Shown here: piece by piece, positions 1 through 64,000 of the stretch
Position numbering within the stretch: the stretch's first letter is position 1
How the letters are laid out: each line of letters opens with the position of its first letter
Assembly: GCF_945952435.1 (NCBI RefSeq)
Contig: NZ_CAMFHZ010000009.1
Span: 1-64,000, forward strand
Origin: an uncultured Microbacterium sp.
GTDB lineage: Bacteria > Actinomycetota > Actinomycetes > Actinomycetales > Microbacteriaceae
Direction of reading: 5' to 3'
Length of the DNA stretch: 64,000 bases
Made by a program: the position numbers and the translations under genes
The notes under the pieces: generated by a model
Databases searched by the model: none
What the model was told of the DNA's origin: nothing
The model's input: the letters and a program-made list of their open reading frames with translations, nothing else

Positions 1-127
1 GGCCGACACCCGCCTCGTGAACGTGCACGTGCAGCGGCTGCGCGCGAAGGTCGAGCTCGATCCGGACAGCCCGCGGATCGTGACGACGGTGCGCGGCGTC
101 GGATATCGGGCCGGGAGCGTGGCCTGA
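1..127 (+). CDS. mtrA: Response regulator MtrA, C-terminal end (partial)
   Basis: The first 42 codons (frame from base 2) end in a TGA at 125-127. They encode the end of an OmpR/PhoB winged-helix DNA-binding domain: the [13 protein letters not shown] recognition-helix region followed by the wing, TTVRGVGYR. The gene enters from outside the window. The histidine kinase MtrB starts 5 bases downstream, and the mtrA-mtrB-lpqB order is the classic actinobacterial cluster controlling cell envelope and division. The name rests mainly on that context, because the visible part only shows an OmpR-class regulator. Confidence 0.88.
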
Positions 128-132
128 GGCCC

Positions 133-1818
133 GTGCCCGCACTCGGCCTCTCCCTCGCACAGAGCGCGCCGGTGCGCAGCGCACGGCGCGGCGCCCGGCG
201 CATCGCCCGCCTGTGGCGGCGCTCGCTGCGGTTCCGCACGCTCGTCATCACCCTCGGCCTGACCGCGGTCGCGGTTCTCGTCACGTGCGTCGCGATGGCG
301 CTGGCGGTGCAGAACAATCTTTGGGAGGCGCGCAAGGACCAGGCGCTGGACGATGCGCGACGAGCGGCGAACTCCGCGCAGGCCGCCGTGGACGCGGCGG
401 ACACCCAGGGCAACAGGACGGCCCTCGTGGGGGTCGTCCGCGACGTCAGGGAGCGTCTGGACTCGGTCTCCGCGGGAACCATGACGGCGGCGTTCCCGAT
501 CGACAACGGATCCGGTCAGACTGCGCCGCAGGGCTTCCTCTCCAACGGCTTCCCCGAGGATCTCGTCAGCGACCAGATGCGTCAGCGCGTCGTGAAGGAC
601 GCGAGCAAGCAGTGGTGGCAGCCCGTCGCGCTGCGGGACAGCGACGGATCCGAGCACGCGGGGATCATCGTCGGCCAGCAGCTCGCGGTGCCGGAGGCCG
701 GCTCCTACGAGCTCTACATCGCCTACGACCTCGCCGACACCGAGCGCACCCTCGTGCTCGTGCAGTCGAGCCTCTGGGTCGCGGGCGTCGTGCTGGTCGC
801 GCTCATCGGCGCGATCGCGTGGTTCTCGCTGCGGTCCGTGGTGCTGCCGATCACCGAGGCCGCCGAGACGAGCGCCCGGTTCGCCGGAGGGGACTTCGCC
901 GTGCGTCTGCCGGTGCGCGGACAGGACGAGCTCGCGACGCTCGGCCGTTCGTTCAATGCGATGGCCGACAGCATCGAGGCCCAGATCAAGGAGCTCGGCG
1001 AGCTGAGCCTCGTCCAGCAGCGCTTCGTCTCCGACGTCTCCCACGAGCTGAGGACGCCGTTGACGACGATCCGTCTCGCTGCGGAGATGCTCAACGACCA
1101 TCGCGAGGAGTTCGACCCGACGACGGCCAGGACGGCCGAGCTGCTGCAGACGCAGGTGCACCGCTTCGACACGCTGCTCGCCGATCTGCTCGAGATCAGC
1201 CGCTACGACGCGGGATCCGTGCAGCTCGAGACCGAGGCGACGAGCCTCGCGCATCTCGCGGAGGAGCTCGTCGAGGACATGCGTCCGCTCGCCGCGTCGC
1301 ACGACACGGAGCTGCGCTACGTCGCCCCTGGCGGACACACGCCCGTCGATCTCGATCCGCGCCGAGTGCGGCGGATCCTGCGCAACCTCATCGGCAACGC
1401 GATCGAGCACGGCGAGGGGCGGCCGATCGTCGTGACGGTCGACAGCAACCAGAACGCGGTCGCGGTCGGCGTGCGCGACAGCGGCCTCGGCATGACCGCG
1501 GAGGACGCCGAGCGCGTCTTCGACCGCTTCTGGCGCGCTGATCCCTCGCGGCGCCGCACGATCGGCGGCACGGGGCTCGGGCTCTCGATCGCCCTCGGAG
1601 ACGCGAGGCTGCATCGTGGCAGCCTCGCGGTGCACTCGACGCTCGGCGGCGGCTCCCACTTCGTGCTGACGCTGCCCCGCGGCGCGCGCCCCCTCGAGGG
1701 GGCGTCGCCGGTCCCCTTGGAGACGGCGGACGCGCTGGACGCGATCGGCGTCGCGACGGCTCCGATCGAGACGCTCGCCGAGCGCTCGCCGGCCGGGGCG
1801 ATCGAGGAGGAGTCATGA
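133..1818 (+). CDS. mtrB: Sensor histidine kinase MtrB
   Basis: This is the membrane histidine kinase partner of MtrA (561 aa, GTG start). Hydrophobic segments at about residues 36-58 and 210-232 enclose an extracytoplasmic sensor region. A HAMP domain follows, then the HisKA box VSHELRTPL with the phospho-accepting His near residue 304. The ATPase has an N-box (RNLIGNAIEHG), a G1 box (DSGLGM), an F-box (FDRFWR) and a G2 box (GGTGLGLSIA). The start lies 5 bases after mtrA and the stop overlaps the lpqB ATG by four bases, so the three genes form a coupled operon. In other Actinobacteria MtrAB senses division or envelope status; the signal here cannot be read from sequence. Confidence 0.93.
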   Translation: MPALGLSLAQSAPVRSARRGARRIARLWRRSLRFRTLVITLGLTAVAVLVTCVAMALAVQNNLWEARKDQALDDARRAANSAQAAVDAADTQGNRTALVGVVRDVRERLDSVSAGTMTAAFPIDNGSGQTAPQGFLSNGFPEDLVSDQMRQRVVKDASKQWWQPVALRDSDGSEHAGIIVGQQLAVPEAGSYELYIAYDLADTERTLVLVQSSLWVAGVVLVALIGAIAWFSLRSVVLPITEAAETSARFAGGDFAVRLPVRGQDELATLGRSFNAMADSIEAQIKELGELSLVQQRFVSDVSHELRTPLTTIRLAAEMLNDHREEFDPTTARTAELLQTQVHRFDTLLADLLEISRYDAGSVQLETEATSLAHLAEELVEDMRPLAASHDTELRYVAPGGHTPVDLDPRRVRRILRNLIGNAIEHGEGRPIVVTVDSNQNAVAVGVRDSGLGMTAEDAERVFDRFWRADPSRRRTIGGTGLGLSIALGDARLHRGSLAVHSTLGGGSHFVLTLPRGARPLEGASPVPLETADALDAIGVATAPIETLAERSPAGAIEEES

Positions 1819-3524
1819 GGATCGGACGGATCCTGCGGGGATCGCTGATCCTCGCCGTGGTGATGGGCCTCGCCGCCTGTGCCTCCCTTCCCACGACGGG
1901 GGACGTGCGGCCCGGGCTCGCCGCGGGCCCGAGCGACAGCGGCTCCGACGTCGCCTACCTTCCGCAAGGACCGTCGGACGGCATGACGCCAGAGCAGGTG
2001 GTGCGCGGGTTCATCGACGCGGCGTCCAGCCCGAAGGACAGCTGGGGGATCGCCCGGGAGTTCCTCACCTCGACCGCCGCGCAGAAGTGGCGCCCCGACA
2101 CCGGCGTGACGATCGACACCTCGCTGTCCGAACGGCGCTACCAGGCGCCGGAGATCGCCAAGCAGGCCACGACGACCACCGTCCGGCTCAGCCTCCGGCA
2201 GACGGCGAGCGTCGACGAGAACGGCGCCTACGCCACCCAGGCCGCGAGCGGATCCGCGGATCTGGACTACGCGCTGACGAAGAGCCCCGACGGGCAGTGG
2301 CGCATCTCCACGGCGCCGGACGGCATCGTGCTCGACGCGCAGTCCTTCGCGGACGGCGACGTGTTCGCCTCCTACGCGCTCCAGTACTACGACCCGACCT
2401 GGACCTACCTCGTCCCGGACGTGCGCTGGTTCCCGAAGCGCGAGAACACGGCGAGCAGGATCGTGCAGTCGCTCGTCAGCGGCAAGCCGAGCGCCTGGCT
2501 CACCGGCGGGGTGCGGACGGCCTTCACGGGCGACATCGCCCTCGCACGCAACACGGTCACCCCGGAGTCCCAGGTCGCGGAGGTCGCGCTGACCGACGCG
2601 GCGACGAACGCCGACGTGACGACCGTGTCGCGCATGCGGACCCAGCTCGAGCGGAGCCTCGCGGGGGTGGGCGTCTCGCAGGTCAAGCTCACTGCGGGAG
2701 GGCGCGACCTCACCGCGAATGCGGCGGCCGCTGCGTCCACGACGGTCGACCCGCGGCCCCTCGTGCGCAGCGACAAGGGGTTCGGCTTCCTGTCCAACGG
2801 GGAGCTCGTCCCGATCCCCGGGGTCTCCACCGAGCTCGCCGGCTTCCCCAAGCCCGTCTCGGCGATCCGTGCGTCCAGCGGCGCCCAGCGCGTCGCCGTG
2901 CAGACCGGGGACGGAGCGGTCTATGCCGTGACCGACGGCAAGATCGACGAGATCGACGGGCGTCCCGGTCAGATCGCGCCGACGTTGGATCCGTTCGGCT
3001 TCATCTGGACGGCGCAGGCCCAGAGCGCCGCCTCGATCCTGCGGTGGTCGCCCTCGGTCGAGTCGCGGTCCGTGCCGGGGCCGGACGGGGTCTCGCAGAT
3101 CTCGGCGATGGCGATGAGCAGGGACGGATCCCGCCTGGCGATGGCCGTGACCGTGAACGGGCAGAACCGGATCGAGGTCGCGTCGGTCTCCCGCGACGAT
3201 CGAGGAGCCCCCGCCGCACTGAACGGCTCGCCCACGGTGCTCGCGTGGCCGAGCGGCGGCGTGGCGGACCTGACCTGGCTCGACGACTCGACCGTCGGGG
3301 CGCTCGCCGTCGACGGGGCGCGCACCGAGCTGCTGCAACTCGTCGTGGGCGGACCGGCGACGGCGATCGACGTGCCGGACGGCGCGGCGTCCCTCGCTCC
3401 CTCCGCCCCGTCGACGAGCATCCGTCTGCTCACCAGCGACGGGGGCCTGTTCCGGCGCAGCGTCGCGAGCTGGCAGCGCGAGGCGACGGGCATCTCCGTG
3501 CTGGCGGTCCCGCTGGGAGGGTGA
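1815..3524 (+). CDS. lpqB: Lipoprotein LpqB, GerMN domain
   Basis: This 569 aa secreted lipoprotein modulates MtrB in other Actinobacteria. The signal peptide ends in a lipobox (LAAC, lipidated Cys about residue 22). A GerMN-type domain lies around residues 200-320, and the C-terminal half is the beta-propeller-like region typical of LpqB. The ATG overlaps the mtrB stop (ATGA), consistent with translational coupling. Length and order match the conserved mtrA-mtrB-lpqB cluster. Confidence 0.92.
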   Translation: MRIGRILRGSLILAVVMGLAACASLPTTGDVRPGLAAGPSDSGSDVAYLPQGPSDGMTPEQVVRGFIDAASSPKDSWGIAREFLTSTAAQKWRPDTGVTIDTSLSERRYQAPEIAKQATTTTVRLSLRQTASVDENGAYATQAASGSADLDYALTKSPDGQWRISTAPDGIVLDAQSFADGDVFASYALQYYDPTWTYLVPDVRWFPKRENTASRIVQSLVSGKPSAWLTGGVRTAFTGDIALARNTVTPESQVAEVALTDAATNADVTTVSRMRTQLERSLAGVGVSQVKLTAGGRDLTANAAAAASTTVDPRPLVRSDKGFGFLSNGELVPIPGVSTELAGFPKPVSAIRASSGAQRVAVQTGDGAVYAVTDGKIDEIDGRPGQIAPTLDPFGFIWTAQAQSAASILRWSPSVESRSVPGPDGVSQISAMAMSRDGSRLAMAVTVNGQNRIEVASVSRDDRGAPAALNGSPTVLAWPSGGVADLTWLDDSTVGALAVDGARTELLQLVVGGPATAIDVPDGAASLAPSAPSTSIRLLTSDGGLFRRSVASWQREATGISVLAVPLGG

Positions 3525-3565
3525 GCGGTCGCCCGCTGACCGCGTCCTCGCACCGACCCCGCACG

Positions 3566-3645
3566 GCGTTCGTCCTGCACGGTATGCATCCTGCAGTGCG
3601 TTCGTCCTGCACGGTGTTCGTGCGGCCGTGCGTTCGTCCTGCACG
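3566..3645. repeat. Three 16-base direct repeats at a 32-base period
   Basis: The 16-mer GCGTTCGTCCTGCACG occurs at 3566, 3598 and 3630, exactly 32 bases apart. The intervening 16-mers look like decayed copies (for example GTATGCATCCTGCAGT), so the underlying unit may be 16 bases. The array fills much of the lpqB-comF gap. It is too short and irregular for a CRISPR array and has no strong internal palindrome. Confidence 0.8.
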
Positions 3646-3723
3646 CTGGCGGAGCCGCAGGAGTTCCGCACCGGATCGGCGTCCGACGTTCTGCGGCGCG
3701 GGCGGGGCGCGCAGACTCGGGGG

Positions 3724-4425
3724 ATGCCGCTCGAGACCCTTCCCCGTCTGCTCCGTGAGATCGCCGACGTCGTGTTCGCCGCGACGTGCGCCGGCTGCGC
3801 AGCGCCGGGGGCGGCGCTCTGCGACGCCTGCCGCTCGACGCTCGTGCCCCGCGTCGTCAGGATCGAGGCGGAGGACATGCCCTTGCGGGCGGGCCTCGTG
3901 TTCGAGCACGTCGCCGCGTCGGTCCTCCGCGCGATCAAGGAGGACGGGCAGACCTCGCTCGTGGGCAGCCTGCGTCCGGCCCTGCACGCGGCCGTCCACG
4001 ACCTGTGCCCCCAGACGCTCTCCGCGACGTGCGACGTGGTGGTGCCCGTGCCGACGAGCCCTGCGGCCTTCCGGCGCCGCGGGTTCCGCGTGCCGGATCT
4101 GTTCGCGAGGGGCCTCGGTCCGCCGGTGCGCCGCCTGCTGCGCCACGCTCGACGGGTGGAGGATCAGCGCGGTTTGGGAGCGCGCGACCGGGGGACGAAC
4201 GTCGCGGGCGGACTCGTCGCGACGCGGGTGGGAGAGGGGCGGCGTGTGCTGATCGTCGACGACGTCATCACGACCGGGGCGACCTGCCGGGAGGCGGCCA
4301 GGGCGCTCCGCGCAGCGGGATTCGAGGTCGCCGGCGCGGTCGCCGTCGCCGCCACCCCGCGTCGTTCCGCCGGCGGCGTCGAGCCGGGGGGACGCTCCGA
4401 GCGAACGCCCATGACACGCACATGA
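3724..4425 (+). CDS. ComF family phosphoribosyltransferase-like protein
   Basis: The protein is 233 aa when started at ATG 3724. A zinc-finger-like CxxC...CxxC pair (Cys 22, 25, 33, 36) is followed by a type I phosphoribosyltransferase fold with the PRPP loop VDDVITTGAT. In transformable bacteria ComF acts with DNA uptake; in Actinobacteria its role is less clear. The ORF track starts at 3628, but that extension runs through the repeat array and is unlike the family N-terminus. The gene lies between lpqB and hpf, as in related genomes. Confidence 0.82.
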   Translation: MPLETLPRLLREIADVVFAATCAGCAAPGAALCDACRSTLVPRVVRIEAEDMPLRAGLVFEHVAASVLRAIKEDGQTSLVGSLRPALHAAVHDLCPQTLSATCDVVVPVPTSPAAFRRRGFRVPDLFARGLGPPVRRLLRHARRVEDQRGLGARDRGTNVAGGLVATRVGEGRRVLIVDDVITTGATCREAARALRAAGFEVAGAVAVAATPRRSAGGVEPGGRSERTPMTRT

Positions 4426-4432
4426 ATTGTGG

Positions 4433-4461
4433 GTGACATGTCGGGACGCCCCGACTACGGT
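4433..4461 (+). promoter_or_regulatory. Predicted promoter of hpf
   Basis: GTGACA (4433-4438) and TACGGT (4456-4461) are separated by 17 bases, a good sigma-70-type spacing about 60 bases upstream of the hpf start. No operator is evident. Confidence 0.45.
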
Positions 4462-4524
4462 AGGGACACACAAAGGCGACCACGGTCCGCCCTTGGCCGG
4501 GCGGACCGGAACAAGGAGGTCAGG

Positions 4525-5181
4525 ATGGAAACGAACATCGTCGGTGTCGGAGTCGGCATCAGCGATCGATTCCGGGCGGTTGTCGAGGAGAAGACCGCGC
4601 GCATCGCGACGATCGCGACGAAGGCGCAGAGCCTCGACGTGAAAGTCACCCATCGTTCCTATCGCGGCGGTCATGTGGAGGACGAGACCGTCGAACTCAC
4701 CCTCATCGGCAAGGGGCCACTGGTGCGTGCCGAGGCGCGCGACGGCGACAAGTTCGTCGCGCTGGATCTCGCCGTAGACAAGCTCATCGAGCAGGTCCGG
4801 CGGGCGAAGGAGCGCCGTGTGGACGGCCGCAACCATCCGCGGGGAGCCCACTTCGAGAAGGGCACGGGGGAGCTCGCCGGCATCGACGTCCGCCCCGTCT
4901 CCGCCGACACCCTCCACGCGGTATCCACGGGCGCGATCCCCACCCTCCAGATCGAGGAGGAGTACTCCCCGGTCGTGATCCGGACCAAGAACTTCGATGC
5001 GGAGTGGATGACCGTGGAAGAGGCCGTCGACCGGATGGAGCTCGTCGGCCACGACTTCTTCCTCTTCGTCGACGCGCGCAGCGATCACCCGAGCGTGGTC
5101 TATCGACGCAAGGGCTGGGACTACGGCGTCATCTCGCTGACGACGCAGGCGGCGCCCGCCGCCGAAGAGCTCGTCGGCTGA
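4525..5181 (+). CDS. hpf: Ribosome hibernation promoting factor, long form
   Basis: This 218 aa factor binds the 30S decoding region and promotes 100S ribosome dimers in stationary phase. An N-terminal S30AE domain (about residues 1-100) is followed by the C-terminal dimerisation domain (about 150-210; VVIRTKNFDAEWMTVEEAV, FFLFVD, WDYGVI). Both domains are present, so this is the long form. ATG 4525 is chosen because AAGGAGG lies just upstream; the ORF-track extension to 4429 runs through the promoter. A strong hairpin follows the gene. Confidence 0.93.
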   Translation: METNIVGVGVGISDRFRAVVEEKTARIATIATKAQSLDVKVTHRSYRGGHVEDETVELTLIGKGPLVRAEARDGDKFVALDLAVDKLIEQVRRAKERRVDGRNHPRGAHFEKGTGELAGIDVRPVSADTLHAVSTGAIPTLQIEEEYSPVVIRTKNFDAEWMTVEEAVDRMELVGHDFFLFVDARSDHPSVVYRRKGWDYGVISLTTQAAPAAEELVG

Positions 5182-5200
5182 GACAGCCCGGCGGCGTCAC

Positions 5201-5237
5201 GAGACCCCGCCTCCGCCCCGGCGGAGCGCGGGGTCTT
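5201..5237. terminator. Bidirectional terminator hairpin
   Basis: AGACCCCGC pairs with GCGGGGTCT, and CTCCGCC/GGCGGAG extends the stem inward. It sits between the convergent hpf and the downstream minus-strand gene. Confidence 0.7.
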
Positions 5238-5284
5238 CTCCGTGGGAGCGGAGGGGCTCGTCGGCGGCGGAGAAGGGGCCGGCG

Positions 5285-6610
5285 TCAGTCGAAGATGTCG
5301 CCCAGGAGTCCGCCGATGACGAGTCCGCCCAGGACGCCCGAGACGATGTCGCCGCCCCCGGATCCCCGGCGTCCGCCACCACCGCCCCAGCCGTTGCCGC
5401 CGCCCCAGCCCTGATCGGGGCGCGAGGAGTCGATGTCGCGCTGCGCGAGCTGCAGCGCCTCGGAAGCGAGCTGTGCGACGCGACGGGCCGAGCTCAGGGC
5501 CTCTTCGCGCGTGTCCTCGGCGGGGAGCAGGGAGGGGACGTCGATGCGCAGGCGCTCCGCCTCCGCCAGGCGGGTGCGGGCGTCGGCGCCGATCCACCCG
5601 CGGTGACCCTCGATGAGGCCCCGGGCGACCCCGAGCTGGCGGTCCGCGTCGTCGAGGGCGTGCTGCACCGCGTCGATCGAGGGGAGCGGGTGTTCCGCAC
5701 GGTAGCGCGCGGCCGAGACGGCGGCATCGAGCGCGGTGTTCGCCGCACGCAGGCGCGTGAGGTCTCCGAACGGGTCCGTCCGGGTACCGGTCGCGGGGAG
5801 GGCGTCGAGAGCCCGCTGCAGCTCGGCGGCCGCCGCGGCGACGGCGGGCGCCGCCTGCGCGGGGGGAAGCGCGACGAGGTCGCTGCGGGAGTCGGCGACG
5901 ACCTCGGCGAGGGTCGCCTCCGCGCGCAGGGCCTCGATCTCGAAGTCGTCCACGGCATCGAGCAGGGCGGCGGCGCGTCGGGTCGCCTCCGTCGCGGTCT
6001 CGAGCGCGAGCACCGCCTCGCGGGTTCGGCCGGACTCCCGTCGCCGTTCGGAGACGTCGGCGCCGTGCGTGGCGAACGTGACGAGCTGCGCGGCCTCCTC
6101 GGCGCTCTTGACCACGCGCTGCATGGCCGCGTCCGAGTAGCGGGTGGACAGGCGCTCCACCGCGGACTGCGCCTGGGGGACCCTCGCCTGCAGCTCCGCC
6201 GCGTCCTGGCGCACGCGGGCGAGGATCTCCGGGGCGTTGCGCACGCGCGCGACGGCGTCGGCGATGTTCGCCGACTTCTCGTCGATCAGATCCTCGGCCC
6301 ATTCGCACAGTTGGACGATGCGCGCGTTGCGGGTGCGCAGCTCCTCCGCGGTGTCCGGGATCTCGTCGTGGTTGAGCTGGTGCAGTTGGAACGCCTCGCC
6401 CATGTGCGACCGCACGGCGTCGAGGGCCGTGTGGAAGTCGGCGGTCATCTCGTCGCCGAGCTCGGCCGCCGCGAAGGCGAGCTCGTCGCCGGCCGTGCGG
6501 ATCCGTTCGTCGGCGGCGACGATCGCCTGCTCTGCGCGGCGCGCGAGATCGTCGTCCTGCGCCTGCAGTTCTTCCTGTTCGCGCTTGCGTCTGCCCCAGA
6601 AACCGGCCAT
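5285..6610 (-). CDS. Coiled-coil protein related to the C-terminal half of the TPM protein
   Basis: This 441 aa protein is mostly predicted alpha-helical coiled coil and ends in a Gly-rich tail (GWGGGGG...) and a short hydrophobic Gly/Val/Leu segment. It has no signal peptide or catalytic motif. It resembles the cytoplasmic half of the TPM protein at 53400-55433: shared HDEIPDT/DDEIPDT, the following LCE motif, GADxRTRxAxA, and a Gly-rich C-terminus. It lacks the secreted TPM domain and the membrane anchor. TAGGAT six bases before ATG suggests leaderless transcription. Function is unknown; a PspA-linked envelope-stress role is a guess. Confidence 0.78.
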   Translation of the reverse strand: MAGFWGRRKREQEELQAQDDDLARRAEQAIVAADERIRTAGDELAFAAAELGDEMTADFHTALDAVRSHMGEAFQLHQLNHDEIPDTAEELRTRNARIVQLCEWAEDLIDEKSANIADAVARVRNAPEILARVRQDAAELQARVPQAQSAVERLSTRYSDAAMQRVVKSAEEAAQLVTFATHGADVSERRRESGRTREAVLALETATEATRRAAALLDAVDDFEIEALRAEATLAEVVADSRSDLVALPPAQAAPAVAAAAAELQRALDALPATGTRTDPFGDLTRLRAANTALDAAVSAARYRAEHPLPSIDAVQHALDDADRQLGVARGLIEGHRGWIGADARTRLAEAERLRIDVPSLLPAEDTREEALSSARRVAQLASEALQLAQRDIDSSRPDQGWGGGNGWGGGGGRRGSGGGDIVSGVLGGLVIGGLLGDIFD

Positions 6611-6669
6611 GCCCCGATCCTATGATCTCGGGCCGTGCCAGAGCTGAGCGTCGATTGCGCCCTGGGCGA

Positions 6670-7266
6670 TCAGACCACCGCGGATCGCGCGGGGCGTCCA
6701 CGCTTGGGACGCTCGCGATCGAGCTCGAGCCGGAGGGCGTGCCGCGGGTGTCGGGCGAGCCGCTCCTCGGCCCGTGCGAGCAGGCGCAGGTCCGCCTCGA
6801 CGGCGCTGACGAGCGCATCCCGGACGAGGGCGCCGGCGAGTCCGTCCGCCGTGTCGGGGCTCGCCGGGTCGTCGAGGGGATCCTGCAGGTCGTGCAGCCG
6901 GGCCAGGCACGATTCGCGCTGGGCGCGGATCACGTCGGCGATCTCCGCGCGGGGCAGGGTCGCCGCCAGCGCGAGCTTGATCGCGAGCTCGTCCCGCACG
7001 GCGGCACCGCGCTGCACGGGGGAGGCGAGCCAGTCGGAGACCTCCGCGGAACCGCTCTCCGTGATGGCCCAGTAGACATGCCCCTGCGCGTCGGTCTCGC
7101 CGCGGGCGACGAGGCCGTCGCGTTCGAGCCGCTCCAGCGTGTTGTAGATCTGGCCGACGTTGAGGGGCCAGGCCGAGCCGGTGCGCCGATCGAACTCGGC
7201 ACGCAGCTGGTAGCCGTAGCATGGTCCCTGGTCGAGGATCGCGAGCAGGCTCTGGCGTACCGACAT
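6670..7266 (-). CDS. PadR family transcriptional regulator
   Basis: This 198 aa protein has the PadR winged helix at its N-terminus (AILDQGPCYGYQLR..., then YNTLERLERDGLV) and a C-terminal helical dimerisation region (Vir-like, about residues 90-170). PadR proteins repress transporter or detoxification genes in response to small ligands. No obvious target transporter adjoins it; its divergent neighbour is secA. The ATG has a GAAGGAG ribosome-binding site. A candidate operator lies in its own promoter. Confidence 0.87.
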   Translation of the reverse strand: MSVRQSLLAILDQGPCYGYQLRAEFDRRTGSAWPLNVGQIYNTLERLERDGLVARGETDAQGHVYWAITESGSAEVSDWLASPVQRGAAVRDELAIKLALAATLPRAEIADVIRAQRESCLARLHDLQDPLDDPASPDTADGLAGALVRDALVSAVEADLRLLARAEERLARHPRHALRLELDRERPKRGRPARSAVV

Positions 7267-7292
7267 CGTCTCTCCTTCACTCCTGTGCTCGG

Positions 7293-7305
7293 AGTATATG
7301 CATAC
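7293..7305 (-). promoter_or_regulatory. Possible PadR promoter with an overlapping inverted repeat
   Basis: On the minus strand TATACT (7293-7298) is a plausible -10 hexamer for the padR gene. It overlaps the inverted repeat GTAT-N4-ATAC (7294-7305), an AT-rich island in GC-rich surroundings that could be an autoregulatory operator. Confidence 0.35.
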
Positions 7306-7462
7306 CGGGAAAGCATTCCGTCGCGCATCGGGGCGTGTCTCGCTGCCCGTGGGGACGGCGCGGATCCGTCCAGAGGAAGGACAGGTCACGGCCCGGTAAC
7401 ATGAACCCGTATGCCGTGTGCGCGTCGCGCGCGGGCACAGAACCACTAGGGAGATGGAATCC

Positions 7463-10264
<2,802 letters not shown>

Positions 10265-10278
10265 ACGCGTCCCGCGTC

Positions 10279-10315
10279 ACGAAGGGCCGGCACGCCATGG
10301 GTGCGCCGGCCCTTC
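10279..10315 (+). terminator. Terminator after secA
   Basis: GAAGGGCCGGC pairs with GCCGGCCCTTC around a 13-base loop, 15 bases after the secA stop. Confidence 0.75.
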
Positions 10316-10373
10316 GGCGTCTCGCGCGGACGATGCGTCCGGTGGGGGTTCGCACAGACGATAGCCTTGCTCG

Positions 10374-11597
10374 ATGACACCGAGAACCTTCGATCAGTCG
10401 TCCAAGCTGAAGAACGTCCTGTACGAGATCCGCGGCAACGCGCTCGTCGAGGCGGCGCGGCTGGAGGCGGCGGGTCACTCGGTGCTGAAGCTGAACACGG
10501 GCAATCCCGCGATCTTCGGGTTCGAGGCCCCGCAGCAGATCGTCCGCGACATGCTGGCCACCCTGCCGACGGCGCACGGCTACAGCGAGAGCAAGGGCAT
10601 CGTGTCGGCGCGCCGCGCGGTGGTCAGCCGCTACGAGGAGGTGCCCGGCTTCCCCCCGGTCGATCCGGAGGACGTCTATCTCGGCAACGGCGTGTCCGAG
10701 CTCATCACCATGACGATGCAGGCGCTTCTCGACGAAGGCGACGAGGTGCTCATCCCGGCCCCGGACTATCCGCTCTGGACGGCCATGACGAGCCTCGCCG
10801 GCGGCACCCCCGTGCACTACCTGTGCGACGAGGAGAACGGCTGGAACCCCGACATCGAGGATCTGCGCTCCAAGGTCACCCCCCGCACCAAGGCCATCGT
10901 CGTCATCAACCCGAACAATCCCACCGGCGCGGTGTACTCGCGCGCCGTGCTCCAGCAGATCGTGCAGGTCGCGCGGGAGAACGACCTGCTCCTGCTCAGC
11001 GACGAGATCTACGATCGCATCCTCTTCGACGACGCCCAGCACATCCCCACCGCGACGCTCGCCCCCGATCTGCTCTGCCTCACCTTCAACGGACTCTCCA
11101 AGACCTACCGGGTCGCCGGGTACCGCTCGGGCTGGCTCGTGATCACCGGGCCGAAGGCCCATGCCAAGGGCTTCATCGAGGGCATCACCCTGCTGGCCTC
11201 GACGCGGCTCTGCCCCAACGTCCCCGCGCAGCATGCGGTGCAGGCCGCGCTGAGCGGCGTCCAGTCCATCGACGCGCTGATCGCGCCGAGCGGTCGCCTG
11301 CACCTCCAGCGGGACGCCGCGTGGCAGGGGCTCGAGGCGATCCCGGGGGTGAGCTGCGTCAAGCCCACCGGTGCGCTGTACGCGTTCCCTCGCCTCGATC
11401 CGGAGGTGCACGAGATCCACGACGACGGCAGGCTCATCTACGACCTGCTGGTCGCCGAGCGCATCCTGCTCGTGCAGGGCACCGGCTTCAACTGGCCCAC
11501 CCCCGACCACCTGCGGGTCGTGACGCTGCCCGAGCCCCGCGTCATCACCGAGGCGATCGAGCGACTCGGCAACTTCCTCGCGAGCTATCGGCAGTAG
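10374..11597 (+). CDS. Alanine-synthesising type pyridoxal-phosphate aminotransferase
   Basis: This is a 407 aa fold-type I class I/II aminotransferase. Key motifs are NPNNPTGAVY, the DEIYDRI region, and LSKTYRVAGYRSGW with the Schiff-base Lys; an Arg for the substrate carboxylate lies near the C-terminus. The N-terminus (SSKLKNVLYEIRG...VLKLNTGNPAIFGFE) matches the AlaA/AlaT group that makes alanine from pyruvate and glutamate. TAGCCT stands exactly six bases before the ATG, suggesting leaderless expression. Substrate specificity is inferred from family resemblance only. Confidence 0.88.
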   Translation: MTPRTFDQSSKLKNVLYEIRGNALVEAARLEAAGHSVLKLNTGNPAIFGFEAPQQIVRDMLATLPTAHGYSESKGIVSARRAVVSRYEEVPGFPPVDPEDVYLGNGVSELITMTMQALLDEGDEVLIPAPDYPLWTAMTSLAGGTPVHYLCDEENGWNPDIEDLRSKVTPRTKAIVVINPNNPTGAVYSRAVLQQIVQVARENDLLLLSDEIYDRILFDDAQHIPTATLAPDLLCLTFNGLSKTYRVAGYRSGWLVITGPKAHAKGFIEGITLLASTRLCPNVPAQHAVQAALSGVQSIDALIAPSGRLHLQRDAAWQGLEAIPGVSCVKPTGALYAFPRLDPEVHEIHDDGRLIYDLLVAERILLVQGTGFNWPTPDHLRVVTLPEPRVITEAIERLGNFLASYRQ

Positions 11598-11657
11598 CGG
11601 AAGGTCCGTCGGCGGGTCACCGCACTGGAACCGTCGCTCCGGCCCGCGGCGCGGGGG

Positions 11658-12914
11658 TCAGGTCTCCGCGGGCGCATGGTCCCGCCGAGACCGTCGCGTC
11701 GCGGGAGGGGCGTCCGTCCGGACGAGGGCCGCGGCGAGGGTGCGCACCGCCGCCGTGAACGCCGAGCGTCCTGCGACGTCGGCGACGGGTCGTGCGTGCA
11801 ACGCCGCGGCGTCGAGAGCGCGCTGATCGTCGGGCAGGAAATGCACGTCGCGGATGCCGGAGAAGCGATCCAGGGCGCGCCGGATCTGCCCGCGGGCGTC
11901 GATCCCCAGCGGGCCGGAGCGCACCCGGTTGACCACGACCGTGACCGGTGTCTCGCCGATCTCCGCACGCAGCTCCGCATAGCCCCGCACGAAACGGGCG
12001 ATGCCCAACGGGTCGGCCGACGCGACGGCGACGATGCGATCCGCGTTCCGCACGGCGGTGAGCGTCGCCGCGTTCCGACGCGGTCCGTCGAGATCACTGA
12101 CGATCTCCTCGTCCGCCTCGAGCGAGGCGGCCACGTCGACGAGCGTGACCGTGCACCAGCGTCGGCAGATGTCGAGGGCCGCACCCAGGCGCACCGCGGA
12201 GAGCTCCGGCCAGCGTGCGGGACGGTTGATGCCGACGAGCACCTCGACCGTGCCCCCGGACGTCTCGACCGGGCTGGCGAGCCGGCTGAGTTCCGCCGGG
12301 TCGAGCTGCCCGAGGTCGGCGCGGCGACAGGCGGCGGCGACGCCGGGCCCGTCGTCCGTGAGCCCGAGCAGGAGCGCCAGCGACGGCGCGTGCGTGTCGG
12401 CGTCGACGAGGGCGACACTGCGCTCCGGGGTCGCGAGGGCCGCAGCGAGCTGCACGGCGAGCGTCGACCGCCCCGGTGCGCCGGCGGGTCCCCAGACGGC
12501 AATCACGCGCGCGGCGGCCGCCGCCGCAGAGGCGCTCGGGGCGTCCGCGTCCGTCGACGTGCTCGGACGGTCCGAGAGGAGCACCGCCTCGGCCACCGCC
12601 CAGCCGTCGCAGGTGGACGGCAGAGGAGCGGACAGCCCGTACCGGCGCGCGAGACGGGCTGCGCCCGGCCCGTCCCCGACGGTCAGGATCCTCACCCCCG
12701 CGCGGTCGCACGCGGCGCGGAGCTCCGGGCTCAGCCACGCTCGCTCCGCCGGGATCAGCAGCGCGTCCGCCTCCCGCAGCTCCGAGGCGTGGGCGCCGAG
12801 TCGTGCGGCCCGATCGGGCGGCATCCGCGCGACCACGGTGACGCCGGCCAGCGGCAGCTCCTCGGCGAGCCGTTCGGCGTGATCGGCGTCCGTCGCGAGG
12901 ATCACGCCGCTCAC
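11658..12914 (-). CDS. MinD/CpaE-like P-loop protein with an altered Walker A
   Basis: This 418 aa protein has an N-terminal receiver-like segment (about residues 1-110, VILATDAD...) and a MinD/CpaE-type ATPase domain from about residue 140. The P-loop reads GPAGAPGRSTLA, with Arg where the catalytic Lys normally stands; the downstream DADTHAPSLALLLGL fits the family's second motif. CpaE proteins localise Flp/Tad pilus machinery. It overlaps the upstream SAF gene by 4 bases (ATGA), so the two form one operon. No CpaF or TadB/C gene is in the window. An alternative is a septum-site regulator. Confidence 0.75.
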   Translation of the reverse strand: MSGVILATDADHAERLAEELPLAGVTVVARMPPDRAARLGAHASELREADALLIPAERAWLSPELRAACDRAGVRILTVGDGPGAARLARRYGLSAPLPSTCDGWAVAEAVLLSDRPSTSTDADAPSASAAAAAARVIAVWGPAGAPGRSTLAVQLAAALATPERSVALVDADTHAPSLALLLGLTDDGPGVAAACRRADLGQLDPAELSRLASPVETSGGTVEVLVGINRPARWPELSAVRLGAALDICRRWCTVTLVDVAASLEADEEIVSDLDGPRRNAATLTAVRNADRIVAVASADPLGIARFVRGYAELRAEIGETPVTVVVNRVRSGPLGIDARGQIRRALDRFSGIRDVHFLPDDQRALDAAALHARPVADVAGRSAFTAAVRTLAAALVRTDAPPATRRSRRDHAPAET

Positions 12915-13528
12915 GAGTGCGCTCCGGTCGGGACGACGGAGAGCGCCGCTCCGGCGGCGATGGCCGCCAGCACGTCCCCGACCTGTGCGCGGGGCACGAC
13001 GAGCTCGATCGAGGACCCCTTCGCGGCGAGGGGACCGTCGTCCTGCTCGATCGTGGACACCGTGGCCTCGGGCACGAGGACCCTCGGCTCGGCGAAGCCC
13101 TTCGCATCCGTCCTGGGTGCGGCGGACCAGAGCTCGACCACGGATCCCGTCGTCACGGCCGAGGGGATGCGTGCCGTGCTCTGCACGACGACCACGGTGG
13201 TGCGTCCCGCGTCGGCGCCGGCGACCGCGGAGGTGGGGACGAGCTCGCCCTCCGTGATCGTGCGGGCGGCGATGAGCCCCGGCTCGAGCGTGGCGGGGGT
13301 CAGATACCCCGCCCCGACCGTGCCGAGAGCGACGTCGACGACTCTCACGTCGGCCGAGGTGAGCGGGCGGCCCGGCACGATCGTATGGACGGCCTGCAGC
13401 GCGGGAGCCGTCTGCCGTGCGGCACCGACGACGAACCAGACCCCCGCCACGGCGAGGGCGATGAGGGCGAGGCCGATCAGGAACCGCAGGTCGGTCCAGG
13501 GCCGCCGTGCGGCGCGTGCAGTGCTCAT
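12911..13528 (-). CDS. SAF-domain membrane protein (CpaB/RcpC-like)
   Basis: This 205 aa protein has one N-terminal transmembrane helix (about residues 15-34) followed by an SAF-type domain (VPGRPLTSADVRVVDV...). RcpC/CpaB proteins of this type are periplasmic parts of Flp pilus systems. It is coupled to the MinD/CpaE-like gene by a 4-base overlap, so a role in a surface-appendage assembly complex is plausible but not shown. It is shorter than typical CpaB and lacks an obvious second domain. Confidence 0.72.
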   Translation of the reverse strand: MSTARAARRPWTDLRFLIGLALIALAVAGVWFVVGAARQTAPALQAVHTIVPGRPLTSADVRVVDVALGTVGAGYLTPATLEPGLIAARTITEGELVPTSAVAGADAGRTTVVVVQSTARIPSAVTTGSVVELWSAAPRTDAKGFAEPRVLVPEATVSTIEQDDGPLAAKGSSIELVVPRAQVGDVLAAIAAGAALSVVPTGAHS

Positions 13529-13567
13529 GCGTTCATCGTCACACTCGCCGGGGAGGGGCGGCGGAAG

Positions 13568-13576
13568 TTATCCACA
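13568..13576 (+). promoter_or_regulatory. DnaA-box-like nonamer
   Basis: TTATCCACA is a perfect DnaA consensus nonamer in the gap between divergent genes. A second copy lies at 14566-14574. Whether DnaA binds here is unknown. Confidence 0.4.
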
Positions 13577-13625
13577 GGCGCGATCCTCCCGCGCTCCCTC
13601 GCCGTGCGAGGGGGACAATGGGTCC

Positions 13626-13904
13626 ATGCCCGAAGCATCTGCGCACCCCCTGCGCTATCTGGCACCCGCACCCGTGGCCGAGGTCCTCGGCATCGGCGTC
13701 GACGAGGTGATCGACCTGGTCCTGCAAGGGAGTCTGCGCGGCGCCCGGCTCGGATCCCCTGCCGCCTGGCGGATCGAGGAGGCGAGCATCGGCGAGTACC
13801 TCGCGGCGCAGGCCGAGGAAGCTCGACGCATCGCGCTCTGGCGCCAGGCCGATGCGGCGAGCTTCCCCGAGCTCTGGGGGCCACTGGTCCGCCTCTCGGA
13901 TTGA
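13626..13904 (+). CDS. Small helix-turn-helix (excisionase-type) protein
   Basis: This 92 aa protein contains a MerR/excisionase-like DNA-binding fold: an APVAEVLGIGVDEVIDLVLQG helix-turn-helix, a wing around GARLGSPAAWRIEEASIGEYL, then a basic/acidic helical tail. GACAAT stands six bases before ATG, so it is probably leaderless and starts here rather than far upstream as in the ORF track. No phage or integrase gene adjoins it, so this is more likely a chromosomal regulator than an element excisionase. Its target is unknown. Confidence 0.78.
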   Translation: MPEASAHPLRYLAPAPVAEVLGIGVDEVIDLVLQGSLRGARLGSPAAWRIEEASIGEYLAAQAEEARRIALWRQADAASFPELWGPLVRLSD

Positions 13905-13925
13905 ACCGGCCCCGGGGCGCGCGGA

Positions 13926-14525
13926 TCAGCCGGAGAGACCGACCGCGGTGCCGTCGGTGGTGACCGAGAGCACCGCGGCGAAGGGGACGAGGCGGAAACC
14001 GGTCACCGCCCTGGCCCGTCGCGGAGCCCCCGCATCGTGCAGGGCGAGATCGAGATGGTCCGCACCGGCGCGGTCGACCGTGCCGATGAGGAGCGCCCCC
14101 GAACGGGTGCGCACCGCGACGCCCGTGCGCCGGCGAGCGAGATCCCGCAGCACGAAACCGAAGGTCATCCGTTCGCGCAGCGGGGAGAGCGGAGGGGCGT
14201 CGGCGCCGCTCGACAGCAGGGCGCCGTGATCGAGCTGCCAGGCCTCCACGGCATGCGCGGGCAGGAGCACGAGCCCGCGCGCGTTCTCGGGGCGCAGCGC
14301 CGCCCAGTCCGCTCCGACGGCGGACAGCCGTCCGCGGAGGAGGGTGCCGTCGGTCAGGACGACACCGGCGGAGGCGCGGTCGAGGGACAGGGCGCCGAGG
14401 CGGGTCCTCAGATCGAGGCGCGCCATGCGCAGCCGTTCCGCCTCGGCGTCGAGTGCGGCGCGTTCCGCTTCCCAACCCGAGGCGATCTGGTCCTCGAGAT
14501 CCTCGAACAGCCGGTCCCATTCCAT
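13926..14525 (-). CDS. Conserved hypothetical protein
   Basis: This 199 aa protein opens with an acidic coiled-coil segment (MEWDRLFEDLEDQIASGWEAER, then EAERLRMARLDLRTRL). Two beta-rich stretches follow that look like repeated small-barrel domains (VLTDGTLLRGRLSAVGADW and VRTRSGALLIGTVDRAGADHLDLAL). No signal peptide, membrane helix or catalytic motif is visible. TACCCT seven bases before ATG supports this start and a leaderless transcript. I do not recognise the family; the barrels suggest nucleic-acid or protein binding. Confidence 0.72.
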   Translation of the reverse strand: MEWDRLFEDLEDQIASGWEAERAALDAEAERLRMARLDLRTRLGALSLDRASAGVVLTDGTLLRGRLSAVGADWAALRPENARGLVLLPAHAVEAWQLDHGALLSSGADAPPLSPLRERMTFGFVLRDLARRRTGVAVRTRSGALLIGTVDRAGADHLDLALHDAGAPRRARAVTGFRLVPFAAVLSVTTDGTAVGLSG

Positions 14526-14565
14526 GCCGACGAGGGTACGGGACCGATCCGCGCACATGTACGGG

Positions 14566-14574
14566 TTATCCACA
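14566..14574 (+). promoter_or_regulatory. Second DnaA-box-like nonamer
   Basis: TTATCCACA again matches the DnaA consensus, in the gap between divergent genes, 998 bases from the copy at 13568 and in the same orientation. Confidence 0.4.
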
Positions 14575-14669
14575 TTCCTCGCCCGACGTTCCCCACGCCT
14601 CGGGAGGATGTGCTCGACTGCTGCCCAGACACGCGGGGAGCGCCCCTCCCCGAGACCGGGAGAGCGCTG

Positions 14670-15056
14670 ATGATGATGCTGGAAGACTTCGCTCCGCAGC
14701 CCACGCCGACGGCGGAGCTGCCGGATCCGAGCCCGCTGCTGGAGAGCCTGACCCGGGGCGTGCTCGAGGTCCTCGCGGGGGTGCGGGAGGCGGACCAGCT
14801 CATGCGCTGGTTCACCGAGGACGCGTTCCGCAAGCTCATCGCCCGGGCGAACCTGTCCGCGAGGGCCCGCAGCGCGCGCGGGGTCGCACCGACCCGGCCC
14901 GTGTACCGGATCCTCTCCACGCACGTCGCCTCTCCCGCCGACGGCGTCGTCGAGGCGACCGTGATCGTGGAGAGCCCCGGGCGCACGCGCGCGGTCGCGA
15001 TCCGCCTGGAAGGGTTCGATCGGCGCTGGCGGGCGACCACGCTCGCGGTCCTCTGA
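14670..15056 (+). CDS. Rv3235-like small protein
   Basis: This 128 aa protein has a variable N-terminus and a compact alpha/beta domain (VYRILSTHVASPADGVVEATVIVESPGRTRAVAIRLEGFDRRWRATTLAVL). The pattern and its position between secA and pdtaS suit the actinobacterial Rv3235 family, whose function is unknown. Three consecutive ATG codons (14670, 14673, 14676) leave the exact start open; GGGAGAG just upstream could serve as ribosome-binding site. The longer ORF-track version is antisense to the neighbouring gene. Confidence 0.75.
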   Translation: MMMLEDFAPQPTPTAELPDPSPLLESLTRGVLEVLAGVREADQLMRWFTEDAFRKLIARANLSARARSARGVAPTRPVYRILSTHVASPADGVVEATVIVESPGRTRAVAIRLEGFDRRWRATTLAVL

Positions 15057-15096
15057 GTGCACGGCCGCCACCGTGACGGCCATCTAGGCTGAGAGG

Positions 15097-16581
15097 GTGT
15101 CGACTCTCAGTGACCTCGCCCAGGCTCAGGGCCGCCTCTCCGACGAGGACGTCGAGTGGCTGCACCGACTCGCCGGAGACGGCCAGCTGCTCGCGGACCT
15201 CGCCTCGGCGGACATCGTGATCTGGATCGCGACCGCCGACGGATCCTTCGTCGCGGTCGCACACACGCGCCCCAGCGGCGCGGCGACGCTCTTCTACCGG
15301 GACATCGTGGGGGAGCGGGTGCGCCCGCAATGGCGCACCCAGGTGCAGGAGGCGTTCGACACGGGGCACATCGTCGACTCCGCGAACCCCGACTGGTTCG
15401 AGGAGACGCCGACCCGCGTGCGCGCGGTGCCGATCGTCCGGGTCCGGCCGCGCGACGGCGAGCAGGCGTCTCCGATTGGCGTGATCACCCGTCACACCAA
15501 CCTCGGTGAGGCGCGGACGCCGTCGCGGCAGCAGATCACGTTCAACGAGGCGGCCGACGACCTGTTCGGGATGATCGCGGCCGGGGAGTTCCCCGACCTC
15601 TCCGCGCCGACGTCGCCGCGTCGTGGCGCTCCGCGGGCGTCGGACGGTCTCATCCGCATCGACGTCGACGGGATCGTCACGTTCGCGAGCCCGAACGCGC
15701 TCTCCGCGTTCAACCGCATGGGCTTCGACGAAGAGCTCGAGGGCGAGTCGCTCGTCGAGGTGACGACGCGTATCGTCCCGCCTGCGCGGCAGGTCGACGA
15801 ATCCCTCCCCGTCGTCGTGACGGGGCGCGCACCCTGGCGCACGGATGTCGAGGCCAAGGGGGTGACCGTGTCTCTGCGGGCGATCCCGCTCAAGGACCAC
15901 GGCACCCGGATCGGTGCGATCGTGCTCTGCCGGGACGTGTCGGAGCTGCGGCACCAGGAGCAGGAGCTCATCACCAAGGACGCCACGATCCGCGAGATCC
16001 ACCACCGGGTGAAGAACAATCTGCAGACGGTCGCCTCGCTGCTGAGGATCCAGGCGCGGCGGACCCATTCCGAGGAGGCCAGGGACGCGCTCACGCAGGC
16101 CATGCGGCGCGTCGAGTCGATCGCGGTCGTGCACGACACGCTCGCCGGGGGGCTCGCGCAGAAGGTCGACTTCGACGAGGTCTTCGCGCGCGTGCTCAAG
16201 CTCGTCGCCGAGGTCGCCTCGGCACCCAACACCCGCGCCCGCACGAAGTCGACGGGCCGCTTCGGGGTGCTCCCGAGCGACTACGCGACGCCGCTCGCGC
16301 TCGCCCTCACCGAAGTCGTCACGAACGCGGTCGAACACGGTCTCGCGGGTCAGGAGGGCGTCGTCACGATCGAGGCGCAGCGCACCGACGAGAACCTGCG
16401 CGTGATCGTGAGCGACACCGGACACGGTCTGCCGGAGGGGCGGATCGGTCAGGGCCTGGGCACGCAGATCATCCGGACGCTCATCCAGGGCGAGCTGGGA
16501 GGGACGATCTCGTGGGAGGGGGCAGACGGAGAGGGCACCAGGGTGACGATCGACCTGCCGATGCGGTGGGTGAAGAGCTGA
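15097..16581 (+). CDS. pdtaS: PdtaS-like sensor histidine kinase (GAF-PAS-HisKA_2)
   Basis: This is a 494 aa soluble kinase: an N-terminal GAF-like sensor (about 20-150), a PAS domain (about 185-290), the HisKA_2 box IHHRVKNNLQTVASLLRIQARR with the phosphorylated His, and a HATPase (TEVVTNAVEHG, DTGHGLPEG, GLGTQII). In M. tuberculosis PdtaS phosphorylates PdtaR, an RNA-binding antiterminator. As in that genome it lies next to whiB. No PdtaR gene is nearby. TAGGCT six bases before the GTG indicates a leaderless start. Confidence 0.85.
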   Translation: MSTLSDLAQAQGRLSDEDVEWLHRLAGDGQLLADLASADIVIWIATADGSFVAVAHTRPSGAATLFYRDIVGERVRPQWRTQVQEAFDTGHIVDSANPDWFEETPTRVRAVPIVRVRPRDGEQASPIGVITRHTNLGEARTPSRQQITFNEAADDLFGMIAAGEFPDLSAPTSPRRGAPRASDGLIRIDVDGIVTFASPNALSAFNRMGFDEELEGESLVEVTTRIVPPARQVDESLPVVVTGRAPWRTDVEAKGVTVSLRAIPLKDHGTRIGAIVLCRDVSELRHQEQELITKDATIREIHHRVKNNLQTVASLLRIQARRTHSEEARDALTQAMRRVESIAVVHDTLAGGLAQKVDFDEVFARVLKLVAEVASAPNTRARTKSTGRFGVLPSDYATPLALALTEVVTNAVEHGLAGQEGVVTIEAQRTDENLRVIVSDTGHGLPEGRIGQGLGTQIIRTLIQGELGGTISWEGADGEGTRVTIDLPMRWVKS

Positions 16582-16596
16582 GGCCCGAGGGCTCAG
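16578..16596. terminator. Small hairpin joining convergent stop codons
   Basis: CTGAG pairs with CTCAG with an imperfect inner stem. The hairpin contains the stop codons of both the PdtaS-like gene and whiB and could act as a weak bidirectional terminator. Confidence 0.35.
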
Positions 16597-16841
16597 CCGG
16601 CGCGGCGGGCGCGGGCGGCGCGGCGCTTCAGCGCGCGGCGCTCGTCTTCGCTGAGGCCGCCCCAGACGCCGGAGTCCTGGCTGGACTCGAGGGCGTACTG
16701 CAGGCACACCTCGGTCACGGTGCAGCGGGCGCAGACGGCCTTGGCCTTCTCGATCTGGTCGACGGCGGGTCCGGTGTTCCCGACAGGGAAGAACAGTTCG
16801 GGGTCGACGGTGAGGCAGGCGGCCTTATCGCGCCAATCCAT
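16593..16841 (-). CDS. whiB1: WhiB family transcriptional regulator (WhiB1-like)
   Basis: This 82 aa iron-sulfur protein has four conserved cysteines (Cys9 and the CxxC...C set in AVCARCTVTEVCLQYAL) that would hold a [4Fe-4S] cluster. The GVWGG turn and the basic tail (RALKRRAARARRAG) form the DNA-binding end. WhiB1 is NO-sensitive and essential in mycobacteria; the adjacent PdtaS-like gene repeats the M. tuberculosis arrangement and supports this assignment. The ATG has a GAGGAG ribosome-binding site. Confidence 0.9.
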   Translation of the reverse strand: MDWRDKAACLTVDPELFFPVGNTGPAVDQIEKAKAVCARCTVTEVCLQYALESSQDSGVWGGLSEDERRALKRRAARARRAG

Positions 16842-17099
16842 GGGGGCTCCTCGGTGGAAATGTCATGAGCGCGCGACTGCGGGCTCGGAATTCAGGGCGG
16901 CGTTCGGGGGAGTCGTCGTCCTCGGTGATGCGAGCGTCTGCTCGCCCCACGCCGCTGTGGGAGCACATGGCCGTGTTCTATTCTCTTACATGAAACGTCT
17001 GCTTTCAAGGGTTTTCTGCACCACGGGTGAATCGCGCGTGGACGGCGGATGAACCGGACACCGTCCGATGCACCGGCGTCGGAGACAAGGAGCCCCGCC

Positions 17100-17519
17100 A
17101 TGCGCGTGTCGAGACTGACCCTCGCGGCGACCGCGATCCTCGCCGCGGAGGCGCTCGCCCTGCTCGTCATCGCGCTCGTCGAACTGTCCGGGCTGGGCAG
17201 CGGCGACGCCGCGTCCCTGCCCTCGGGTCTCGGTCTGATCGGGCTGACCGTGGTCGGCGCGATCGGGATCGGCGCGCTGTCGTTCGCGGTGTGGAAGGGG
17301 AGGTCCTTCGGGCGCAGCGGAGGGATGGTCGTGCAGATCCTCGCGGTGCTCACGGCGCTCAGCTCGCTCGGGGTGCGGCCGTTCCCGCTCGGGTTCGTGC
17401 TGGCGCTCGCGGTGCCGGGTGCGGTGGGTGCGGTGCTGCTGTTCCTGCTGAGCCGCCGTGAGGGCGCAGCGAACCGCCGCCGCGCCGACCAGGCGGACGA
17501 CGGCGGCGGCCAGAGCTAG
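17100..17519 (+). CDS. Four-helix membrane protein of unknown function
   Basis: This 139 aa protein is almost entirely membrane: about four hydrophobic helices (ILAAEALALLVIALV, LGLIGLTVVGAIGIGAL, MVVQILAVLTAL, GFVLALAVPGAVGAVLLFLL) and a polar Arg/Asp/Gly tail. ATG 17100 is preferred over 17049 because AAGGAG lies 8 bases upstream. There is no recognisable domain. It converges on bcp. Confidence 0.72.
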   Translation: MRVSRLTLAATAILAAEALALLVIALVELSGLGSGDAASLPSGLGLIGLTVVGAIGIGALSFAVWKGRSFGRSGGMVVQILAVLTALSSLGVRPFPLGFVLALAVPGAVGAVLLFLLSRREGAANRRRADQADDGGGQS

Positions 17520-17538
17520 CGGGCGGGGCGAGGAGGCG

Positions 17539-18030
17539 TCAGGCGGCCAGGCCGAGAAGCTTGCGGATCCGGGCCACGTGACCCGTCGCCTTGACGTTGT
17601 AGAGGGACTGCTCGACGATCCCGTCGGGGTCGATCAGGAAGGTCGAGCGGATGACGCCCTGGACGACCTTGCCGTAGTTCTTCTTCTCGCCCCAGACGCC
17701 GTAGAGGCGGTGCACGGCGAGATCCGGATCGCTGAGGAGGGGGAAGGTCAGCCCGTCGCGCTCGGCGAACTGCTTCAGCTTCGCGGGCTCGTCCCGGGAG
17801 ACCCCCACGACGGCCACTCCTGCGGCCTGCAGCGAGGACAGGCTGTCGCGGAAGTCGCAGGCCTCCGTCGTGCAGCCGGGCGTCATGGCGGCGGGGTAGA
17901 AGTACAGGACGACGCGCTGCCCGCGCAGGTCGTGCAGCGAGACGGTCGCGCCGTTCTGGTCGTGCAGGGAGAAGTCGGGCGCGGTCTCGCCGGGCTCGAG
18001 GCGGGGCGTCGCGGGGTGCTGTTCGGTCAC
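17539..18030 (-). CDS. bcp: Thioredoxin-dependent thiol peroxidase (Bcp/PrxQ)
   Basis: This 163 aa peroxiredoxin reduces hydroperoxides using thioredoxin. The peroxidatic Cys is in TPGCTTEACDFRD, whose second Cys, five residues on, is the PrxQ-type resolving residue. The AhpC/TSA fold spans nearly the whole protein. TAGCCT exactly six bases before GTG suggests leaderless transcription. Confidence 0.92.
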   Translation of the reverse strand: MTEQHPATPRLEPGETAPDFSLHDQNGATVSLHDLRGQRVVLYFYPAAMTPGCTTEACDFRDSLSSLQAAGVAVVGVSRDEPAKLKQFAERDGLTFPLLSDPDLAVHRLYGVWGEKKNYGKVVQGVIRSTFLIDPDGIVEQSLYNVKATGHVARIRKLLGLAA

Positions 18031-18051
18031 CCGTCCAGGCTACCGGCCGCC

Positions 18052-19140
18052 TCAGCGCTTGTCGGCGAAGGTCGCGAGCAGGCGTTGCAGCGACTCCAGC
18101 CGGGCCAGGCCCGCCTCGCCGAGCTCGCCCGCGGCCGCCGCCTCGTTGAGCGCGCAGTCCTCCGCGTCGGCCAGGTGGGTGCAGCCCCGGGGGCAGTTCT
18201 CGGCGATCTCGGCGAGCTCGGTGAACGCCGCGAGGATGTTGGCGGGATCCACGTGCCCCAGCCCGAACGACCGCACCCCTGGCGTGTCGATCACCCAGCC
18301 GGCGCCTTCGGCCGACGTGTAGCGCAGCGACACGGTCGAGGAGGACGTGTGCCGGCCGCGGCCGGTGACCTCGTTGACGTGGCCGGTCGCGCGTCCCGCG
18401 CCCGGCACGAGCGCGTTGACGAGCGTCGACTTGCCGACCCCGGAGTGCCCCACGAACACCGTGGAGTGGCCGATGAGCGCCGCGCCGATCTCCGCGATCG
18501 GCATGCCCGCCGCGGCATCGTCCGGCTCGTCCGGGTTCCGGGCGCTCGTGAACACCCGCAGGTCGAGCCCGGCGAAGTGCGCGAGGAACTCGCTCGGATC
18601 GGCGAGATCCGTCTTGGTGACGACGAGGAGCGGCGTGATCCCGGCGTCCAGGGCCGCCACCAGATACCGGTCGACCAGGCGCTCCCGCGGCTCGGGATCG
18701 GCCGCGGCCACGACGATGAGCATCTGATCCGCATTCGCGACGATGACCCGCTCGACCTGATCCGTGTCGTCGGCGCTGCGACGCAGCAGGGACGTCCGCG
18801 GCTCGATGCCCACGATGCGGCCGAGCGTCCCCCCGTCGCCCGACAGATCGCCGACCACGCGAGCCTCGTCGCCGGTGACGATCGGGGTGCGCCGCAGCTC
18901 ACGGGCGCGAGAGGCAGTGATCGTGCGCTCGGCGTCGGTGTCCTCGCCGAGAAGCACGGCGTAGCGGCCGCGGTCGACGCCGAGCACCCGGCCGATCTCC
19001 GCATCCGCGTGGGCGGGGCGGCGCTTCGTCCGCGGTCGGTTGGCCTTGGGGTTCGGGCGCACCCGGATCTGCGACTCGTCGAAGTCGTCGAGATCCTCGT
19101 CGTCGTCCGGCTCGCCCCAGACGCTGTCCGTCCAGGTCAC
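18052..19140 (-). CDS. rsgA: Ribosome small subunit-dependent GTPase A
   Basis: This 362 aa circularly permuted GTPase matures the 30S subunit. After an acidic/basic N-terminal extension and OB-like domain come G4 (TKTD), G1 (GHSGVGKSTLVN) and G3 (DTPGVRSFG) in permuted order, then a zinc-binding region with the Cys/His set in NCPRGCTHLADAEDC. The true start is GTG 19140, giving a 4-base GTGA overlap with the aroA stop. The ORF-track extension to 19776 is inside aroA. Confidence 0.93.
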   Translation of the reverse strand: MTWTDSVWGEPDDDEDLDDFDESQIRVRPNPKANRPRTKRRPAHADAEIGRVLGVDRGRYAVLLGEDTDAERTITASRARELRRTPIVTGDEARVVGDLSGDGGTLGRIVGIEPRTSLLRRSADDTDQVERVIVANADQMLIVVAAADPEPRERLVDRYLVAALDAGITPLLVVTKTDLADPSEFLAHFAGLDLRVFTSARNPDEPDDAAAGMPIAEIGAALIGHSTVFVGHSGVGKSTLVNALVPGAGRATGHVNEVTGRGRHTSSSTVSLRYTSAEGAGWVIDTPGVRSFGLGHVDPANILAAFTELAEIAENCPRGCTHLADAEDCALNEAAAAGELGEAGLARLESLQRLLATFADKR

Positions 19141-20480
19141 GCGGTCGCGCTTCGCGAGGAGGAGGGGAGGGGGTCGAGCATCTCGTCCCAGAGCTGGGTG
19201 AACTCGGGGAGCGTCTTGGCGGTGGTCCCGATCTCGTCGATCTCGACGCCCGGCGCTCGTAGGCCGATGAGCGCCCCCGTGGTCGCCATGCGGTGATCGT
19301 GATGCGCCGGCCAGGTGCCGCCGCGAAGGGGCGACGGGATGATCCGGAGGCCGTCCGCGAGCTCCTCGACGTCGCCGCCGAGCGCCCGCAGGTTCCCGGC
19401 GAGGGCCGCGATCCGATCCGTCTCGTGCAGGCGGATGTGCCCGATCCCGGTGATCGTCGTGGGCCCGTCGGCGAGGGCGGCGAGCCCCACGAAGGTGGGG
19501 GCGAGCTCGCCGGCGGCCGCGAGGTCCAGTTCGGCGCCGCGGACCGATCCGTCCCCGTGCACGGTGAGCACGTCCCCGGCCTGGACGACGTGGCCGCCCA
19601 GACGCGTCAGCAGGGACGGCAGGAGTGCTCCGGGCTGCGTGGAGCGCGACGGCCAGCCGGCGATCGACACGGCGCCGCCCTGCACGAGCGCCGCACCGAG
19701 GAAGGGAGCCGCGTTCGAGAGGTCGGGTTCGATCGTGACGTCGATCGCGCGGGGGATGCCGGCCTGCACGAGCCATTCGCCCGCACCGGGCCGCTCGACC
19801 TTGATGCCGCGGCGGACGAGCGCCTCGATCGTCATGTCGATGTGCGGCATGCTCGGCAGCCGGTCGCCCGTGTGCACCAGGTGCAGGCCGACGTCGAAGC
19901 GTGCGGCGGCGAGCAGCAGGCCGGAGACGAACTGGCTCGACGCGGAGGCGTCGATCTCGATCCTGCCGCCGCGGATGTGCCCGAGGCCACGGATGGTGAA
20001 CGGCAGCGCCCAGCTTCCGCCGTCCTCGATGTCGACGCCGAGGTCGCGCAGGGCGTGGATCATCGCCCCCATCGGACGGTGCAGCGCCGTCTCGTGCGCG
20101 GTCAGCAGCACATCGCCGTGCGCGAGGCCGGCGAGGGGCGCGACGAAGCGCATCACCGTTCCCGCCTGTCCGCAGTCGACCGTGCCGCCGCCCTGCAGCG
20201 GCGCGGGGGAGATCCGCAGGTCGGGTCCGAAGCCGTTCGATCCCGGCTCCTCCTCGATCCCGATGCCGAGCGTGCGCAGCGCGTCGATCATCCGGGCCGA
20301 GTCCTCGGAGTGCAGCGGAGCCCGCACGACGGAGCTCCCGTCGGCGATCGCGGCGAGCAGCAGCTCCCGGTTCGTCAGCGACTTGGATCCCGGGATGCGC
20401 AGCGTCGCCTGGATCGGACCGGTCGCGGTGGGCGCGGACCAGCGACCGCGCGGGGCGGGGGAATAGGTCGAGTCGCTCAT
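19137..20480 (-). CDS. aroA: 3-phosphoshikimate 1-carboxyvinyltransferase (EPSP synthase)
   Basis: This 447 aa enzyme makes EPSP from shikimate-3-phosphate and PEP, the sixth shikimate-pathway step. Motifs seen include [13 protein letters not shown], the PEP loop [11 protein letters not shown], and [19 protein letters not shown] near the C-terminus. Length is normal. It is first in an aroA-rsgA pair with overlapping genes and diverges from the sigma factor gene. Other aro genes are not in the window. Confidence 0.95.
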
Positions 20481-20539
20481 CGGTTCCTACCCTACTGAAG
20501 GCCCTCGATCCGGGCCCGCCGAAGACGAAGGAAGGCGCG

Positions 20540-21217
20540 ATGCTCGCGACGCTGGAACCCGAGATCGTCGATCTTGACGGCCTAGACTGGCTGGCGATGA
20601 ACGATCAGGATTCGACGTCGGTCCCGCAGGACGCGGAGACCCCGCAGGCGCGCCGGGAATTCGAGGAGCAGGCGATCCCCTTCATGGATCAGCTCTACGC
20701 CGCGGCGATGCGGATGACCCGCAACCCCGCGGACGCGTCGGACCTGGTGCAGGAGACCTTCGTCAAGGCGTTCGCCTCCTGGGCGAGCTTCACGCAAGGC
20801 ACCAACCTCAAGGCGTGGCTCTACCGCATCCTGACGAACACCTACATCAACATCTATCGCAAGCGGCAGCGCGAGCCGTATCAGGGCACGATCGACGAGC
20901 TCGAGGACTGGCAGCTCGGCGGAGCGGAGTCCACGACCGCGTCGCACAGCCGTTCGGCCGAGGCCGAGGCGATCGACCGTATGCCGGCGTCCGTCGTCAA
21001 GGAGGCGCTGCAGGCGGTGCCCGAGGACTTCCGTCTGGCGGTCTACCTCGCCGACGTCGAGGGATTCGCGTACCAGGAGATCGCCGACATCATGAAGACC
21101 CCCATCGGCACCGTCATGAGCCGCCTGCACCGCGGGCGCCGCATGCTCCGGGAGCTGCTGGCGGACTACGCCGCGGAGCGAGGAATCGCCACGGCCGTCA
21201 CGAGGAGCAAGGCATGA
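20540..21217 (+). CDS. sigH: SigH/SigR-type ECF sigma factor
   Basis: This group 4 sigma factor shows region 2 ([33 protein letters not shown]...[23 protein letters not shown]) and region 4 ([56 protein letters not shown]), nearly family consensus for the thiol-oxidative stress SigH/SigR group. ATG 20540 has GGAAGG upstream. ATG 20597 (206 aa), closer to TAGACT and to the SigH N-terminus, is a real alternative. The stop overlaps the anti-sigma gene (ATGA). Confidence 0.91.
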
Positions 21218-21459
21218 GCGACTGCGGATGCGCCAAGGCGCGGCAGGATCTGGAAGAGTACCTCCGCAACGAGATGTGCAAGACGGAGCACGCCGACATC
21301 CGCGCGCACCTCGAGAACTGCCCGGCCTGCGCCGAGGAGGCGCTGATCGCGACGACGCTCACCGAGGTCGTGTCCCGCGCCTGCAAGGAGACCGCGCCCG
21401 AAGAGCTGCGGGACCAGGTGCTCGCGCGTCTGCGCGCCGTGCAGGCGACCGCGCACTGA
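21214..21459 (+). CDS. rshA: Zinc-containing anti-sigma factor (RsrA/RshA-type)
   Basis: This 81 aa ZAS-family protein binds the upstream sigma factor in reducing conditions and releases it on disulfide stress. The zinc/redox motif is seen as H-x3-C-x2-C (AHLENCPAC), with further cysteines at CGC and MCK near the N-terminus. The 4-base overlap with the sigma gene ensures coupled synthesis, as in M. tuberculosis sigH-rshA. It was hidden in a longer, frame-shifted ORF-track entry. Confidence 0.9.
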
Positions 21460-21499
21460 TCCGCCGCTCCGCTCGCGCGCCGCTCGATACGCTGGGCGC

Positions 21500-22813
21500 A
21501 TGGACAACGTCGACGCCCGTACCGTTCCCGCCGACCCCCGATCCCGGGAGCGGCTGAGCCGCAGCGGTCTCGACTATCGCGTCGTGGACATGGCGGATGA
21601 CGCCGCAGGGCGAGCGTTCGCGCGCGCCGACGCGCGGGGCTTCCTGGATCCGGATCCGCGCGACGAGACCGTCGCGGCGATGACCGCGATGATGCGCGAG
21701 CGGCGCAACATCGGCGTCTTCGAGACCGCCGCGGACGCCGACGCCCTGCCGGTCGCCACCGTCGACTCGTGGGTGACCCCGATGACCGTCCCCGGCGAGC
21801 CCGGCGCCTCCGTGCCGCTCTGGGCGATCAGCGCGGTCACGGTCGCCGGAACGCATCGCCGTCGCGGGATCGCTCGCCAGCTCCTCGAAGGAGAGCTGCG
21901 CTCCGCCGCCGCGGCCGGCGTGCCGATCGCGGGCCTCACGGCCACCGAGGCGACCATCTACGGGCGCTACGGATTCGGTCCCGCCGTCCCCGTCGCGCAG
22001 GTGCGTGTCGATGCCCGCCGTTCCGGAGACATCGTGCTCTCGGCCGCCGATGACATCCGCCTCGAGTACATCGAACCGGATGCGCTCGCGCACGCGCTCG
22101 CGGAGGTCCACGAGCGCACCCGCCTCACCCGCCCCGGCGACGTGCCGGGCTGGCCGCTGCGCTGGACGCGCATGGCGGGCCTCGTGCCGGGCGACGAGAA
22201 GGCCAGGGACGTGCGCGGGGTACGGGCCGTGGATCCCTCGGGCGAGACCAGGGGAGTGCTCGTCTACACCCTCGCCCAGCTGACCGAGGAGTTCGGCGCC
22301 GACCTCTCGATCCGCCACCTCGACGCCGAGACCCCGGCCGCGCTGCGCGCGCTCTGGGCGTTCGCGGTCAACCACGATCTCGTGCGGACGGTGACGGCCG
22401 ACCTCCGGTCCGTGGACGATCCGCTGCCCTGGCTCGTGGCGAACCAGCGGGCCGTGCAGATGGTGGTGCACGACCACGGCTGGCTGCGCATCCTGGACGT
22501 GCCCGCCGCTCTCGGCGCCCGCCGGTACCGGGCCGCGCTCGACCTCGTCCTCGCCGTGACGGATCCGCTCGGGATCGCGGAGGGGACGTGGCGGGTGCGG
22601 ATCGCCGACGACGGGAACGCGGTCGTCACCGCCGCGGACGGCCCGGCCGACGTCGAGCTCGACGTGTCGGCACTGAGCTCGCTGTATCTCGGCGGGGTGA
22701 GCGCGCCGACCCTGCGCGCGGCAGGGCGGATCGGCGCGTCCGCGGACGTCGCCCGACGGATCGAGGACGCCTTCGGATCCGCCGAGGCTCCCGTGCTGAC
22801 GATCTGGTACTGA
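21500..22813 (+). CDS. Eis-like GNAT N-acetyltransferase
   Basis: This 437 aa protein has the Eis layout: an N-terminal GNAT domain with acetyl-CoA loop VAGTHRRRGIARQLL, a second GNAT-like region (about 180-310), and a C-terminal SCP2-like domain (RVRIADDGNAVVTAADGPADVELDVSALSSLYLGG) ending in a hydrophobic/aromatic carboxyl end (TIWY). Eis proteins acetylate amines, including aminoglycosides, but the substrate cannot be inferred. TACGCT six bases before ATG indicates leaderless transcription. Confidence 0.85.
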   Translation: MDNVDARTVPADPRSRERLSRSGLDYRVVDMADDAAGRAFARADARGFLDPDPRDETVAAMTAMMRERRNIGVFETAADADALPVATVDSWVTPMTVPGEPGASVPLWAISAVTVAGTHRRRGIARQLLEGELRSAAAAGVPIAGLTATEATIYGRYGFGPAVPVAQVRVDARRSGDIVLSAADDIRLEYIEPDALAHALAEVHERTRLTRPGDVPGWPLRWTRMAGLVPGDEKARDVRGVRAVDPSGETRGVLVYTLAQLTEEFGADLSIRHLDAETPAALRALWAFAVNHDLVRTVTADLRSVDDPLPWLVANQRAVQMVVHDHGWLRILDVPAALGARRYRAALDLVLAVTDPLGIAEGTWRVRIADDGNAVVTAADGPADVELDVSALSSLYLGGVSAPTLRAAGRIGASADVARRIEDAFGSAEAPVLTIWY

Positions 22814-22831
22814 GGCCGCCCGACGACGAAA

Positions 22832-22861
22832 GAGGCGCCCCGGACGGATCCGGGGCGCCTC
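22832..22861. terminator. Bidirectional terminator hairpin
   Basis: AGGCGCCCCGG pairs perfectly with CCGGGGCGCCT around a 6-base loop (ACGGAT), between the convergent Eis-like gene and kgd. Confidence 0.8.
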
Positions 22862-22878
22862 CTTCGTTCGAGGCGGGC

Positions 22879-25800
22879 TCAGAGGGTGAGCGCGCGGGAG
22901 AGCAGGTCGGCCTGCTCCGCCGCGTGGACCTTCGAGGATCCCGTGGACGGCGCGGCCGACGCCGGGCGCGTGATCGCGCGCAGCGGCCGGGACGCGTTCC
23001 CGGTCGGGAAGTTCAGCGCGAGGAACGGCCAGGCGCCCTGGTTCTCCGGCTCCTCCTGCACCCACACCAATTCCGCGTTCGGATACGACGCGGCGACCCG
23101 GGCCAGCTCGTGCAGAGGCGTCGGGTACAGCTGCTCGACGCGCACGAGCGCGACCTCCGGGTTCGGGTTCTTCTCGAGCTCCGAGACGAGATCCCAGTGC
23201 ACCTTGCCGGAGTGGAACAGCACGCGCTTGACGGCGCCCCTGTCCAACTGCCTCGTGTCGTCGATCACCGGTTCGAAGCGTCCCTGGGTGAAGTCCTCGA
23301 CCGGGCTCGTGGCTCCGCGCAGGCGCAGCATCGCCTTCGGCGTGAACACCACGAGAGGCTTGCGCGGCCGGGCGTAGGCCTGGCGGCGCAGCAGGTGGAA
23401 GTACGACGCGGGCGTCGACGGCCGCGCGACGGTCATGTTGTCCTGGGCGCAGAGCTGCAGGAACCGCTCCATGCGCGCCGAGGAGTGATCCGGCCCCTGG
23501 CCCTCGTAGCCGTGCGGCAGCAGCAGGACGACGCTCGACTGCTGGCCCCACTTCTGCTCGGCGGCGGAGATGTACTCGTCGATGACCGACTGCGCGCCGT
23601 TCACGAAGTCGCCGAACTGCGCCTCCCACAGCACGAGGGCCTCGGGGCGCTCCACGGAGTAGCCGTACTCGAAGCCGAGCGCGGCATACTCGCTGAGCAG
23701 CGAGTCGTAGACGAAGAAGCGGGCCTGGTTGTCGGAGAGGTTCGACAGCGGCAGCCACTCCTGGCCGTTCTCGCGATCGTGCAGCACCGCATGACGCTGA
23801 ACGAACGTGCCGCGGCGCGAGTCCTGACCTGCGAGGCGCACCGGCGTGCCCTCGACGAGCAGCGAGCCGAACGCGAGCAGCTCGCCGAAGCCCCAGTCGA
23901 TGCCGCCCTTGCGGCTCATGTCGACGCGCTTGTCCATCGCCTGCTGCAGCTTCGGGTGCACGGTGAAGCCAGAGGGCTTGTTCGCGTGCGCGTCGCCGAT
24001 GAGCTGGATGACCTCGAGCGGCACCCCGGTGACCTCGGGGGAACCGGTCTGCTCGTCGACGGGATCCAGATCGGGGGCGATCGGGGTCGCACCGGTCTCG
24101 GCGGCGTGCGTCTCGGCGAAGGCGATCTCCAAGCGGTTCTGGAAGTCGGCCTTGGCCTGGTCGTACTCCTCCTGGGTGATGTCGCCGCGGCCGACGAGGG
24201 ACTCGGTGTAGAGACTGCGCACCGAGCGCTTGGCCTGGATCAGGTCGGTCATGAGCGGCTGCGTCATCGACGGGTCGTCGCCCTCGTTGTGGCCGCGGCG
24301 GCGGTAGCAGACGAGGTCGATCACGATGTCGCGGTGGAAGCGCTCGCGGTACTCGAACGCGAGCTGGGCGACGTGGACGACGGCCTCGGGATCGTCGCCG
24401 TTCACATGCAGCACGGGCGCCTGGATCGTCTTGGCGACGTCGGTGGCGTAGACGGAGGTGCGCGAGTCGTTGGGCAGCGTCGTGAAGCCGACCTGGTTGT
24501 TGACCACGACGTGCACGGTGCCGCCGGTGCGGTAGCCCCGCAGCTGCGACATCTGCAGCGTCTCGACCACGACGCCCTGGCCGGCGAAGGCGGCGTCGCC
24601 GTGCACGAGGATCGGCAGCCAGGTGAACGTGCCGATCGGCTTGCGGTCCTGCTTGGCCCGCGCGATGCCCTCGAGCACCCCGTCCACGGTCTCCAGGTGG
24701 GAGGGATTCGCGGCGAGCAGGATCGGCAGCTCGGTGCCGTCGTCCGAGACGAACGTGCCCTCCTTGCCGAGGTGGTACTTCACGTCGCCGGATCCGCGCT
24801 GGTTGCCCGGCTGCATGGATCCCTCGAACTCGCGGAAGACCTGACCGTACGTCTTGCCGGCGATGTTGGCGAGCACGTTCAGGCGGCCGCGGTGGGCCAT
24901 GCCGATCGCGGCGCCGTCCAGGCCCGCTCCGGCCGCGCCCTGGAGGATCTCGTCCAGCAGGGGGACCAGAGACTCCGCGCCCTCGAGGGAGAAGCGCTTC
25001 TGCCCGACGTACTTGGTCTGCAGGAAGGTCTCGAAGGCCTCGGCCTCGTTGAGCTTACTGAGCACGCGCAGCTGCTCGTCGTGGCCGGGCTTGACGTACT
25101 TGACCTCGACCTTGTCCTGGAACCACTGCCGCTGCTCCGGGTCCTGGATGTGCATGTACTCGATGCCGATCGTGCGGCAGTACGAGTCGCGCAGGACGCC
25201 GAGGATGTCGCGCAGCTTGAGCTGGCGGTGCCCGCCGAAGCCGTTCGTGACGAACTCGCGGTCGAGGTCCCAGAAGGTCAGGCCGTGGGTCTCGATCTCG
25301 AGGTCGGGGTGCGTGCGCTGCACGTACTCGAGGGGATCGATGTCGGCCATGAGGTGACCGCGCACGCGGTAGGAGTTGATGAGCTCCTGCACGCGGGCCG
25401 TCTTGTCGATGCGCTCCGCGAGGTCGACCGCGATGTCCTTGTTCCAGCGGATCGGCGCGTAGGGGATCCGCAGGGCGCGGAAGATGTCCTCGTAGAAGCC
25501 GCGCTCGCCGATGAGCAGCTCGTGGACCTTCTTCAGGAACTCGCCGGAGCCCGCGCCCTGGATGACGCGGTGGTCATAGGTCGAGGTGAGGGTGATGGTC
25601 TTGCCGATGCCGAGGACGTCGATCGTCTTCTGGCTGGACCCCTGGAACTCGGCCGGGTACTCGAGCGCGCCGGCGCCGATGATGCAGCCCTGGCCCTTCA
25701 TGAGTCGCGGCACGGAGTGCACGGTGCCGATGCCGCCCGGGTTGGTGAGCGAGACCGTCGTGCCCTGGAAGTCGGCGGCGGTGAGCTTATTGCCGCGGGC

Positions 25801-26547
25801 ACGGGAGACGAGATCCTCGTAGGCCGAGAGGTACTCGCTGAACGTGAGGGTCTCCGCGCGCTTGATGCTGGGCACCAGCAGCGCCCGCGTGCCGTCGGGC
25901 TTGGGGATGTCGATCGCGATGCCGAGGTTGACGTGCGCGGGGGCCACCACACTCGGCTTGCCGTCGACGACCGCGTAGGACACGTTCTGGCTGGGGAACT
26001 CCTTGAGCGCCCGGATCAGCGCCCAGCCGATCAGGTGCGTGAAGGAGACCTTGCCGCCGCGGGTGCGGGACATGTGGTTGTTGATGACGATGCGGTTGTC
26101 GATCATCAGCTTGGCGGGGACGGTGCGCACGCTCGTGGCGGTGGGGACGGTGAGGGACTCGTCCATGTTCGCCGCGAGGGTCTTCGGCATGCCGCGCAGC
26201 GGGGTGACGACGTCCTCGTGCTGTTCGGCCCCTGGTTGGGCGACGTCGCGGTCCTGGGCCTGCGCGGGCGTGGGCGCGGGGCGTGCGGGCTTCGTGGTGG
26301 TGCGGGCGACGGGCTGTTGTCCGATCACGGGGATCGGGGCGGTGACGGGGTGCGGCTCCGCGGGTGCGGAGGCCTGCGCGGCGGTGCCTGGCTCGGAGGG
26401 ATGGTAGTTCTCGAGGACCGGCCACCACTCCTTGTCGACGGAGTTCTTGTCGACCTTGAACTGTTCGTACAGCTCGTCGACGAGCCAGGAATTGGCCCCG
26501 AACTCTCCATCTCCCGAAGTCCCGACGCCGGTCACCTGGCTCGACAC
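22879..26547 (-). CDS. kgd: Multifunctional 2-oxoglutarate metabolism enzyme Kgd
   Basis: This 1222 aa fusion acts as 2-oxoglutarate decarboxylase, dehydrogenase E1 and carboligase at the TCA node, typical of Actinobacteria. The N-terminus (FGANSWLVDELYEQFK) is followed by a Pro/Ala-rich linker, an E2-like acyltransferase domain with no lipoyl domain (MPKTLAANMDESL; catalytic-type STYDHRVIQGAGSGEFL), and the thiamine-diphosphate E1 (GMAHRGRLNVLAN, HGDAAFAGQG, NNQVGFTT). GTG 26547 is the family start; the ORF-track extension to 28170 is antisense to guaB1. In relatives the FHA protein GarA inhibits it; no garA is seen here. Confidence 0.93.
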   Translation of the reverse strand: MSSQVTGVGTSGDGEFGANSWLVDELYEQFKVDKNSVDKEWWPVLENYHPSEPGTAAQASAPAEPHPVTAPIPVIGQQPVARTTTKPARPAPTPAQAQDRDVAQPGAEQHEDVVTPLRGMPKTLAANMDESLTVPTATSVRTVPAKLMIDNRIVINNHMSRTRGGKVSFTHLIGWALIRALKEFPSQNVSYAVVDGKPSVVAPAHVNLGIAIDIPKPDGTRALLVPSIKRAETLTFSEYLSAYEDLVSRARGNKLTAADFQGTTVSLTNPGGIGTVHSVPRLMKGQGCIIGAGALEYPAEFQGSSQKTIDVLGIGKTITLTSTYDHRVIQGAGSGEFLKKVHELLIGERGFYEDIFRALRIPYAPIRWNKDIAVDLAERIDKTARVQELINSYRVRGHLMADIDPLEYVQRTHPDLEIETHGLTFWDLDREFVTNGFGGHRQLKLRDILGVLRDSYCRTIGIEYMHIQDPEQRQWFQDKVEVKYVKPGHDEQLRVLSKLNEAEAFETFLQTKYVGQKRFSLEGAESLVPLLDEILQGAAGAGLDGAAIGMAHRGRLNVLANIAGKTYGQVFREFEGSMQPGNQRGSGDVKYHLGKEGTFVSDDGTELPILLAANPSHLETVDGVLEGIARAKQDRKPIGTFTWLPILVHGDAAFAGQGVVVETLQMSQLRGYRTGGTVHVVVNNQVGFTTLPNDSRTSVYATDVAKTIQAPVLHVNGDDPEAVVHVAQLAFEYRERFHRDIVIDLVCYRRRGHNEGDDPSMTQPLMTDLIQAKRSVRSLYTESLVGRGDITQEEYDQAKADFQNRLEIAFAETHAAETGATPIAPDLDPVDEQTGSPEVTGVPLEVIQLIGDAHANKPSGFTVHPKLQQAMDKRVDMSRKGGIDWGFGELLAFGSLLVEGTPVRLAGQDSRRGTFVQRHAVLHDRENGQEWLPLSNLSDNQARFFVYDSLLSEYAALGFEYGYSVERPEALVLWEAQFGDFVNGAQSVIDEYISAAEQKWGQQSSVVLLLPHGYEGQGPDHSSARMERFLQLCAQDNMTVARPSTPASYFHLLRRQAYARPRKPLVVFTPKAMLRLRGATSPVEDFTQGRFEPVIDDTRQLDRGAVKRVLFHSGKVHWDLVSELEKNPNPEVALVRVEQLYPTPLHELARVAASYPNAELVWVQEEPENQGAWPFLALNFPTGNASRPLRAITRPASAAPSTGSSKVHAAEQADLLSRALTL

Positions 26548-26763
26548 GCTCGATCGCCCTCTTTCATCGCTGAACGGTGCGGTGGTTTTCCGCCCCGGGT
26601 GTCTCCCGGTTGTGGCCACGCTCCGGGTGACAAGCCTAACGTGTTCCCGCCCGGCAGCGGGCCGAGCGCGGGCGCGTCCGGCGGGTCGCCGCGGCCGTGT
26701 CCCCGCACCCGGGGACAGGGGGCGTCCGCCCGGCCGCGACGGGCGCGCGGGTACCCTGAGGGC

Positions 26764-28218
26764 ATGGAGTTCTCCGGCGAGCGACCGATGGTGGATCTGA
26801 CCTATTCCGATGTGTTCCTCGTGCCACGGCACTCCGCCGTGACGAGCCGGCTGCAGGTCGACCTGACGCCCCGCGACGGCACCCCGGCGACGATCCCGCT
26901 CGTGTCCTCCAACATGAACTCGGTGACGGGACCCCGCCTCGCCGCGACGCTCGCACGCCGGGGCGGCATCGGCGTGCTGCCGCAGGACATGCCGTTGCAG
27001 CAGCTGGACGAAGCGATCCGGTGGGTCAAACGCCAGCCCGTGTTCTGGGACACGCCCCAGGTGCTCTCTCCTCTCGCGACCGTGGAGGACGCGCTGCGCC
27101 TGATGCCGCCGACGCCAGGGCACGGCATCGTGGTCGCCGACGAGCCCGGCGAGGTCGAGGCGTCCCTGATCCACGGCGTCCTGCCCGCCCCCCGGCTGGC
27201 GACGGCCCTGCGCGACGCGCAGCTCGGCGACCTCGTCCGTGCCGATTCTCCCTCCCTCGACGCCGAGGACGTCGCGGATCCGCGCGCGGCCTTCGACGCG
27301 ATCACGGCGGCCGAGGCCGAGATGGTGTGCGTGCTGCGCCACGGCCATCTCGTCGGCACCCAGACCGCGCGCGGAGCGCTGCGCTCGACGCTCTACCGCC
27401 CGGCGGTCGACGCCTCGGGGCGGCTGGCGGTCGCTGCGGCGGTCGGGATCAACGGAGACGTCGCGGCGAAGGCGAAGGCGCTCGCCGCCGCGGGGGTGGA
27501 CGTGCTCGTGGTCGACACCGCGCACGGCCACCAGGACGGCATGCTCGAGGCGCTGCGCACGGTCGCCGCGCTGCGCCTGGGGATCCCCCTGGTGGCGGGG
27601 AACATCGTCACCGCGGACGGCGTGCGCGACCTCGTCGAGGCGGGAGCGTCGATCCTCAAGGTCGGCGTGGGACCAGGCGCGATGTGCACGACGCGGATGA
27701 TGACCGCGGTCGGTCGTCCGCAGTTCTCCGCCGTCCTGGAGACGGCGGAGGCCGCCAGGGCGCTCGGCGCCCACGTCTGGGCCGACGGCGGGGTCCGCTA
27801 TCCGCGCGACGTGGCGCTCGCGCTCGCCGCGGGGGCCGCATCCGTCATGATCGGATCCTGGTTCGCCGGGACGATCGAGGCACCGGGGGAGCTGCAGGCC
27901 GACGCCGAGGGGCGCATCTACAAGGAGTCCTGGGGGATGGCCTCGACCAAGGCCGTGCAGGCGCGGTTCGGTCGTCTGGACGCGTACGAGCGGGCGCGCA
28001 AGGAGCTCTTCGCCGAGGGGATCTCGTCGTCGAGGATCTATCTGGATCCGCTCCGCCCCGGCGTCGAGGACCTCGTCGACATGATCACCGCGGGGGTGCG
28101 CTCGTCGTTCACGTACGCCGGCGCTGCGACCGTCGCGGAGTTCCACGACCGGGCCCTCGTGGGCCTGCAATCGGCCGCGGGCTACGAGGAGGGCAAGGCT
28201 CTGCCGGTCAGCTGGTGA
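26764..28218 (+). CDS. guaB1: GuaB1-family IMPDH-like protein, likely GMP reductase
   Basis: This 484 aa TIM-barrel protein has a middle region that looks like a CBS pair (about 95-210). The catalytic loop is VGVGPGAMCTTRMMTAVGRPQ, with the nucleophile Cys. Mycobacterial GuaB1 is reported to be a GMP reductase rather than an IMP dehydrogenase, so the purine-salvage call is by family. TACCCT stands six bases before ATG, giving a leaderless start; the 1876 aa ORF-track entry reaching back to 22588 is antisense to kgd. Confidence 0.9.
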   Translation: MEFSGERPMVDLTYSDVFLVPRHSAVTSRLQVDLTPRDGTPATIPLVSSNMNSVTGPRLAATLARRGGIGVLPQDMPLQQLDEAIRWVKRQPVFWDTPQVLSPLATVEDALRLMPPTPGHGIVVADEPGEVEASLIHGVLPAPRLATALRDAQLGDLVRADSPSLDAEDVADPRAAFDAITAAEAEMVCVLRHGHLVGTQTARGALRSTLYRPAVDASGRLAVAAAVGINGDVAAKAKALAAAGVDVLVVDTAHGHQDGMLEALRTVAALRLGIPLVAGNIVTADGVRDLVEAGASILKVGVGPGAMCTTRMMTAVGRPQFSAVLETAEAARALGAHVWADGGVRYPRDVALALAAGAASVMIGSWFAGTIEAPGELQADAEGRIYKESWGMASTKAVQARFGRLDAYERARKELFAEGISSSRIYLDPLRPGVEDLVDMITAGVRSSFTYAGAATVAEFHDRALVGLQSAAGYEEGKALPVSW

Positions 28219-28352
28219 ACGCCCCGACGATCAGGCGTTCGTTCAGCTTCGCGCCCGCCGCGGGACAGTAGACTCGTGCGCACCATGGACGACCCTCCCT
28301 CGTGTAGTACCTCGCCCCACTGCTCCTCCTTCGCCTCGGCGGGGGTGACACC

Positions 28353-29669
28353 GTGATGGATTACATCTGGTTGGGCGTGGGGCTCCTGCTCATCGTGGGG
28401 ACGGGACTGTTCGTCGCCAGCGAGTTCGCTCTCGTGAACCTCGATCGCGCCGATCTGGAGGCGCGACGGGATCGCGGAGAGACCAGGCTCGGCATGACGA
28501 TCGCCGCGCTCAAGATCACCTCGACGCACCTGTCGTCGGCGCAGCTGGGCATCACGCTGACGACGCTCCTCACCGGCTTCACGATGGAGCCGGCGCTGTC
28601 GAACCTGCTCCGTCCCGTGCTGACCGGCTGGGGTCTGCCCGAGCCGGCGGTCGTGACGATCGCGGTCATCGTCTCGATGTTCATCGCCACGATGCTCTCG
28701 ATGATCCTCGGCGAGCTCGTGCCCAAGAACTTCGCGATGGCGCTTCCGATCGCGACGGCGAAGGTCGTCGTCCCGTTCCAGACCGGCTTCACGCTCGTGT
28801 TCCGGCCGGTGGTCGCCCTGCTCAACGGCAGCGCCAATGCGGTGCTGCGCGCGATGGGCATCGAGCCGAAGGAGGAGCTCAGCGGCGCCCGCTCGGCCGA
28901 GGAGCTGAGCTCCCTCGTGCGCCGCTCCGCGAGCGCCGGCCTGCTGGAGGAGGACACGGCGACGCTGCTCGACCGCAGCCTGGGCTTTGCCCGTCTCACC
29001 GCCGGCGACGTCATGACGCCGCGTCCGAGCATGCACGCGATCTCCGCCGACGATTCCGCCGACGACGTGATCTCCCTCGCGCGCCGGACCGGCCACAGCC
29101 GGTTCCCGGTGTACGGCGAGGACTTCGACGACATCACCGGCGTCGTGCACCTCAAGGCCGCCGTGTCCGTGCCGCGGGAGCGACGCACCGAGGTGCCCGC
29201 GGGGGCGCTCGCCTCGGAGCCGCTGCGGGTGCCGGAGACCGTGCACCTGGACGCGCTCGTCGCGGAACTGCGCAGTGGCGGGTACCAACTGGCGATCGTC
29301 GTTGACGAGTACGGCGGGACCGCCGGCATCGTGACGCTGGAGGATCTCGTCGAGGAGATCGTCGGAGAGGTCTCCGACGAGCACGACCGTAGCCGTGCGG
29401 GCATCGTCCGCAGCCGCGGCACGATCCTGTTCCCCGCGGAGCTGCGCCCGGACGAGTTGCGCGCGAGCGCGGGCATCGAGGTGCCGGAGGGCGACGTGTA
29501 CGACACCGTCGGCGGCTACATCATGAGTGTGCTGGAGCGTCTGCCCGTGGTCGGCGACGAGGTGCCCGTGCCCGACGGCTTACTGCAGGTCGTGCGCATG
29601 CAGGGTCGCAGAGCGGATCGGATCCGCTTCACCCCGAATCCCGTGACCGGCGAGGGGGCGATCCGATGA
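28353..29669 (+). CDS. CNNM/CorC-family membrane protein (HlyC/CorC type)
   Basis: This protein of about 438 aa has a DUF21 transmembrane domain of several helices (about residues 5-170), two CBS domains (about 200-330; MTPRPSMHAISADDSADDV, DEYGGTAGIVTLEDLVEEIVGE) and a C-terminal CorC_HlyC domain. The family is linked to Mg2+/Co2+ export. The start is GTG 28353 or ATG 28356. The next gene overlaps by 4 bases and encodes a second CNNM protein, suggesting the two work as a pair. Confidence 0.9.
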   Translation: MMDYIWLGVGLLLIVGTGLFVASEFALVNLDRADLEARRDRGETRLGMTIAALKITSTHLSSAQLGITLTTLLTGFTMEPALSNLLRPVLTGWGLPEPAVVTIAVIVSMFIATMLSMILGELVPKNFAMALPIATAKVVVPFQTGFTLVFRPVVALLNGSANAVLRAMGIEPKEELSGARSAEELSSLVRRSASAGLLEEDTATLLDRSLGFARLTAGDVMTPRPSMHAISADDSADDVISLARRTGHSRFPVYGEDFDDITGVVHLKAAVSVPRERRTEVPAGALASEPLRVPETVHLDALVAELRSGGYQLAIVVDEYGGTAGIVTLEDLVEEIVGEVSDEHDRSRAGIVRSRGTILFPAELRPDELRASAGIEVPEGDVYDTVGGYIMSVLERLPVVGDEVPVPDGLLQVVRMQGRRADRIRFTPNPVTGEGAIR

Positions 29670-30727
29670 GCGACTGGGCGGGACTCGCATGGCTCGTGGT
29701 GCTGCTCGGCGCGAACGCCTTCTTCGTCGCCGCCGAGTTCGCGGTGATCTCCGCACGGCGCTCCCAGATCGAGCCGCTCGTGGAGCGGGGATCGCGCGCC
29801 GCGAAGACGGCGCTGCATGCGATGGAGCACGCCACGCTCATGCTGGCGACCTCGCAGCTCGGCATCACGGTGTGCTCGCTGCTGATCCTGAACGTGTCGG
29901 AACCGGCGATGCACCATCTGCTGGCCGTGCCGCTGCACGCGATCGGTCTCGCCGACGCGGCCGTGGACGCGATCGCGTTCATCATCACGCTCGTGCTGGT
30001 GTCGTTCCTGCACGTGATCTTCGGCGAGATGGTGCCGAAGAACCTGGCGTTCTCCGTGCCGGACCGCAGCGTGCTCATCCTCGCCACGCCGCTCGTCTGG
30101 GTGTCGAAGATCTTCTACCCGATCATCCGCGGGCTGAACGCGACCGCGAACGGCGTGGTGCGGCTGTTCGGGGTCGAGCCCAAGGACGAGGCGGCGTCCA
30201 CGTTCACGCTCGACGAGGTGGCGACGATCGTCGACCAGTCGCGGCGCGAGGGCGTGCTGACCGATGCCGCGGGCACGGTCACCGCGGTCGTCGAGTTCAC
30301 CGACAAGGATGCGCGGGACGTGGCCGTGCCTCTCGACGGACTCGTCACCCTGCCATGGGGAGCGACCCCGGACGACGTCGAGCGCGCGGTCGCCAAGTAC
30401 GGCTTCTCCCGCTACGTGATGGTCGACGAGGCGGGCGCCCCGATCGGCTACGTGCACCTGAAGGACGTGATCCGCTCCTCCGAGGGTCCGGATGCGGCGG
30501 TCCGTGCCGCGGAGCCCATCCCGCCCAAGCGGATCCACCAGATGGTCCCGATGCAGGAGGACACCGACCTCGAGGACGCGCTCGCGATCATGCGTCGCGC
30601 GGGGCGCCACCTCGCACAGGTGCGCGACGCGGACGGAGCAGTCACCGGGGTGCTGTTCCTGGAGGACATCATCGAGGAGCTCGTCGGCGAGGTGCGCGAC
30701 ATCACCCGTCGCGGCTACCAGCGGTAG
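29666..30727 (+). CDS. Second CNNM/CorC-family membrane protein
   Basis: This 353 aa paralogue of the preceding gene is coupled to it by an ATGA overlap. It has a DUF21 membrane domain (AFFVAAEFAVISARRSQIEPLVERG, TSQLGITVCSLLIL, FGEMVPKNLAFSVPD) and a CBS pair (about 190-330, ending LEDIIEELVGEVRD), but it ends right after CBS without the CorC_HlyC domain of its partner. Heteromeric pairing is plausible but not shown. Confidence 0.88.
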   Translation: MSDWAGLAWLVVLLGANAFFVAAEFAVISARRSQIEPLVERGSRAAKTALHAMEHATLMLATSQLGITVCSLLILNVSEPAMHHLLAVPLHAIGLADAAVDAIAFIITLVLVSFLHVIFGEMVPKNLAFSVPDRSVLILATPLVWVSKIFYPIIRGLNATANGVVRLFGVEPKDEAASTFTLDEVATIVDQSRREGVLTDAAGTVTAVVEFTDKDARDVAVPLDGLVTLPWGATPDDVERAVAKYGFSRYVMVDEAGAPIGYVHLKDVIRSSEGPDAAVRAAEPIPPKRIHQMVPMQEDTDLEDALAIMRRAGRHLAQVRDADGAVTGVLFLEDIIEELVGEVRDITRRGYQR

Positions 30728-30735
30728 CCGAGGTC

Positions 30736-30770
30736 GATGCGCGCGCCGTGCCGCGGCCGGCGCGCGCATC
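30736..30770 (+). terminator. Terminator after the CorC pair
   Basis: GATGCGCGCGCC pairs perfectly with GGCGCGCGCATC (12 bp) around an 11-base loop, just after the second CorC gene. Confidence 0.8.
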
Positions 30771-30796
30771 CGCTGCACTCGGTGCTCGGTGCTCGG

Positions 30797-30823
30797 CGCT
30801 GGCGCTCGTCCTCAGCGCCAGCG
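30797..30823 (-). terminator. Hairpin over the oxidoreductase stop codon
   Basis: CGCTGGCGCT pairs perfectly with AGCGCCAGCG around a 7-base loop containing part of the stop codon of the minus-strand oxidoreductase. Probably a terminator. Confidence 0.55.
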
Positions 30824-31879
30824 GGCGCGGGCGTACTGCTCGGGCCAGGGGACGTCGTCGCCGAGCTCGTGCGCGGCGCGCAGACCGAAGTGCGGGTCGC
30901 GCAGCCACTCGCGCCCGGCGAAGATCGCGTCGGCGTCGCCGGAGGCGAGCACGCTCTCGGCCTGCGCGCCGCTCGTGAGCAGCCCGACCGCGGACGAGCG
31001 GATCCGTCCGCCCTGGCGCACGGCCGCCGCGAGCGGCACCTGATAACCGGGGTGCACGTCGATCCGCTGATGCGCCACGAGGCCGCCGCTGGAAACGTCG
31101 ATGAGGTCGGCACCGCGGGCGACCGCCCAGTCCGCGACCGTCGCGGCCTCCTCCGGCGTGAAGCCGCCGGGTGCGTGATCGGTCGCGGAGATCCGCACGA
31201 ACACGGGGACCTCGGGTCCGGCCTCGCCACGCACCGCGTCGAGCACCTCCAGGAGCAGGCGCGCGCGATTCTCCAGGGAGCCGCCGTAGCTGTCGTCGCG
31301 CTGGTTGCTCAGCGGGGAGAGGAACTCGTGGAGCAGGTAGCCGTGCGCGCCGTGGATCTCGAGCACGTCGAAGCCCGCCTCGAGGGCGCGCCGCGCGGCG
31401 GCGGCGAATCCCGCGATCACCCGGACGAGACCGGCCGCGTCGAGCTCCTCCGGAGCCGCGAAACCCTCGTAGGCGATCGGGGAAGGGGCCACCGTCGTCC
31501 ACCCGCCCTCGGCAGCGGGGACGGATCCGCTCTCCCCGGCCCACGGCCACCAGGTCGACGCCTTGCGCCCCGCGTGCGCGAGCTGTATGCCGATCAGGCC
31601 GCCGCGCTCGTGCACGCTGCGGACGATCGTCGCCCACGCGTCGCGCTGCGCGTCGGTCCACAGCCCGGTGTCGCGCGGGCTGATCCTGCCCTCCGGGACC
31701 ACCGCGGTGGCCTCGGCGACGATCAGACCGGCCCCGCCAGAGGCGAACTGCGCGAGGTGGACGTGGTGCCAGTCCTGGGGAACGCCGTCGACCGCGCTGT
31801 ACATGCACATGGGCGACACCCAGAGGCGGTTCGGGAGATCGAGCGAGCGGATGGTCACGGGGGAGAACAGAAGACTCAC
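30812..31879 (-). CDS. NADH:flavin oxidoreductase, YqjM-type old yellow enzyme
   Basis: This 355 aa FMN TIM-barrel protein resembles class III old yellow enzymes. Visible are the N-terminal NRLWVSPMCMYSAVDG with the redox-tuning Cys, and EIHGAHGYLLHEFLSPLSNQR, the His pair that binds substrate. Old yellow enzymes reduce activated double bonds and the physiological substrate is unknown. TAGCGT stands six bases before GTG, so the transcript is probably leaderless. Confidence 0.88.
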   Translation of the reverse strand: MSLLFSPVTIRSLDLPNRLWVSPMCMYSAVDGVPQDWHHVHLAQFASGGAGLIVAEATAVVPEGRISPRDTGLWTDAQRDAWATIVRSVHERGGLIGIQLAHAGRKASTWWPWAGESGSVPAAEGGWTTVAPSPIAYEGFAAPEELDAAGLVRVIAGFAAAARRALEAGFDVLEIHGAHGYLLHEFLSPLSNQRDDSYGGSLENRARLLLEVLDAVRGEAGPEVPVFVRISATDHAPGGFTPEEAATVADWAVARGADLIDVSSGGLVAHQRIDVHPGYQVPLAAAVRQGGRIRSSAVGLLTSGAQAESVLASGDADAIFAGREWLRDPHFGLRAAHELGDDVPWPEQYARARWR

Positions 31880-31989
31880 ACCTCGACGCTACCCGGGGTC
31901 GACGGAGGTCGGGGCGGCCGGACCGTTATCCGTCTCGGGAAGCCGTGGCGCCGTCGGACGCGCACAGACGCGGCCAGTACCGTGGGAGC

Positions 31990-32931
31990 ATGCCCTTCAT
32001 CGCCGGCTCCGTCCGCATGCTCACCGACGACGACGTGCGCAGCGTGCTGCGGATCCCCGAGGCCGCGTCCGACAAGAGGTCCAGGGGAGTGGTGGGGCTG
32101 CGCACCGGGTCCGAGGCCTTCCCCGGTGCGGCCGTGCTGGGCGTCGAGGGCGCATGGCGGGCGGGGGCCGGCTACGTCTGCTACGTCGGCGGGCGTCGCG
32201 CCGCTGACCTCGTCCTCGCGCGTCGACCGGAGACCGTGGCGGTCGCACCAGGGGAGCGCGCACCGCGCATCGACGCCTGGGTGATCGGATCCGGGGTGTC
32301 CGCGCAGACGCGCTCGGCCGCCGAGACCGCGGCGCTGCGGCCACTTCTCGCCGGCGCGGCGCCCGTGGTGGTCGATGCGGGAGCGCTCGATCTGCTGCCG
32401 GGGGCGGCGGCGCCGGTGGTCGCGACCCCCCACGAACGCGAGTTCGAGAGGCTCAGGGCAGAGGTGGAGCTGCCGCCGCTCCCGTCCCTGGCGCGGGGCG
32501 ACGTCGCGACGCGCGCCGCCGCGGTCCAGGAGACCGCGAGCGCGCTCGGCGGCACGGTGCTGCTCAAGGGCGCCGTCACGCTCGTCGCGGATCCGGACGC
32601 CGAGAAGGTGTACGCGGTCGATGCGGGCACGCCGTGGCTCGCGACCGCAGGGACGGGCGACGTCCTCGCCGGCGTGATCGGCGCGCTCGTCGCGGCCGAT
32701 CGCGCGGCGGGCGGGACGGCCGGACTCGGCCTCCTCGCCGCGGTCGGCGCCTGGCTGCACGGCACGGCCGGGAGGATCGCCGCCGACGCGCTCGTCGACC
32801 TGCCCGGCCGCCCCGTCGTCGCGCTCGACGTCGCGGAGGCCCTGCCCGCCGCGTTCGCATTCGCCGTCCACGGACACGCGGATCGTGATCCCGCCCCCGC
32901 GGGATCCCGCGACGCGGAGGACCGCGCGTGA
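31990..32931 (+). CDS. nnrD: ADP-dependent NAD(P)H-hydrate dehydratase
   Basis: This 313 aa ribokinase-fold enzyme repairs hydrated NAD(P)H. The ATP/ADP motif is ATAGTGDVLAGVIGALVA; the N-terminal DDVRSVLRIPEA and the AVLGVEGAWRAGAGYVCYVG region are family-like. No NnrE epimerase domain is fused. TACCGT six bases before ATG 31990 fixes the start. It overlaps the following glycosyltransferase gene by four bases (GTGA), a coupling with no obvious functional link. Confidence 0.88.
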   Translation: MPFIAGSVRMLTDDDVRSVLRIPEAASDKRSRGVVGLRTGSEAFPGAAVLGVEGAWRAGAGYVCYVGGRRAADLVLARRPETVAVAPGERAPRIDAWVIGSGVSAQTRSAAETAALRPLLAGAAPVVVDAGALDLLPGAAAPVVATPHEREFERLRAEVELPPLPSLARGDVATRAAAVQETASALGGTVLLKGAVTLVADPDAEKVYAVDAGTPWLATAGTGDVLAGVIGALVAADRAAGGTAGLGLLAAVGAWLHGTAGRIAADALVDLPGRPVVALDVAEALPAAFAFAVHGHADRDPAPAGSRDAEDRA

Positions 32932-34253
32932 GCGCCGCGGCGGAACGCCCCGCCCGCACCGCGCCGCCACGACCCGCCGAACCGCGCCGGTCCGCGGCCG
33001 TCCGCGCAGGGATCCCGCTGCTCGGCCTCTGGGCCCTGTTCCTGCTGGCGCACGTGTATGCGTGCACGATCGGCTGGGTCATGCCGGCGCTCCCCATGGG
33101 CGACACCGTGTTCGTGTACGAGCCGTGGGCGCGGCAGGCCCTGAGTGGCGGGCCGATCATGGGCGTCACGGAGAGCTGGGTCTACCCCCAGGTCGCGCTG
33201 CTGCCGATGCTCGTCGCGCAGGGGCTCTCGCAGCTCATCCATCCCCTGTTCCCGGGCACGTATGCGGTCGGCTCGGCGAGCTACGTCGTCGCGTGGTCGG
33301 TGCTGGTGACCGTGCTCGACGCGATCGGGTTCGCCTTCCTGCTGCGCGGCGTCCGCGCCCGTCGCAGCCGGGTCCGCCGGCAGGCCGCCCTCGTCTGGAT
33401 CGTCGCGCTCGTCGCCCTCGGACCCATCGCGCTGTTCCGCATCGACGCCGTCACCGTGCCGTTGGCCGTCGTCGCCGGACTCTGGCTGCTGTCCCGTCCC
33501 GCGGTCGCCTCCGCGCTGTTCACGATCGGGGCGTGGATCAAGATCTGGCCGGGCGCCCTGCTCGTCACCGCGGTCGTGCTGCTGCGCCGGAGGATCCGGA
33601 TGATCCTCGCGGCGGCGATCGTCACGATCGTGGTGGTGCTGACCCTCGTCGCGCTCGGCGGTGCGGCCAACCTCGCCGGTTTCCTCAGCCAGATGTCGGG
33701 CAGGGGACTGCAGATTGAGGCCGTGGGCGCCACGCCGCTGCTCTGGCTGACCCAGGTCGGGGTGACGCGCATCGCGTACAGCCACGAGATCCTCACCTTC
33801 CAGCTCTCCGGTCCCGGCGTCGACCTCGTGGCCGCCGCGCTGACCCCGCTCATGGTGGTCGGGGTCGTCGTCGTCGCGGGCGTCGCCCTGTGGAAGCTCC
33901 GCGCCGGCGCTCCGGCCCGGCGCCTGCTCCCCGCGACCATGCTCGCGATGGTCGCGCTGCTCATCGCGTGCAACAAGGTCGGATCGCCGCAGTTCCAGGT
34001 GTGGATGCTCGCCCCTGTGCTGCTGTGGTGGCTCTTCGACCGCCCTCGCGCCCTCGTGCCCACCGTCGTGTTGCTCGTCGACTATGCGGTCACCCAGCTG
34101 GTCTACCCGGTCGTCTACGACGGTCTGCTGGCCGCGCAGCCGGGTCCCATCGCGCTGCTGAGCATCCGCAACATCCTGGTCGTGGTGCTGTGCGTGCTCG
34201 CGATCCGTGCGATGGTGAAGACACCCGTCCCTCGCACACCGAAGAGGATCTGA
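32928..34253 (+). CDS. GT87-like polyprenol-dependent glycosyltransferase, integral membrane
   Basis: This 441 aa protein of about ten or more transmembrane helices resembles the DUF2029/GT87 mannosyltransferases that work on lipid-linked sugars. An early acidic loop (MGDTVFVYEPWARQAL) and a RIDAVTVPLAVVAGLWL region match the family layout. The GTG start is coupled to nnrD and the stop abuts the next ATG. The acceptor and donor are unknown; a cell-envelope glycan role is inferred. Confidence 0.78.
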   Translation: MSAAAERPARTAPPRPAEPRRSAAVRAGIPLLGLWALFLLAHVYACTIGWVMPALPMGDTVFVYEPWARQALSGGPIMGVTESWVYPQVALLPMLVAQGLSQLIHPLFPGTYAVGSASYVVAWSVLVTVLDAIGFAFLLRGVRARRSRVRRQAALVWIVALVALGPIALFRIDAVTVPLAVVAGLWLLSRPAVASALFTIGAWIKIWPGALLVTAVVLLRRRIRMILAAAIVTIVVVLTLVALGGAANLAGFLSQMSGRGLQIEAVGATPLLWLTQVGVTRIAYSHEILTFQLSGPGVDLVAAALTPLMVVGVVVVAGVALWKLRAGAPARRLLPATMLAMVALLIACNKVGSPQFQVWMLAPVLLWWLFDRPRALVPTVVLLVDYAVTQLVYPVVYDGLLAAQPGPIALLSIRNILVVVLCVLAIRAMVKTPVPRTPKRI

Positions 34254-34600
34254 TGCTCGTCGCCTTCTCCGTCGCCCCGTCCGGTTCCGCCCCCGATCGC
34301 GCGGAGAACCCCGACGCCTCCGTGCACGACGCGGTGGCCGCGGCTGTCGCCGTGGTCCGCGCCTCCGGGCTCGCGCACCGGACGACCAGCATGTTCACCG
34401 AGATCGAGGGCCCCGACTGGGACACGGTCATGGACGTCGTGAAGCGGGCGGCCGAGGCGGTGATGCCGTTCGGATCGCGGGTGTCCCTCGTGCTCAAGGC
34501 GGACATCCGTCCGGGCCGCGCGGGGGAGATCGACGGCAAGGTCGAGCGCCTGGAACGCGCGATCGCCGAGTCGGTCGCGAAGGGCGACGCGGCCGGTTGA
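34253..34600 (+). CDS. Thiamine-binding MTH1187/YkoF-like protein
   Basis: This 115 aa ferredoxin-like fold protein opens MLVAFSVAPSG and contains TTSMFTEIEGPDWDTVMDVVKRA and SRVSLVLKADIRPGRAG. The family binds thiamine or related pyrimidines. Its ATG overlaps the glycosyltransferase stop by one base (TGATG), so it belongs to the nnrD-GT87 operon, although no thiamine biosynthesis or transport gene is in the window. Confidence 0.8.
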   Translation: MLVAFSVAPSGSAPDRAENPDASVHDAVAAAVAVVRASGLAHRTTSMFTEIEGPDWDTVMDVVKRAAEAVMPFGSRVSLVLKADIRPGRAGEIDGKVERLERAIAESVAKGDAAG

Positions 34601-34683
34601 CTACTGGGGCGGCGGCATCGGAGTCGGTGTGTACAGGTCCCGCGGACAGCGGCCGCGCCTCGCGCGCCCGCTAAGCTGGAGCG

Positions 34684-35925
34684 ATGAAACCCTCGAGCCT
34701 CTCGAGGGGTGCGGCGATGCGGGCGCTCCTCTCCCTCGCCATCGGCAGCTTCGGTATCGGCATGACCGAGTTCGTCGCGATGGGCCTGCTCCCGAACATC
34801 GCGCAGGACCTGTTGCCGGAGCTCTGGGCGCAGAATCCGGACGAGGCCATCGGCCGGGCCGGGATCCTCGTGTCCCTCTACGCCCTCGGCGTCGTCGTGG
34901 GCGCACCGACGATCGCAGGACTCGTGGCGCGGTTCCCCCGGCATCGGGTAATGATCGGGCTGGCCATCGCGCTCACGCTCGGCAACGGACTCGCCGTCTT
35001 CCTGCCGACGTTCGAGACGGTCGGACTCGCTCGCTTCGTCGCCGGGCTCCCGCACGGAGCGTACTTCGGGATCGGCGCGCTCGTCGCCGCCGACGTGCTC
35101 GGACCGGGCAAGCGCGCCAAGGGCGTGGCCTTCATCCTCACCGGGCTCACGATCGCGAACGTGGTGGGCGTGCCCGCGGGCACGTTCCTCGGCCAGCACG
35201 TCGGCTGGCGCAGCGCCTTCCTGGTCGTCACGATCGTGTTCGCGTTGGCGACGATCTGCATCACCTTCTTCGTCCCCGAGCACCCCGGCGACCCCGGGCG
35301 CACCTTCCGTGCGGAACTGCGCGTGTTCCGTCGCCCTCAGGTGTGGTTCGCGCTCGCCACCGGCGCAATCGGTTTCGGGGGATTCTTCGCGGTCTACAGC
35401 TACATCGCCCCCGTCGTCACGGAGCGCGCGGGCGCCCCGCAGTGGATGGTGCCGATCACCCTCGTGGTCTTCGGTCTGGGCATGACCGTGGGCAACCTGC
35501 TGGGAGGGTATTTCGGCGACCGCAACCTCCGGCTGACGCTCCTCGTCAGCCTCGGCGCGATGGCCGTGGTGCTCGTGCTGCTCGCGATCCTGTCGTTCTC
35601 GATCTGGCTGCTCGTGCCCCTCGCGTTCGTGATGGCGCTGCTGTCGTCGATCCTGAGTCCGGCGATCCAGACCCGTCTCATGGAGGTCGCGGGCGACAAT
35701 CAGTCGATCGCCGCCGCCCTCAACCACTCGGCGCTCAACATCGGCAACAGCCTCGGAGCCTTCCTCGGCGGGGTCGTGATCGCCGCCGGCTGGGGCTTCG
35801 CCGCACCCTCGTGGGTGGGGGCGGGACTCGCCGCCGTGGGACTCGGGATCGCCCTCGCCTCCTACGCCGTGCAGCGCCGATTCCACACCGAGACCGGGTC
35901 CGTACGGGTGCTCGAACAGGCGTGA
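34684..35925 (+). CDS. MFS exporter (DHA1/AraJ-like)
   Basis: This 413 aa major facilitator has twelve predicted helices. The N-terminal IGMTEFVAMGLLPNIAQDL is diagnostic of the DHA1/AraJ drug and sugar efflux group, and the loop 2-3 motif GLVARFPRHRVMIGLAIALT resembles motif A. The substrate is unknown. TAAGCT six bases before ATG suggests a leaderless transcript. Confidence 0.88.
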   Translation: MKPSSLSRGAAMRALLSLAIGSFGIGMTEFVAMGLLPNIAQDLLPELWAQNPDEAIGRAGILVSLYALGVVVGAPTIAGLVARFPRHRVMIGLAIALTLGNGLAVFLPTFETVGLARFVAGLPHGAYFGIGALVAADVLGPGKRAKGVAFILTGLTIANVVGVPAGTFLGQHVGWRSAFLVVTIVFALATICITFFVPEHPGDPGRTFRAELRVFRRPQVWFALATGAIGFGGFFAVYSYIAPVVTERAGAPQWMVPITLVVFGLGMTVGNLLGGYFGDRNLRLTLLVSLGAMAVVLVLLAILSFSIWLLVPLAFVMALLSSILSPAIQTRLMEVAGDNQSIAAALNHSALNIGNSLGAFLGGVVIAAGWGFAAPSWVGAGLAAVGLGIALASYAVQRRFHTETGSVRVLEQA

Positions 35926-35952
35926 CGCCCGTCGCCGCCCTAGCATGGACGG

Positions 35953-36615
35953 ATGAGCTCCGAGCCCGTCGCCGACGACGCGGATCTTCCCGTCGCCGGG
36001 ACCGTCGTGATCCTCCGGGACCGCCCCTACGCCCCTGAGGTGCTGCTGCTGCGGCGACCGGACCGGGGATCCTTCCCTGGCGCGTGGGTGTTCCCGGGCG
36101 GCATGGTGGATCCGTCCGACCGCCGGGACGAGGCGGGGGAGCAGGAGGACGCCTGCCGCGCGGCGGTCCGCGAGACCGCGGAGGAGGTCGGGCTGAACCT
36201 GGACCGGCTCGTGCCGTTGTCGTGCTGGATGCCTCCCGTCGGCATCCCGAAGCGGGTCCGCACCTGGTTCTTCCTCGCGACCGACCCCGGCGATCCGCTG
36301 GCTCCGGCGCCGGACGAGGTGGTCGAGGCGCGATGGACGACCCCGGCGGACGCGCTCGCCGCCCACGATGCGGGGGAGATCGTGCTGGTACCTCCGACCT
36401 GGCGTACTCTGCACGCGCTCGGGGACGTGCGCGATTCCGAGGCGGCCCTGGCCCGGGTGCGCGGCTCGGAACCGGAGCTGTTCCGCACCCGCGTCGCGCG
36501 CACCGACGAGGGGACGCTGTTCTTCTGGGACGGAGACGAACTCGCCGGTGCCTCCGCCGGGTCCCGCGATCGCCTCTGGGCCGCATCGACCCCGTGGCGG
36601 TACGAGCGGAGCTGA
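35953..36615 (+). CDS. NUDIX hydrolase with an extended Nudix box
   Basis: This 220 aa protein has GGMVDPSD...RETAEEVGL, the core REUXEEXGU of the Nudix motif. About nine extra residues separate it from the preceding GG, as in the NUDT7/NUDT19-like CoA group rather than classical MutT. CoA, ADP-ribose or nucleotide substrates are possible. TAGCAT exactly six bases before ATG gives a leaderless start. It converges on metX. Confidence 0.84.
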   Translation: MSSEPVADDADLPVAGTVVILRDRPYAPEVLLLRRPDRGSFPGAWVFPGGMVDPSDRRDEAGEQEDACRAAVRETAEEVGLNLDRLVPLSCWMPPVGIPKRVRTWFFLATDPGDPLAPAPDEVVEARWTTPADALAAHDAGEIVLVPPTWRTLHALGDVRDSEAALARVRGSEPELFRTRVARTDEGTLFFWDGDELAGASAGSRDRLWAASTPWRYERS

Positions 36616-36630
36616 CGGGGTCGTCGCGGG

Positions 36631-37839
36631 TCAGGCGTCGAGGAGCCTGCGCAGGTGTCGACCGACCTCGTCGGTCTCGATGAGGAAGCCGTCGTGGCCG
36701 AAGTCGCTCGCGAGGACGACCGCCTCGTTGCCGTCCAGCGTGCGGGGGATGCCGCGCGCGATCCGGTGCTGCCCGTCGACGGGGAAGAGGCGGTCCGAGT
36801 CGATGCCCAGCACGAGCGTCGTCGCGGTGACGCGGCGGAGCGCATCCTCGACACCGCCGCGGTCGCGGCCGATGTCGTGCGAGTTCATCGCCTCGACGAG
36901 CGTGAGGTAGCTGTTCGCGTCGAAGCGGCGGGTGAACTTGTTGCCGTGGAAATCCAGGTAGCTCTCCACCGCGAAGCGCCCGCCGTGCCCGAGCGGTGAC
37001 ACATCGGACTGCCAGGAGCGCTGGAACCGCTGGTTCAGCTCGATGGGGCTGCGGTAGTTCAGCAGCGCCATGCGTCGGGCGAGGGCGAGCCCGCGGTGCG
37101 GTCCCTCCCCGATCGCGGCGTCGTAGTACTCGCCTCCGACGAACCGCGGATCCATCCGCACGGTCTCCAACTGCACGAAGTTGAGGGCGAGCTGATCCGC
37201 GGTGGTGACCGGGGGAGAGGACAGGACCGCCAGTCGCTCGACCCGCTCCGAGTGACCGACCGCCCATTCCAACGCGTGCATGCCGCCCATGGATCCGCCG
37301 ATCACGGCGGCCCAGCGGTCGATCCCGAGCGCGTTCGCGAGCAGGACCTGGGCCGACACCTGGTCGCGGATCGTCAGGTACGGGAAACGCGATGCCCACT
37401 CGTAGCCGTCCGGGGCGATGCTCGCCGGTCCCGTGGATCCCTGGCAGCCGCCGAGGATGTTCGGCGCGATCACGAACCATTCGTCGGTGTCGATCGGGCG
37501 TCCGGATCCGACGATCTCGTCCCACCAGCCGCTCGTCGCGTGACCCGCTCCGGCGGGGCCGACCACGTGGCTGTCTCCGGTGAGCGCGTGCAGGACGAGG
37601 ACCGCGTTGTCGCGTGCCTCGTTCAGCGTCCCCCAGCTCTCGTATGCGAGCCGGATGAGCGGGAGTTCCGATCCGCCCTCCGTGCGGAACGGCCCGAAGG
37701 CCTCGAACCGGCGGTCGCCCGCCGGATCCCCGTCCCGCCAGGCGCCGGTCGCCGGCGGCCGCGCGCGGACGAGGCGGGCGTCCGCCTCCGTGACGCGCGC
37801 CGAAGGCACCGTGTCCTCGGAGGTCGTCTGCCAGTCCAT
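36631..37839 (-). CDS. metX: Homoserine O-acetyltransferase
   Basis: This alpha/beta-hydrolase transfers acetyl to homoserine in methionine synthesis. The nucleophile is in GGSMGGMHALEW; the acid and base are near LGIDSDRLFPV and FGHDGFLIETDEV. ATG 37839 (402 aa) is preferred over the ORF-track ATG 37848 because AAGAAT lies seven bases upstream. In related genomes metX follows metY directly; here an AbiEi-like gene and repeats lie between them. Confidence 0.93.
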   Translation of the reverse strand: MDWQTTSEDTVPSARVTEADARLVRARPPATGAWRDGDPAGDRRFEAFGPFRTEGGSELPLIRLAYESWGTLNEARDNAVLVLHALTGDSHVVGPAGAGHATSGWWDEIVGSGRPIDTDEWFVIAPNILGGCQGSTGPASIAPDGYEWASRFPYLTIRDQVSAQVLLANALGIDRWAAVIGGSMGGMHALEWAVGHSERVERLAVLSSPPVTTADQLALNFVQLETVRMDPRFVGGEYYDAAIGEGPHRGLALARRMALLNYRSPIELNQRFQRSWQSDVSPLGHGGRFAVESYLDFHGNKFTRRFDANSYLTLVEAMNSHDIGRDRGGVEDALRRVTATTLVLGIDSDRLFPVDGQHRIARGIPRTLDGNEAVVLASDFGHDGFLIETDEVGRHLRRLLDA

Positions 37840-37950
37840 GCTCCCCATTCTTCCCGGTGAGGTCCCGGCAGGACGGAAGGTTACGGATCCGGTCGTCTCG
37901 TCCCCGCTTTCTGTGGGTTCTGCGGGCTCGTTCCGTGCTGCCTCTCACCC

Positions 37951-38061
37951 TGTTTCCCTCCCTCCGTCGTGCCCTTACCTCTGATTCCCTCCCTCCGTCA
38001 CCTTTCCCTCCGCTGAGCGGCGCGAATCACGGGAGGGAAAGACGGGCAGAGGAGGGAAACA
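37951..38061. repeat. Nested palindromic repeat, copy 1
   Basis: An outer pair TGTTTCCCTCC (37951-37961)/GGAGGGAAACA (38051-38061) encloses an inner pair CTTTCCCTCC (38002-38011)/GGAGGGAAAG (38032-38041). The core reads GCGAATCACGGGAGGGAAAGACG. Copy 2 at 39367-39444 has the same architecture, core and orientation. It could fold into an RNA or DNA hairpin. Confidence 0.8.
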
Positions 38062-38236
38062 CGAGTCGAAGGGAGGGTCCCACCGAAGCAGGTGGAGGCC
38101 CCGCGCAGAGCGGGGGGAGCGGAGCGGGAGCGCGGGAGAAGAGGGAATCGGAGCAGGGCGGGGGTACACGAGAAGGAGGGAAGCGAAGCACGGAGGCGGC
38201 GCAGGGGAAGGAGGGAATCGGAGGAGTCCGGTCGAG
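38062..38236. other. Purine-rich spacer with GGAGGGAA-like motifs
   Basis: This stretch is strongly purine-biased, with degenerate relatives of GGAGGGAA(A/T)C, including two copies of GAGGGAATCGGAG near 38140 and 38211. No credible gene is seen; the ORF-track entries here are low-complexity artefacts. Together with copy 1 it fills the gap between metX and the AbiEi-like gene. Confidence 0.6.
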
Positions 38237-39220
38237 TCAGCCGGGCGGGCGCACGCCGAAGCGGGCGAGGCGTCGGCCCAGGATCTCGGCGGTGCGGATG
38301 TGCGTGCTGTCCCAGCGGGCGAACCGCCAGCCGGTCACCCCGCGCACGTCGTCTTCACGGCGCTTCTCCGCGAGCACGACCTCCTCCGCCGTACGCTCGC
38401 CCCGAAGATCGTCGTCGAGATACTTGGCCTGCCCGTCGAACTCTCCGAAAACCTTCGCGCGCGGAAAGCCGAAATCGAGCCGATATCGGTCGCCGTCCGC
38501 CCCGGTGACGGGAACCTGGAGGAGCACGTCGCGAAATCCGAGGCGCTGCAACTGCAATCGGCTGATGCTTTCGCCGGGCAGCTGGGCGCGGCCGTCGGCG
38601 AACGCGAGCAGCAGGCGAGCGTCGCGGATGCCCCATGCCCGGCTCGTCGCGGCGCGGTCGGCCAAGCGGGCGTGCCAGAGCGCGGCGCGATCCGCGTGGA
38701 ACTCGTTCCCGTCCACGGCCTCGCGGCGTTGCGCGGCGTCCGCGGCGCACAACGCCGTTTCGGGCGCGGCCGTGCAGGCCAGATCCAGGATCGTGCGGTC
38801 CAGCGAGGTGCAGAAAAGGCCGTCGACCTCGACCACATCGTCGTCCCCGAGACGTACCTCGTGCTGTCGGACGCCGGTCCGCATTCGGCCGTGATGCGCG
38901 CCGAGGATCACGGTGTGCACGCTCGCCGGATGGAGACGGTAGAGCGGCAGGCCGTGCAGCACGGCGGCGGACGGTCCGCAGAACACCGTGACGTCATCGC
39001 CCAGGTTCTGGGACGCGGCGACCGTCTGGACGAGGTGTCGGCCTTCGCTCCACAGCGCCTCGTAGGCGTCCGCATCGACGTAGCAGTCGCGGCGCAGTCG
39101 CCGCAGCTCGCCCGCCACGAGGGCCGTCCCGATCGCGCGCTCGCTCATCCCGGCCGCCCGCAGCTGCGCGCGGCGCCGAACGAGCGCACGGGCGTCGGAG
39201 ATGCCGAAAGAGGTCGTCAT
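38237..39220 (-). CDS. AbiEi-type antitoxin-domain protein with a DUF559-like C-terminus
   Basis: This 327 aa protein has an N-terminal winged-helix region (VRRRAQLRAAGMSERAIG...GELRRLRRDCYV) like type IV AbiEi antitoxins. The C-terminal part (YRLDFGFPRAKVFGEFDGQAKY, then KRREDDVRGVTGWRFARWD) resembles DUF559/Vsr PD-(D/E)XK-like folds. ATG 39220 with GACGAT six bases upstream is chosen over GTG 39265. No AbiEii toxin adjoins it. It sits between metY and metX, bordered by repeats. Nuclease activity is inferred only. Confidence 0.72.
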   Translation of the reverse strand: MTTSFGISDARALVRRRAQLRAAGMSERAIGTALVAGELRRLRRDCYVDADAYEALWSEGRHLVQTVAASQNLGDDVTVFCGPSAAVLHGLPLYRLHPASVHTVILGAHHGRMRTGVRQHEVRLGDDDVVEVDGLFCTSLDRTILDLACTAAPETALCAADAAQRREAVDGNEFHADRAALWHARLADRAATSRAWGIRDARLLLAFADGRAQLPGESISRLQLQRLGFRDVLLQVPVTGADGDRYRLDFGFPRAKVFGEFDGQAKYLDDDLRGERTAEEVVLAEKRREDDVRGVTGWRFARWDSTHIRTAEILGRRLARFGVRPPG

Positions 39221-39366
39221 GATGGGATCGTCGCGCACCGTGCCGATCGCGGGAGCGTGATTCACGAGACCGGTGGACTTCGGGCCCGAACGCGGTCGCG
39301 TGCGGAGTGATCCTCTCCCGGACCTCCTCGTCGCCCCCCAACGGTCCAGCCCCGTCCTCAGCCGGT

Positions 39367-39444
39367 GTTTCCCTCCGCACAGCGTCTTTCCCTCCCCTCA
39401 GTTACGCGAATCAGGGGAGGGAAAGACGACCAGGGGAGGGAAAC
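39367..39444. repeat. Nested palindromic repeat, copy 2
   Basis: An inner 16-bp perfect stem, CGTCTTTCCCTCCCCT (39383-39398)/AGGGGAGGGAAAGACG (39413-39428), lies inside GTTTCCCTCC (39367-39376)/GGAGGGAAAC (39435-39444). It shares the core GCGAATCA-GGGAGGGAAAGACG with copy 1 and lies on the other side of the AbiEi-like gene. Confidence 0.85.
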
Positions 39445-39461
39445 GCGGAGAAAGCACGGAC

Positions 39462-39523
39462 GCGTGCGCGAAACGCGGGCGTTCGCCAGACACGCGTGCG
39501 CGAAAAGGGGTGCGTGCGCGAAA
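39462..39523. repeat. Three direct repeats GCGTGCGCGAAA
   Basis: The 12-mer occurs at 39462, 39494 and 39512, spaced 32 and 18 bases apart, between copy 2 of the nested palindrome and the metY terminator. The rest of the gap from 39221 to 39461 shows only the nested palindrome. Confidence 0.75.
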
Positions 39524-39566
39524 CGGGTGTGCCCCGGATCGCGGGGATCCGGGGCACACCCGTTTC
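39520..39566 (-). terminator. Strong terminator hairpin after metY
   Basis: A perfect 21-bp stem (GAAACGGGTGTGCCCCGGATC and its complement) with a 5-base loop lies 10 bases beyond the metY stop on the minus strand. There is no long T-tract, as is common in Actinobacteria. Confidence 0.85.
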
Positions 39567-39576
39567 TGAGGAGGAG

Positions 39577-40899
39577 TCAGGCGCGGGCGGCCTCGGTGAC
39601 CTTGCGCGCGGCGGCGAGAGCCTGATCGAGGTCCGCCTTGAGGTCCTCGACGTTCTCGAGACCGACCGACAGGCGGACGAGTCCCGGCGTGACGCCCGCC
39701 GTGAGCTGCTGCTCCGGCGTGAGCTGGGCGTGCGTCGTGGACGCGGGGTGGATGACGAGCGAGCGCACGTCGCCGATGTTGGCGAGGTGGCTGAACAGCG
39801 TGAGGCTGTTCACGAACTCGCGGCCGGCCTCGACGCCGCCCTTGAGCTCGAACGACAGCACCGCGCCGACGCCCTTCGGCGCGTAGCGGTTCGCCGCCGC
39901 GTACCACGGCGACGTCGGAAGGCCGGAGTAGTTGACGCTGGCGACGTCGTCGCGCCCGTCGAGCCATTCGGCGATGTCCTGCGCGTTCTGCACGTGACGC
40001 TCGATGCGCAGCGACAGCGTCTCGATGCCCTGGATGAGGTTCCAGGCGCTCTGCGGGGCGATCGCGGATCCGAGGTCGCGGAGCAGCTGCACGCGGGCCT
40101 TGATGATGTAGGCGAGGCCGTCGCCGACCGCGGTGGTGTAGCTCGCTCCGTGGTAGGACGGGTCCGGCTCGGTGAGGCCCGGGAACTTCTCGACGTTCTG
40201 CGACCAGGCGAAGGATCCGCCGTCGACGATCGCGCCGCCGATGGTCGTGCCGTGGCCGCCGAGGAACTTCGTGACCGAGTGGATGACGATGTCGGCGCCG
40301 TGCTCGAACGGGCGGATGAGGTACGGCGTCGCGATCGTGTTGTCGACGATGAGCGGCACGCCCGCCTCGTGTGCGGCCTCGGCGACGCCCGCGATGTCGA
40401 GGACGTTGATCTGCGGGTTGCCGATGGTCTCCGCGAAGAAGAGCTTGGTGTTCGGACGGACCGCGCGCCGCCACTCGTCCAGGTCGTCCTGGTTCTCGAC
40501 GAAGGTGACCTCGATGCCGAGCTTGGCGAGCGTGTATTTGAACAGGTTGTACGTGCCGCCGTAGATCGACGAGGACGAGACGATGTGGTCGCCCGCCTGA
40601 GCGATGTTGAGGATCGCGAACGTCGATGCGGCCTGGCCGCTGGACAGGACGAGGGCGCCGGTGCCTCCTTCGAGGGCGGCGAGGCGCTGCTCGAGCACGT
40701 CCTGCGTGGGGTTCTGGATCCGCGTGTAGATGTTGCCGAACTCGGCCAGCGCGAAGAGGTTCGCGGCATGGTCGGCGTTGTCGAACACGTAGGACGTGGT
40801 CTGGTAGATCGGCGTGGCCCGGGCCTTCGTGACGGGATCGGGCGCAGCGCCCGCATGGATCTGCTTGGTCTCGAAGCGCCAGTTCTCCGCAGCGGTCAT
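39577..40899 (-). CDS. metY: O-acetylhomoserine sulfhydrylase
   Basis: This 440 aa PLP enzyme forms homocysteine from O-acetylhomoserine and sulfide. Cys/Met-metabolism motifs: YTRIQNPTQDVLEQRLAALEGG, SSSSIYGGTYNLF and HSVTKFLGGHGTTIGG with the PLP Lys. The start ATG 40899 has AAGGAGACATC upstream; the ORF-track extension to 41850 is antisense to the SDR gene. It makes a pathway pair with metX, although about 1.7 kb separates them. No clear SAM riboswitch was found upstream. Confidence 0.93.
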   Translation of the reverse strand: MTAAENWRFETKQIHAGAAPDPVTKARATPIYQTTSYVFDNADHAANLFALAEFGNIYTRIQNPTQDVLEQRLAALEGGTGALVLSSGQAASTFAILNIAQAGDHIVSSSSIYGGTYNLFKYTLAKLGIEVTFVENQDDLDEWRRAVRPNTKLFFAETIGNPQINVLDIAGVAEAAHEAGVPLIVDNTIATPYLIRPFEHGADIVIHSVTKFLGGHGTTIGGAIVDGGSFAWSQNVEKFPGLTEPDPSYHGASYTTAVGDGLAYIIKARVQLLRDLGSAIAPQSAWNLIQGIETLSLRIERHVQNAQDIAEWLDGRDDVASVNYSGLPTSPWYAAANRYAPKGVGAVLSFELKGGVEAGREFVNSLTLFSHLANIGDVRSLVIHPASTTHAQLTPEQQLTAGVTPGLVRLSVGLENVEDLKADLDQALAAARKVTEAARA

Positions 40900-40982
40900 G
40901 ATGTCTCCTTGAGGATCGCGCCACGGGAGCCGTGTCGCCGGGTGTGGGTGCCGCCCTCCCGCGGGACCGGTGGCATGCCTCG

Positions 40983-41009
40983 ACAGTACGGACCGGCCGC
41001 CGGTGTCAA
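40983..41009 (-). promoter_or_regulatory. Possible metY promoter
   Basis: On the minus strand TTGACA (41004-41009) and TACTGT (40983-40988) are separated by 15 bases, short of the usual 17. This leaves a leader of roughly 75-80 bases before metY. Confidence 0.35.
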
Positions 41010-41067
41010 CAAGGCGCGGGAAATGTGACGTAACAGCGGGCGCCGCCGGATCCCGTAGCGTGGTCGC

Positions 41068-41892
41068 ATGGCGATCACTTCGGACGACACGAGCGACGGC
41101 TTCCCCGCGGCGAACGGCAGGCGGGCCGTGGTGACGGGGGCCAGCACCGGGATCGGCGAAGCGTCGGTCCGGGCGCTGCGTGCGAGCGGATGGGACGTCG
41201 TCGGTGTCGCCCGGCGCGCCGACCGGCTCGACGCGCTCGCCGCGGAGACCGGTGCCACGGCCTTCGCCGCCGACCTCACCGATCCGGAGCAGATCGACGC
41301 GCTCGCCGCGCACCTCGCCGAGACGGGCCCCGTGCACGCCCTCGTGCATGTCGCGGGCGGCGCGCGAGGCACCGATCGGGTCGAGGACGGATCCGCCGAG
41401 CAGTGGCGCTGGATGTTCGAGGCGAACGTGCTCGCCGTCCAGCAGCTCACGGCCGCCCTCCTGCCCCAGCTCCGCGCGGCGGCGTCCGGCGGGGGCCACG
41501 CGGATCTGCTCTTCCTCACCTCGGTCGCGGCGCGAGCGGCCTATCCCGGCGGAAGCGGCTACAACGCGGCGAAGGCGGCGGAGTCGATGATCCCCCAGGC
41601 CCTGCGCCTCGAGCTGAACGGCGAGCCGATCCGGGTGACGGAGGTCGCACCGGGCATGGTGCACACGGAGGAGTTCACGCTGCGCCGGCTGGGCGGCGAC
41701 GCGGCGGCGGCGGAGGCGGTCTACTCCGGCGTCGAGGCGCCACTCACCGCGGACGACGTCGCCGACGTCGTGTCCTACGCGCTGAACGCGCCCGCCCACG
41801 TGAACCTGGATCTCGTCGTCATCCGGCCCGTGGCGCAGGCGGCCGCGCATCTGCTCGCACGCGGACCGCTCCGCCCGCGCGGGGAGGACTGA
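41068..41892 (+). CDS. Short-chain dehydrogenase/reductase
   Basis: This 274 aa classical SDR has the cofactor motif [16 protein letters not shown] (TGxxxGIG), a following D/R NADP-type loop ([10 protein letters not shown]), and the catalytic SxxxxxxxxxxxYxxxK set in SGYNAAKAA. Function is probably oxidation or reduction of a small alcohol or carbonyl; the substrate is unknown. TAGCGT six bases before ATG indicates a leaderless transcript. Confidence 0.88.
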
Positions 41893-41894
41893 GC

Positions 41895-42620
41895 GTGGGC
41901 GTGCATCTGGTCGGCGGCGGCACGGGGGCCTCGGCGTTCGCCCCCTTCGCCGCGGACGTCGTCGCGCGGGCCGCCATGCGGGGATCCGCCCCGGCCGAGG
42001 TGGCCGTCGTGACCGTGCGCGAGGCGGCGTCGGACGCGCACGCGACCGAGCTCGCCGCTCTGCTCGCCTCCGCCTCGTCCACCGAGGTGGCCGTGCGTGT
42101 CGTCGCGGTCGACGAGACCGACGTCGTGGATCCGCAGGTCTTCGCCTCCGCGGACGGGATCGTCGTCGGCGGAGGCCTGACCCCGGCGTATCACCGTGCT
42201 CTCGCCGGCGCGTTCGGCGTCCTGCGTGCGGCGGTCGCCGACGGCACTCCGTATCTGGGCTTCTCGGCGGGCGCGATGATCGCGGCCGACCGCGCGATCA
42301 TCGGCGGCTGGCGGATCGGCGGTGTCGCGGTGGTCCCCGAGGAGACCGCGGAGGACCTCGACGAGATCACCGTCGTGGAGGGGATCGGGCTCGTCGACGT
42401 CGCGATCGACGTGCACGTCGCGCAGTGGGGGACGCTCGGCCGTCTCGTCGCGGCCACGGAGGCCGGACTGATCGACGGAGGGATCGGGATCGACGAGAGC
42501 ACGGTGCTGGTCGCGGATGCGGACGGGCTGCGGATCGCGGGGGAGGGCAGCGTCTGGCGCGTCCAGCCCGGCCCGGACGGTGCGGGCGTGCTCGTCTTCA
42601 GCGACCGGGCGGGCGCCTGA
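41895..42620 (+). CDS. Peptidase E-like (S51/class I GATase-like) protein
   Basis: This 241 aa protein has [12 protein letters not shown] and the nucleophile elbow [14 protein letters not shown] (G-x-S-A-G), typical of dipeptidase E/cyanophycinase-like serine hydrolases. GTG 41895 is the first good start after the SDR stop. It begins a run of three tightly coupled genes with ung (TGATG) and a GNAT. The substrate is unknown; the shared fold with glutamine amidotransferases makes a different role possible. Confidence 0.8.
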
Positions 42621-43309
42621 TGGCGATGTCGCTGTCCGAGCTCGCCGCCAGCGGGCGGATCGACCAGGGCTGGGCCGAGGCGCTCGCCCCGGCGGGGCCG
42701 CTCCTCGCGGAGCTGGGCGATCGGCTGCGGGCCGAGAACGCAGCGGGCAGGGGCTACCTGCCTGCCGGGCAGGACGTGCTCCGCGCCTTCTCCCGGCCTC
42801 TGTCCGAGGTGAAGGTGCTCATCGTGGGACAGGATCCCTATCCCACGCCGGGACATCCCATCGGACTGTCCTTCGCCGTCGACCGTGCGGTGCGCCCGCT
42901 GCCGCGCAGCCTCGGCAACATCTACCGCGAGCTGGAGAGCGATCTCGGCATCGCGCCGGCCGCGCACGGGGACCTGTCGGCCTGGAGCGATCAGGGCGTG
43001 CTGCTGCTGAACCGGGTGCTCACGGTCCGCCCCGGAAGCCCGGCCTCGCATCGCGGATGGGGCTGGGAGAAGCTGACCGAGCTCGCGATCCGCGCGCTCG
43101 TCGCGCGCCGCTCCCCCCTCGTCGCCGTGCTCTGGGGCAGGGATGCGGAGGGGCTGCGTCCGATGCTCGGCGACACCCCGGTGATCGCCTCCGCCCACCC
43201 CTCGCCGCTCTCCGCGAGCCGGGGCTTCTTCGGCTCCCGGCCGTTCTCCCGGGCGAACGCGCTGCTGCAGGAGCAGGGCGCCGACCCGATCGACTGGAGG
43301 GTCGGGTGA
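42620..43309 (+). CDS. ung: Uracil-DNA glycosylase, family 1
   Basis: This 229 aa enzyme removes uracil from DNA. The water-activating loop [18 protein letters not shown] and the C-terminal [21 protein letters not shown] motif with the catalytic His are present. The start overlaps the upstream stop (TGATG), and its stop overlaps the next GTG (GTGA). ATG 42626 is an alternative start two codons later. Confidence 0.95.
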
Positions 43310-43803
43310 TCCTGATCCGTGCCGCCCGCGAGGGGGACCTCCCCGCGATCCGCGACATCTACAACCACTACGTCCGCACGTCCACGGTCACCTTCGACGA
43401 GGAGGAGTCGGACCTCGCAGTCTGGGAGCGCAAGCACGCGGTCCTCGAGGAAGGGGGCCTGCCCTTCCTCGTCGCCGAGAGGGAGACGGGCGCGGTCCTC
43501 GGCTACGCCTACGCGGCGCACTGGCGGGAGAAGTCGGCCTACCGGTTCAGCGCGGAGAACTCGATCTACCTCGCCCCCGACGCCGCGGGCCAGGGCCTCG
43601 GCACGCGACTGCTCGACGCGCTGCTGGAGGCCTCGGCGAAGGCCGGCCTGCGCGAGATCATCGCGGTCATCGAGCCCACGGCGGCCGCGGCGTCGATCGC
43701 CGTGCACCGTCGTCGCGGCTTCGTCGACGCTGGGACGCTGCGCGGCGTCGGGATCAAGTTCGGACGCACTCTCGACGTGGTGTTCCTGCAGAAGTCGCTC
43801 TGA
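43306..43803 (+). CDS. GNAT N-acetyltransferase, phosphinothricin-acetyltransferase-like
   Basis: This 165 aa GNAT opens [33 protein letters not shown], the start typical of PAT/YncA-type acetyltransferases. The acetyl-CoA loop is around [20 protein letters not shown], and the C-terminal [31 protein letters not shown] matches the group. It may acetylate amino-acid analogues such as phosphinothricin. The stop lies in a hairpin shared with the convergent ABC operon. Confidence 0.87.
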
Positions 43804-43824
43804 CCCTCGGTGCGGCGAGGGTCA
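43801..43824. terminator. Symmetrical hairpin shared by two stop codons
   Basis: TGACCCTCG (43801-43809) pairs perfectly with CGAGGGTCA (43816-43824). The outermost bases of the two arms are the stop codons of the converging GNAT and ABC genes, so it could terminate both transcripts. Confidence 0.65.
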
Positions 43825-44613
43825 GAGTCCGGGAAGTGTCGGGATCGCGGCGAGCAGCCGCCGGGTGTAGTCGGCCTCGGGATGGTGCAGCACGCGCCGG
43901 GTCGGGCCGTGCTCGACGATCCGTCCGTCCTTCATCACGGCGACGTCGTCGCAGAGGTTCTGCACGACGCCGATGTCGTGCGACACGAGCACGAGCGTCA
44001 TCCCGTCCGCGCGCAGCTCGCGGAGCAGGTCGAGGATCTGCGCGCGGACCGTGACGTCGAGCGCGGAGAGTGGCTCGTCGCCGAGCAGGATCCGCGGGCG
44101 ATGCGCGATCGCCCGCGCGAGCGCGATGCGTTGGCGCTGTCCGCCGGAGAACTCGTGCGGGTAGCGGTCCGCGGCGTCGGCGTCGAGACCCACCCGGCGC
44201 AGCACCTCGTCGACGCGGAGGGCGTGATCGCCGTCGATCCGCAGGGCGCGCAGCGGCTCGGAGACGATCCGGCGCACGGTCTGCCGTGGGTCCAGGGACG
44301 CGTAGGGATCCTGGAAGACGAGTCCGGTCTCGCGGCGGAGCCAGTGCAGGGCGCGAGCGGAGGCGGAGGGGTCCACAAGGCGGCCGCCGATCTGCACGGT
44401 TCCCGCGGTCGGCCGGTCGAGCCCGAGCAGGAGCCTGATCAGCGTGGACTTGCCGGATCCCGACTCGCCGATCACGCCGAGCGCGGACCCTTCAGGAACG
44501 TCGAGGTCGATGCCGTCCAGCGCGGCGGTGCGGGCGCGCCGGGCGAACGGTTCGGCGCGTCCGCCGGGATACTCCCGGCGCAGACCCCGCGCCCGGATGA
44601 GGCTCTCCGTCAT
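43822..44613 (-). CDS. Oligopeptide/dipeptide ABC transporter ATPase (OppF/DppF-like)
   Basis: This 263 aa ATPase has Walker A GESGSGKST, signature FSGGQRQRIALAR and Walker B RILLGDEPLSALD, with a D-loop and H-loop (LVSHDIG). It overlaps the OppD/DppD-like gene by 4 bases and is last in the five-gene operon. The ligand of the transporter is unknown. Confidence 0.9.
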   Translation of the reverse strand: MTESLIRARGLRREYPGGRAEPFARRARTAALDGIDLDVPEGSALGVIGESGSGKSTLIRLLLGLDRPTAGTVQIGGRLVDPSASARALHWLRRETGLVFQDPYASLDPRQTVRRIVSEPLRALRIDGDHALRVDEVLRRVGLDADAADRYPHEFSGGQRQRIALARAIAHRPRILLGDEPLSALDVTVRAQILDLLRELRADGMTLVLVSHDIGVVQNLCDDVAVMKDGRIVEHGPTRRVLHHPEADYTRRLLAAIPTLPGL

Positions 44614-45398
44614 GCGTCCTCCTCTCCGCGCCAGAGCGTCGCCGTCGCGTCGCGGAGCAGTCCTCGGGCGACCGGCGACTGCGGCGCGGACAGGAGGGAC
44701 GCGAGGGGACCCTGCTCCACGACGTGTCCCTCCGCGAGCACCACGCCGTAGGTCGCGACCTGCGCGAGGACGGCCAGGTCGTGGGTGATGAAGAGCAGGG
44801 ACATCCCGGCGGACTCGACGAGCGAGAGCAGCAGTCGCAGCACGCCCGCCTGGACGGTCACGTCGAGCGCCGTGGTGGGCTCGTCGGCGATCAGCAGACG
44901 GGGGCGCGCGGCCAGCGCCACGGCGATCGCCGCGCGCTGCCGCTGCCCGCCGCTGAGCTGGTGGGGGTAGCGGTCGACGATCCGGGCGGGGTCGGGCAGG
45001 GCGACCCGGGCGGCCTCCTCGACCGCCCGGGCGCGGGCCGTGCGCCGATCGATCCGCTCGTGGATGCGGATCGCCTCCGCGATCTGTCGTCCGATCGTGC
45101 GGATCGGGTTGAGCGCGGTGCGCGGCTCCTGGAAGACCATCCCGATCTCGTCGCCGCGCAGGCGGGCCATCCGACGGTCCGGCAGCCCGAGGATCTCCTC
45201 GCCGTTCCAGAGGACGCTTCCCGTCGCGGTAACCCCGTCCGGGAGCAGTCCCATGATCGCGAGTGCGGTGAGGGACTTGCCGGATCCGGACTCGCCGATG
45301 AGTCCGACGCGTGCGCCGTCGGGAACCGCGAAGGAGACGCCGTGCACGAGGACCCTGCCGTCGATCTCGATCCGGAGATCCGTCACCTGGAGACTCAT
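44610..45398 (-). CDS. Oligopeptide/dipeptide ABC transporter ATPase (OppD/DppD-like)
   Basis: This 262 aa ATPase has Walker A GESGSGKSL, signature LSGGQRQRAAIAVAL and Walker B RLLIADEPTTALD. The ATG at 45398 overlaps the permease stop by 4 bases. Its C-terminal half matches DppD/OppD, giving the ATPase pair typical of peptide transporters. The ORF-track extension to 46322 lies over the permease gene and is a shadow. Confidence 0.9.
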   Translation of the reverse strand: MSLQVTDLRIEIDGRVLVHGVSFAVPDGARVGLIGESGSGKSLTALAIMGLLPDGVTATGSVLWNGEEILGLPDRRMARLRGDEIGMVFQEPRTALNPIRTIGRQIAEAIRIHERIDRRTARARAVEEAARVALPDPARIVDRYPHQLSGGQRQRAAIAVALAARPRLLIADEPTTALDVTVQAGVLRLLLSLVESAGMSLLFITHDLAVLAQVATYGVVLAEGHVVEQGPLASLLSAPQSPVARGLLRDATATLWRGEEDA

Positions 45399-46288
45399 GC
45401 GGTCACCTCCGGCAGCCGGGCGGGGCCTGCGCGCCGGGCGCGGCGGGAGGCTCCGCGCAGGGTCGGGTCGGTCGCGTCCCTGAGCGCGTCGCCGAGCAGG
45501 TTGAACGCGAGCACGGTCACCGTGATCGCGAGCCCGGGCCAGACCACCGAGAGCGGATGCACCTGGATGTAGCGCTGCAGGTCCGCGAGGAGGATGCCCC
45601 AGGACGGATCGACGACGCTCGCGCCGAATCCCAGGTACGAGAGCCCCGCCTCGGCGAGCACGGCGGTTGCCATCGCCCAGGAGAGCTGCACGATGAAGAC
45701 GGGAGCGACGTTGGGCAGGAGGTGCTGCACGAGGTTCTGCGCCGGGGTGAGACCGGAGGCACGGCCGGCGACGACGAAGTCGCTCTGCTGCACGCGGCGC
45801 AGCTCCGGGCGCGTCACGCGGGCGACGTTCACGCCGAAGCCGATCCCCACCGCCCACACCACGACCCAGAGCGATCCGCCCCGGACGGTGGAGATGAGCA
45901 TCGCGATCACGAGGACGGGGAAGGCGATGAGGATGTCGACGAGCACCGCGACGGTCTCGCGCACGACCCGCGCCGTGAGGGCGCCGAGCGCTCCGAGCAC
46001 GACGCCGACGGCGGTGGCGACGAGACCCGATCCGACCGCGACGAGGACCGTGGTGCGCGCCCCGGCCATGAGCAGGCTGAGGATGTCGCGTCCGGTCAGG
46101 TCCGTTCCGAGCAGATGCGGCCAGCCGGGAGGCGCCCACCGCGCGGCGACGTCGGTGGCTCTCGGATCGAACGGCGTCCAGAACAGGGAGACGAGCGCCG
46201 TCGCCAGGATCACCGCGATCACGACGAGGCCGAACACGCCGGGCGCGTTCGTGAGGAGCCGGTGCAGGGCGGAGCGTCGTCGCGTCAT
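45395..46288 (-). CDS. Peptide ABC transporter permease (OppC/DppC-like)
   Basis: This 297 aa inner-membrane permease has about six helices, a large outside loop (PFDPRATDVAARWAPPGWPHLLGTDLTGRDI), and the coupling EAA-type loop around VVAGRASGLTPAQNLVQHLLP. It is typical of DppC/OppC. The start ATG 46288 overlaps the DppB stop. The long ORF-track entry beyond 46288 is a shadow. Confidence 0.9.
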   Translation of the reverse strand: MTRRRSALHRLLTNAPGVFGLVVIAVILATALVSLFWTPFDPRATDVAARWAPPGWPHLLGTDLTGRDILSLLMAGARTTVLVAVGSGLVATAVGVVLGALGALTARVVRETVAVLVDILIAFPVLVIAMLISTVRGGSLWVVVWAVGIGFGVNVARVTRPELRRVQQSDFVVAGRASGLTPAQNLVQHLLPNVAPVFIVQLSWAMATAVLAEAGLSYLGFGASVVDPSWGILLADLQRYIQVHPLSVVWPGLAITVTVLAFNLLGDALRDATDPTLRGASRRARRAGPARLPEVTA

Positions 46289-47238
46289 TCCTCGGCCTCC
46301 CGTTGTCGGGGATCGATCGCACGGTGGACGAGGTCGACGACGAACCCGATCAGAAGCACCATGCCGGTGAGGACGAGCAGCTCGCCCTGCACCTTGACGA
46401 GATCCCGCGTGCCCACGTCCGCCACGAGCATGCGGCCGATCCCGGGCAGCGTGAAGAGCTGCTCGACGACGACCGATCCGACGATGATCCCGGCGATCTG
46501 GATCCCGAGCACCGACACGATCGACAGCCCGACCGCCGGGAGACCGTGCTGCAGCAGCGCGCGATTGCGGGTGAGCCCCGTGGCGGCGGCCGTCCGGACG
46601 AAGTCCTGGCCTGCCGCCTGCAGGGTGGCGCTGCGCACGAAGCGCAGCAGCAGCGCACCCTCCACGACGCCGATCGTGACGGCGGGCAGGACGAGCGCCT
46701 GCAGCGCCTGGGCGGGATCCGCCCAGCCGTCCTGCGGGAAGCCCTGCGCGGGGAGCACCCGCAGCCAGACCGCGAAGACGACGACGAGCATCATCCCCGC
46801 CCACACCACCGGCACCGCCGCGATCCCCTGGGCGATGACGTTGAGCACCGTCCCCCCTGCACGCCCGCGCAGCATCGCGGAGGCGACGCCCAGCGGCACG
46901 GCGATGAGCAGCGCGATCGTCAGGGCGAGGATCGCGAGCGGCACGGTCACCTGCGCCTTCTGCGCCAGCTCGGCCGCCACGGATGCGCCGTTGAGCTGCG
47001 AGGTGCCGAGGTCTCCGCGCAGCACTCCGCCGATCCAGTCGAGATACTGCAGCGCGAGCGGCTGGTCGAGCCCGAGCGCCGTGCGGATCGCGTCGACCTG
47101 CGCCGGGGTCGCCTTGTCGCCCGCGAGCAACTGCGCGACGTCGCCGGGGAAGACGCGCAGGGCGAGGAAGATGAGCGCGCTCGCGACGAGGAGCCCTGCG
47201 ATCAGCAGGGCTCCTCGGATGAGCGCATAGCGGAGCAC
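46285..47238 (-). CDS. Peptide ABC transporter permease (OppB/DppB-like)
   Basis: This 317 aa permease has the N-terminal OppB signature (VSALIFLALRVFPGDVAQLLAGDKATPAQVDAIRTALGLDQPL) and the EAA-loop region RSATLQAAGQDFVRTAAATGLTRNRALLQHGL. GTG start. It follows the solute-binding lipoprotein gene by 24 bases. Confidence 0.9.
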   Translation of the reverse strand: MLRYALIRGALLIAGLLVASALIFLALRVFPGDVAQLLAGDKATPAQVDAIRTALGLDQPLALQYLDWIGGVLRGDLGTSQLNGASVAAELAQKAQVTVPLAILALTIALLIAVPLGVASAMLRGRAGGTVLNVIAQGIAAVPVVWAGMMLVVVFAVWLRVLPAQGFPQDGWADPAQALQALVLPAVTIGVVEGALLLRFVRSATLQAAGQDFVRTAAATGLTRNRALLQHGLPAVGLSIVSVLGIQIAGIIVGSVVVEQLFTLPGIGRMLVADVGTRDLVKVQGELLVLTGMVLLIGFVVDLVHRAIDPRQREAEE

Positions 47239-47262
47239 GTCCTGGATCGGTTCCTCGGGCGG

Positions 47263-48780
47263 CTACTTCGAGACGGTGACGCCGCGGAGGTCGAGGCGGG
47301 AGTTGATCGAGTCCTTCGGGAACCCGTTCACGCCAGGGCTCACCGCGGTCAGGGTCTGGTCCTCGTAGAGCCAGTCGGCGGCGGCGTCCTTCGCGACGAT
47401 CTCGGCGGCCTGGGAGAGCAGCGCCTCCGACTTCTTGGCGTCCAGCTCGGTCTGCGAGGCGGCGTAGAGCTTCTGCACCTCGGGGTTGTCGTAGCCGAAG
47501 TAGTACTGCGGGTTGGCGAAGTTGCCGAAGTCGCGAGGCTCGACGTGCAGCACGAAGCTGAGGTCGTAGTCGTGCTTGGTGAACACCCGGTCGAGCCAGG
47601 TCGGGAACTCGACCGAGTCGACCTTCAGCGTCACGCCGACCTTCTTCAGGTCGCTGGTGAGCAGCTGCGGGACGGTGCTGCCGTAGAAGGAGGGGATCGT
47701 CAGGGTCAGGGAGAGGTTCTCCTGGCCGGCCTCCTTGAGCAGCTGCTTGGCCTTGTCCGGATCGTGCGGGGCGGTGCTCGAGAGGTCCTGGTATCCGGGG
47801 TCGAGCTGGGGGATCGGACCGTACAGCGTGGTGCCGGCGCCTCGCGCCTTGATGATCGCCTCGTGGTCGATCGCGAGCCGGATCGCCTCGCGCACCCGCT
47901 GGTCGTTCAGCGGCGCCTTGGCGTTGTTGAACGCCAGCGTGCCCTTGTCGGTGGTCTTGCCGGTCGTGATCGTGAACTTCCCGTCCAGCTGCGGCGCGAG
48001 GTTCGGATCGACGGCGGTGAGGACGTCGAGGCTTCCGCTCTGCGCGGCGTTCACACCCGCCGTGAAGTCGGGGATGTAGTCGAAGACGATGGACTTCACG
48101 CCCGCCTTCTCTCCCCAGTACTTCTCGTTGCGGTCGACGGTGAGGGAGCTGCCCTTCTTCCACTGCGCGAGCGTGAAGGGGCCCGTGCCGTCCTCGGCGG
48201 ACTGCAGATCCTTCGTGCTGCCCTTCGGGAAGATCAGGCCCGCGGTGCCGGTGAGGCTGAACAGGAAGTTCTGGCTGGGCTTGACGAGCGTCACGACGAC
48301 CGTCTTCTCGTCGGTCGCGGAGATGGACGCGACGTCGGCGAGATCGGCGTGCCCCTGGACGGTGGCGTCGTCCTTCGCGGTCTGCAGCGAGGAGACGACG
48401 TCCGCGGAGGTGAGAGCCGCGCCGTCGTGGAACGTGATCCCGTCGTTCAGGACGAACGTGTACGTGAGCCCGTCCGCCGAGACGTCGTGGCTCTTGGCCA
48501 GCCGGTCGACGATCTTGTCGTCCTGGGTGCGGCTGACGAGGCCCTCGTAGATGTTGTCGATGAGGACCTGTTCGAGCGCGGCGCCGCTGGTGTGGCGGAT
48601 GTCGAGGCTCGTCGGCTCGAGCACGAGGCCGACGGTGAGGGTCGCGTTCGGATCCGCCGCGCCCGTCGACGAGGCGGACGGGGAGGGCGTGCCGGAGCAG
48701 CCGGCGAGCACCAGGGAGGCGGCGAGGCCGGCGGCGATGCCGAGGCCGAGGCGGCGGCGGGGGACGCGCGAGCGGTGCAT
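47263..48780 (-). CDS. Peptide-type ABC solute-binding lipoprotein (family 5)
   Basis: This 505 aa surface lipoprotein has a signal peptide and a lipobox (LAGC, Cys about residue 28), then an SBP_bac_5 fold (LDIRHTSGAALEQVLIDNIYEGL, YTFVLNDGITFHDGAALTSADVV, HEPR-type RTRVREAIRLAIDHEAI). It is the first gene of the five-gene operon, read from right to left. ATG 48780 is preferred over the longer ORF. A GAGAGG ribosome-binding site lies upstream. Confidence 0.91.
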   Translation of the reverse strand: MHRSRVPRRRLGLGIAAGLAASLVLAGCSGTPSPSASSTGAADPNATLTVGLVLEPTSLDIRHTSGAALEQVLIDNIYEGLVSRTQDDKIVDRLAKSHDVSADGLTYTFVLNDGITFHDGAALTSADVVSSLQTAKDDATVQGHADLADVASISATDEKTVVVTLVKPSQNFLFSLTGTAGLIFPKGSTKDLQSAEDGTGPFTLAQWKKGSSLTVDRNEKYWGEKAGVKSIVFDYIPDFTAGVNAAQSGSLDVLTAVDPNLAPQLDGKFTITTGKTTDKGTLAFNNAKAPLNDQRVREAIRLAIDHEAIIKARGAGTTLYGPIPQLDPGYQDLSSTAPHDPDKAKQLLKEAGQENLSLTLTIPSFYGSTVPQLLTSDLKKVGVTLKVDSVEFPTWLDRVFTKHDYDLSFVLHVEPRDFGNFANPQYYFGYDNPEVQKLYAASQTELDAKKSEALLSQAAEIVAKDAAADWLYEDQTLTAVSPGVNGFPKDSINSRLDLRGVTVSK

Positions 48781-48878
48781 GAGGGGATCCTCTCGGAGCG
48801 ATGCGGGGACGGGGGTGCGGTGCGGAACGAGCCTAGGGGCGGGGATCGGGTCGAGGGTCGCGACGCCGGAACGCGGCG

Positions 48879-49844
48879 TCACAAACCCGGGGACGCGGTG
48901 TCGGCCGCGTCCCGGATGATCGCGGCGAGGGCGACGGGGGAGGTCTCCTGCAGGTTGTGGCGGCCGTCGATGCGCAGCACCGTCGCCCGGGGGAGTCTCG
49001 TGGAGAACTCCTCCTCTGCGTCATCGGAGACGAAGCCCTCCGTCGCGCGGACCAGTGTGAGGGGGACGGAGATCGCCGCGAGGTCGGCCCACCCCTCCTG
49101 GCCGAGGATCCGGCGGGTCGATGCCGAGGCCGCGGCGGAGGCGTCGTCCGTCGCCGCGGCGGTGGCGGCGTCGCCGACGAGGGCGGCGGCGAGGTGCGCG
49201 AAGTGGTGCTTCCACTCGACGCGCCCGTCCTCGCGCACCCGGGTGTTCAGGAACACGCCGCGGGCGGTGTCGTCCCTGCTCCCTCCGAACCCGAACGCCA
49301 TCGCGCGATCGACGAACACGTCGCGGTCCTCGGCGTCCACGACGCGGTAGAACTCGCGCAGCGCCGCGGGGCCCGTGCTCTGATCGATGCCGGGGGTGAT
49401 GTCGACGACGATCACCGCGCGGACGAGCTCGGGAGCGCGCGCGGCGACCGCCGCTGCGGTGAGCCCGCCGAGCGACTGGCCCACGAGCACCTGGGGCCGG
49501 TCGGTCCAGGTCGGCAGCGCGGCGACGACGTCGCCCGCGAGGGTGCGGCCCGTGTAGTCGGCGTCGTCGCGCCAGGACGAGTCGCCGTGACCGGCGAGGT
49601 CGATCGCGAGTGCCGGGCGTCCGAGTGCGAGGATCGTCATGTCCCAGGTGTGCGCATTGAGCCCCGCGCCGTGCAGGAAGGTCACCTCGGGCGTCTCCCG
49701 GCCGTAGCGCAGGGCGCGAAGGACCCGCCCGTCGGGCAGCGTGAGCGAGAGGCGTTCGACCGGAGGGACGTCGACGCCGAGGGCGTCCGCCTGGGAGGCC
49801 AGGTACGAGAACTCGGTGCGCTCATCGGGTGCGGAGTGGGTCAC
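48879..49844 (-). CDS. Alpha/beta hydrolase
   Basis: This 321 aa protein contains the oxyanion region FLHGAGLNAHTWDM, nucleophile elbow GQSLGGLTA, and a C-terminal catalytic His in RIDGRHNLQETSP. A Tyr/Asp-rich cap lies between. The GTG at 49844 has CACAAT six bases upstream, suggesting a leaderless transcript. The substrate is unknown; an esterase or epoxide-hydrolase-like activity is possible. Confidence 0.84.
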   Translation of the reverse strand: MTHSAPDERTEFSYLASQADALGVDVPPVERLSLTLPDGRVLRALRYGRETPEVTFLHGAGLNAHTWDMTILALGRPALAIDLAGHGDSSWRDDADYTGRTLAGDVVAALPTWTDRPQVLVGQSLGGLTAAAVAARAPELVRAVIVVDITPGIDQSTGPAALREFYRVVDAEDRDVFVDRAMAFGFGGSRDDTARGVFLNTRVREDGRVEWKHHFAHLAAALVGDAATAAATDDASAAASASTRRILGQEGWADLAAISVPLTLVRATEGFVSDDAEEEFSTRLPRATVLRIDGRHNLQETSPVALAAIIRDAADTASPGL

Positions 49845-50094
49845 GCCCTCATTGTGCTCCGCTCGGACCGGTCGCGCGAATCCGCAGAGCGAGAAGACAA
49901 GTGATGGCCGGACAATGGTCCTCAGAATGCACAAACAGACCGCATTGCGGGTGATGATGTGATCCGCCACGAGTGACGAGCACGGTTGCGAGGCGACCAC
50001 TCCGCGAGGAGGGGAGGCCGTCCTCGTGGTCCGGAGCCCGTGCCGCGCTCGCCTAGGCTGGACGTACGAGCGACCGCACGGAGGGAGGGATCCG

Positions 50095-50799
50095 ATGACC
50101 GTCCTGACCGTGCCGGGGATCACGAACCTCCGCGACGTCGGAGGGATGCCGGTCGGCTCGTCCCGGATCCGGGAGGGCGTGCTGTTCCGTTCCGGAAACC
50201 TCGCGCACGCCGGCGAGCAGGCGCGGACCTTCCTCGACGCGAGCGTCGCGCACATCGTCGACCTGCGCGACGACAGCGAGGTCATGGCCGAGCCCTGCGC
50301 GATCGACGGGCTGCACATCACGCGCGTGCCTCTCTTCGCCGGCTCCGTCGCCTCGTTCCTGCTCGGCGACGTCAGCCTCGGGGGTCTGTACCGGCACATC
50401 GTCGACGACGGAGCCGACCGCGTCGTCCAGGTCGTGCGGATCCTCTCGGCCGGGGAGCCGACCCTCGTGCACTGCACGCTCGGCAAAGACCGCACCGGCG
50501 TGACCGTGGCCCTCGCGCTCGCCGCGGTCGGGGCGGATCGCGATGCGATCGTCGACGACTACGCGCTGACCGCGTTGCAGCTGCCCGCCTCGAGGAACCG
50601 CGCGATCGCCGCCTGGCTCCAGGAGCACCTGCCGATGGCGCAGAACGCGATCGCCGTCGCGACGCAGTCCCCTGCGCCGGTCATGCGCGAGCTGCTGGAG
50701 CGGATCGACGCGGCCCACGGATCCGCCGCCGACTACCTCCGCGGGGCGGGACTGAGCTCGGCGGAGCTCGACGCCCTGGGCGAGGCTCTCGTCGGCTGA
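50095..50799 (+). CDS. Tyrosine/serine protein phosphatase (PtpB-like)
   Basis: This 234 aa protein has the phosphatase P-loop HCTLGKDRTG (HCxxGxxR), the N-terminal NLRDVGGMPVG and FRSGNLAHAG, and VDLRDDSEV typical of the PtpB/DSP-like Y_phosphatase3 family. It dephosphorylates phosphotyrosine or phosphoinositide in relatives. ATG 50095 has GAGGGAGGGA upstream. About 250 bases separate it from the hydrolase; only its ribosome-binding region was noted there. Confidence 0.87.
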   Translation: MTVLTVPGITNLRDVGGMPVGSSRIREGVLFRSGNLAHAGEQARTFLDASVAHIVDLRDDSEVMAEPCAIDGLHITRVPLFAGSVASFLLGDVSLGGLYRHIVDDGADRVVQVVRILSAGEPTLVHCTLGKDRTGVTVALALAAVGADRDAIVDDYALTALQLPASRNRAIAAWLQEHLPMAQNAIAVATQSPAPVMRELLERIDAAHGSAADYLRGAGLSSAELDALGEALVG

Positions 50800-50827
50800 G
50801 ACCGGGCTTCGAGCGCCCGAGGTGCGA

Positions 50828-50846
50828 GTAGGTTAGGCAACCCTAT
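50828..50846 (+). promoter_or_regulatory. DtxR/IdeR-type iron box
   Basis: GTAGGTTAGGCAACCCTAT matches 15 of 19 positions of the consensus TTAGGTTAGGCTAACCTAA. It lies 24 bases before the SIP-like gene's ATG, near TATCCT (50856-50861), a possible -10 element, so iron-loaded regulator would block transcription. Confidence 0.8.
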
Positions 50847-50870
50847 TTCGGGTGTTATCCTGGAGGCATC

Positions 50871-51338
50871 ATGACCACCGCCATCCGGACCACCGCACGC
50901 GCCGAACGCCGCGCCACGCGTCGCTCGGCGAAGGCGCAGCACCTCATCGTCGCCGACGAGCTCTCGCTGCCCGAGCTCGAGGCCGCGCTGGTCGCCCTGC
51001 CGCTCTGCGCGACGGGCCGGGTGTTCGTCGAAGTCCCCGAGGCGGAGAACGCCTCGCACCTCTCCGTGCCCCCGCGGATGACCGTGACCTGGCTGTCCCG
51101 ATCCTCCCGCTCGGGCGCGCCAGGGACGAGTCGACGCTGCATCGCCGGCCAGGCCGCGGCACGCGCTGCGATCGCCTGGGCCGACGAGATGCTCTGCGAC
51201 GGCGCAGAGGAGCACACCCGCGTGACGCTGCTGGGCGGCTACCTCGGCACGGCCGACATCGCGGAGCACCTCGTCGAGCGCCTGGGCGTCTCGCCCGCGC
51301 AGATCTCCGCCCCGGATCGCTTCGGCCTCTTCGCCTGA
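50871..51338 (+). CDS. SIP-domain-like protein, probable siderophore iron reductase part
   Basis: This 155 aa protein matches the C-terminal (NAD-binding) half of siderophore-interacting ferric-siderophore reductases: SLPELEAALVALPLCATGRVFVEVPEAE..., PRMTVTWLSRSSR and AAIAWADEMLCDG...TRVTLLGGYLGT. The N-terminal FAD-binding half is absent, so it is either a stand-alone variant or needs a separate partner. Its iron box supports an iron-starvation role. GGAGG precedes the ATG. Confidence 0.8.
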   Translation: MTTAIRTTARAERRATRRSAKAQHLIVADELSLPELEAALVALPLCATGRVFVEVPEAENASHLSVPPRMTVTWLSRSSRSGAPGTSRRCIAGQAAARAAIAWADEMLCDGAEEHTRVTLLGGYLGTADIAEHLVERLGVSPAQISAPDRFGLFA

Positions 51339-51350
51339 CCTCGCCCGAGG

Positions 51351-51794
51351 TCACCGCGGCAGGTAGTTGCCGTCCTCCAGACCCGCCTCGATCTCGAAGC
51401 GGTTGCGCAGGGGGTCCCTTCCCGCGCACAGGTACAGCACCGGCATGAGGAAGCCGTACCGCAGCCACTGGCGCTTGTGCACCGCCTCGTGCCGCAGCAC
51501 CCGCGCATCCGGAGCGTCCGGGCCGGTGAGGTAGCAGGCGCCCACGCACACTCCGCCGCGACCGAACGTCCATGCCGGCATGCCGCGGAAGATCCACAGG
51601 CCCTCGCGCCGCTCGACCCGACCCGTGCTCCACAGCCCGCCCCAGATCCATCCGATCGCGGTGCCCCACGCGTAGCCGAGGCGGCTGATCGGGGAGCGCA
51701 GCAGGACCGTCGGCAGTCGACGATCGGCGCGGCGTCCTCGGGCGAGCGCGGCGGCGGCCCGAGCGTGGACCTCGTCGAGGTCGGGGCGTGTCAC
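51351..51794 (-). CDS. Small protein with an HExxH-like motif
   Basis: This 147 aa protein has an amphipathic start, an Arg/Trp-rich middle (LGYAWGTAIGWIWGGLWSTGR) and a RHEAVHKRQWLRYG segment (HExxH-like), then NRFEIEAGLEDGNYLPR. The HEAVH pattern suggests a metal-binding, peptidase-like fold, but the length is small for a metalloprotease. GTG 51794 overlaps the arginase-like stop by 4 bases. Function is unknown. Confidence 0.7.
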   Translation of the reverse strand: MTRPDLDEVHARAAAALARGRRADRRLPTVLLRSPISRLGYAWGTAIGWIWGGLWSTGRVERREGLWIFRGMPAWTFGRGGVCVGACYLTGPDAPDARVLRHEAVHKRQWLRYGFLMPVLYLCAGRDPLRNRFEIEAGLEDGNYLPR

Positions 51795-52603
51795 GCGAGC
51801 GCGCCGATCAGTCGCAGGATCGCCCCCAGGTCCTCGACGGCGTCGCCGGGGGAGCGCGGGGCGAATCCGGCGATGGTGGCGCCGGCGACCGGAAGGCGCT
51901 CGCGCAGCGCCTTCACGGCCTGGACGACCTCGGCGGTGCGCAGTCCGAACGGCACGGCCGAGGACACCCCGGCGATCTCCGAGGGATCGAGCACGTCGAC
52001 GTCGACGTGTATGTAGACGCGCGTGGCACCGGTCGCGATCACCGCGTCGACGAGCGCCTCCGCGCGGTCCAGGCCGTCGACGCGGACGATCCCCGAGGAG
52101 TCGAGGAACGCGCTCTCTGCGTCGTCCTCGGCACGCGCGCCGACGAGCACGATGCGCTCCGGAGCCAGACCGTCCGGGCCCTGCAGCGGGAACGAGGAGT
52201 GACCGAGGAGCGCACGCAACGCCATCCCCGCGTAGGCGCCGGAGGTCGAGGACTCCGGGGTGTGCAGGTCGGGATGCGCGTCGAACCAGACGATCGCGAC
52301 ATCGTCGAGCCCGCCGGGCAGGGCGGAGACCGCCGCGACGCTGACGCCGCAGTCCCCGCCCACCACCAGCGTGGGCTCCGCATGGGCCGTGACGGCTTCC
52401 TCTATCAGCTCCCCCGTGCGTCGCAGGCTGCTCAGCCGGTGCACTCCCGTGCCCTCGGCATCGCCCGCCTCCAACGGGACCTCCAGGACCGTCGTGCGAT
52501 CGCGGGGGAGATCCCCCGCGATCGCCGCGGCGCCGTCGGTGAGCAGCATCGCCCGCGGGGCAGGGGAGCCCTGCCACTGCGGCACGACGAGGAAGCGCGT
52601 CAC
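51791..52603 (-). CDS. Arginase-fold protein with one altered metal motif
   Basis: This 270 aa protein has the ureohydrolase fold. The second and third metal motifs, WFDAHPDLHT and HVDVDVLDPSE, are canonical. The first motif reads GGDCGVS, with Cys where arginases have His (GGDHS). It could be an arginase, an agmatinase-like or a different C-N hydrolase, and the Cys may change metal use or activity. It lies between the small HExxH protein and PspA on the same strand; the two-base gap to pspA suggests one operon. Confidence 0.8.
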   Translation of the reverse strand: MTRFLVVPQWQGSPAPRAMLLTDGAAAIAGDLPRDRTTVLEVPLEAGDAEGTGVHRLSSLRRTGELIEEAVTAHAEPTLVVGGDCGVSVAAVSALPGGLDDVAIVWFDAHPDLHTPESSTSGAYAGMALRALLGHSSFPLQGPDGLAPERIVLVGARAEDDAESAFLDSSGIVRVDGLDRAEALVDAVIATGATRVYIHVDVDVLDPSEIAGVSSAVPFGLRTAEVVQAVKALRERLPVAGATIAGFAPRSPGDAVEDLGAILRLIGALA

Positions 52604-52605
52604 GA

Positions 52606-53346
52606 TCAGCCCTCGAGCGCTTCCCGCGGCGCCGTCGAACCGGCCTTCAGCTCGGCGAGCCGTGCCTCGACCTCGGTCAGCTCTCCGACGTCCTCGAGGC
52701 TCTCGAACTGCGCGTCGATCGACGAGGCCGCCAGCTCCGCCTTGCCCTGGGCGATGGCCTCCTGGCGGCGGATCTTGTCCTCGAAGCGCCCGAGCTCGCT
52801 GGTCGGGTCGAGGACGTTGATCGAGGAGACCGCGTCCTGGACCTTGCTCTGCGCCTCGGCGACCTTGGCGCGCGCCAGCAGTTCGCTGCGCTTGTTCTTG
52901 AGCTCGCCGAGCTTCTCCTTCATCGTGTTCAGGCCCGACTTGAGCTTGTCGACGATCTCCGTCTGCGCCGCGATCTGCGGCTCGGCCGTCTTCGCCTCGC
53001 GCTCGGAGCTGATCTGACGCTGCAGCGCGACCTTGGCGAGGTTGTCGAACTTGTCGGCGTCGGCGGTGTTGCCCGCGCCGCGGAGGTCGTCGGCCTTGCG
53101 GCTCGCCGCGAGCGCCTTGTTGCCCCACTCGGCAGCGGCCTGCACGTCCTCCTGGTGGTCGCGCTCGAGCAGGCGCAGGTTGCCGATGGTCTCGGCGATG
53201 GCCGACTCGGCGTCCGCGATGTTGTTCGTGTAGTCGCGCACGAGCTGGTCGATCATCTTCTGCGGGTCCTCTGCGGAGTCGAGGAGCGCGTTGATGTTGG
53301 CCTTCACGAGGGTCGAGATGCGGCCGAAGATGGACTGCTTGGTCAT
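52606..53346 (-). CDS. pspA: PspA/IM30 phage-shock-type membrane protein
   Basis: This 246 aa coiled-coil protein opens MTKQSIFGRISTLVKANINALLDSAEDPQKMIDQLVRDYTNNI, the amphipathic start of PspA/Vipp1, followed by long heptad-rich helices and the C-terminal helix SSIDAQFESLEDVGELTEVEARLAELK. PspA polymers stabilise stressed membranes. It is downstream of the TPM gene with a short gap, a known association. A GGAAGG ribosome-binding site precedes ATG. Confidence 0.92.
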   Translation of the reverse strand: MTKQSIFGRISTLVKANINALLDSAEDPQKMIDQLVRDYTNNIADAESAIAETIGNLRLLERDHQEDVQAAAEWGNKALAASRKADDLRGAGNTADADKFDNLAKVALQRQISSEREAKTAEPQIAAQTEIVDKLKSGLNTMKEKLGELKNKRSELLARAKVAEAQSKVQDAVSSINVLDPTSELGRFEDKIRRQEAIAQGKAELAASSIDAQFESLEDVGELTEVEARLAELKAGSTAPREALEG

Positions 53347-53399
53347 GAGATGTCCTTCCGATGTTTCCGGTCGTGGTGGTCAGGTCTGTGTGTGCGGGA

Positions 53400-55433
53400 T
53401 CAGAAGCGCCCGCCGGATCCGGAGCGGCCCCCGCCGCCCGAGCGGCCTCCGCCGCCGAAGCCGGAGGCTCCGAAGCCTCCGCCGCTCGAACGCCATCCGC
53501 CTCCGCCGGGCCCCCATCCGGAGGAGCGTCCGCCGCCGGAGAGGATCCCGCCGATGATCCCGCCGAGGATCGCGCCGCCCAGGTCGCCGCCGCCGCGCCC
53601 TCCCCAGGATCCTCCGGACGGGAGCGCGGCGCCGCCGTCGAACACGTCGAGTGAACGGTCGGCGAGCGCGGACGCCTCTTGCGCGAGCGAGATCGCGCGC
53701 TGCGCGTGCTGCAGGGCTGTCGCCGGATCGGCGGTGCGCGACGCCTCTGCCTGATCGTATTCCGCGCTCGCCTGCGCGATCCGCGTCCGCGGGTCCGCGC
53801 CCATGGCGCCGCGTCGGGTCGTGATGTAGGTGGTCGCGGTCGAGATCTCGGCGCGTGCCTGGGCGAGCGTCTGCTCCAGCACCTGCCGCGCACGCTCCGC
53901 CTGCTGCTGCGCGTCACGGATCGCGGACAGCGTCTCGTCGATGCGCGTGTTCGCCGCCGTCAGGACTTCGAGCACGGCCATCGGGCGCCGCCCTGTGCCG
54001 GTCAGATCGGTCTGCGCCTGGGCGAGCGCCGCCCGGGTCGCGGCGACGACCGCGTCGCGTTCGGGGGACGGCGGCAGCGCGGATGCCGCGGCGACGTCCT
54101 GTTCGAGGTCTGCGATGAGCGCACGGGCCTTCTCCTCCGCGGCGTGCAGATCGTCCCGCAGGGTCGTGAGCGCGGCCGCGAGCTGATCCGCCTGGAGCAC
54201 CGCCTCCTCCGCCGTGCGGATCGCGAACGCCGCCTCCCCGCGCTTGCCCTCGGCGAGCAGGCGGTGCGCGTCGGCGATGCCGGCATCGGCGAGCGCCAGC
54301 CGGCTCGCGGCCTGGCCGGGGTTCTCCACGACCGTGCTCAGGGCGCTCGCGTCGTACGAGCCCTGCAGCGTCAGGAGCGCCGCGGGTGCGCCGGCGACGA
54401 CGGACGTCGCCGCGGCGCGATGCTGCTCGAGGTGCGCGAGCGCCTGTTCGGCGTCCTTCTCCAGGGCGCGCAGCTCGTCGAACGCCGCGACGTTGGCGTT
54501 CAGCGCCGTGTCGGCGGCCTCGCAGAGGCGGATGATCCTGAGGTACCACTCCCGGCGTTGCGCGTCGGTGTCCGGGATCTCGTCGTCGAGTCTCTGTTTG
54601 AGCGAGAACGCCTCGTCGAGCTTCGCCTTCGCCTTCGCGACCACGTCCGTGAAGACCGCGGTCGATGCGTCCCCGAACTGCGCGGTCGCGAAGCCGAGAT
54701 CCTCGGTCGAGCTCGTCACCGCATCGTCGGTGCGCACGAGGGCGGAGCCGGCGCGCGTCTCGAGCTCGTCGTCGCTGATCGCGTCGAGCGGATCGGCGAC
54801 CGGCTCCGTGGACACGGGTCGGATCCGCGCCGCGGCCCTGCGCCGCATCGCGATCAGCACGACGATCGCGACGACGATGGCCAGGATGCAGGCGATGACG
54901 AGGACGATGCCCACGAGGTCGGGACCGCCGGACCCGCCTTCGAAGCCGGCCGCCGCGGTGCGCACGGCGCCGGCCCAGTCGGAGTCGTGCAGATCGTTCA
55001 CGAGCGACGCCGAGATCCGATCGACCTGGGAGAGCGGTATCGGACCGTCCTCCGAGGCGGACAGGTAGTAGCTGCGTCCGTCGGTGGCGATCGCGAGCAG
55101 GTACTGCCGGTCGCCGAGGTCGTTGTCCTTCGCGACCTGCTCGGTCCACTGCTGCCGGTTTTCCGGGTCCGTGAAGCGATCGACGAACACGACGAAGAGC
55201 TGGAGGTCCTTGGCCTTGCTGAGAGCCGTGAGACGCTGCTCCAGCTCGGTTCGCTCCCGCGCGCTCAGCACCCCCGCCTCATCGGTGAGGTAGTCCTGGC
55301 CGAGCGGGACGGGCGCCGTCGCGGGCGCCGAGGACGCGGCGGACGAGGTGTCGGCGAGCGCAGGAGGGACCGCCACGGACACGCCGAGCACGCCCAGGAG
55401 CAGTCCGACGACGACAGCCCAGCGTGCGCGCAT
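53400..55433 (-). CDS. TPM-domain membrane protein with a long coiled-coil C-terminus
   Basis: This 677 aa protein has a signal peptide (MRARWAVVVGLLLGVLG), an extracytoplasmic TPM domain (about 45-165; DEAGVLSARERTELEQRLTAL, FVVFVDRF, YLLAIATDGRSYYL), one transmembrane helix (about 185-210), then a long cytoplasmic coiled coil and a Gly-rich tail. TPM domains accompany PspA in many phyla. The coiled coil resembles the 441 aa protein at 5285. ATG 55433 has AAAGGAG upstream; the ORF-track extension is unlikely. Confidence 0.86.
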   Translation of the reverse strand: MRARWAVVVGLLLGVLGVSVAVPPALADTSSAASSAPATAPVPLGQDYLTDEAGVLSARERTELEQRLTALSKAKDLQLFVVFVDRFTDPENRQQWTEQVAKDNDLGDRQYLLAIATDGRSYYLSASEDGPIPLSQVDRISASLVNDLHDSDWAGAVRTAAAGFEGGSGGPDLVGIVLVIACILAIVVAIVVLIAMRRRAAARIRPVSTEPVADPLDAISDDELETRAGSALVRTDDAVTSSTEDLGFATAQFGDASTAVFTDVVAKAKAKLDEAFSLKQRLDDEIPDTDAQRREWYLRIIRLCEAADTALNANVAAFDELRALEKDAEQALAHLEQHRAAATSVVAGAPAALLTLQGSYDASALSTVVENPGQAASRLALADAGIADAHRLLAEGKRGEAAFAIRTAEEAVLQADQLAAALTTLRDDLHAAEEKARALIADLEQDVAAASALPPSPERDAVVAATRAALAQAQTDLTGTGRRPMAVLEVLTAANTRIDETLSAIRDAQQQAERARQVLEQTLAQARAEISTATTYITTRRGAMGADPRTRIAQASAEYDQAEASRTADPATALQHAQRAISLAQEASALADRSLDVFDGGAALPSGGSWGGRGGGDLGGAILGGIIGGILSGGGRSSGWGPGGGGWRSSGGGFGASGFGGGGRSGGGGRSGSGGRF

Positions 55434-55502
55434 CCTCGCTCCTTTCCGGGCCCCGCAGGCCCGCTCCTGCGAGTCTAACGAGGTCTCACTAGGCTGGTGA
55501 TG

Positions 55503-56366
55503 ATGGACGACAGATACGGATCCGACGTGCTCGCCGCCGGCTGGCGGGATCGGGGAGCGAAGAAGGCCGTCGACGTCCCGGCGGAGCGGGATCTCGTCGT
55601 CGAGGTCGCCGTGGACGGGTTCTGCGGGGCGGTCACCCGGATCGAGGGCGGCCAGGTCGAGCTCGAGGACTTCCGCGGACGGCGACGGCTGTTCCCGATG
55701 GGGGCCGGGTTCATGATCGACGGCGAGCCCGTGCGCCTCGTGCATCCGGCCAGGACGCAGACGGCCGCGCGACGCACCGCGTCCGGTTCCTTCGCGGTCG
55801 CCGACGCCCGCGCGCGCACCGCACTGCCCAGCCGCATCCTCGTCGAAGGCCGCCACGACGCGGAGCTCGTCGAGAAGGTCTGGGGCGACGATCTGCGCGT
55901 CGAGGGCGTCGTCGTGGAGTACCTGCAGGGCGTGGATCTGCTGCCGGAGCTGCTCGACGCCGAACCGCCGGGGCGCACGCGACGCTACGGCGTGCTCGTG
56001 GACCATCTGGTGCCCGGATCCAAGGAGAGCCGCATCGCCGAGCAGATCCTGCGCGGGCCGCACGGGGCGCACCTGCGCATCGTCGGTCATCCCTTCATCG
56101 ACGTGTGGCAGTGCGTGACGCCGGCGGCGATGGGCATCCGCGCCTGGCCCGAGATCCCCCGCGGCACCGAGTGGAAGACGGGGATCTGCCGGGCCTTCGG
56201 TTGGCCCGCGGCGTCGCAGGCCGACATCGCGCACGCGTGGAAGCGGATCCTGTCCCGGGTGAGCAGCTACCGCGACCTGGAGCCTGCGCTCCTCGGCCGG
56301 GTGGAGGAGCTCATCGACTTCGTGACCGAACAACGTGCGACCGAACAAGGGGAGACGCGACGATGA
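55503..56366 (+). CDS. DUF3097 family protein
   Basis: This 287 aa conserved actinobacterial protein contains TALPSRILVEGRHDAELVEKVWGDDLRVEGVVVEYLQGVDLL, which resembles the Toprim fold (EGRxD). The rest (GVLVDHLVPGSKESRIAEQIL, HPFIDVWQCVTPAAMGI) is DUF3097-specific. ATG 55503 sits seven bases after TAGGCT; GTG 55497 and ATG 55500 are close alternatives. Nucleic-acid processing is suggested by the fold only. Confidence 0.83.
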   Translation: MDDRYGSDVLAAGWRDRGAKKAVDVPAERDLVVEVAVDGFCGAVTRIEGGQVELEDFRGRRRLFPMGAGFMIDGEPVRLVHPARTQTAARRTASGSFAVADARARTALPSRILVEGRHDAELVEKVWGDDLRVEGVVVEYLQGVDLLPELLDAEPPGRTRRYGVLVDHLVPGSKESRIAEQILRGPHGAHLRIVGHPFIDVWQCVTPAAMGIRAWPEIPRGTEWKTGICRAFGWPAASQADIAHAWKRILSRVSSYRDLEPALLGRVEELIDFVTEQRATEQGETRR

Positions 56367-56407
56367 GCGGCCGCTCGGCGGGCTCGTCGCACGGATACGC
56401 TGGACGG

Positions 56408-57133
56408 ATGCCCGAACCCCGAACGTTCCGCGACGAGCCGGTCTCGTTCGTGCGCCGCAGCGGCCGCATGTCGGAGGCGCAGGAGCGCGCGTTCGCCGAA
56501 CTCGCGCCGCTCTACCTGCTCGACGTGCCCCGTGACGTCGCGTGGACCTCGGTGCACCCCGAGGCGCGGCTCGACGCGGTCGCCGCATACGGACGTTCCG
56601 CGCCGCTGGTCGTCGAGGTCGGTTCGGGGCAGGGCCATGCGATCGTCGCCGCCGCGGGCGCGAACCCGGCGAACGACTTCCTGGCCGTCGAGGTCTTCCG
56701 CGCGGGCCTCGCACGCACCATGCTCGACGCCGATCGCGCGGGCGTGCGCAACCTGCGTCTCGTCGAGGCCAACGCCCCCGAGGTGCTGTCGTCGTTCCTG
56801 CCGCCGGCCGCCGCCGACGAGGTCTGGATCTTCTTCCCGGATCCGTGGCACAAGAAGCGGCACACGAAACGACGTCTCGTGCGCCCCGGTTTCGGGGCCA
56901 CGGCCGGTGCGGCGCTCCGTGACGGCGGACTGCTGCGGCTCGCCACGGACTGGGAGGACTACGCGCTGCAGATGCGCGAGGTGCTCGACGAGGCGTCGGA
57001 GTTCGAGCGGGCCTTCGACGGCGAGTGGGCCGAGCGCTTCGACGGGCGTGTGATGACCGCGTTCGAGCGCAAGGGCATCGCGAAGGGGCGCGACATCCGC
57101 GACCTCACCTATCGCCGCGTCGCACGCGGCTGA
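56408..57133 (+). CDS. trmB: tRNA (guanine-N7-)-methyltransferase TrmB
   Basis: This 241 aa SAM enzyme methylates G46 of tRNA. SAM motif VVEVGSGQGHAIVAAA, AVEVFRAGLARTML and the substrate motif IFFPDPWHKKRHTKRRLVRP are typical. ATG 56408 starts PEPRTFRDEPVSFVRRSGRM, the family N-terminus, and has TACGCT exactly six bases upstream. A second in-frame ATG at 56363 overlaps the upstream stop (ATGA) behind GGGGAG and could give a longer form from the operon. Confidence 0.92.
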   Translation: MPEPRTFRDEPVSFVRRSGRMSEAQERAFAELAPLYLLDVPRDVAWTSVHPEARLDAVAAYGRSAPLVVEVGSGQGHAIVAAAGANPANDFLAVEVFRAGLARTMLDADRAGVRNLRLVEANAPEVLSSFLPPAAADEVWIFFPDPWHKKRHTKRRLVRPGFGATAGAALRDGGLLRLATDWEDYALQMREVLDEASEFERAFDGEWAERFDGRVMTAFERKGIAKGRDIRDLTYRRVARG

Positions 57134-57160
57134 GCGGTATCGGCGCGCGAGAATCTCTGC

Positions 57161-57547
57161 ATGCTCCTGGTGATCGGATTCGTCTTCGCGGGGCTCGCCG
57201 CGCTCATCCACGTCTACATCTTTGTGCTGGAGTCGGTGCGCTGGACCCACCCGTCCACGCGACGCATCTTCGGCGCGTCTGCCGAGGACGCAGAGACCAC
57301 CCGGCCGCTGGCCTTCAACCAGGGCTTCTACAACCTGTTCCTCGCGATCGTGACCGTGATCGGCATCGTGATCGCCGCCGGCGCCTCCGCCCCCGTCGGC
57401 ATCGCCCTCATGCTGGCCGGCACGGGTTCGATGCTCGCCGCGGCGCTCGTGCTGATCCTGTCCGATCGCTCCAAGGCTCGAGCGGCGATCGTCCAGGGGT
57501 TCTTCCCCCTGATCGCCGTGGTGCTGCTGGTCGTCGTCCTGATCTGA
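57161..57547 (+). CDS. DUF1304 membrane protein
   Basis: This 128 aa four-helix membrane protein matches the DUF1304 pattern: GFVFAGLAALIHVYIFVLESVRWT, FNQGFYNLFLAIVTVIGI and a C-terminal VQGFFPLIAVVLLVVVLI. Function is unknown. GAGAAT lies six bases before the ATG, so the transcript is probably leaderless. Confidence 0.85.
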   Translation: MLLVIGFVFAGLAALIHVYIFVLESVRWTHPSTRRIFGASAEDAETTRPLAFNQGFYNLFLAIVTVIGIVIAAGASAPVGIALMLAGTGSMLAAALVLILSDRSKARAAIVQGFFPLIAVVLLVVVLI

Positions 57548-57693
57548 GCGCGCGCGGGCGATCTTCTCGCGTCCGGCGCACGTCGTCGAACAGCGCGAAT
57601 ATGATCCAGAACGATCGTTCGGCTTCTCGCGACGCCAAAGCGGTCCGGCGCGGTCGGAGCGCAGACGGTTCCGATGCTAGGCTCGTTCGGTAC

Positions 57694-57766
57694 GCCTCCG
57701 TAGCTCAGCGGATAGAGCGCCGGTTTCCGGTACCGTAGGTCGCAGGTTCGATTCCTGTCGGGGGCA
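57694..57766 (+). tRNA. tRNA-Arg (anticodon CCG)
   Basis: This 73-base cloverleaf has acceptor GCCTCCG/CGGGGGC, D-arm GCTC...GAGC, anticodon stem CCGGT/ACCGT (one terminal mismatch), loop TTCCGGT with anticodon CCG reading CGG, and T-arm GCAGG-TTCGATT-CCTGT. CCA is not encoded. Confidence 0.95.
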
Positions 57767-57770
57767 CGAA

Positions 57771-57802
57771 GAAGAAGGCCGTCCATTCGGGCGGCCTTCT
57801 TC
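57771..57802. terminator. Terminator after tRNA-Arg
   Basis: GAAGAAGGCCG pairs perfectly with CGGCCTTCTTC around a 10-base loop, starting five bases after the tRNA. Confidence 0.8.
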
Positions 57803-57830
57803 GCCCCTTCCCGTCCGCGCCGCGGGGCGC

Positions 57831-58934
57831 TCAGCGCTCCCGACGCCACGGTGTGGCGCGGGGTGCGGCAACCGATTCCCGCACGATGAGGCGGGTCCCG
57901 ACGATGATCTCGCCGTCGGCGTGTCGTCCGAAGGCGTCGTCGGTGCGGCTGAGCGCCAGGCGCACGCTCTCCCGGCCCATGTCCTCCAGCGGGACGTGCA
58001 CGGTCGTGAGCTTCGGGGTGAGCTCGCTGGACTGCGGGATGTCGTCGTAGCCAACGAGCGACATGTCCTCGGGCACGCGGATGCCGTGGGCGGTCATCGC
58101 GTCGAGAGCGCCCGCGGCGACGAGGTCGTTCGCGGCGAACACGGCGGTGACGTCGGGTCTCCCGTCCAGGATCTCGCTCATCGCCGCATGTCCGAACCGG
58201 CGTCCGAAGGCCCCCTGGTGCACGAGCTCGGCGGGCACGTCGAAACCGTGGGACTGCATCGCGTGACGGAAGCCGGCGAGCCGCGCGACGCTCGTGGACA
58301 GCCCCGCCGGTCCGCCGAGGTACAGGATCCGGCGATGCCCCTGGGTGATGAGGTGCTGGGTGATCGCGAATGCGCCGCCCTCGTTGTCGTAGCCCACGAT
58401 CTTCGTCGGTGCCTGCTCTCCGACGGAGGGACGGCCGCAGAGCACGAGGGTGGAGCCGATCCCGGCGAGCGTCCGGGCGCGCTCGGCCATGCGGCGGCGG
58501 GCGCGCGGGTCGTCGTACCCGCCGCCCACCACGATCACCGCGTCGGTGCGCTGGCTGATCATGCGATCGATGAGCTCGATCTCGCGATCGACGTCGCCCT
58601 GCGATGCCGCCACGATGCACAGCCGCCCGGTGGTCGAGGCCTCCTGCTCCACGCCGCGCACGATGTAAGAGAAGAACGGGTCTACGAGGTCGTTGACGAT
58701 GATGCCGACGCTGTGCGTCGCCGAGCTGGCGAGCGCCCGCGCGTGCGCGTTTGCGGTGTAGCCGAGGTCGTCGATCGCCTTGTTCACGGCGTCCCGCGTG
58801 GCCTGGGCCACGGGGTAGTTGCCGTTGAGCACCCGTGAGACGGTCGCCGAGGAGACGCCGGCCCGTTCGGCGACGTCGGACATCGTCACGGTGTGCCCCG
58901 AACCCGCTCCTGCGCGGTCCTCCTGCGCCCTCAT
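57831..58934 (-). CDS. LacI family transcriptional regulator
   Basis: This 367 aa repressor has the LacI HTH (TMSDVAERAGVSSATVSRVLNG) preceded by a short extension, and the periplasmic-binding-like sensor core (HSVGIIVNDLVDPFFSYIVRGVEQEA, AVFAANDLVAAGALDAM, SLVGYDDIP). ATG 58934 has GGAGG upstream. It follows the dehydrogenase gene on the same strand, and LacI-type operators lie in the nearby divergent promoter, so it probably controls both this unit and the transporter. The inducer is unknown, likely a sugar. Confidence 0.9.
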   Translation of the reverse strand: MRAQEDRAGAGSGHTVTMSDVAERAGVSSATVSRVLNGNYPVAQATRDAVNKAIDDLGYTANAHARALASSATHSVGIIVNDLVDPFFSYIVRGVEQEASTTGRLCIVAASQGDVDREIELIDRMISQRTDAVIVVGGGYDDPRARRRMAERARTLAGIGSTLVLCGRPSVGEQAPTKIVGYDNEGGAFAITQHLITQGHRRILYLGGPAGLSTSVARLAGFRHAMQSHGFDVPAELVHQGAFGRRFGHAAMSEILDGRPDVTAVFAANDLVAAGALDAMTAHGIRVPEDMSLVGYDDIPQSSELTPKLTTVHVPLEDMGRESVRLALSRTDDAFGRHADGEIIVGTRLIVRESVAAPRATPWRRER

Positions 58935-58991
58935 GCCCAACCTCCGTTCGTGGACCCGAGGTCCGGTCCGTCTCATCGCGCGTTCCACCGG

Positions 58992-60014
58992 TCAGGCGGT
59001 GTACGCCAGCTCGTCGGCGCGGAGCTCGTGCGCAAGGACCCCTCGACCAACGTACTGCTCGACCTCGCGCACGGCCGAGTCGCCGAGCCGGTGGATCTCA
59101 TTGCCCAGCGCGCCCGCGATGTGCGGCGTGAGGACGACGTTCGGCAGCGCATAGAGGGGGGAATCCTGCGGCAGCGGCTCCGGATCCGTCACATCCAGGT
59201 AGGCGTCCAGCCGGCCGCGGACGAGCTCGGCGGTGAGCGCCTCGGTGTCGATGAGGGCGCCGCGGGCGGTGTTGACCACGATCGCGCCATCGTGCAGCAG
59301 CGCCAGCTCCGTCGCTCCGATGATGTGCCGCGTGTTCGGCGTGCTCGGGGCGTGCAGGGTGAGGACGTCGCTGCGTCGGCACAGTTCCTCGAGCGGGACG
59401 GCTTCGACGCCGAGCCGAGCAGCATCCGCCGCGGACAGGTACGGATCGCAGACGAGGACGTGGGCGTCGAGGAGCGAAACGAGCCGGATCACCTCTCGTC
59501 CCACCCGGGAGGCGCCGAGGATTCCGATCGTGACGCCGTTCGCGCCGACCGGGGGCATGCCGTCCACGGAGCGATGGCGTCGCGTGGTGCGCAGCTGATG
59601 AGCGAATCGGCTGGCGCGCTTGAGGCCGAACACGATGGCGGCGAGGGTGAACTCCGCAACGGGAGTGGCGTTCGCCGCCGCGGCGGTGCTCACCCGGATA
59701 CCGCGGCGGAACGCCTCCACGTCGAGGAAGGTCTTGACCGTGCCTGCGGTGTGCACGACGGCCTCCAGCCGGGGAGCAGCGTCGAGCACGGCGGCGTCGA
59801 TCCGTGGGGCTCCCCAGCCCGTCAGCATCACGCACGCGGTGCGCAGAGCGTCCCTGCTCGCGGGGGCGTGGAGATCGGTGATCGGCAGGGGGCCCACGAG
59901 TTCGACGACCGCGCTCAACCGGGCGAGCGCGGTCTCGGAGAAGACCTCCCGGAACGACTGCTTCGCCATGACGATCACGGCGGAAGGGCGGGAGGGAGGG
60001 GCGTTGTGATCCAC
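58992..60014 (-). CDS. D-isomer 2-hydroxyacid dehydrogenase family protein
   Basis: This NAD-dependent oxidoreductase of about 340 aa has a Rossmann motif (IGILGASRVGREVIRLV), the Arg region (VVNTARGALIDTEAL), a Glu/Asp segment and catalytic His (TPHIAGALGNEIHRLG). It resembles the D-3-phosphoglycerate/2-hydroxyacid dehydrogenases found in sugar-catabolic clusters. GTG 60014 is chosen because GAAAGGA lies upstream; ATG 60035 would start before that site. The substrate is unknown, but the locus implies a sugar-derived acid. Confidence 0.86.
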   Translation of the reverse strand: MDHNAPPSRPSAVIVMAKQSFREVFSETALARLSAVVELVGPLPITDLHAPASRDALRTACVMLTGWGAPRIDAAVLDAAPRLEAVVHTAGTVKTFLDVEAFRRGIRVSTAAAANATPVAEFTLAAIVFGLKRASRFAHQLRTTRRHRSVDGMPPVGANGVTIGILGASRVGREVIRLVSLLDAHVLVCDPYLSAADAARLGVEAVPLEELCRRSDVLTLHAPSTPNTRHIIGATELALLHDGAIVVNTARGALIDTEALTAELVRGRLDAYLDVTDPEPLPQDSPLYALPNVVLTPHIAGALGNEIHRLGDSAVREVEQYVGRGVLAHELRADELAYTA

Positions 60015-60040
60015 GGCGATCCTTTCTTTCTGCATACAAA

Positions 60041-60056
60041 TAGTAAGCGCATACTA
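60041..60056. promoter_or_regulatory. LacI-type operator 1
   Basis: TAGTAAGCGCATACTA is a near-perfect 16-base palindrome with an AGCGCA centre. It contains the TAGTAT -10-like hexamer of the dehydrogenase-lacI promoter on the minus strand. Confidence 0.7.
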
Positions 60057-60137
60057 TGCCGCACGTCCACCGTAGATACGGACTGTTCGAACCTGAAACA
60101 GCGGAAATCAAGGTTTGAAGGAAATATCGCATGATCG

Positions 60138-60166
60138 TTGACAGTCCGGAATTCGTCGGGTACGTT
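60138..60166 (+). promoter_or_regulatory. Promoter of the sugar ABC operon
   Basis: TTGACA (60138-60143), a perfect -35, and TACGTT (60161-60166) are separated by exactly 17 bases. This is the best-defined promoter in the window; the start point would fall around 60173, overlapping operator 2. Confidence 0.8.
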
Positions 60167-60174
60167 CGCAACAC

Positions 60175-60188
60175 AGCAAGCGCTTTCT
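60175..60188. promoter_or_regulatory. LacI-type operator 2
   Basis: AGCAAGCGCTTTCT is a 14-base palindrome with one mismatch and an AAGCGCTT core, typical of LacI/GalR-family operators. It overlaps the predicted transcription start of the transporter operon. Confidence 0.75.
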
Positions 60189-60237
60189 AGCACTTGTGGA
60201 CAACGATGAAGTTTCCCGTCGCAGGTCGAGGTCGAAG

Positions 60238-61296
60238 ATGAGCAGTTACAGCGAGCCGCTCGTGCAGAGCACGACGACTCCGGGCGAGGGTGCCGCAGAC
60301 ATGCGCCCCTCGCACCCCGCGCGTCGAGCGTCGAAGGGCCGTCGACCCCGTGCTGCGGCGGCCGACGTGCCGGTGCATCGCAAGCGCAGCCTCTGGCAAC
60401 GCATCAAGCGCGACAAGGTCATGCTCCTGCTCATCGCGCCGGGGTTCCTGTACTTCGTCGTGTTCCATTGGCTGCCGCTGCCGGGCAATATCATCGCCTT
60501 CGAGGACTACCAGCCTTACCTCGGCTTCATCGACAGCGCGTGGGTCGGATTCGACAACTTCGTGAAGATTTTCGGTGATCCGACCTTCTGGCAGGCGCTG
60601 CGCAACACGCTGGTGATCACGGGTCTCCAGCTCGTGCTGTTCTTCCCGATCCCGATCGTGCTGGCGCTGCTGCTGAACAGCATCATGTCGAACCGGATCC
60701 GCAAGTTCGTGCAGAGCGTCGTCTACCTGCCGCACTTCCTCGGCTGGGTCATCATCGTGTCGATCTTCGGACAGGTGCTCGGTGCGACCGGGGTTGTGCC
60801 GCATGTCATGCAGGCTATGGGCCTGCAGCCGTTCGAGGCGATGACCACGCCCTGGTTCTTCCCGTTCCTGGTGTCGATCCAGTCCGCCTGGAAGGACGCC
60901 GGCTGGGGCACGATCATCTTCCTCGCCGCCCTCATGAACATCGACCAGGAGCTGTACGAGGCGGCCGCCGTGGACGGCGCGGGTCCCTGGCAGCGCATGA
61001 AGACGATCACGATCCCCGGGATCATGCCGGTCATCATCCTGCTGCTCATCCTGAACCTGGGCAGCATCCTCTCCGTCGGCTTCGAGCAGATCGTCCTGCA
61101 GCGCGACAACGTCGGCGCGGGCGCGGGCGAGGTGCTCGACACCTGGGTCTACTACCACGGCATCCAGAACGGGCAGTGGGGCCCGGCGGCCGCCGTCGGT
61201 CTCGTGAAGGGCGTCGTGGGCCTCGCGCTCGTGCTCGGCGCCAACAAGGTCGCTCATCTGTTCGGCCAGGAAGGGGTGTACTCCCGTGGCAAGTGA
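60238..61296 (+). CDS. Carbohydrate ABC transporter permease (LplB-like)
   Basis: This 352 aa permease has six main helices after a charged N-terminal extension. The IIAFEDYQPYLGF, VYLPHFLGWVIIVSIFGQVLG and EAAAVDGAGPWQRMKTITIPGIMPV (EAA motif) regions match LplB/YtcP-partner permeases for complex oligosaccharides. ATG 60238 (352 aa) has GAGG upstream; GTG 60196 is an alternative. The gene overlaps the next by 11 bases. The regulated promoter lies just upstream. Confidence 0.88.
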   Translation: MSSYSEPLVQSTTTPGEGAADMRPSHPARRASKGRRPRAAAADVPVHRKRSLWQRIKRDKVMLLLIAPGFLYFVVFHWLPLPGNIIAFEDYQPYLGFIDSAWVGFDNFVKIFGDPTFWQALRNTLVITGLQLVLFFPIPIVLALLLNSIMSNRIRKFVQSVVYLPHFLGWVIIVSIFGQVLGATGVVPHVMQAMGLQPFEAMTTPWFFPFLVSIQSAWKDAGWGTIIFLAALMNIDQELYEAAAVDGAGPWQRMKTITIPGIMPVIILLLILNLGSILSVGFEQIVLQRDNVGAGAGEVLDTWVYYHGIQNGQWGPAAAVGLVKGVVGLALVLGANKVAHLFGQEGVYSRGK

Positions 61297-62236
61297 CGCT
61301 CAGCTCACGACCAGGGCGGTCGTCATGCCCCGCACGCGACGCGGGCGGCGCAGGACCGAGTCCGCGCGGCCCGCCTGGATGGAGAGGCCCAGCCGCCTCG
61401 GGGCCGCGGGCAAAGCACTCGTCGTCGTGCTCATCTGCATCGCGACCATCTACCCGTTCCTCACGGTCATCTCCACGAGCCTTTCGGACAGCACCGACAT
61501 CGCGAACGCCAACGGCCTGGTGCTCTTCCCGCTGCACCCGACGCTCGCGGCCTACGAGACGATCTTCTCGGGCGGCATCGTCACCGCCGCGCTCGTGCGC
61601 AGCATGCTCATCACCGTGATCGGCACGCTGTGCTCGCTCGCCGCGACGGTCGGCATGGCCTACGGGCTCTCCCGCCGCGATCTCGCCTTCGGCCGGTTCA
61701 TCCTGCTGACGGCGCTGTTCACGATGCTCTTCACGCCGGGCATCATCCCGAGCTTCCTCATGGTCAAGCAGCTCGGACTGCTCGGCAGCTATGCGGCGCT
61801 CGTGCTGCCGACGCTGATCTCGGCGTTCAACCTCGTCGTCGTCCGCTCGTTCTTCATGGGGCTTCCGCAGGAGCTCTTCGAAGCGGCGAGGATCGACGGC
61901 GCCGGCGACTTCCGCATCCTCGTGAGGATCGTGCTGCCGCTCTCGAAGGGCGTCCTCGCGGTCGTCGGCCTGTTCTACGCGGTCGCCTACTGGAACGCGT
62001 TCTTCAACGCGATGCTCTACCTCGACAGCGACATGTGGCCGCTGTCGATGATCCTGCGCCAGTACGTGCTGCTGGGATCCCCGCTCGACACCGCCTCGGT
62101 CGGCGAGATCTCCGCGCCGTCCCAGGCGATCCAGATGGCTGTCGTCGTGATCAGCGTCATCCCGATCCTGCTCGTCTACCCGTTCCTGCAGAAGTACTTC
62201 ACCAAGGGCGTCCTCACCGGCGCCGTCAAGGGCTGA
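61286..62236 (+). CDS. Carbohydrate ABC transporter permease (YtcP-like)
   Basis: This 316 aa permease has six helices; IATIYPFLTVISTSLSD and EAARIDGAGDFRILVRIVLPLSKG (EAA loop) identify the YtcP group. GTG start overlapping its partner by 11 bases. No ATP-binding gene is in the window; such systems often use a shared MsmK-type ATPase encoded elsewhere. Confidence 0.88.
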   Translation: MASDAQLTTRAVVMPRTRRGRRRTESARPAWMERPSRLGAAGKALVVVLICIATIYPFLTVISTSLSDSTDIANANGLVLFPLHPTLAAYETIFSGGIVTAALVRSMLITVIGTLCSLAATVGMAYGLSRRDLAFGRFILLTALFTMLFTPGIIPSFLMVKQLGLLGSYAALVLPTLISAFNLVVVRSFFMGLPQELFEAARIDGAGDFRILVRIVLPLSKGVLAVVGLFYAVAYWNAFFNAMLYLDSDMWPLSMILRQYVLLGSPLDTASVGEISAPSQAIQMAVVVISVIPILLVYPFLQKYFTKGVLTGAVKG

Positions 62237-62283
62237 GGCCCGCTCCACCCGATCGATCCACCCTGTACAGAAAGGAGCCCCTC

Positions 62284-63945
62284 GTGGCTCTCGAAACGAA
62301 CCGGCGGACCTTCCTGTCCTTCGCCGCCCTCAGCGTCCTCGGCGTCGCCACCGCGGGCTCGCTCGCCGGCTGCGGCACGAAGGGCGCATTGAACGCGTCC
62401 GCCGCCTCGGCCTCCGTGCTGCCGAAGTACATCCCGCTGAACGGCGCCACGCCCGACCTCGCCGGGACCGCGGAGGGCGTCCCCGCGGCCTTCTTCAACT
62501 ACCCGGCGAAGCCCTTCCGCTCGGTGCCGGCGCCGTTCCTGAAGGGGCAGAAGATCACCGCGATCACGAACATCTTCGGGCCGCCGCCGACCCCGATGGC
62601 GTCGAACCCGGCCTGGCAGGAGATCGACAAGCGCCTCGGCGGGACGGTCGACATCACCGCGGTGTCGAGCGACGACTACGACACCAAGCTCAACACCGTG
62701 ATCGCGGGTGGCGACATGCCCGACCTCATGCTCAACGACGGCGCCGCGATCGCCGACATCATCGGCTTCCTGGAGTCGGCCTGTCAGGACCTCACCCCGT
62801 TCCTCGCAGGCGACAAGTCCAAGGACTACCCGAACCTCGCCAACATCCCGCAGGCGTTCTGGAAGCCGGCGGTGCAGAACGGAAAGCTCTACGGCATCCC
62901 GATCCCGCGCGGAATGACCGGCGGATCCGGTTTCATCAACCAGACGTTCTTCGAGACCGCGGGCGTCACGGACACGTCGACCATCAAGAACGCGGACGAC
63001 TACCTCTCGCTCGCGAAGCAGCTCACCGGGGCGAACCGCTGGGCGCTCGGCAGCACGAAGTTCGGCCTCGTCCCGTTCGAGCACATCTTCCACGTCCCCT
63101 TCAATTGGACGATGAAGAACGGCAAGCTGGTGAAGGACATCGAGACGCCGCAGTACTTGGAGATGGTGTCCTTCGTGCAGAAGCTCTACGCTGCAGGGTG
63201 CTTCGCCCCCGGGAGCGAGGGTTGGACGAAGTCGCAGATGTCGAACGCGTTCATCTCCGGCCAGGTCGCGCAGATCTACGACGGACTCCCGGCGTTCGGC
63301 AAGCCGGGCGGCTATCAGCAGACCGTGCCCGCGGCGAATCCCGCGAACAAGGTCGTCCCGTTCATCCCGTTCAGCGCCACGGGCGGCAAGGCCATGGTCT
63401 GGCTCGACAACATCGACTTCGCCTGGACGATGGCGAAGAAGGGCAGCGCCGACCACATCAAGCAGGTGCTGCAGGTCGCGAACTTCCTCGCGGCGCCGTT
63501 CGGCAGCGAGGAGTACCTCCTCATGAACTATGGCGCCGAGGGCACCGACTACACCCGCGACGACAAGGGCAACCCGATCCCGACGCCTGCCGCCGCCCTG
63601 AACACCGCTGTGCCGTGGAAGTACCTCGCGGCGGGCCCCAACACCCTCTACTCGCCGCAGTTCCCGGACGCCATCAAGGTGCTCCACGACGCGTACGCGA
63701 AGCTCGTGCCGATCGGCGTCGCGGATCCGACGCTGGGCCTGTTCAGCCCGACGAATGCGAAGCAGGGGCTCACCATCGCCAAACCGGTCTCGGACGCGGT
63801 GACCAACTTCATCGCCGGGCGCGGTTCGCTGAACGACGTGAAGAGCGCGATCTCGACATGGAAGAGCGCGGGCGGCGACACCATCCGCTCCGAGTTCCAG
63901 AAGGCGCTGAACGGCGCGACGGCGAGCCCGGCCCCCAGCGCCTGA
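62284..63945 (+). CDS. Extracellular solute-binding lipoprotein of the sugar transporter
   Basis: This 553 aa binding lipoprotein starts with GTG 62284 after AAAGGAG. Twin arginines in NRRTFLSFAAL suggest Tat export, and the lipobox SLAGC puts the lipidated Cys near residue 30. The mature part matches LipO/LplA-type binding proteins (AITNIFGPPPTPM, VIAGGDMPDLMLND, KLYGIPIPRG). The linker before the fold is Ala-rich. It is the third gene of the operon; the sugar is unknown, an oligosaccharide being most likely. Confidence 0.9.
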   Translation: MALETNRRTFLSFAALSVLGVATAGSLAGCGTKGALNASAASASVLPKYIPLNGATPDLAGTAEGVPAAFFNYPAKPFRSVPAPFLKGQKITAITNIFGPPPTPMASNPAWQEIDKRLGGTVDITAVSSDDYDTKLNTVIAGGDMPDLMLNDGAAIADIIGFLESACQDLTPFLAGDKSKDYPNLANIPQAFWKPAVQNGKLYGIPIPRGMTGGSGFINQTFFETAGVTDTSTIKNADDYLSLAKQLTGANRWALGSTKFGLVPFEHIFHVPFNWTMKNGKLVKDIETPQYLEMVSFVQKLYAAGCFAPGSEGWTKSQMSNAFISGQVAQIYDGLPAFGKPGGYQQTVPAANPANKVVPFIPFSATGGKAMVWLDNIDFAWTMAKKGSADHIKQVLQVANFLAAPFGSEEYLLMNYGAEGTDYTRDDKGNPIPTPAAALNTAVPWKYLAAGPNTLYSPQFPDAIKVLHDAYAKLVPIGVADPTLGLFSPTNAKQGLTIAKPVSDAVTNFIAGRGSLNDVKSAISTWKSAGGDTIRSEFQKALNGATASPAPSA

Positions 63946-63995
63946 GGCGCAGCGGATCCGTGGACGCGGGAGAGGACCATAGAGGAGTGGGAACC

Positions 63996-64000
63996 GTGAG
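63996..64000 (+). CDS. Possible start of the next gene (cut by window end)
   Basis: GTGAG ends the window behind a GGAG-like stretch, so a further gene of the operon probably begins here. Only five bases are visible and nothing can be said of the product. Confidence 0.25.

Follow-up and report, generated by a model that had tools for sequence, protein, structure and literature searches.

A TPM-free coiled-coil protein of Microbacterium and its proposed place in the PspA envelope-stress system

The window analysed here is a stretch of 64,000 nucleotides from an uncultured Microbacterium sp. (contig NZ_CAMFHZ010000009.1). On its minus strand, an open frame at positions 5285–6610 encodes a coiled-coil protein of 441 aa without a TPM domain, for which we use the label SOL. 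Orthologues of SOL were found at 80 GTDB loci, mostly of Microbacterium and Agromyces. The TPM gene of the window (53400–55433, minus strand) encodes a protein of 677 aa that combines a signal peptide, a TPM domain (Pfam PF04536, E 1.4e-16), a membrane helix at about residues 176–194 according to hydropathy, a coiled coil homologous to SOL and a Gly-rich tail. Directly downstream of it lies the gene of a PspA/IM30 protein (52606–53346, minus strand; Pfam PF04012, PspA_IM30, E 5.8e-40), which is 46 kb away from SOL. SOL and the TPM protein are the only two copies of the coiled-coil family in the genome of the window. No Pfam or NCBIfam domain was detected in SOL above cut-off, and the PADLOC, Pfam and NCBIfam searches returned only coiled-coil matches below it.

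SOL starts with an aromatic and basic N-terminus (MAGFWGRRKREQ, residues 1–12, positions 6575–6610), followed by a domain that is all-helical in the AlphaFold2 model (residues 13–396, positions 5423–6574). Within this domain, the LNHDEIPDT loop between helices 2 and 3 (residues 79–87, positions 6350–6376) is the most conserved motif shared with the TPM protein, and GADARTRLAEAER (residues 341–353, positions 5552–5590) is likewise common to both proteins. The C-terminus is a hydrophobic Gly-zipper, GGGDIVSGVLGGLVIGGLLGDIFD (residues 418–441, positions 5288–5359), defined by hydropathy and by conservation among orthologues. All these parts are encoded on the minus strand. Between SOL and the convergent gene of a ribosome-hibernation factor (S30AE), positions 5181–5285 hold a GC-rich inverted repeat that is perhaps a two-way terminator. 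Because the repeat has no T run, a simple terminator scan of this interval was empty.

Six nucleotides before the ATG of SOL lies TAGGAT (6617–6622, minus strand), the putative -10 box of a leaderless promoter. Of 83 upstream regions, 81 have a -10-like hexamer at a distance of 6–7 nt from the start codon: TAGGAT in 67, TAAGAT in 8, TAGAAT in 5 and TAGACT in 1. Since this spacing leaves no room for a leader, SOL is probably expressed from a leaderless mRNA of its own. We also looked for a promoter motif shared between SOL and TPM-pspA; the two differ: SOL has the leaderless TAGGAT, whereas TPM-pspA mostly has TAGACT together with a leader and an SD sequence.

A preliminary description of this locus had presented SOL as a relative of the TPM coiled coil on the basis of several motifs. 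All of them are present in both proteins: HDEIPDT corresponds to DDEIPDT, QLCEWA to RLCEAA and GADARTRLAEA to GADPRTRIAQA (SOL given first), and both end in a Gly-rich tail. BLASTP aligned SOL with the TPM protein over 383 colinear residues with 32% identity (114 bits, E 1e-31). As controls, 300 heptad-block shuffles reached at most 29.3 bits and 300 residue shuffles at most 25.0 bits, and the reversed TPM protein scored 20 bits. The suggested profile comparison, in which the kinship could have failed, was significant: a profile of 61 SOL orthologues matched the TPM protein with a probability of 99.9 and E 3e-34, tail included, and placed the Gly-zipper of SOL on GGDLGGAILGGIIGG. In the LNHDEIPDT loop, D82 and P85 are invariant in the 61 orthologues, and D82 is invariant throughout the family. 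SOL and the cytoplasmic, coiled-coil half of the TPM protein are true paralogues of common descent. The TPM domain itself is absent from SOL, as described, with no match to PF04536. Homology of SOL to PspA was considered separately and rejected (no PF04012, and a probability of 0.06% in hhalign against the PspA of the window).

The AlphaFold2 model of SOL, based on the 61 orthologues, is all-helical with a mean pLDDT of 87.8. The model of the TPM coiled coil is likewise all-helical (pLDDT 89.8); as its alignment consisted of SOL orthologues, the two models are not fully independent. The order of helices matches between them, both tails are disordered, and both coiled coils are apparently arrays of three-helix bundles in these predictions. 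A search for solved homologues of SOL yielded nothing beyond designed bundles and weak matches to coiled coils.

SOL had been described as soluble. It indeed has neither a signal peptide nor a membrane helix by hydropathy, as its most hydrophobic 19-mer, the Gly-zipper tail, reaches 1.97 vs 3.76 for the membrane helix of the TPM protein. Nevertheless, a plainly soluble protein is doubtful, because sister proteins without TPM carry an N-terminal membrane helix where SOL has its aromatic and basic N-terminus, and because both ends of SOL are conserved. The FWGxRxR start is near-invariant, with F4, W5, G6, R8 and R10 each conserved in more than 90% of the 61 orthologues. At the other end, a Gly-rich hydrophobic C-terminus with the consensus GGxLGGLVIG..DGIFD occurs in about 92% of sequences, and G428, G429 and G433 are kept in 92% of SOL orthologues. 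Judged from these patterns, both ends look like membrane-contact elements, and SOL likely makes peripheral contact with the membrane.

To place SOL among its relatives, we used a tree of the coiled-coil family computed by a quick method with SH-aLRT support. It separates three groups: TPM proteins (support 88), the SOL group (99) and a tail-less group (99) whose members mostly carry an N-terminal membrane helix. In several genera of the SOL group (L114–L120), the membrane helix at the N-terminus has been retained, with basic residues after it. Microbacterium, Agromyces and their close kin form a nested clade (support 100) within this group and start with MAGFWGRRKR instead. On the simplest reading of the tree, the SOL of the window would descend from membrane-anchored relatives. 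Proteins of another family (L121, L165, L166) also lack the membrane helix and start with MFGGIFGR.

The tree and the loci also reveal further copies. Agromyces and its kin (L065, L069, L098, L103, L104, L167) have a second SOL copy, in tandem or nearby, which the tree places as a recent duplication; it lacks the Gly-zipper tail in L065, L069, L098, L103 and L104 and is in two pieces in L167. The tail-less proteins (L122–L131) are widespread in the family. In L125, L126, L127 and L130 their gene adjoins, in divergent orientation, the gene of a protein of about 1250 aa that resembles helicases/nucleases and in L126 has weak AAA_12 and MTES_1575 matches. Some Microbacterium have a third, divergent coiled-coil member (G034:C1:2438001-2439854, G004:C1:1938330, G033:C21:34497), and the copy of G034 also covers the TPM part.

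To see how the coiled coil is distributed relative to PspA, we surveyed 120 Microbacteriaceae genomes. The coiled-coil family was found in 71 of them, and typical PspA in exactly the same 71. Neither was present in 46 genomes, and a weaker, other type of PspA occurred alone in 3. Typical PspA thus accompanies the coiled coil in 71/71 genomes vs 0/49 without it (Fisher p ~8e-35, phylogeny ignored). Two entries were excluded from the coiled-coil counts, a sub-threshold-like fragment in G070 and a TPM-domain-only protein in G126. Within genus g36 (21 genomes), 13 have both and 8 have neither. At the order level, PspA is present in 49 of the 50 genomes with the coiled coil, and the coiled coil in 49 of the 64 with PspA; partial weak matches in G218 and G232 were left uncounted. 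As the other 15 PspA genomes contain no family member, the partnership is bound to a lineage and PspA has other partners elsewhere. At the class level, the coiled-coil profile matches about one fifth of genomes, some of them weakly. The family's second, weaker-scoring type of PspA occurs both in genomes that have the coiled coil and in genomes that lack it (G085:C1:3733656, G160:C1:933270, G082:C1:1640384). The tie between SOL and PspA rests on the relatives of SOL and not on the arrangement in the window.

We then asked what remains when the TPM protein is lost. A TPM-less coiled coil is present in all ten PspA-positive Microbacteriaceae genomes without a full-length TPM protein, some of which are draft assemblies, vs 31 of 61 PspA-positive genomes with one (p 0.004 from a hand count, uncorrected for phylogeny). 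In one of the ten (L161), the TPM gene is missing while the gene order around pspA is otherwise conserved. Where the TPM protein is present, pspA adjoins its gene in every locus fetched (L132–L151). A TPM-less, membrane-anchored coiled coil is also encoded directly upstream of pspA in two further families (L152, L153). L153, which groups with a TPM protein on the tree, lost the TPM domain independently; L152 forms a long branch of uncertain placement. The distribution suggests that PspA needs the helical part and not the exported TPM domain.

SOL does not adjoin pspA in the window or in the Microbacterium and Agromyces loci examined. In another genus, g36, the two genes are neighbours in four genomes. 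Three of these (L192–L194) carry TPM, PspA and SOL in this order on the same strand, the gaps between pspA and SOL measuring 93, 43 and 89 nt. Their SOL starts with TTG or GTG after an SD-like sequence and is not leaderless, and two of the three gaps contain hairpins that may be terminators. The fourth (G071, locus L113) has lost TPM, and its SOL and pspA genes are divergent. The four sequences form one clade nested among those of Microbacterium, and this adjacency therefore counts only once. It represents a single relocation event that landed beside pspA out of some 3,000 genes.

In Bacillus subtilis, the TPM protein YdjH binds PspA in a two-hybrid assay, and the membrane foci of PspA need YdjH (PMC8581546). 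YdjH carries a TPM domain, and TPM domains are listed as PspA partners, and the function of the domain is debated (PMC11237479). By analogy, the actinobacterial coiled coil is most likely the part that docks PspA, and SOL would then act at the membrane face as a TPM-free adaptor. Our main reading, with a probability of roughly 0.55, is that SOL belongs to the PspA envelope-stress system as a membrane-surface adaptor of PspA that has its own promoter and can replace the TPM protein where this has been lost. The helical domain would dock PspA or a PspA-TPM complex, and the FWGxRxR N-terminus and the Gly-zipper tail would hold the docked PspA at the inner membrane surface. Such an adaptor would work without an exported TPM domain, would probably be expressed independently of the TPM-pspA operon and could stand in for the TPM protein. 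More tentatively, the coiled coil may be an unrecognised core partner of actinobacterial PspA and the TPM domain an optional module. Microbacterium might then run two branches, one membrane-spanning and coupled to TPM, the other peripheral, TPM-free and separately transcribed.

Alternatively, SOL could be a structural scaffold like the spectrin-like division protein EzrA, with only an indirect link to PspA through a shared set of envelope-maintenance genes. The predicted three-helix-bundle arrays fit this idea, and EzrA is among the weak fold matches of both the SOL and the TPM coiled-coil models (probability 0.60 for both, E 0.5–1.2). However, the PDB search with these models gave no match below E 0.001, and the exact match in presence and absence with PspA, together with the genes beside pspA, argues for a direct link. 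We consider a pure scaffold unlikely.

The preliminary description had tentatively placed SOL in the PspA system as a partner or a decoy. Membership is supported by the 71 shared genomes and the pspA-adjacent genes of genus g36; the decoy part found no support. As a competitor in the cytosol, SOL would pair with PspA or with the coiled coil of the TPM protein and so hold PspA back from the membrane until stress. A paralogue with a separate promoter, able to form mixed assemblies and lacking the TPM domain and the membrane helix, would suit such a task. Yet a decoy should be dispensable once its target is gone, whereas TPM-less copies are the only family members left in 10 of 71 PspA-positive genomes. 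In addition, the conserved ends suggest membrane contact. A decoy role is therefore the less likely half of the proposal and, in our view, improbable.

It is highly improbable that SOL belongs to the adjoining PadR regulator or to the PadR-linked ABC transporter of its relatives. The PadR gene (6670–7266) is on the same strand, 59 nt upstream of SOL, and PadR and transporter genes precede SOL in several Microbacterium. However, the neighbours of SOL vary among the Microbacterium and Agromyces loci examined: PadR is not beside SOL in Agromyces and many Microbacterium, where other genes intervene or PadR is absent, and SOL retains its own conserved leaderless promoter. A PadR/ABC-transporter operon was rejected for these reasons. 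In the several Microbacterium with the transporter, an ABC ATPase and an FtsX-type permease of about 900 aa are encoded between PadR and SOL; neither lies between the two genes in the window, and its PadR may be an orphan of such a transporter. Finally, chance similarity between two Ala/Glu/Arg-rich helical proteins of a high-GC genome has a negligible probability and is refuted by the scores of the shuffled and reversed sequences and by the profile comparison.

In these comparisons it is the coiled coil that follows PspA, for which there is no Pfam model, and TPM can go while PspA and the coiled coil stay. This makes the coiled coil a candidate PspA-docking element in these actinobacteria and a target for experiments, in which the natural TPM-free versions could help to separate sensing from docking. 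Our literature search found general papers on PspA and TPM and none on stand-alone coiled coils of this kind.

Among the known systems close to SOL are the PspA-linked TPM proteins of the YdjH type. SOL shares with them the tie to PspA and, through the local TPM protein, the homologous coiled coil and Gly-rich tail, but lacks their signal peptide, TPM domain and membrane helix and, in Microbacterium, has a locus and promoter of its own. The homology concerns the local TPM protein, and YdjH enters by analogy. With the ESCRT-III-like PspA/IM30/Vipp1 proteins, SOL would share the stress system and a long helical build, but neither Pfam nor a profile comparison relates it to the PspA of the window. 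The cytoplasmic domain of EzrA also strings three-helix bundles together beside the membrane, as predicted for SOL, and EzrA has an N-terminal helix like the membrane-anchored relatives of SOL; the fold match is not significant (E 0.5–3.5), and no sequence relation was found. In its proposed way of working, SOL resembles the SPFH adaptor YdjI of B. subtilis, a protein likewise without a membrane helix, on which recruitment of PspA to the membrane depends (PMC8581546). YdjI differs by its SPFH domain and zinc finger, whereas SOL belongs to no Pfam family above cut-off.
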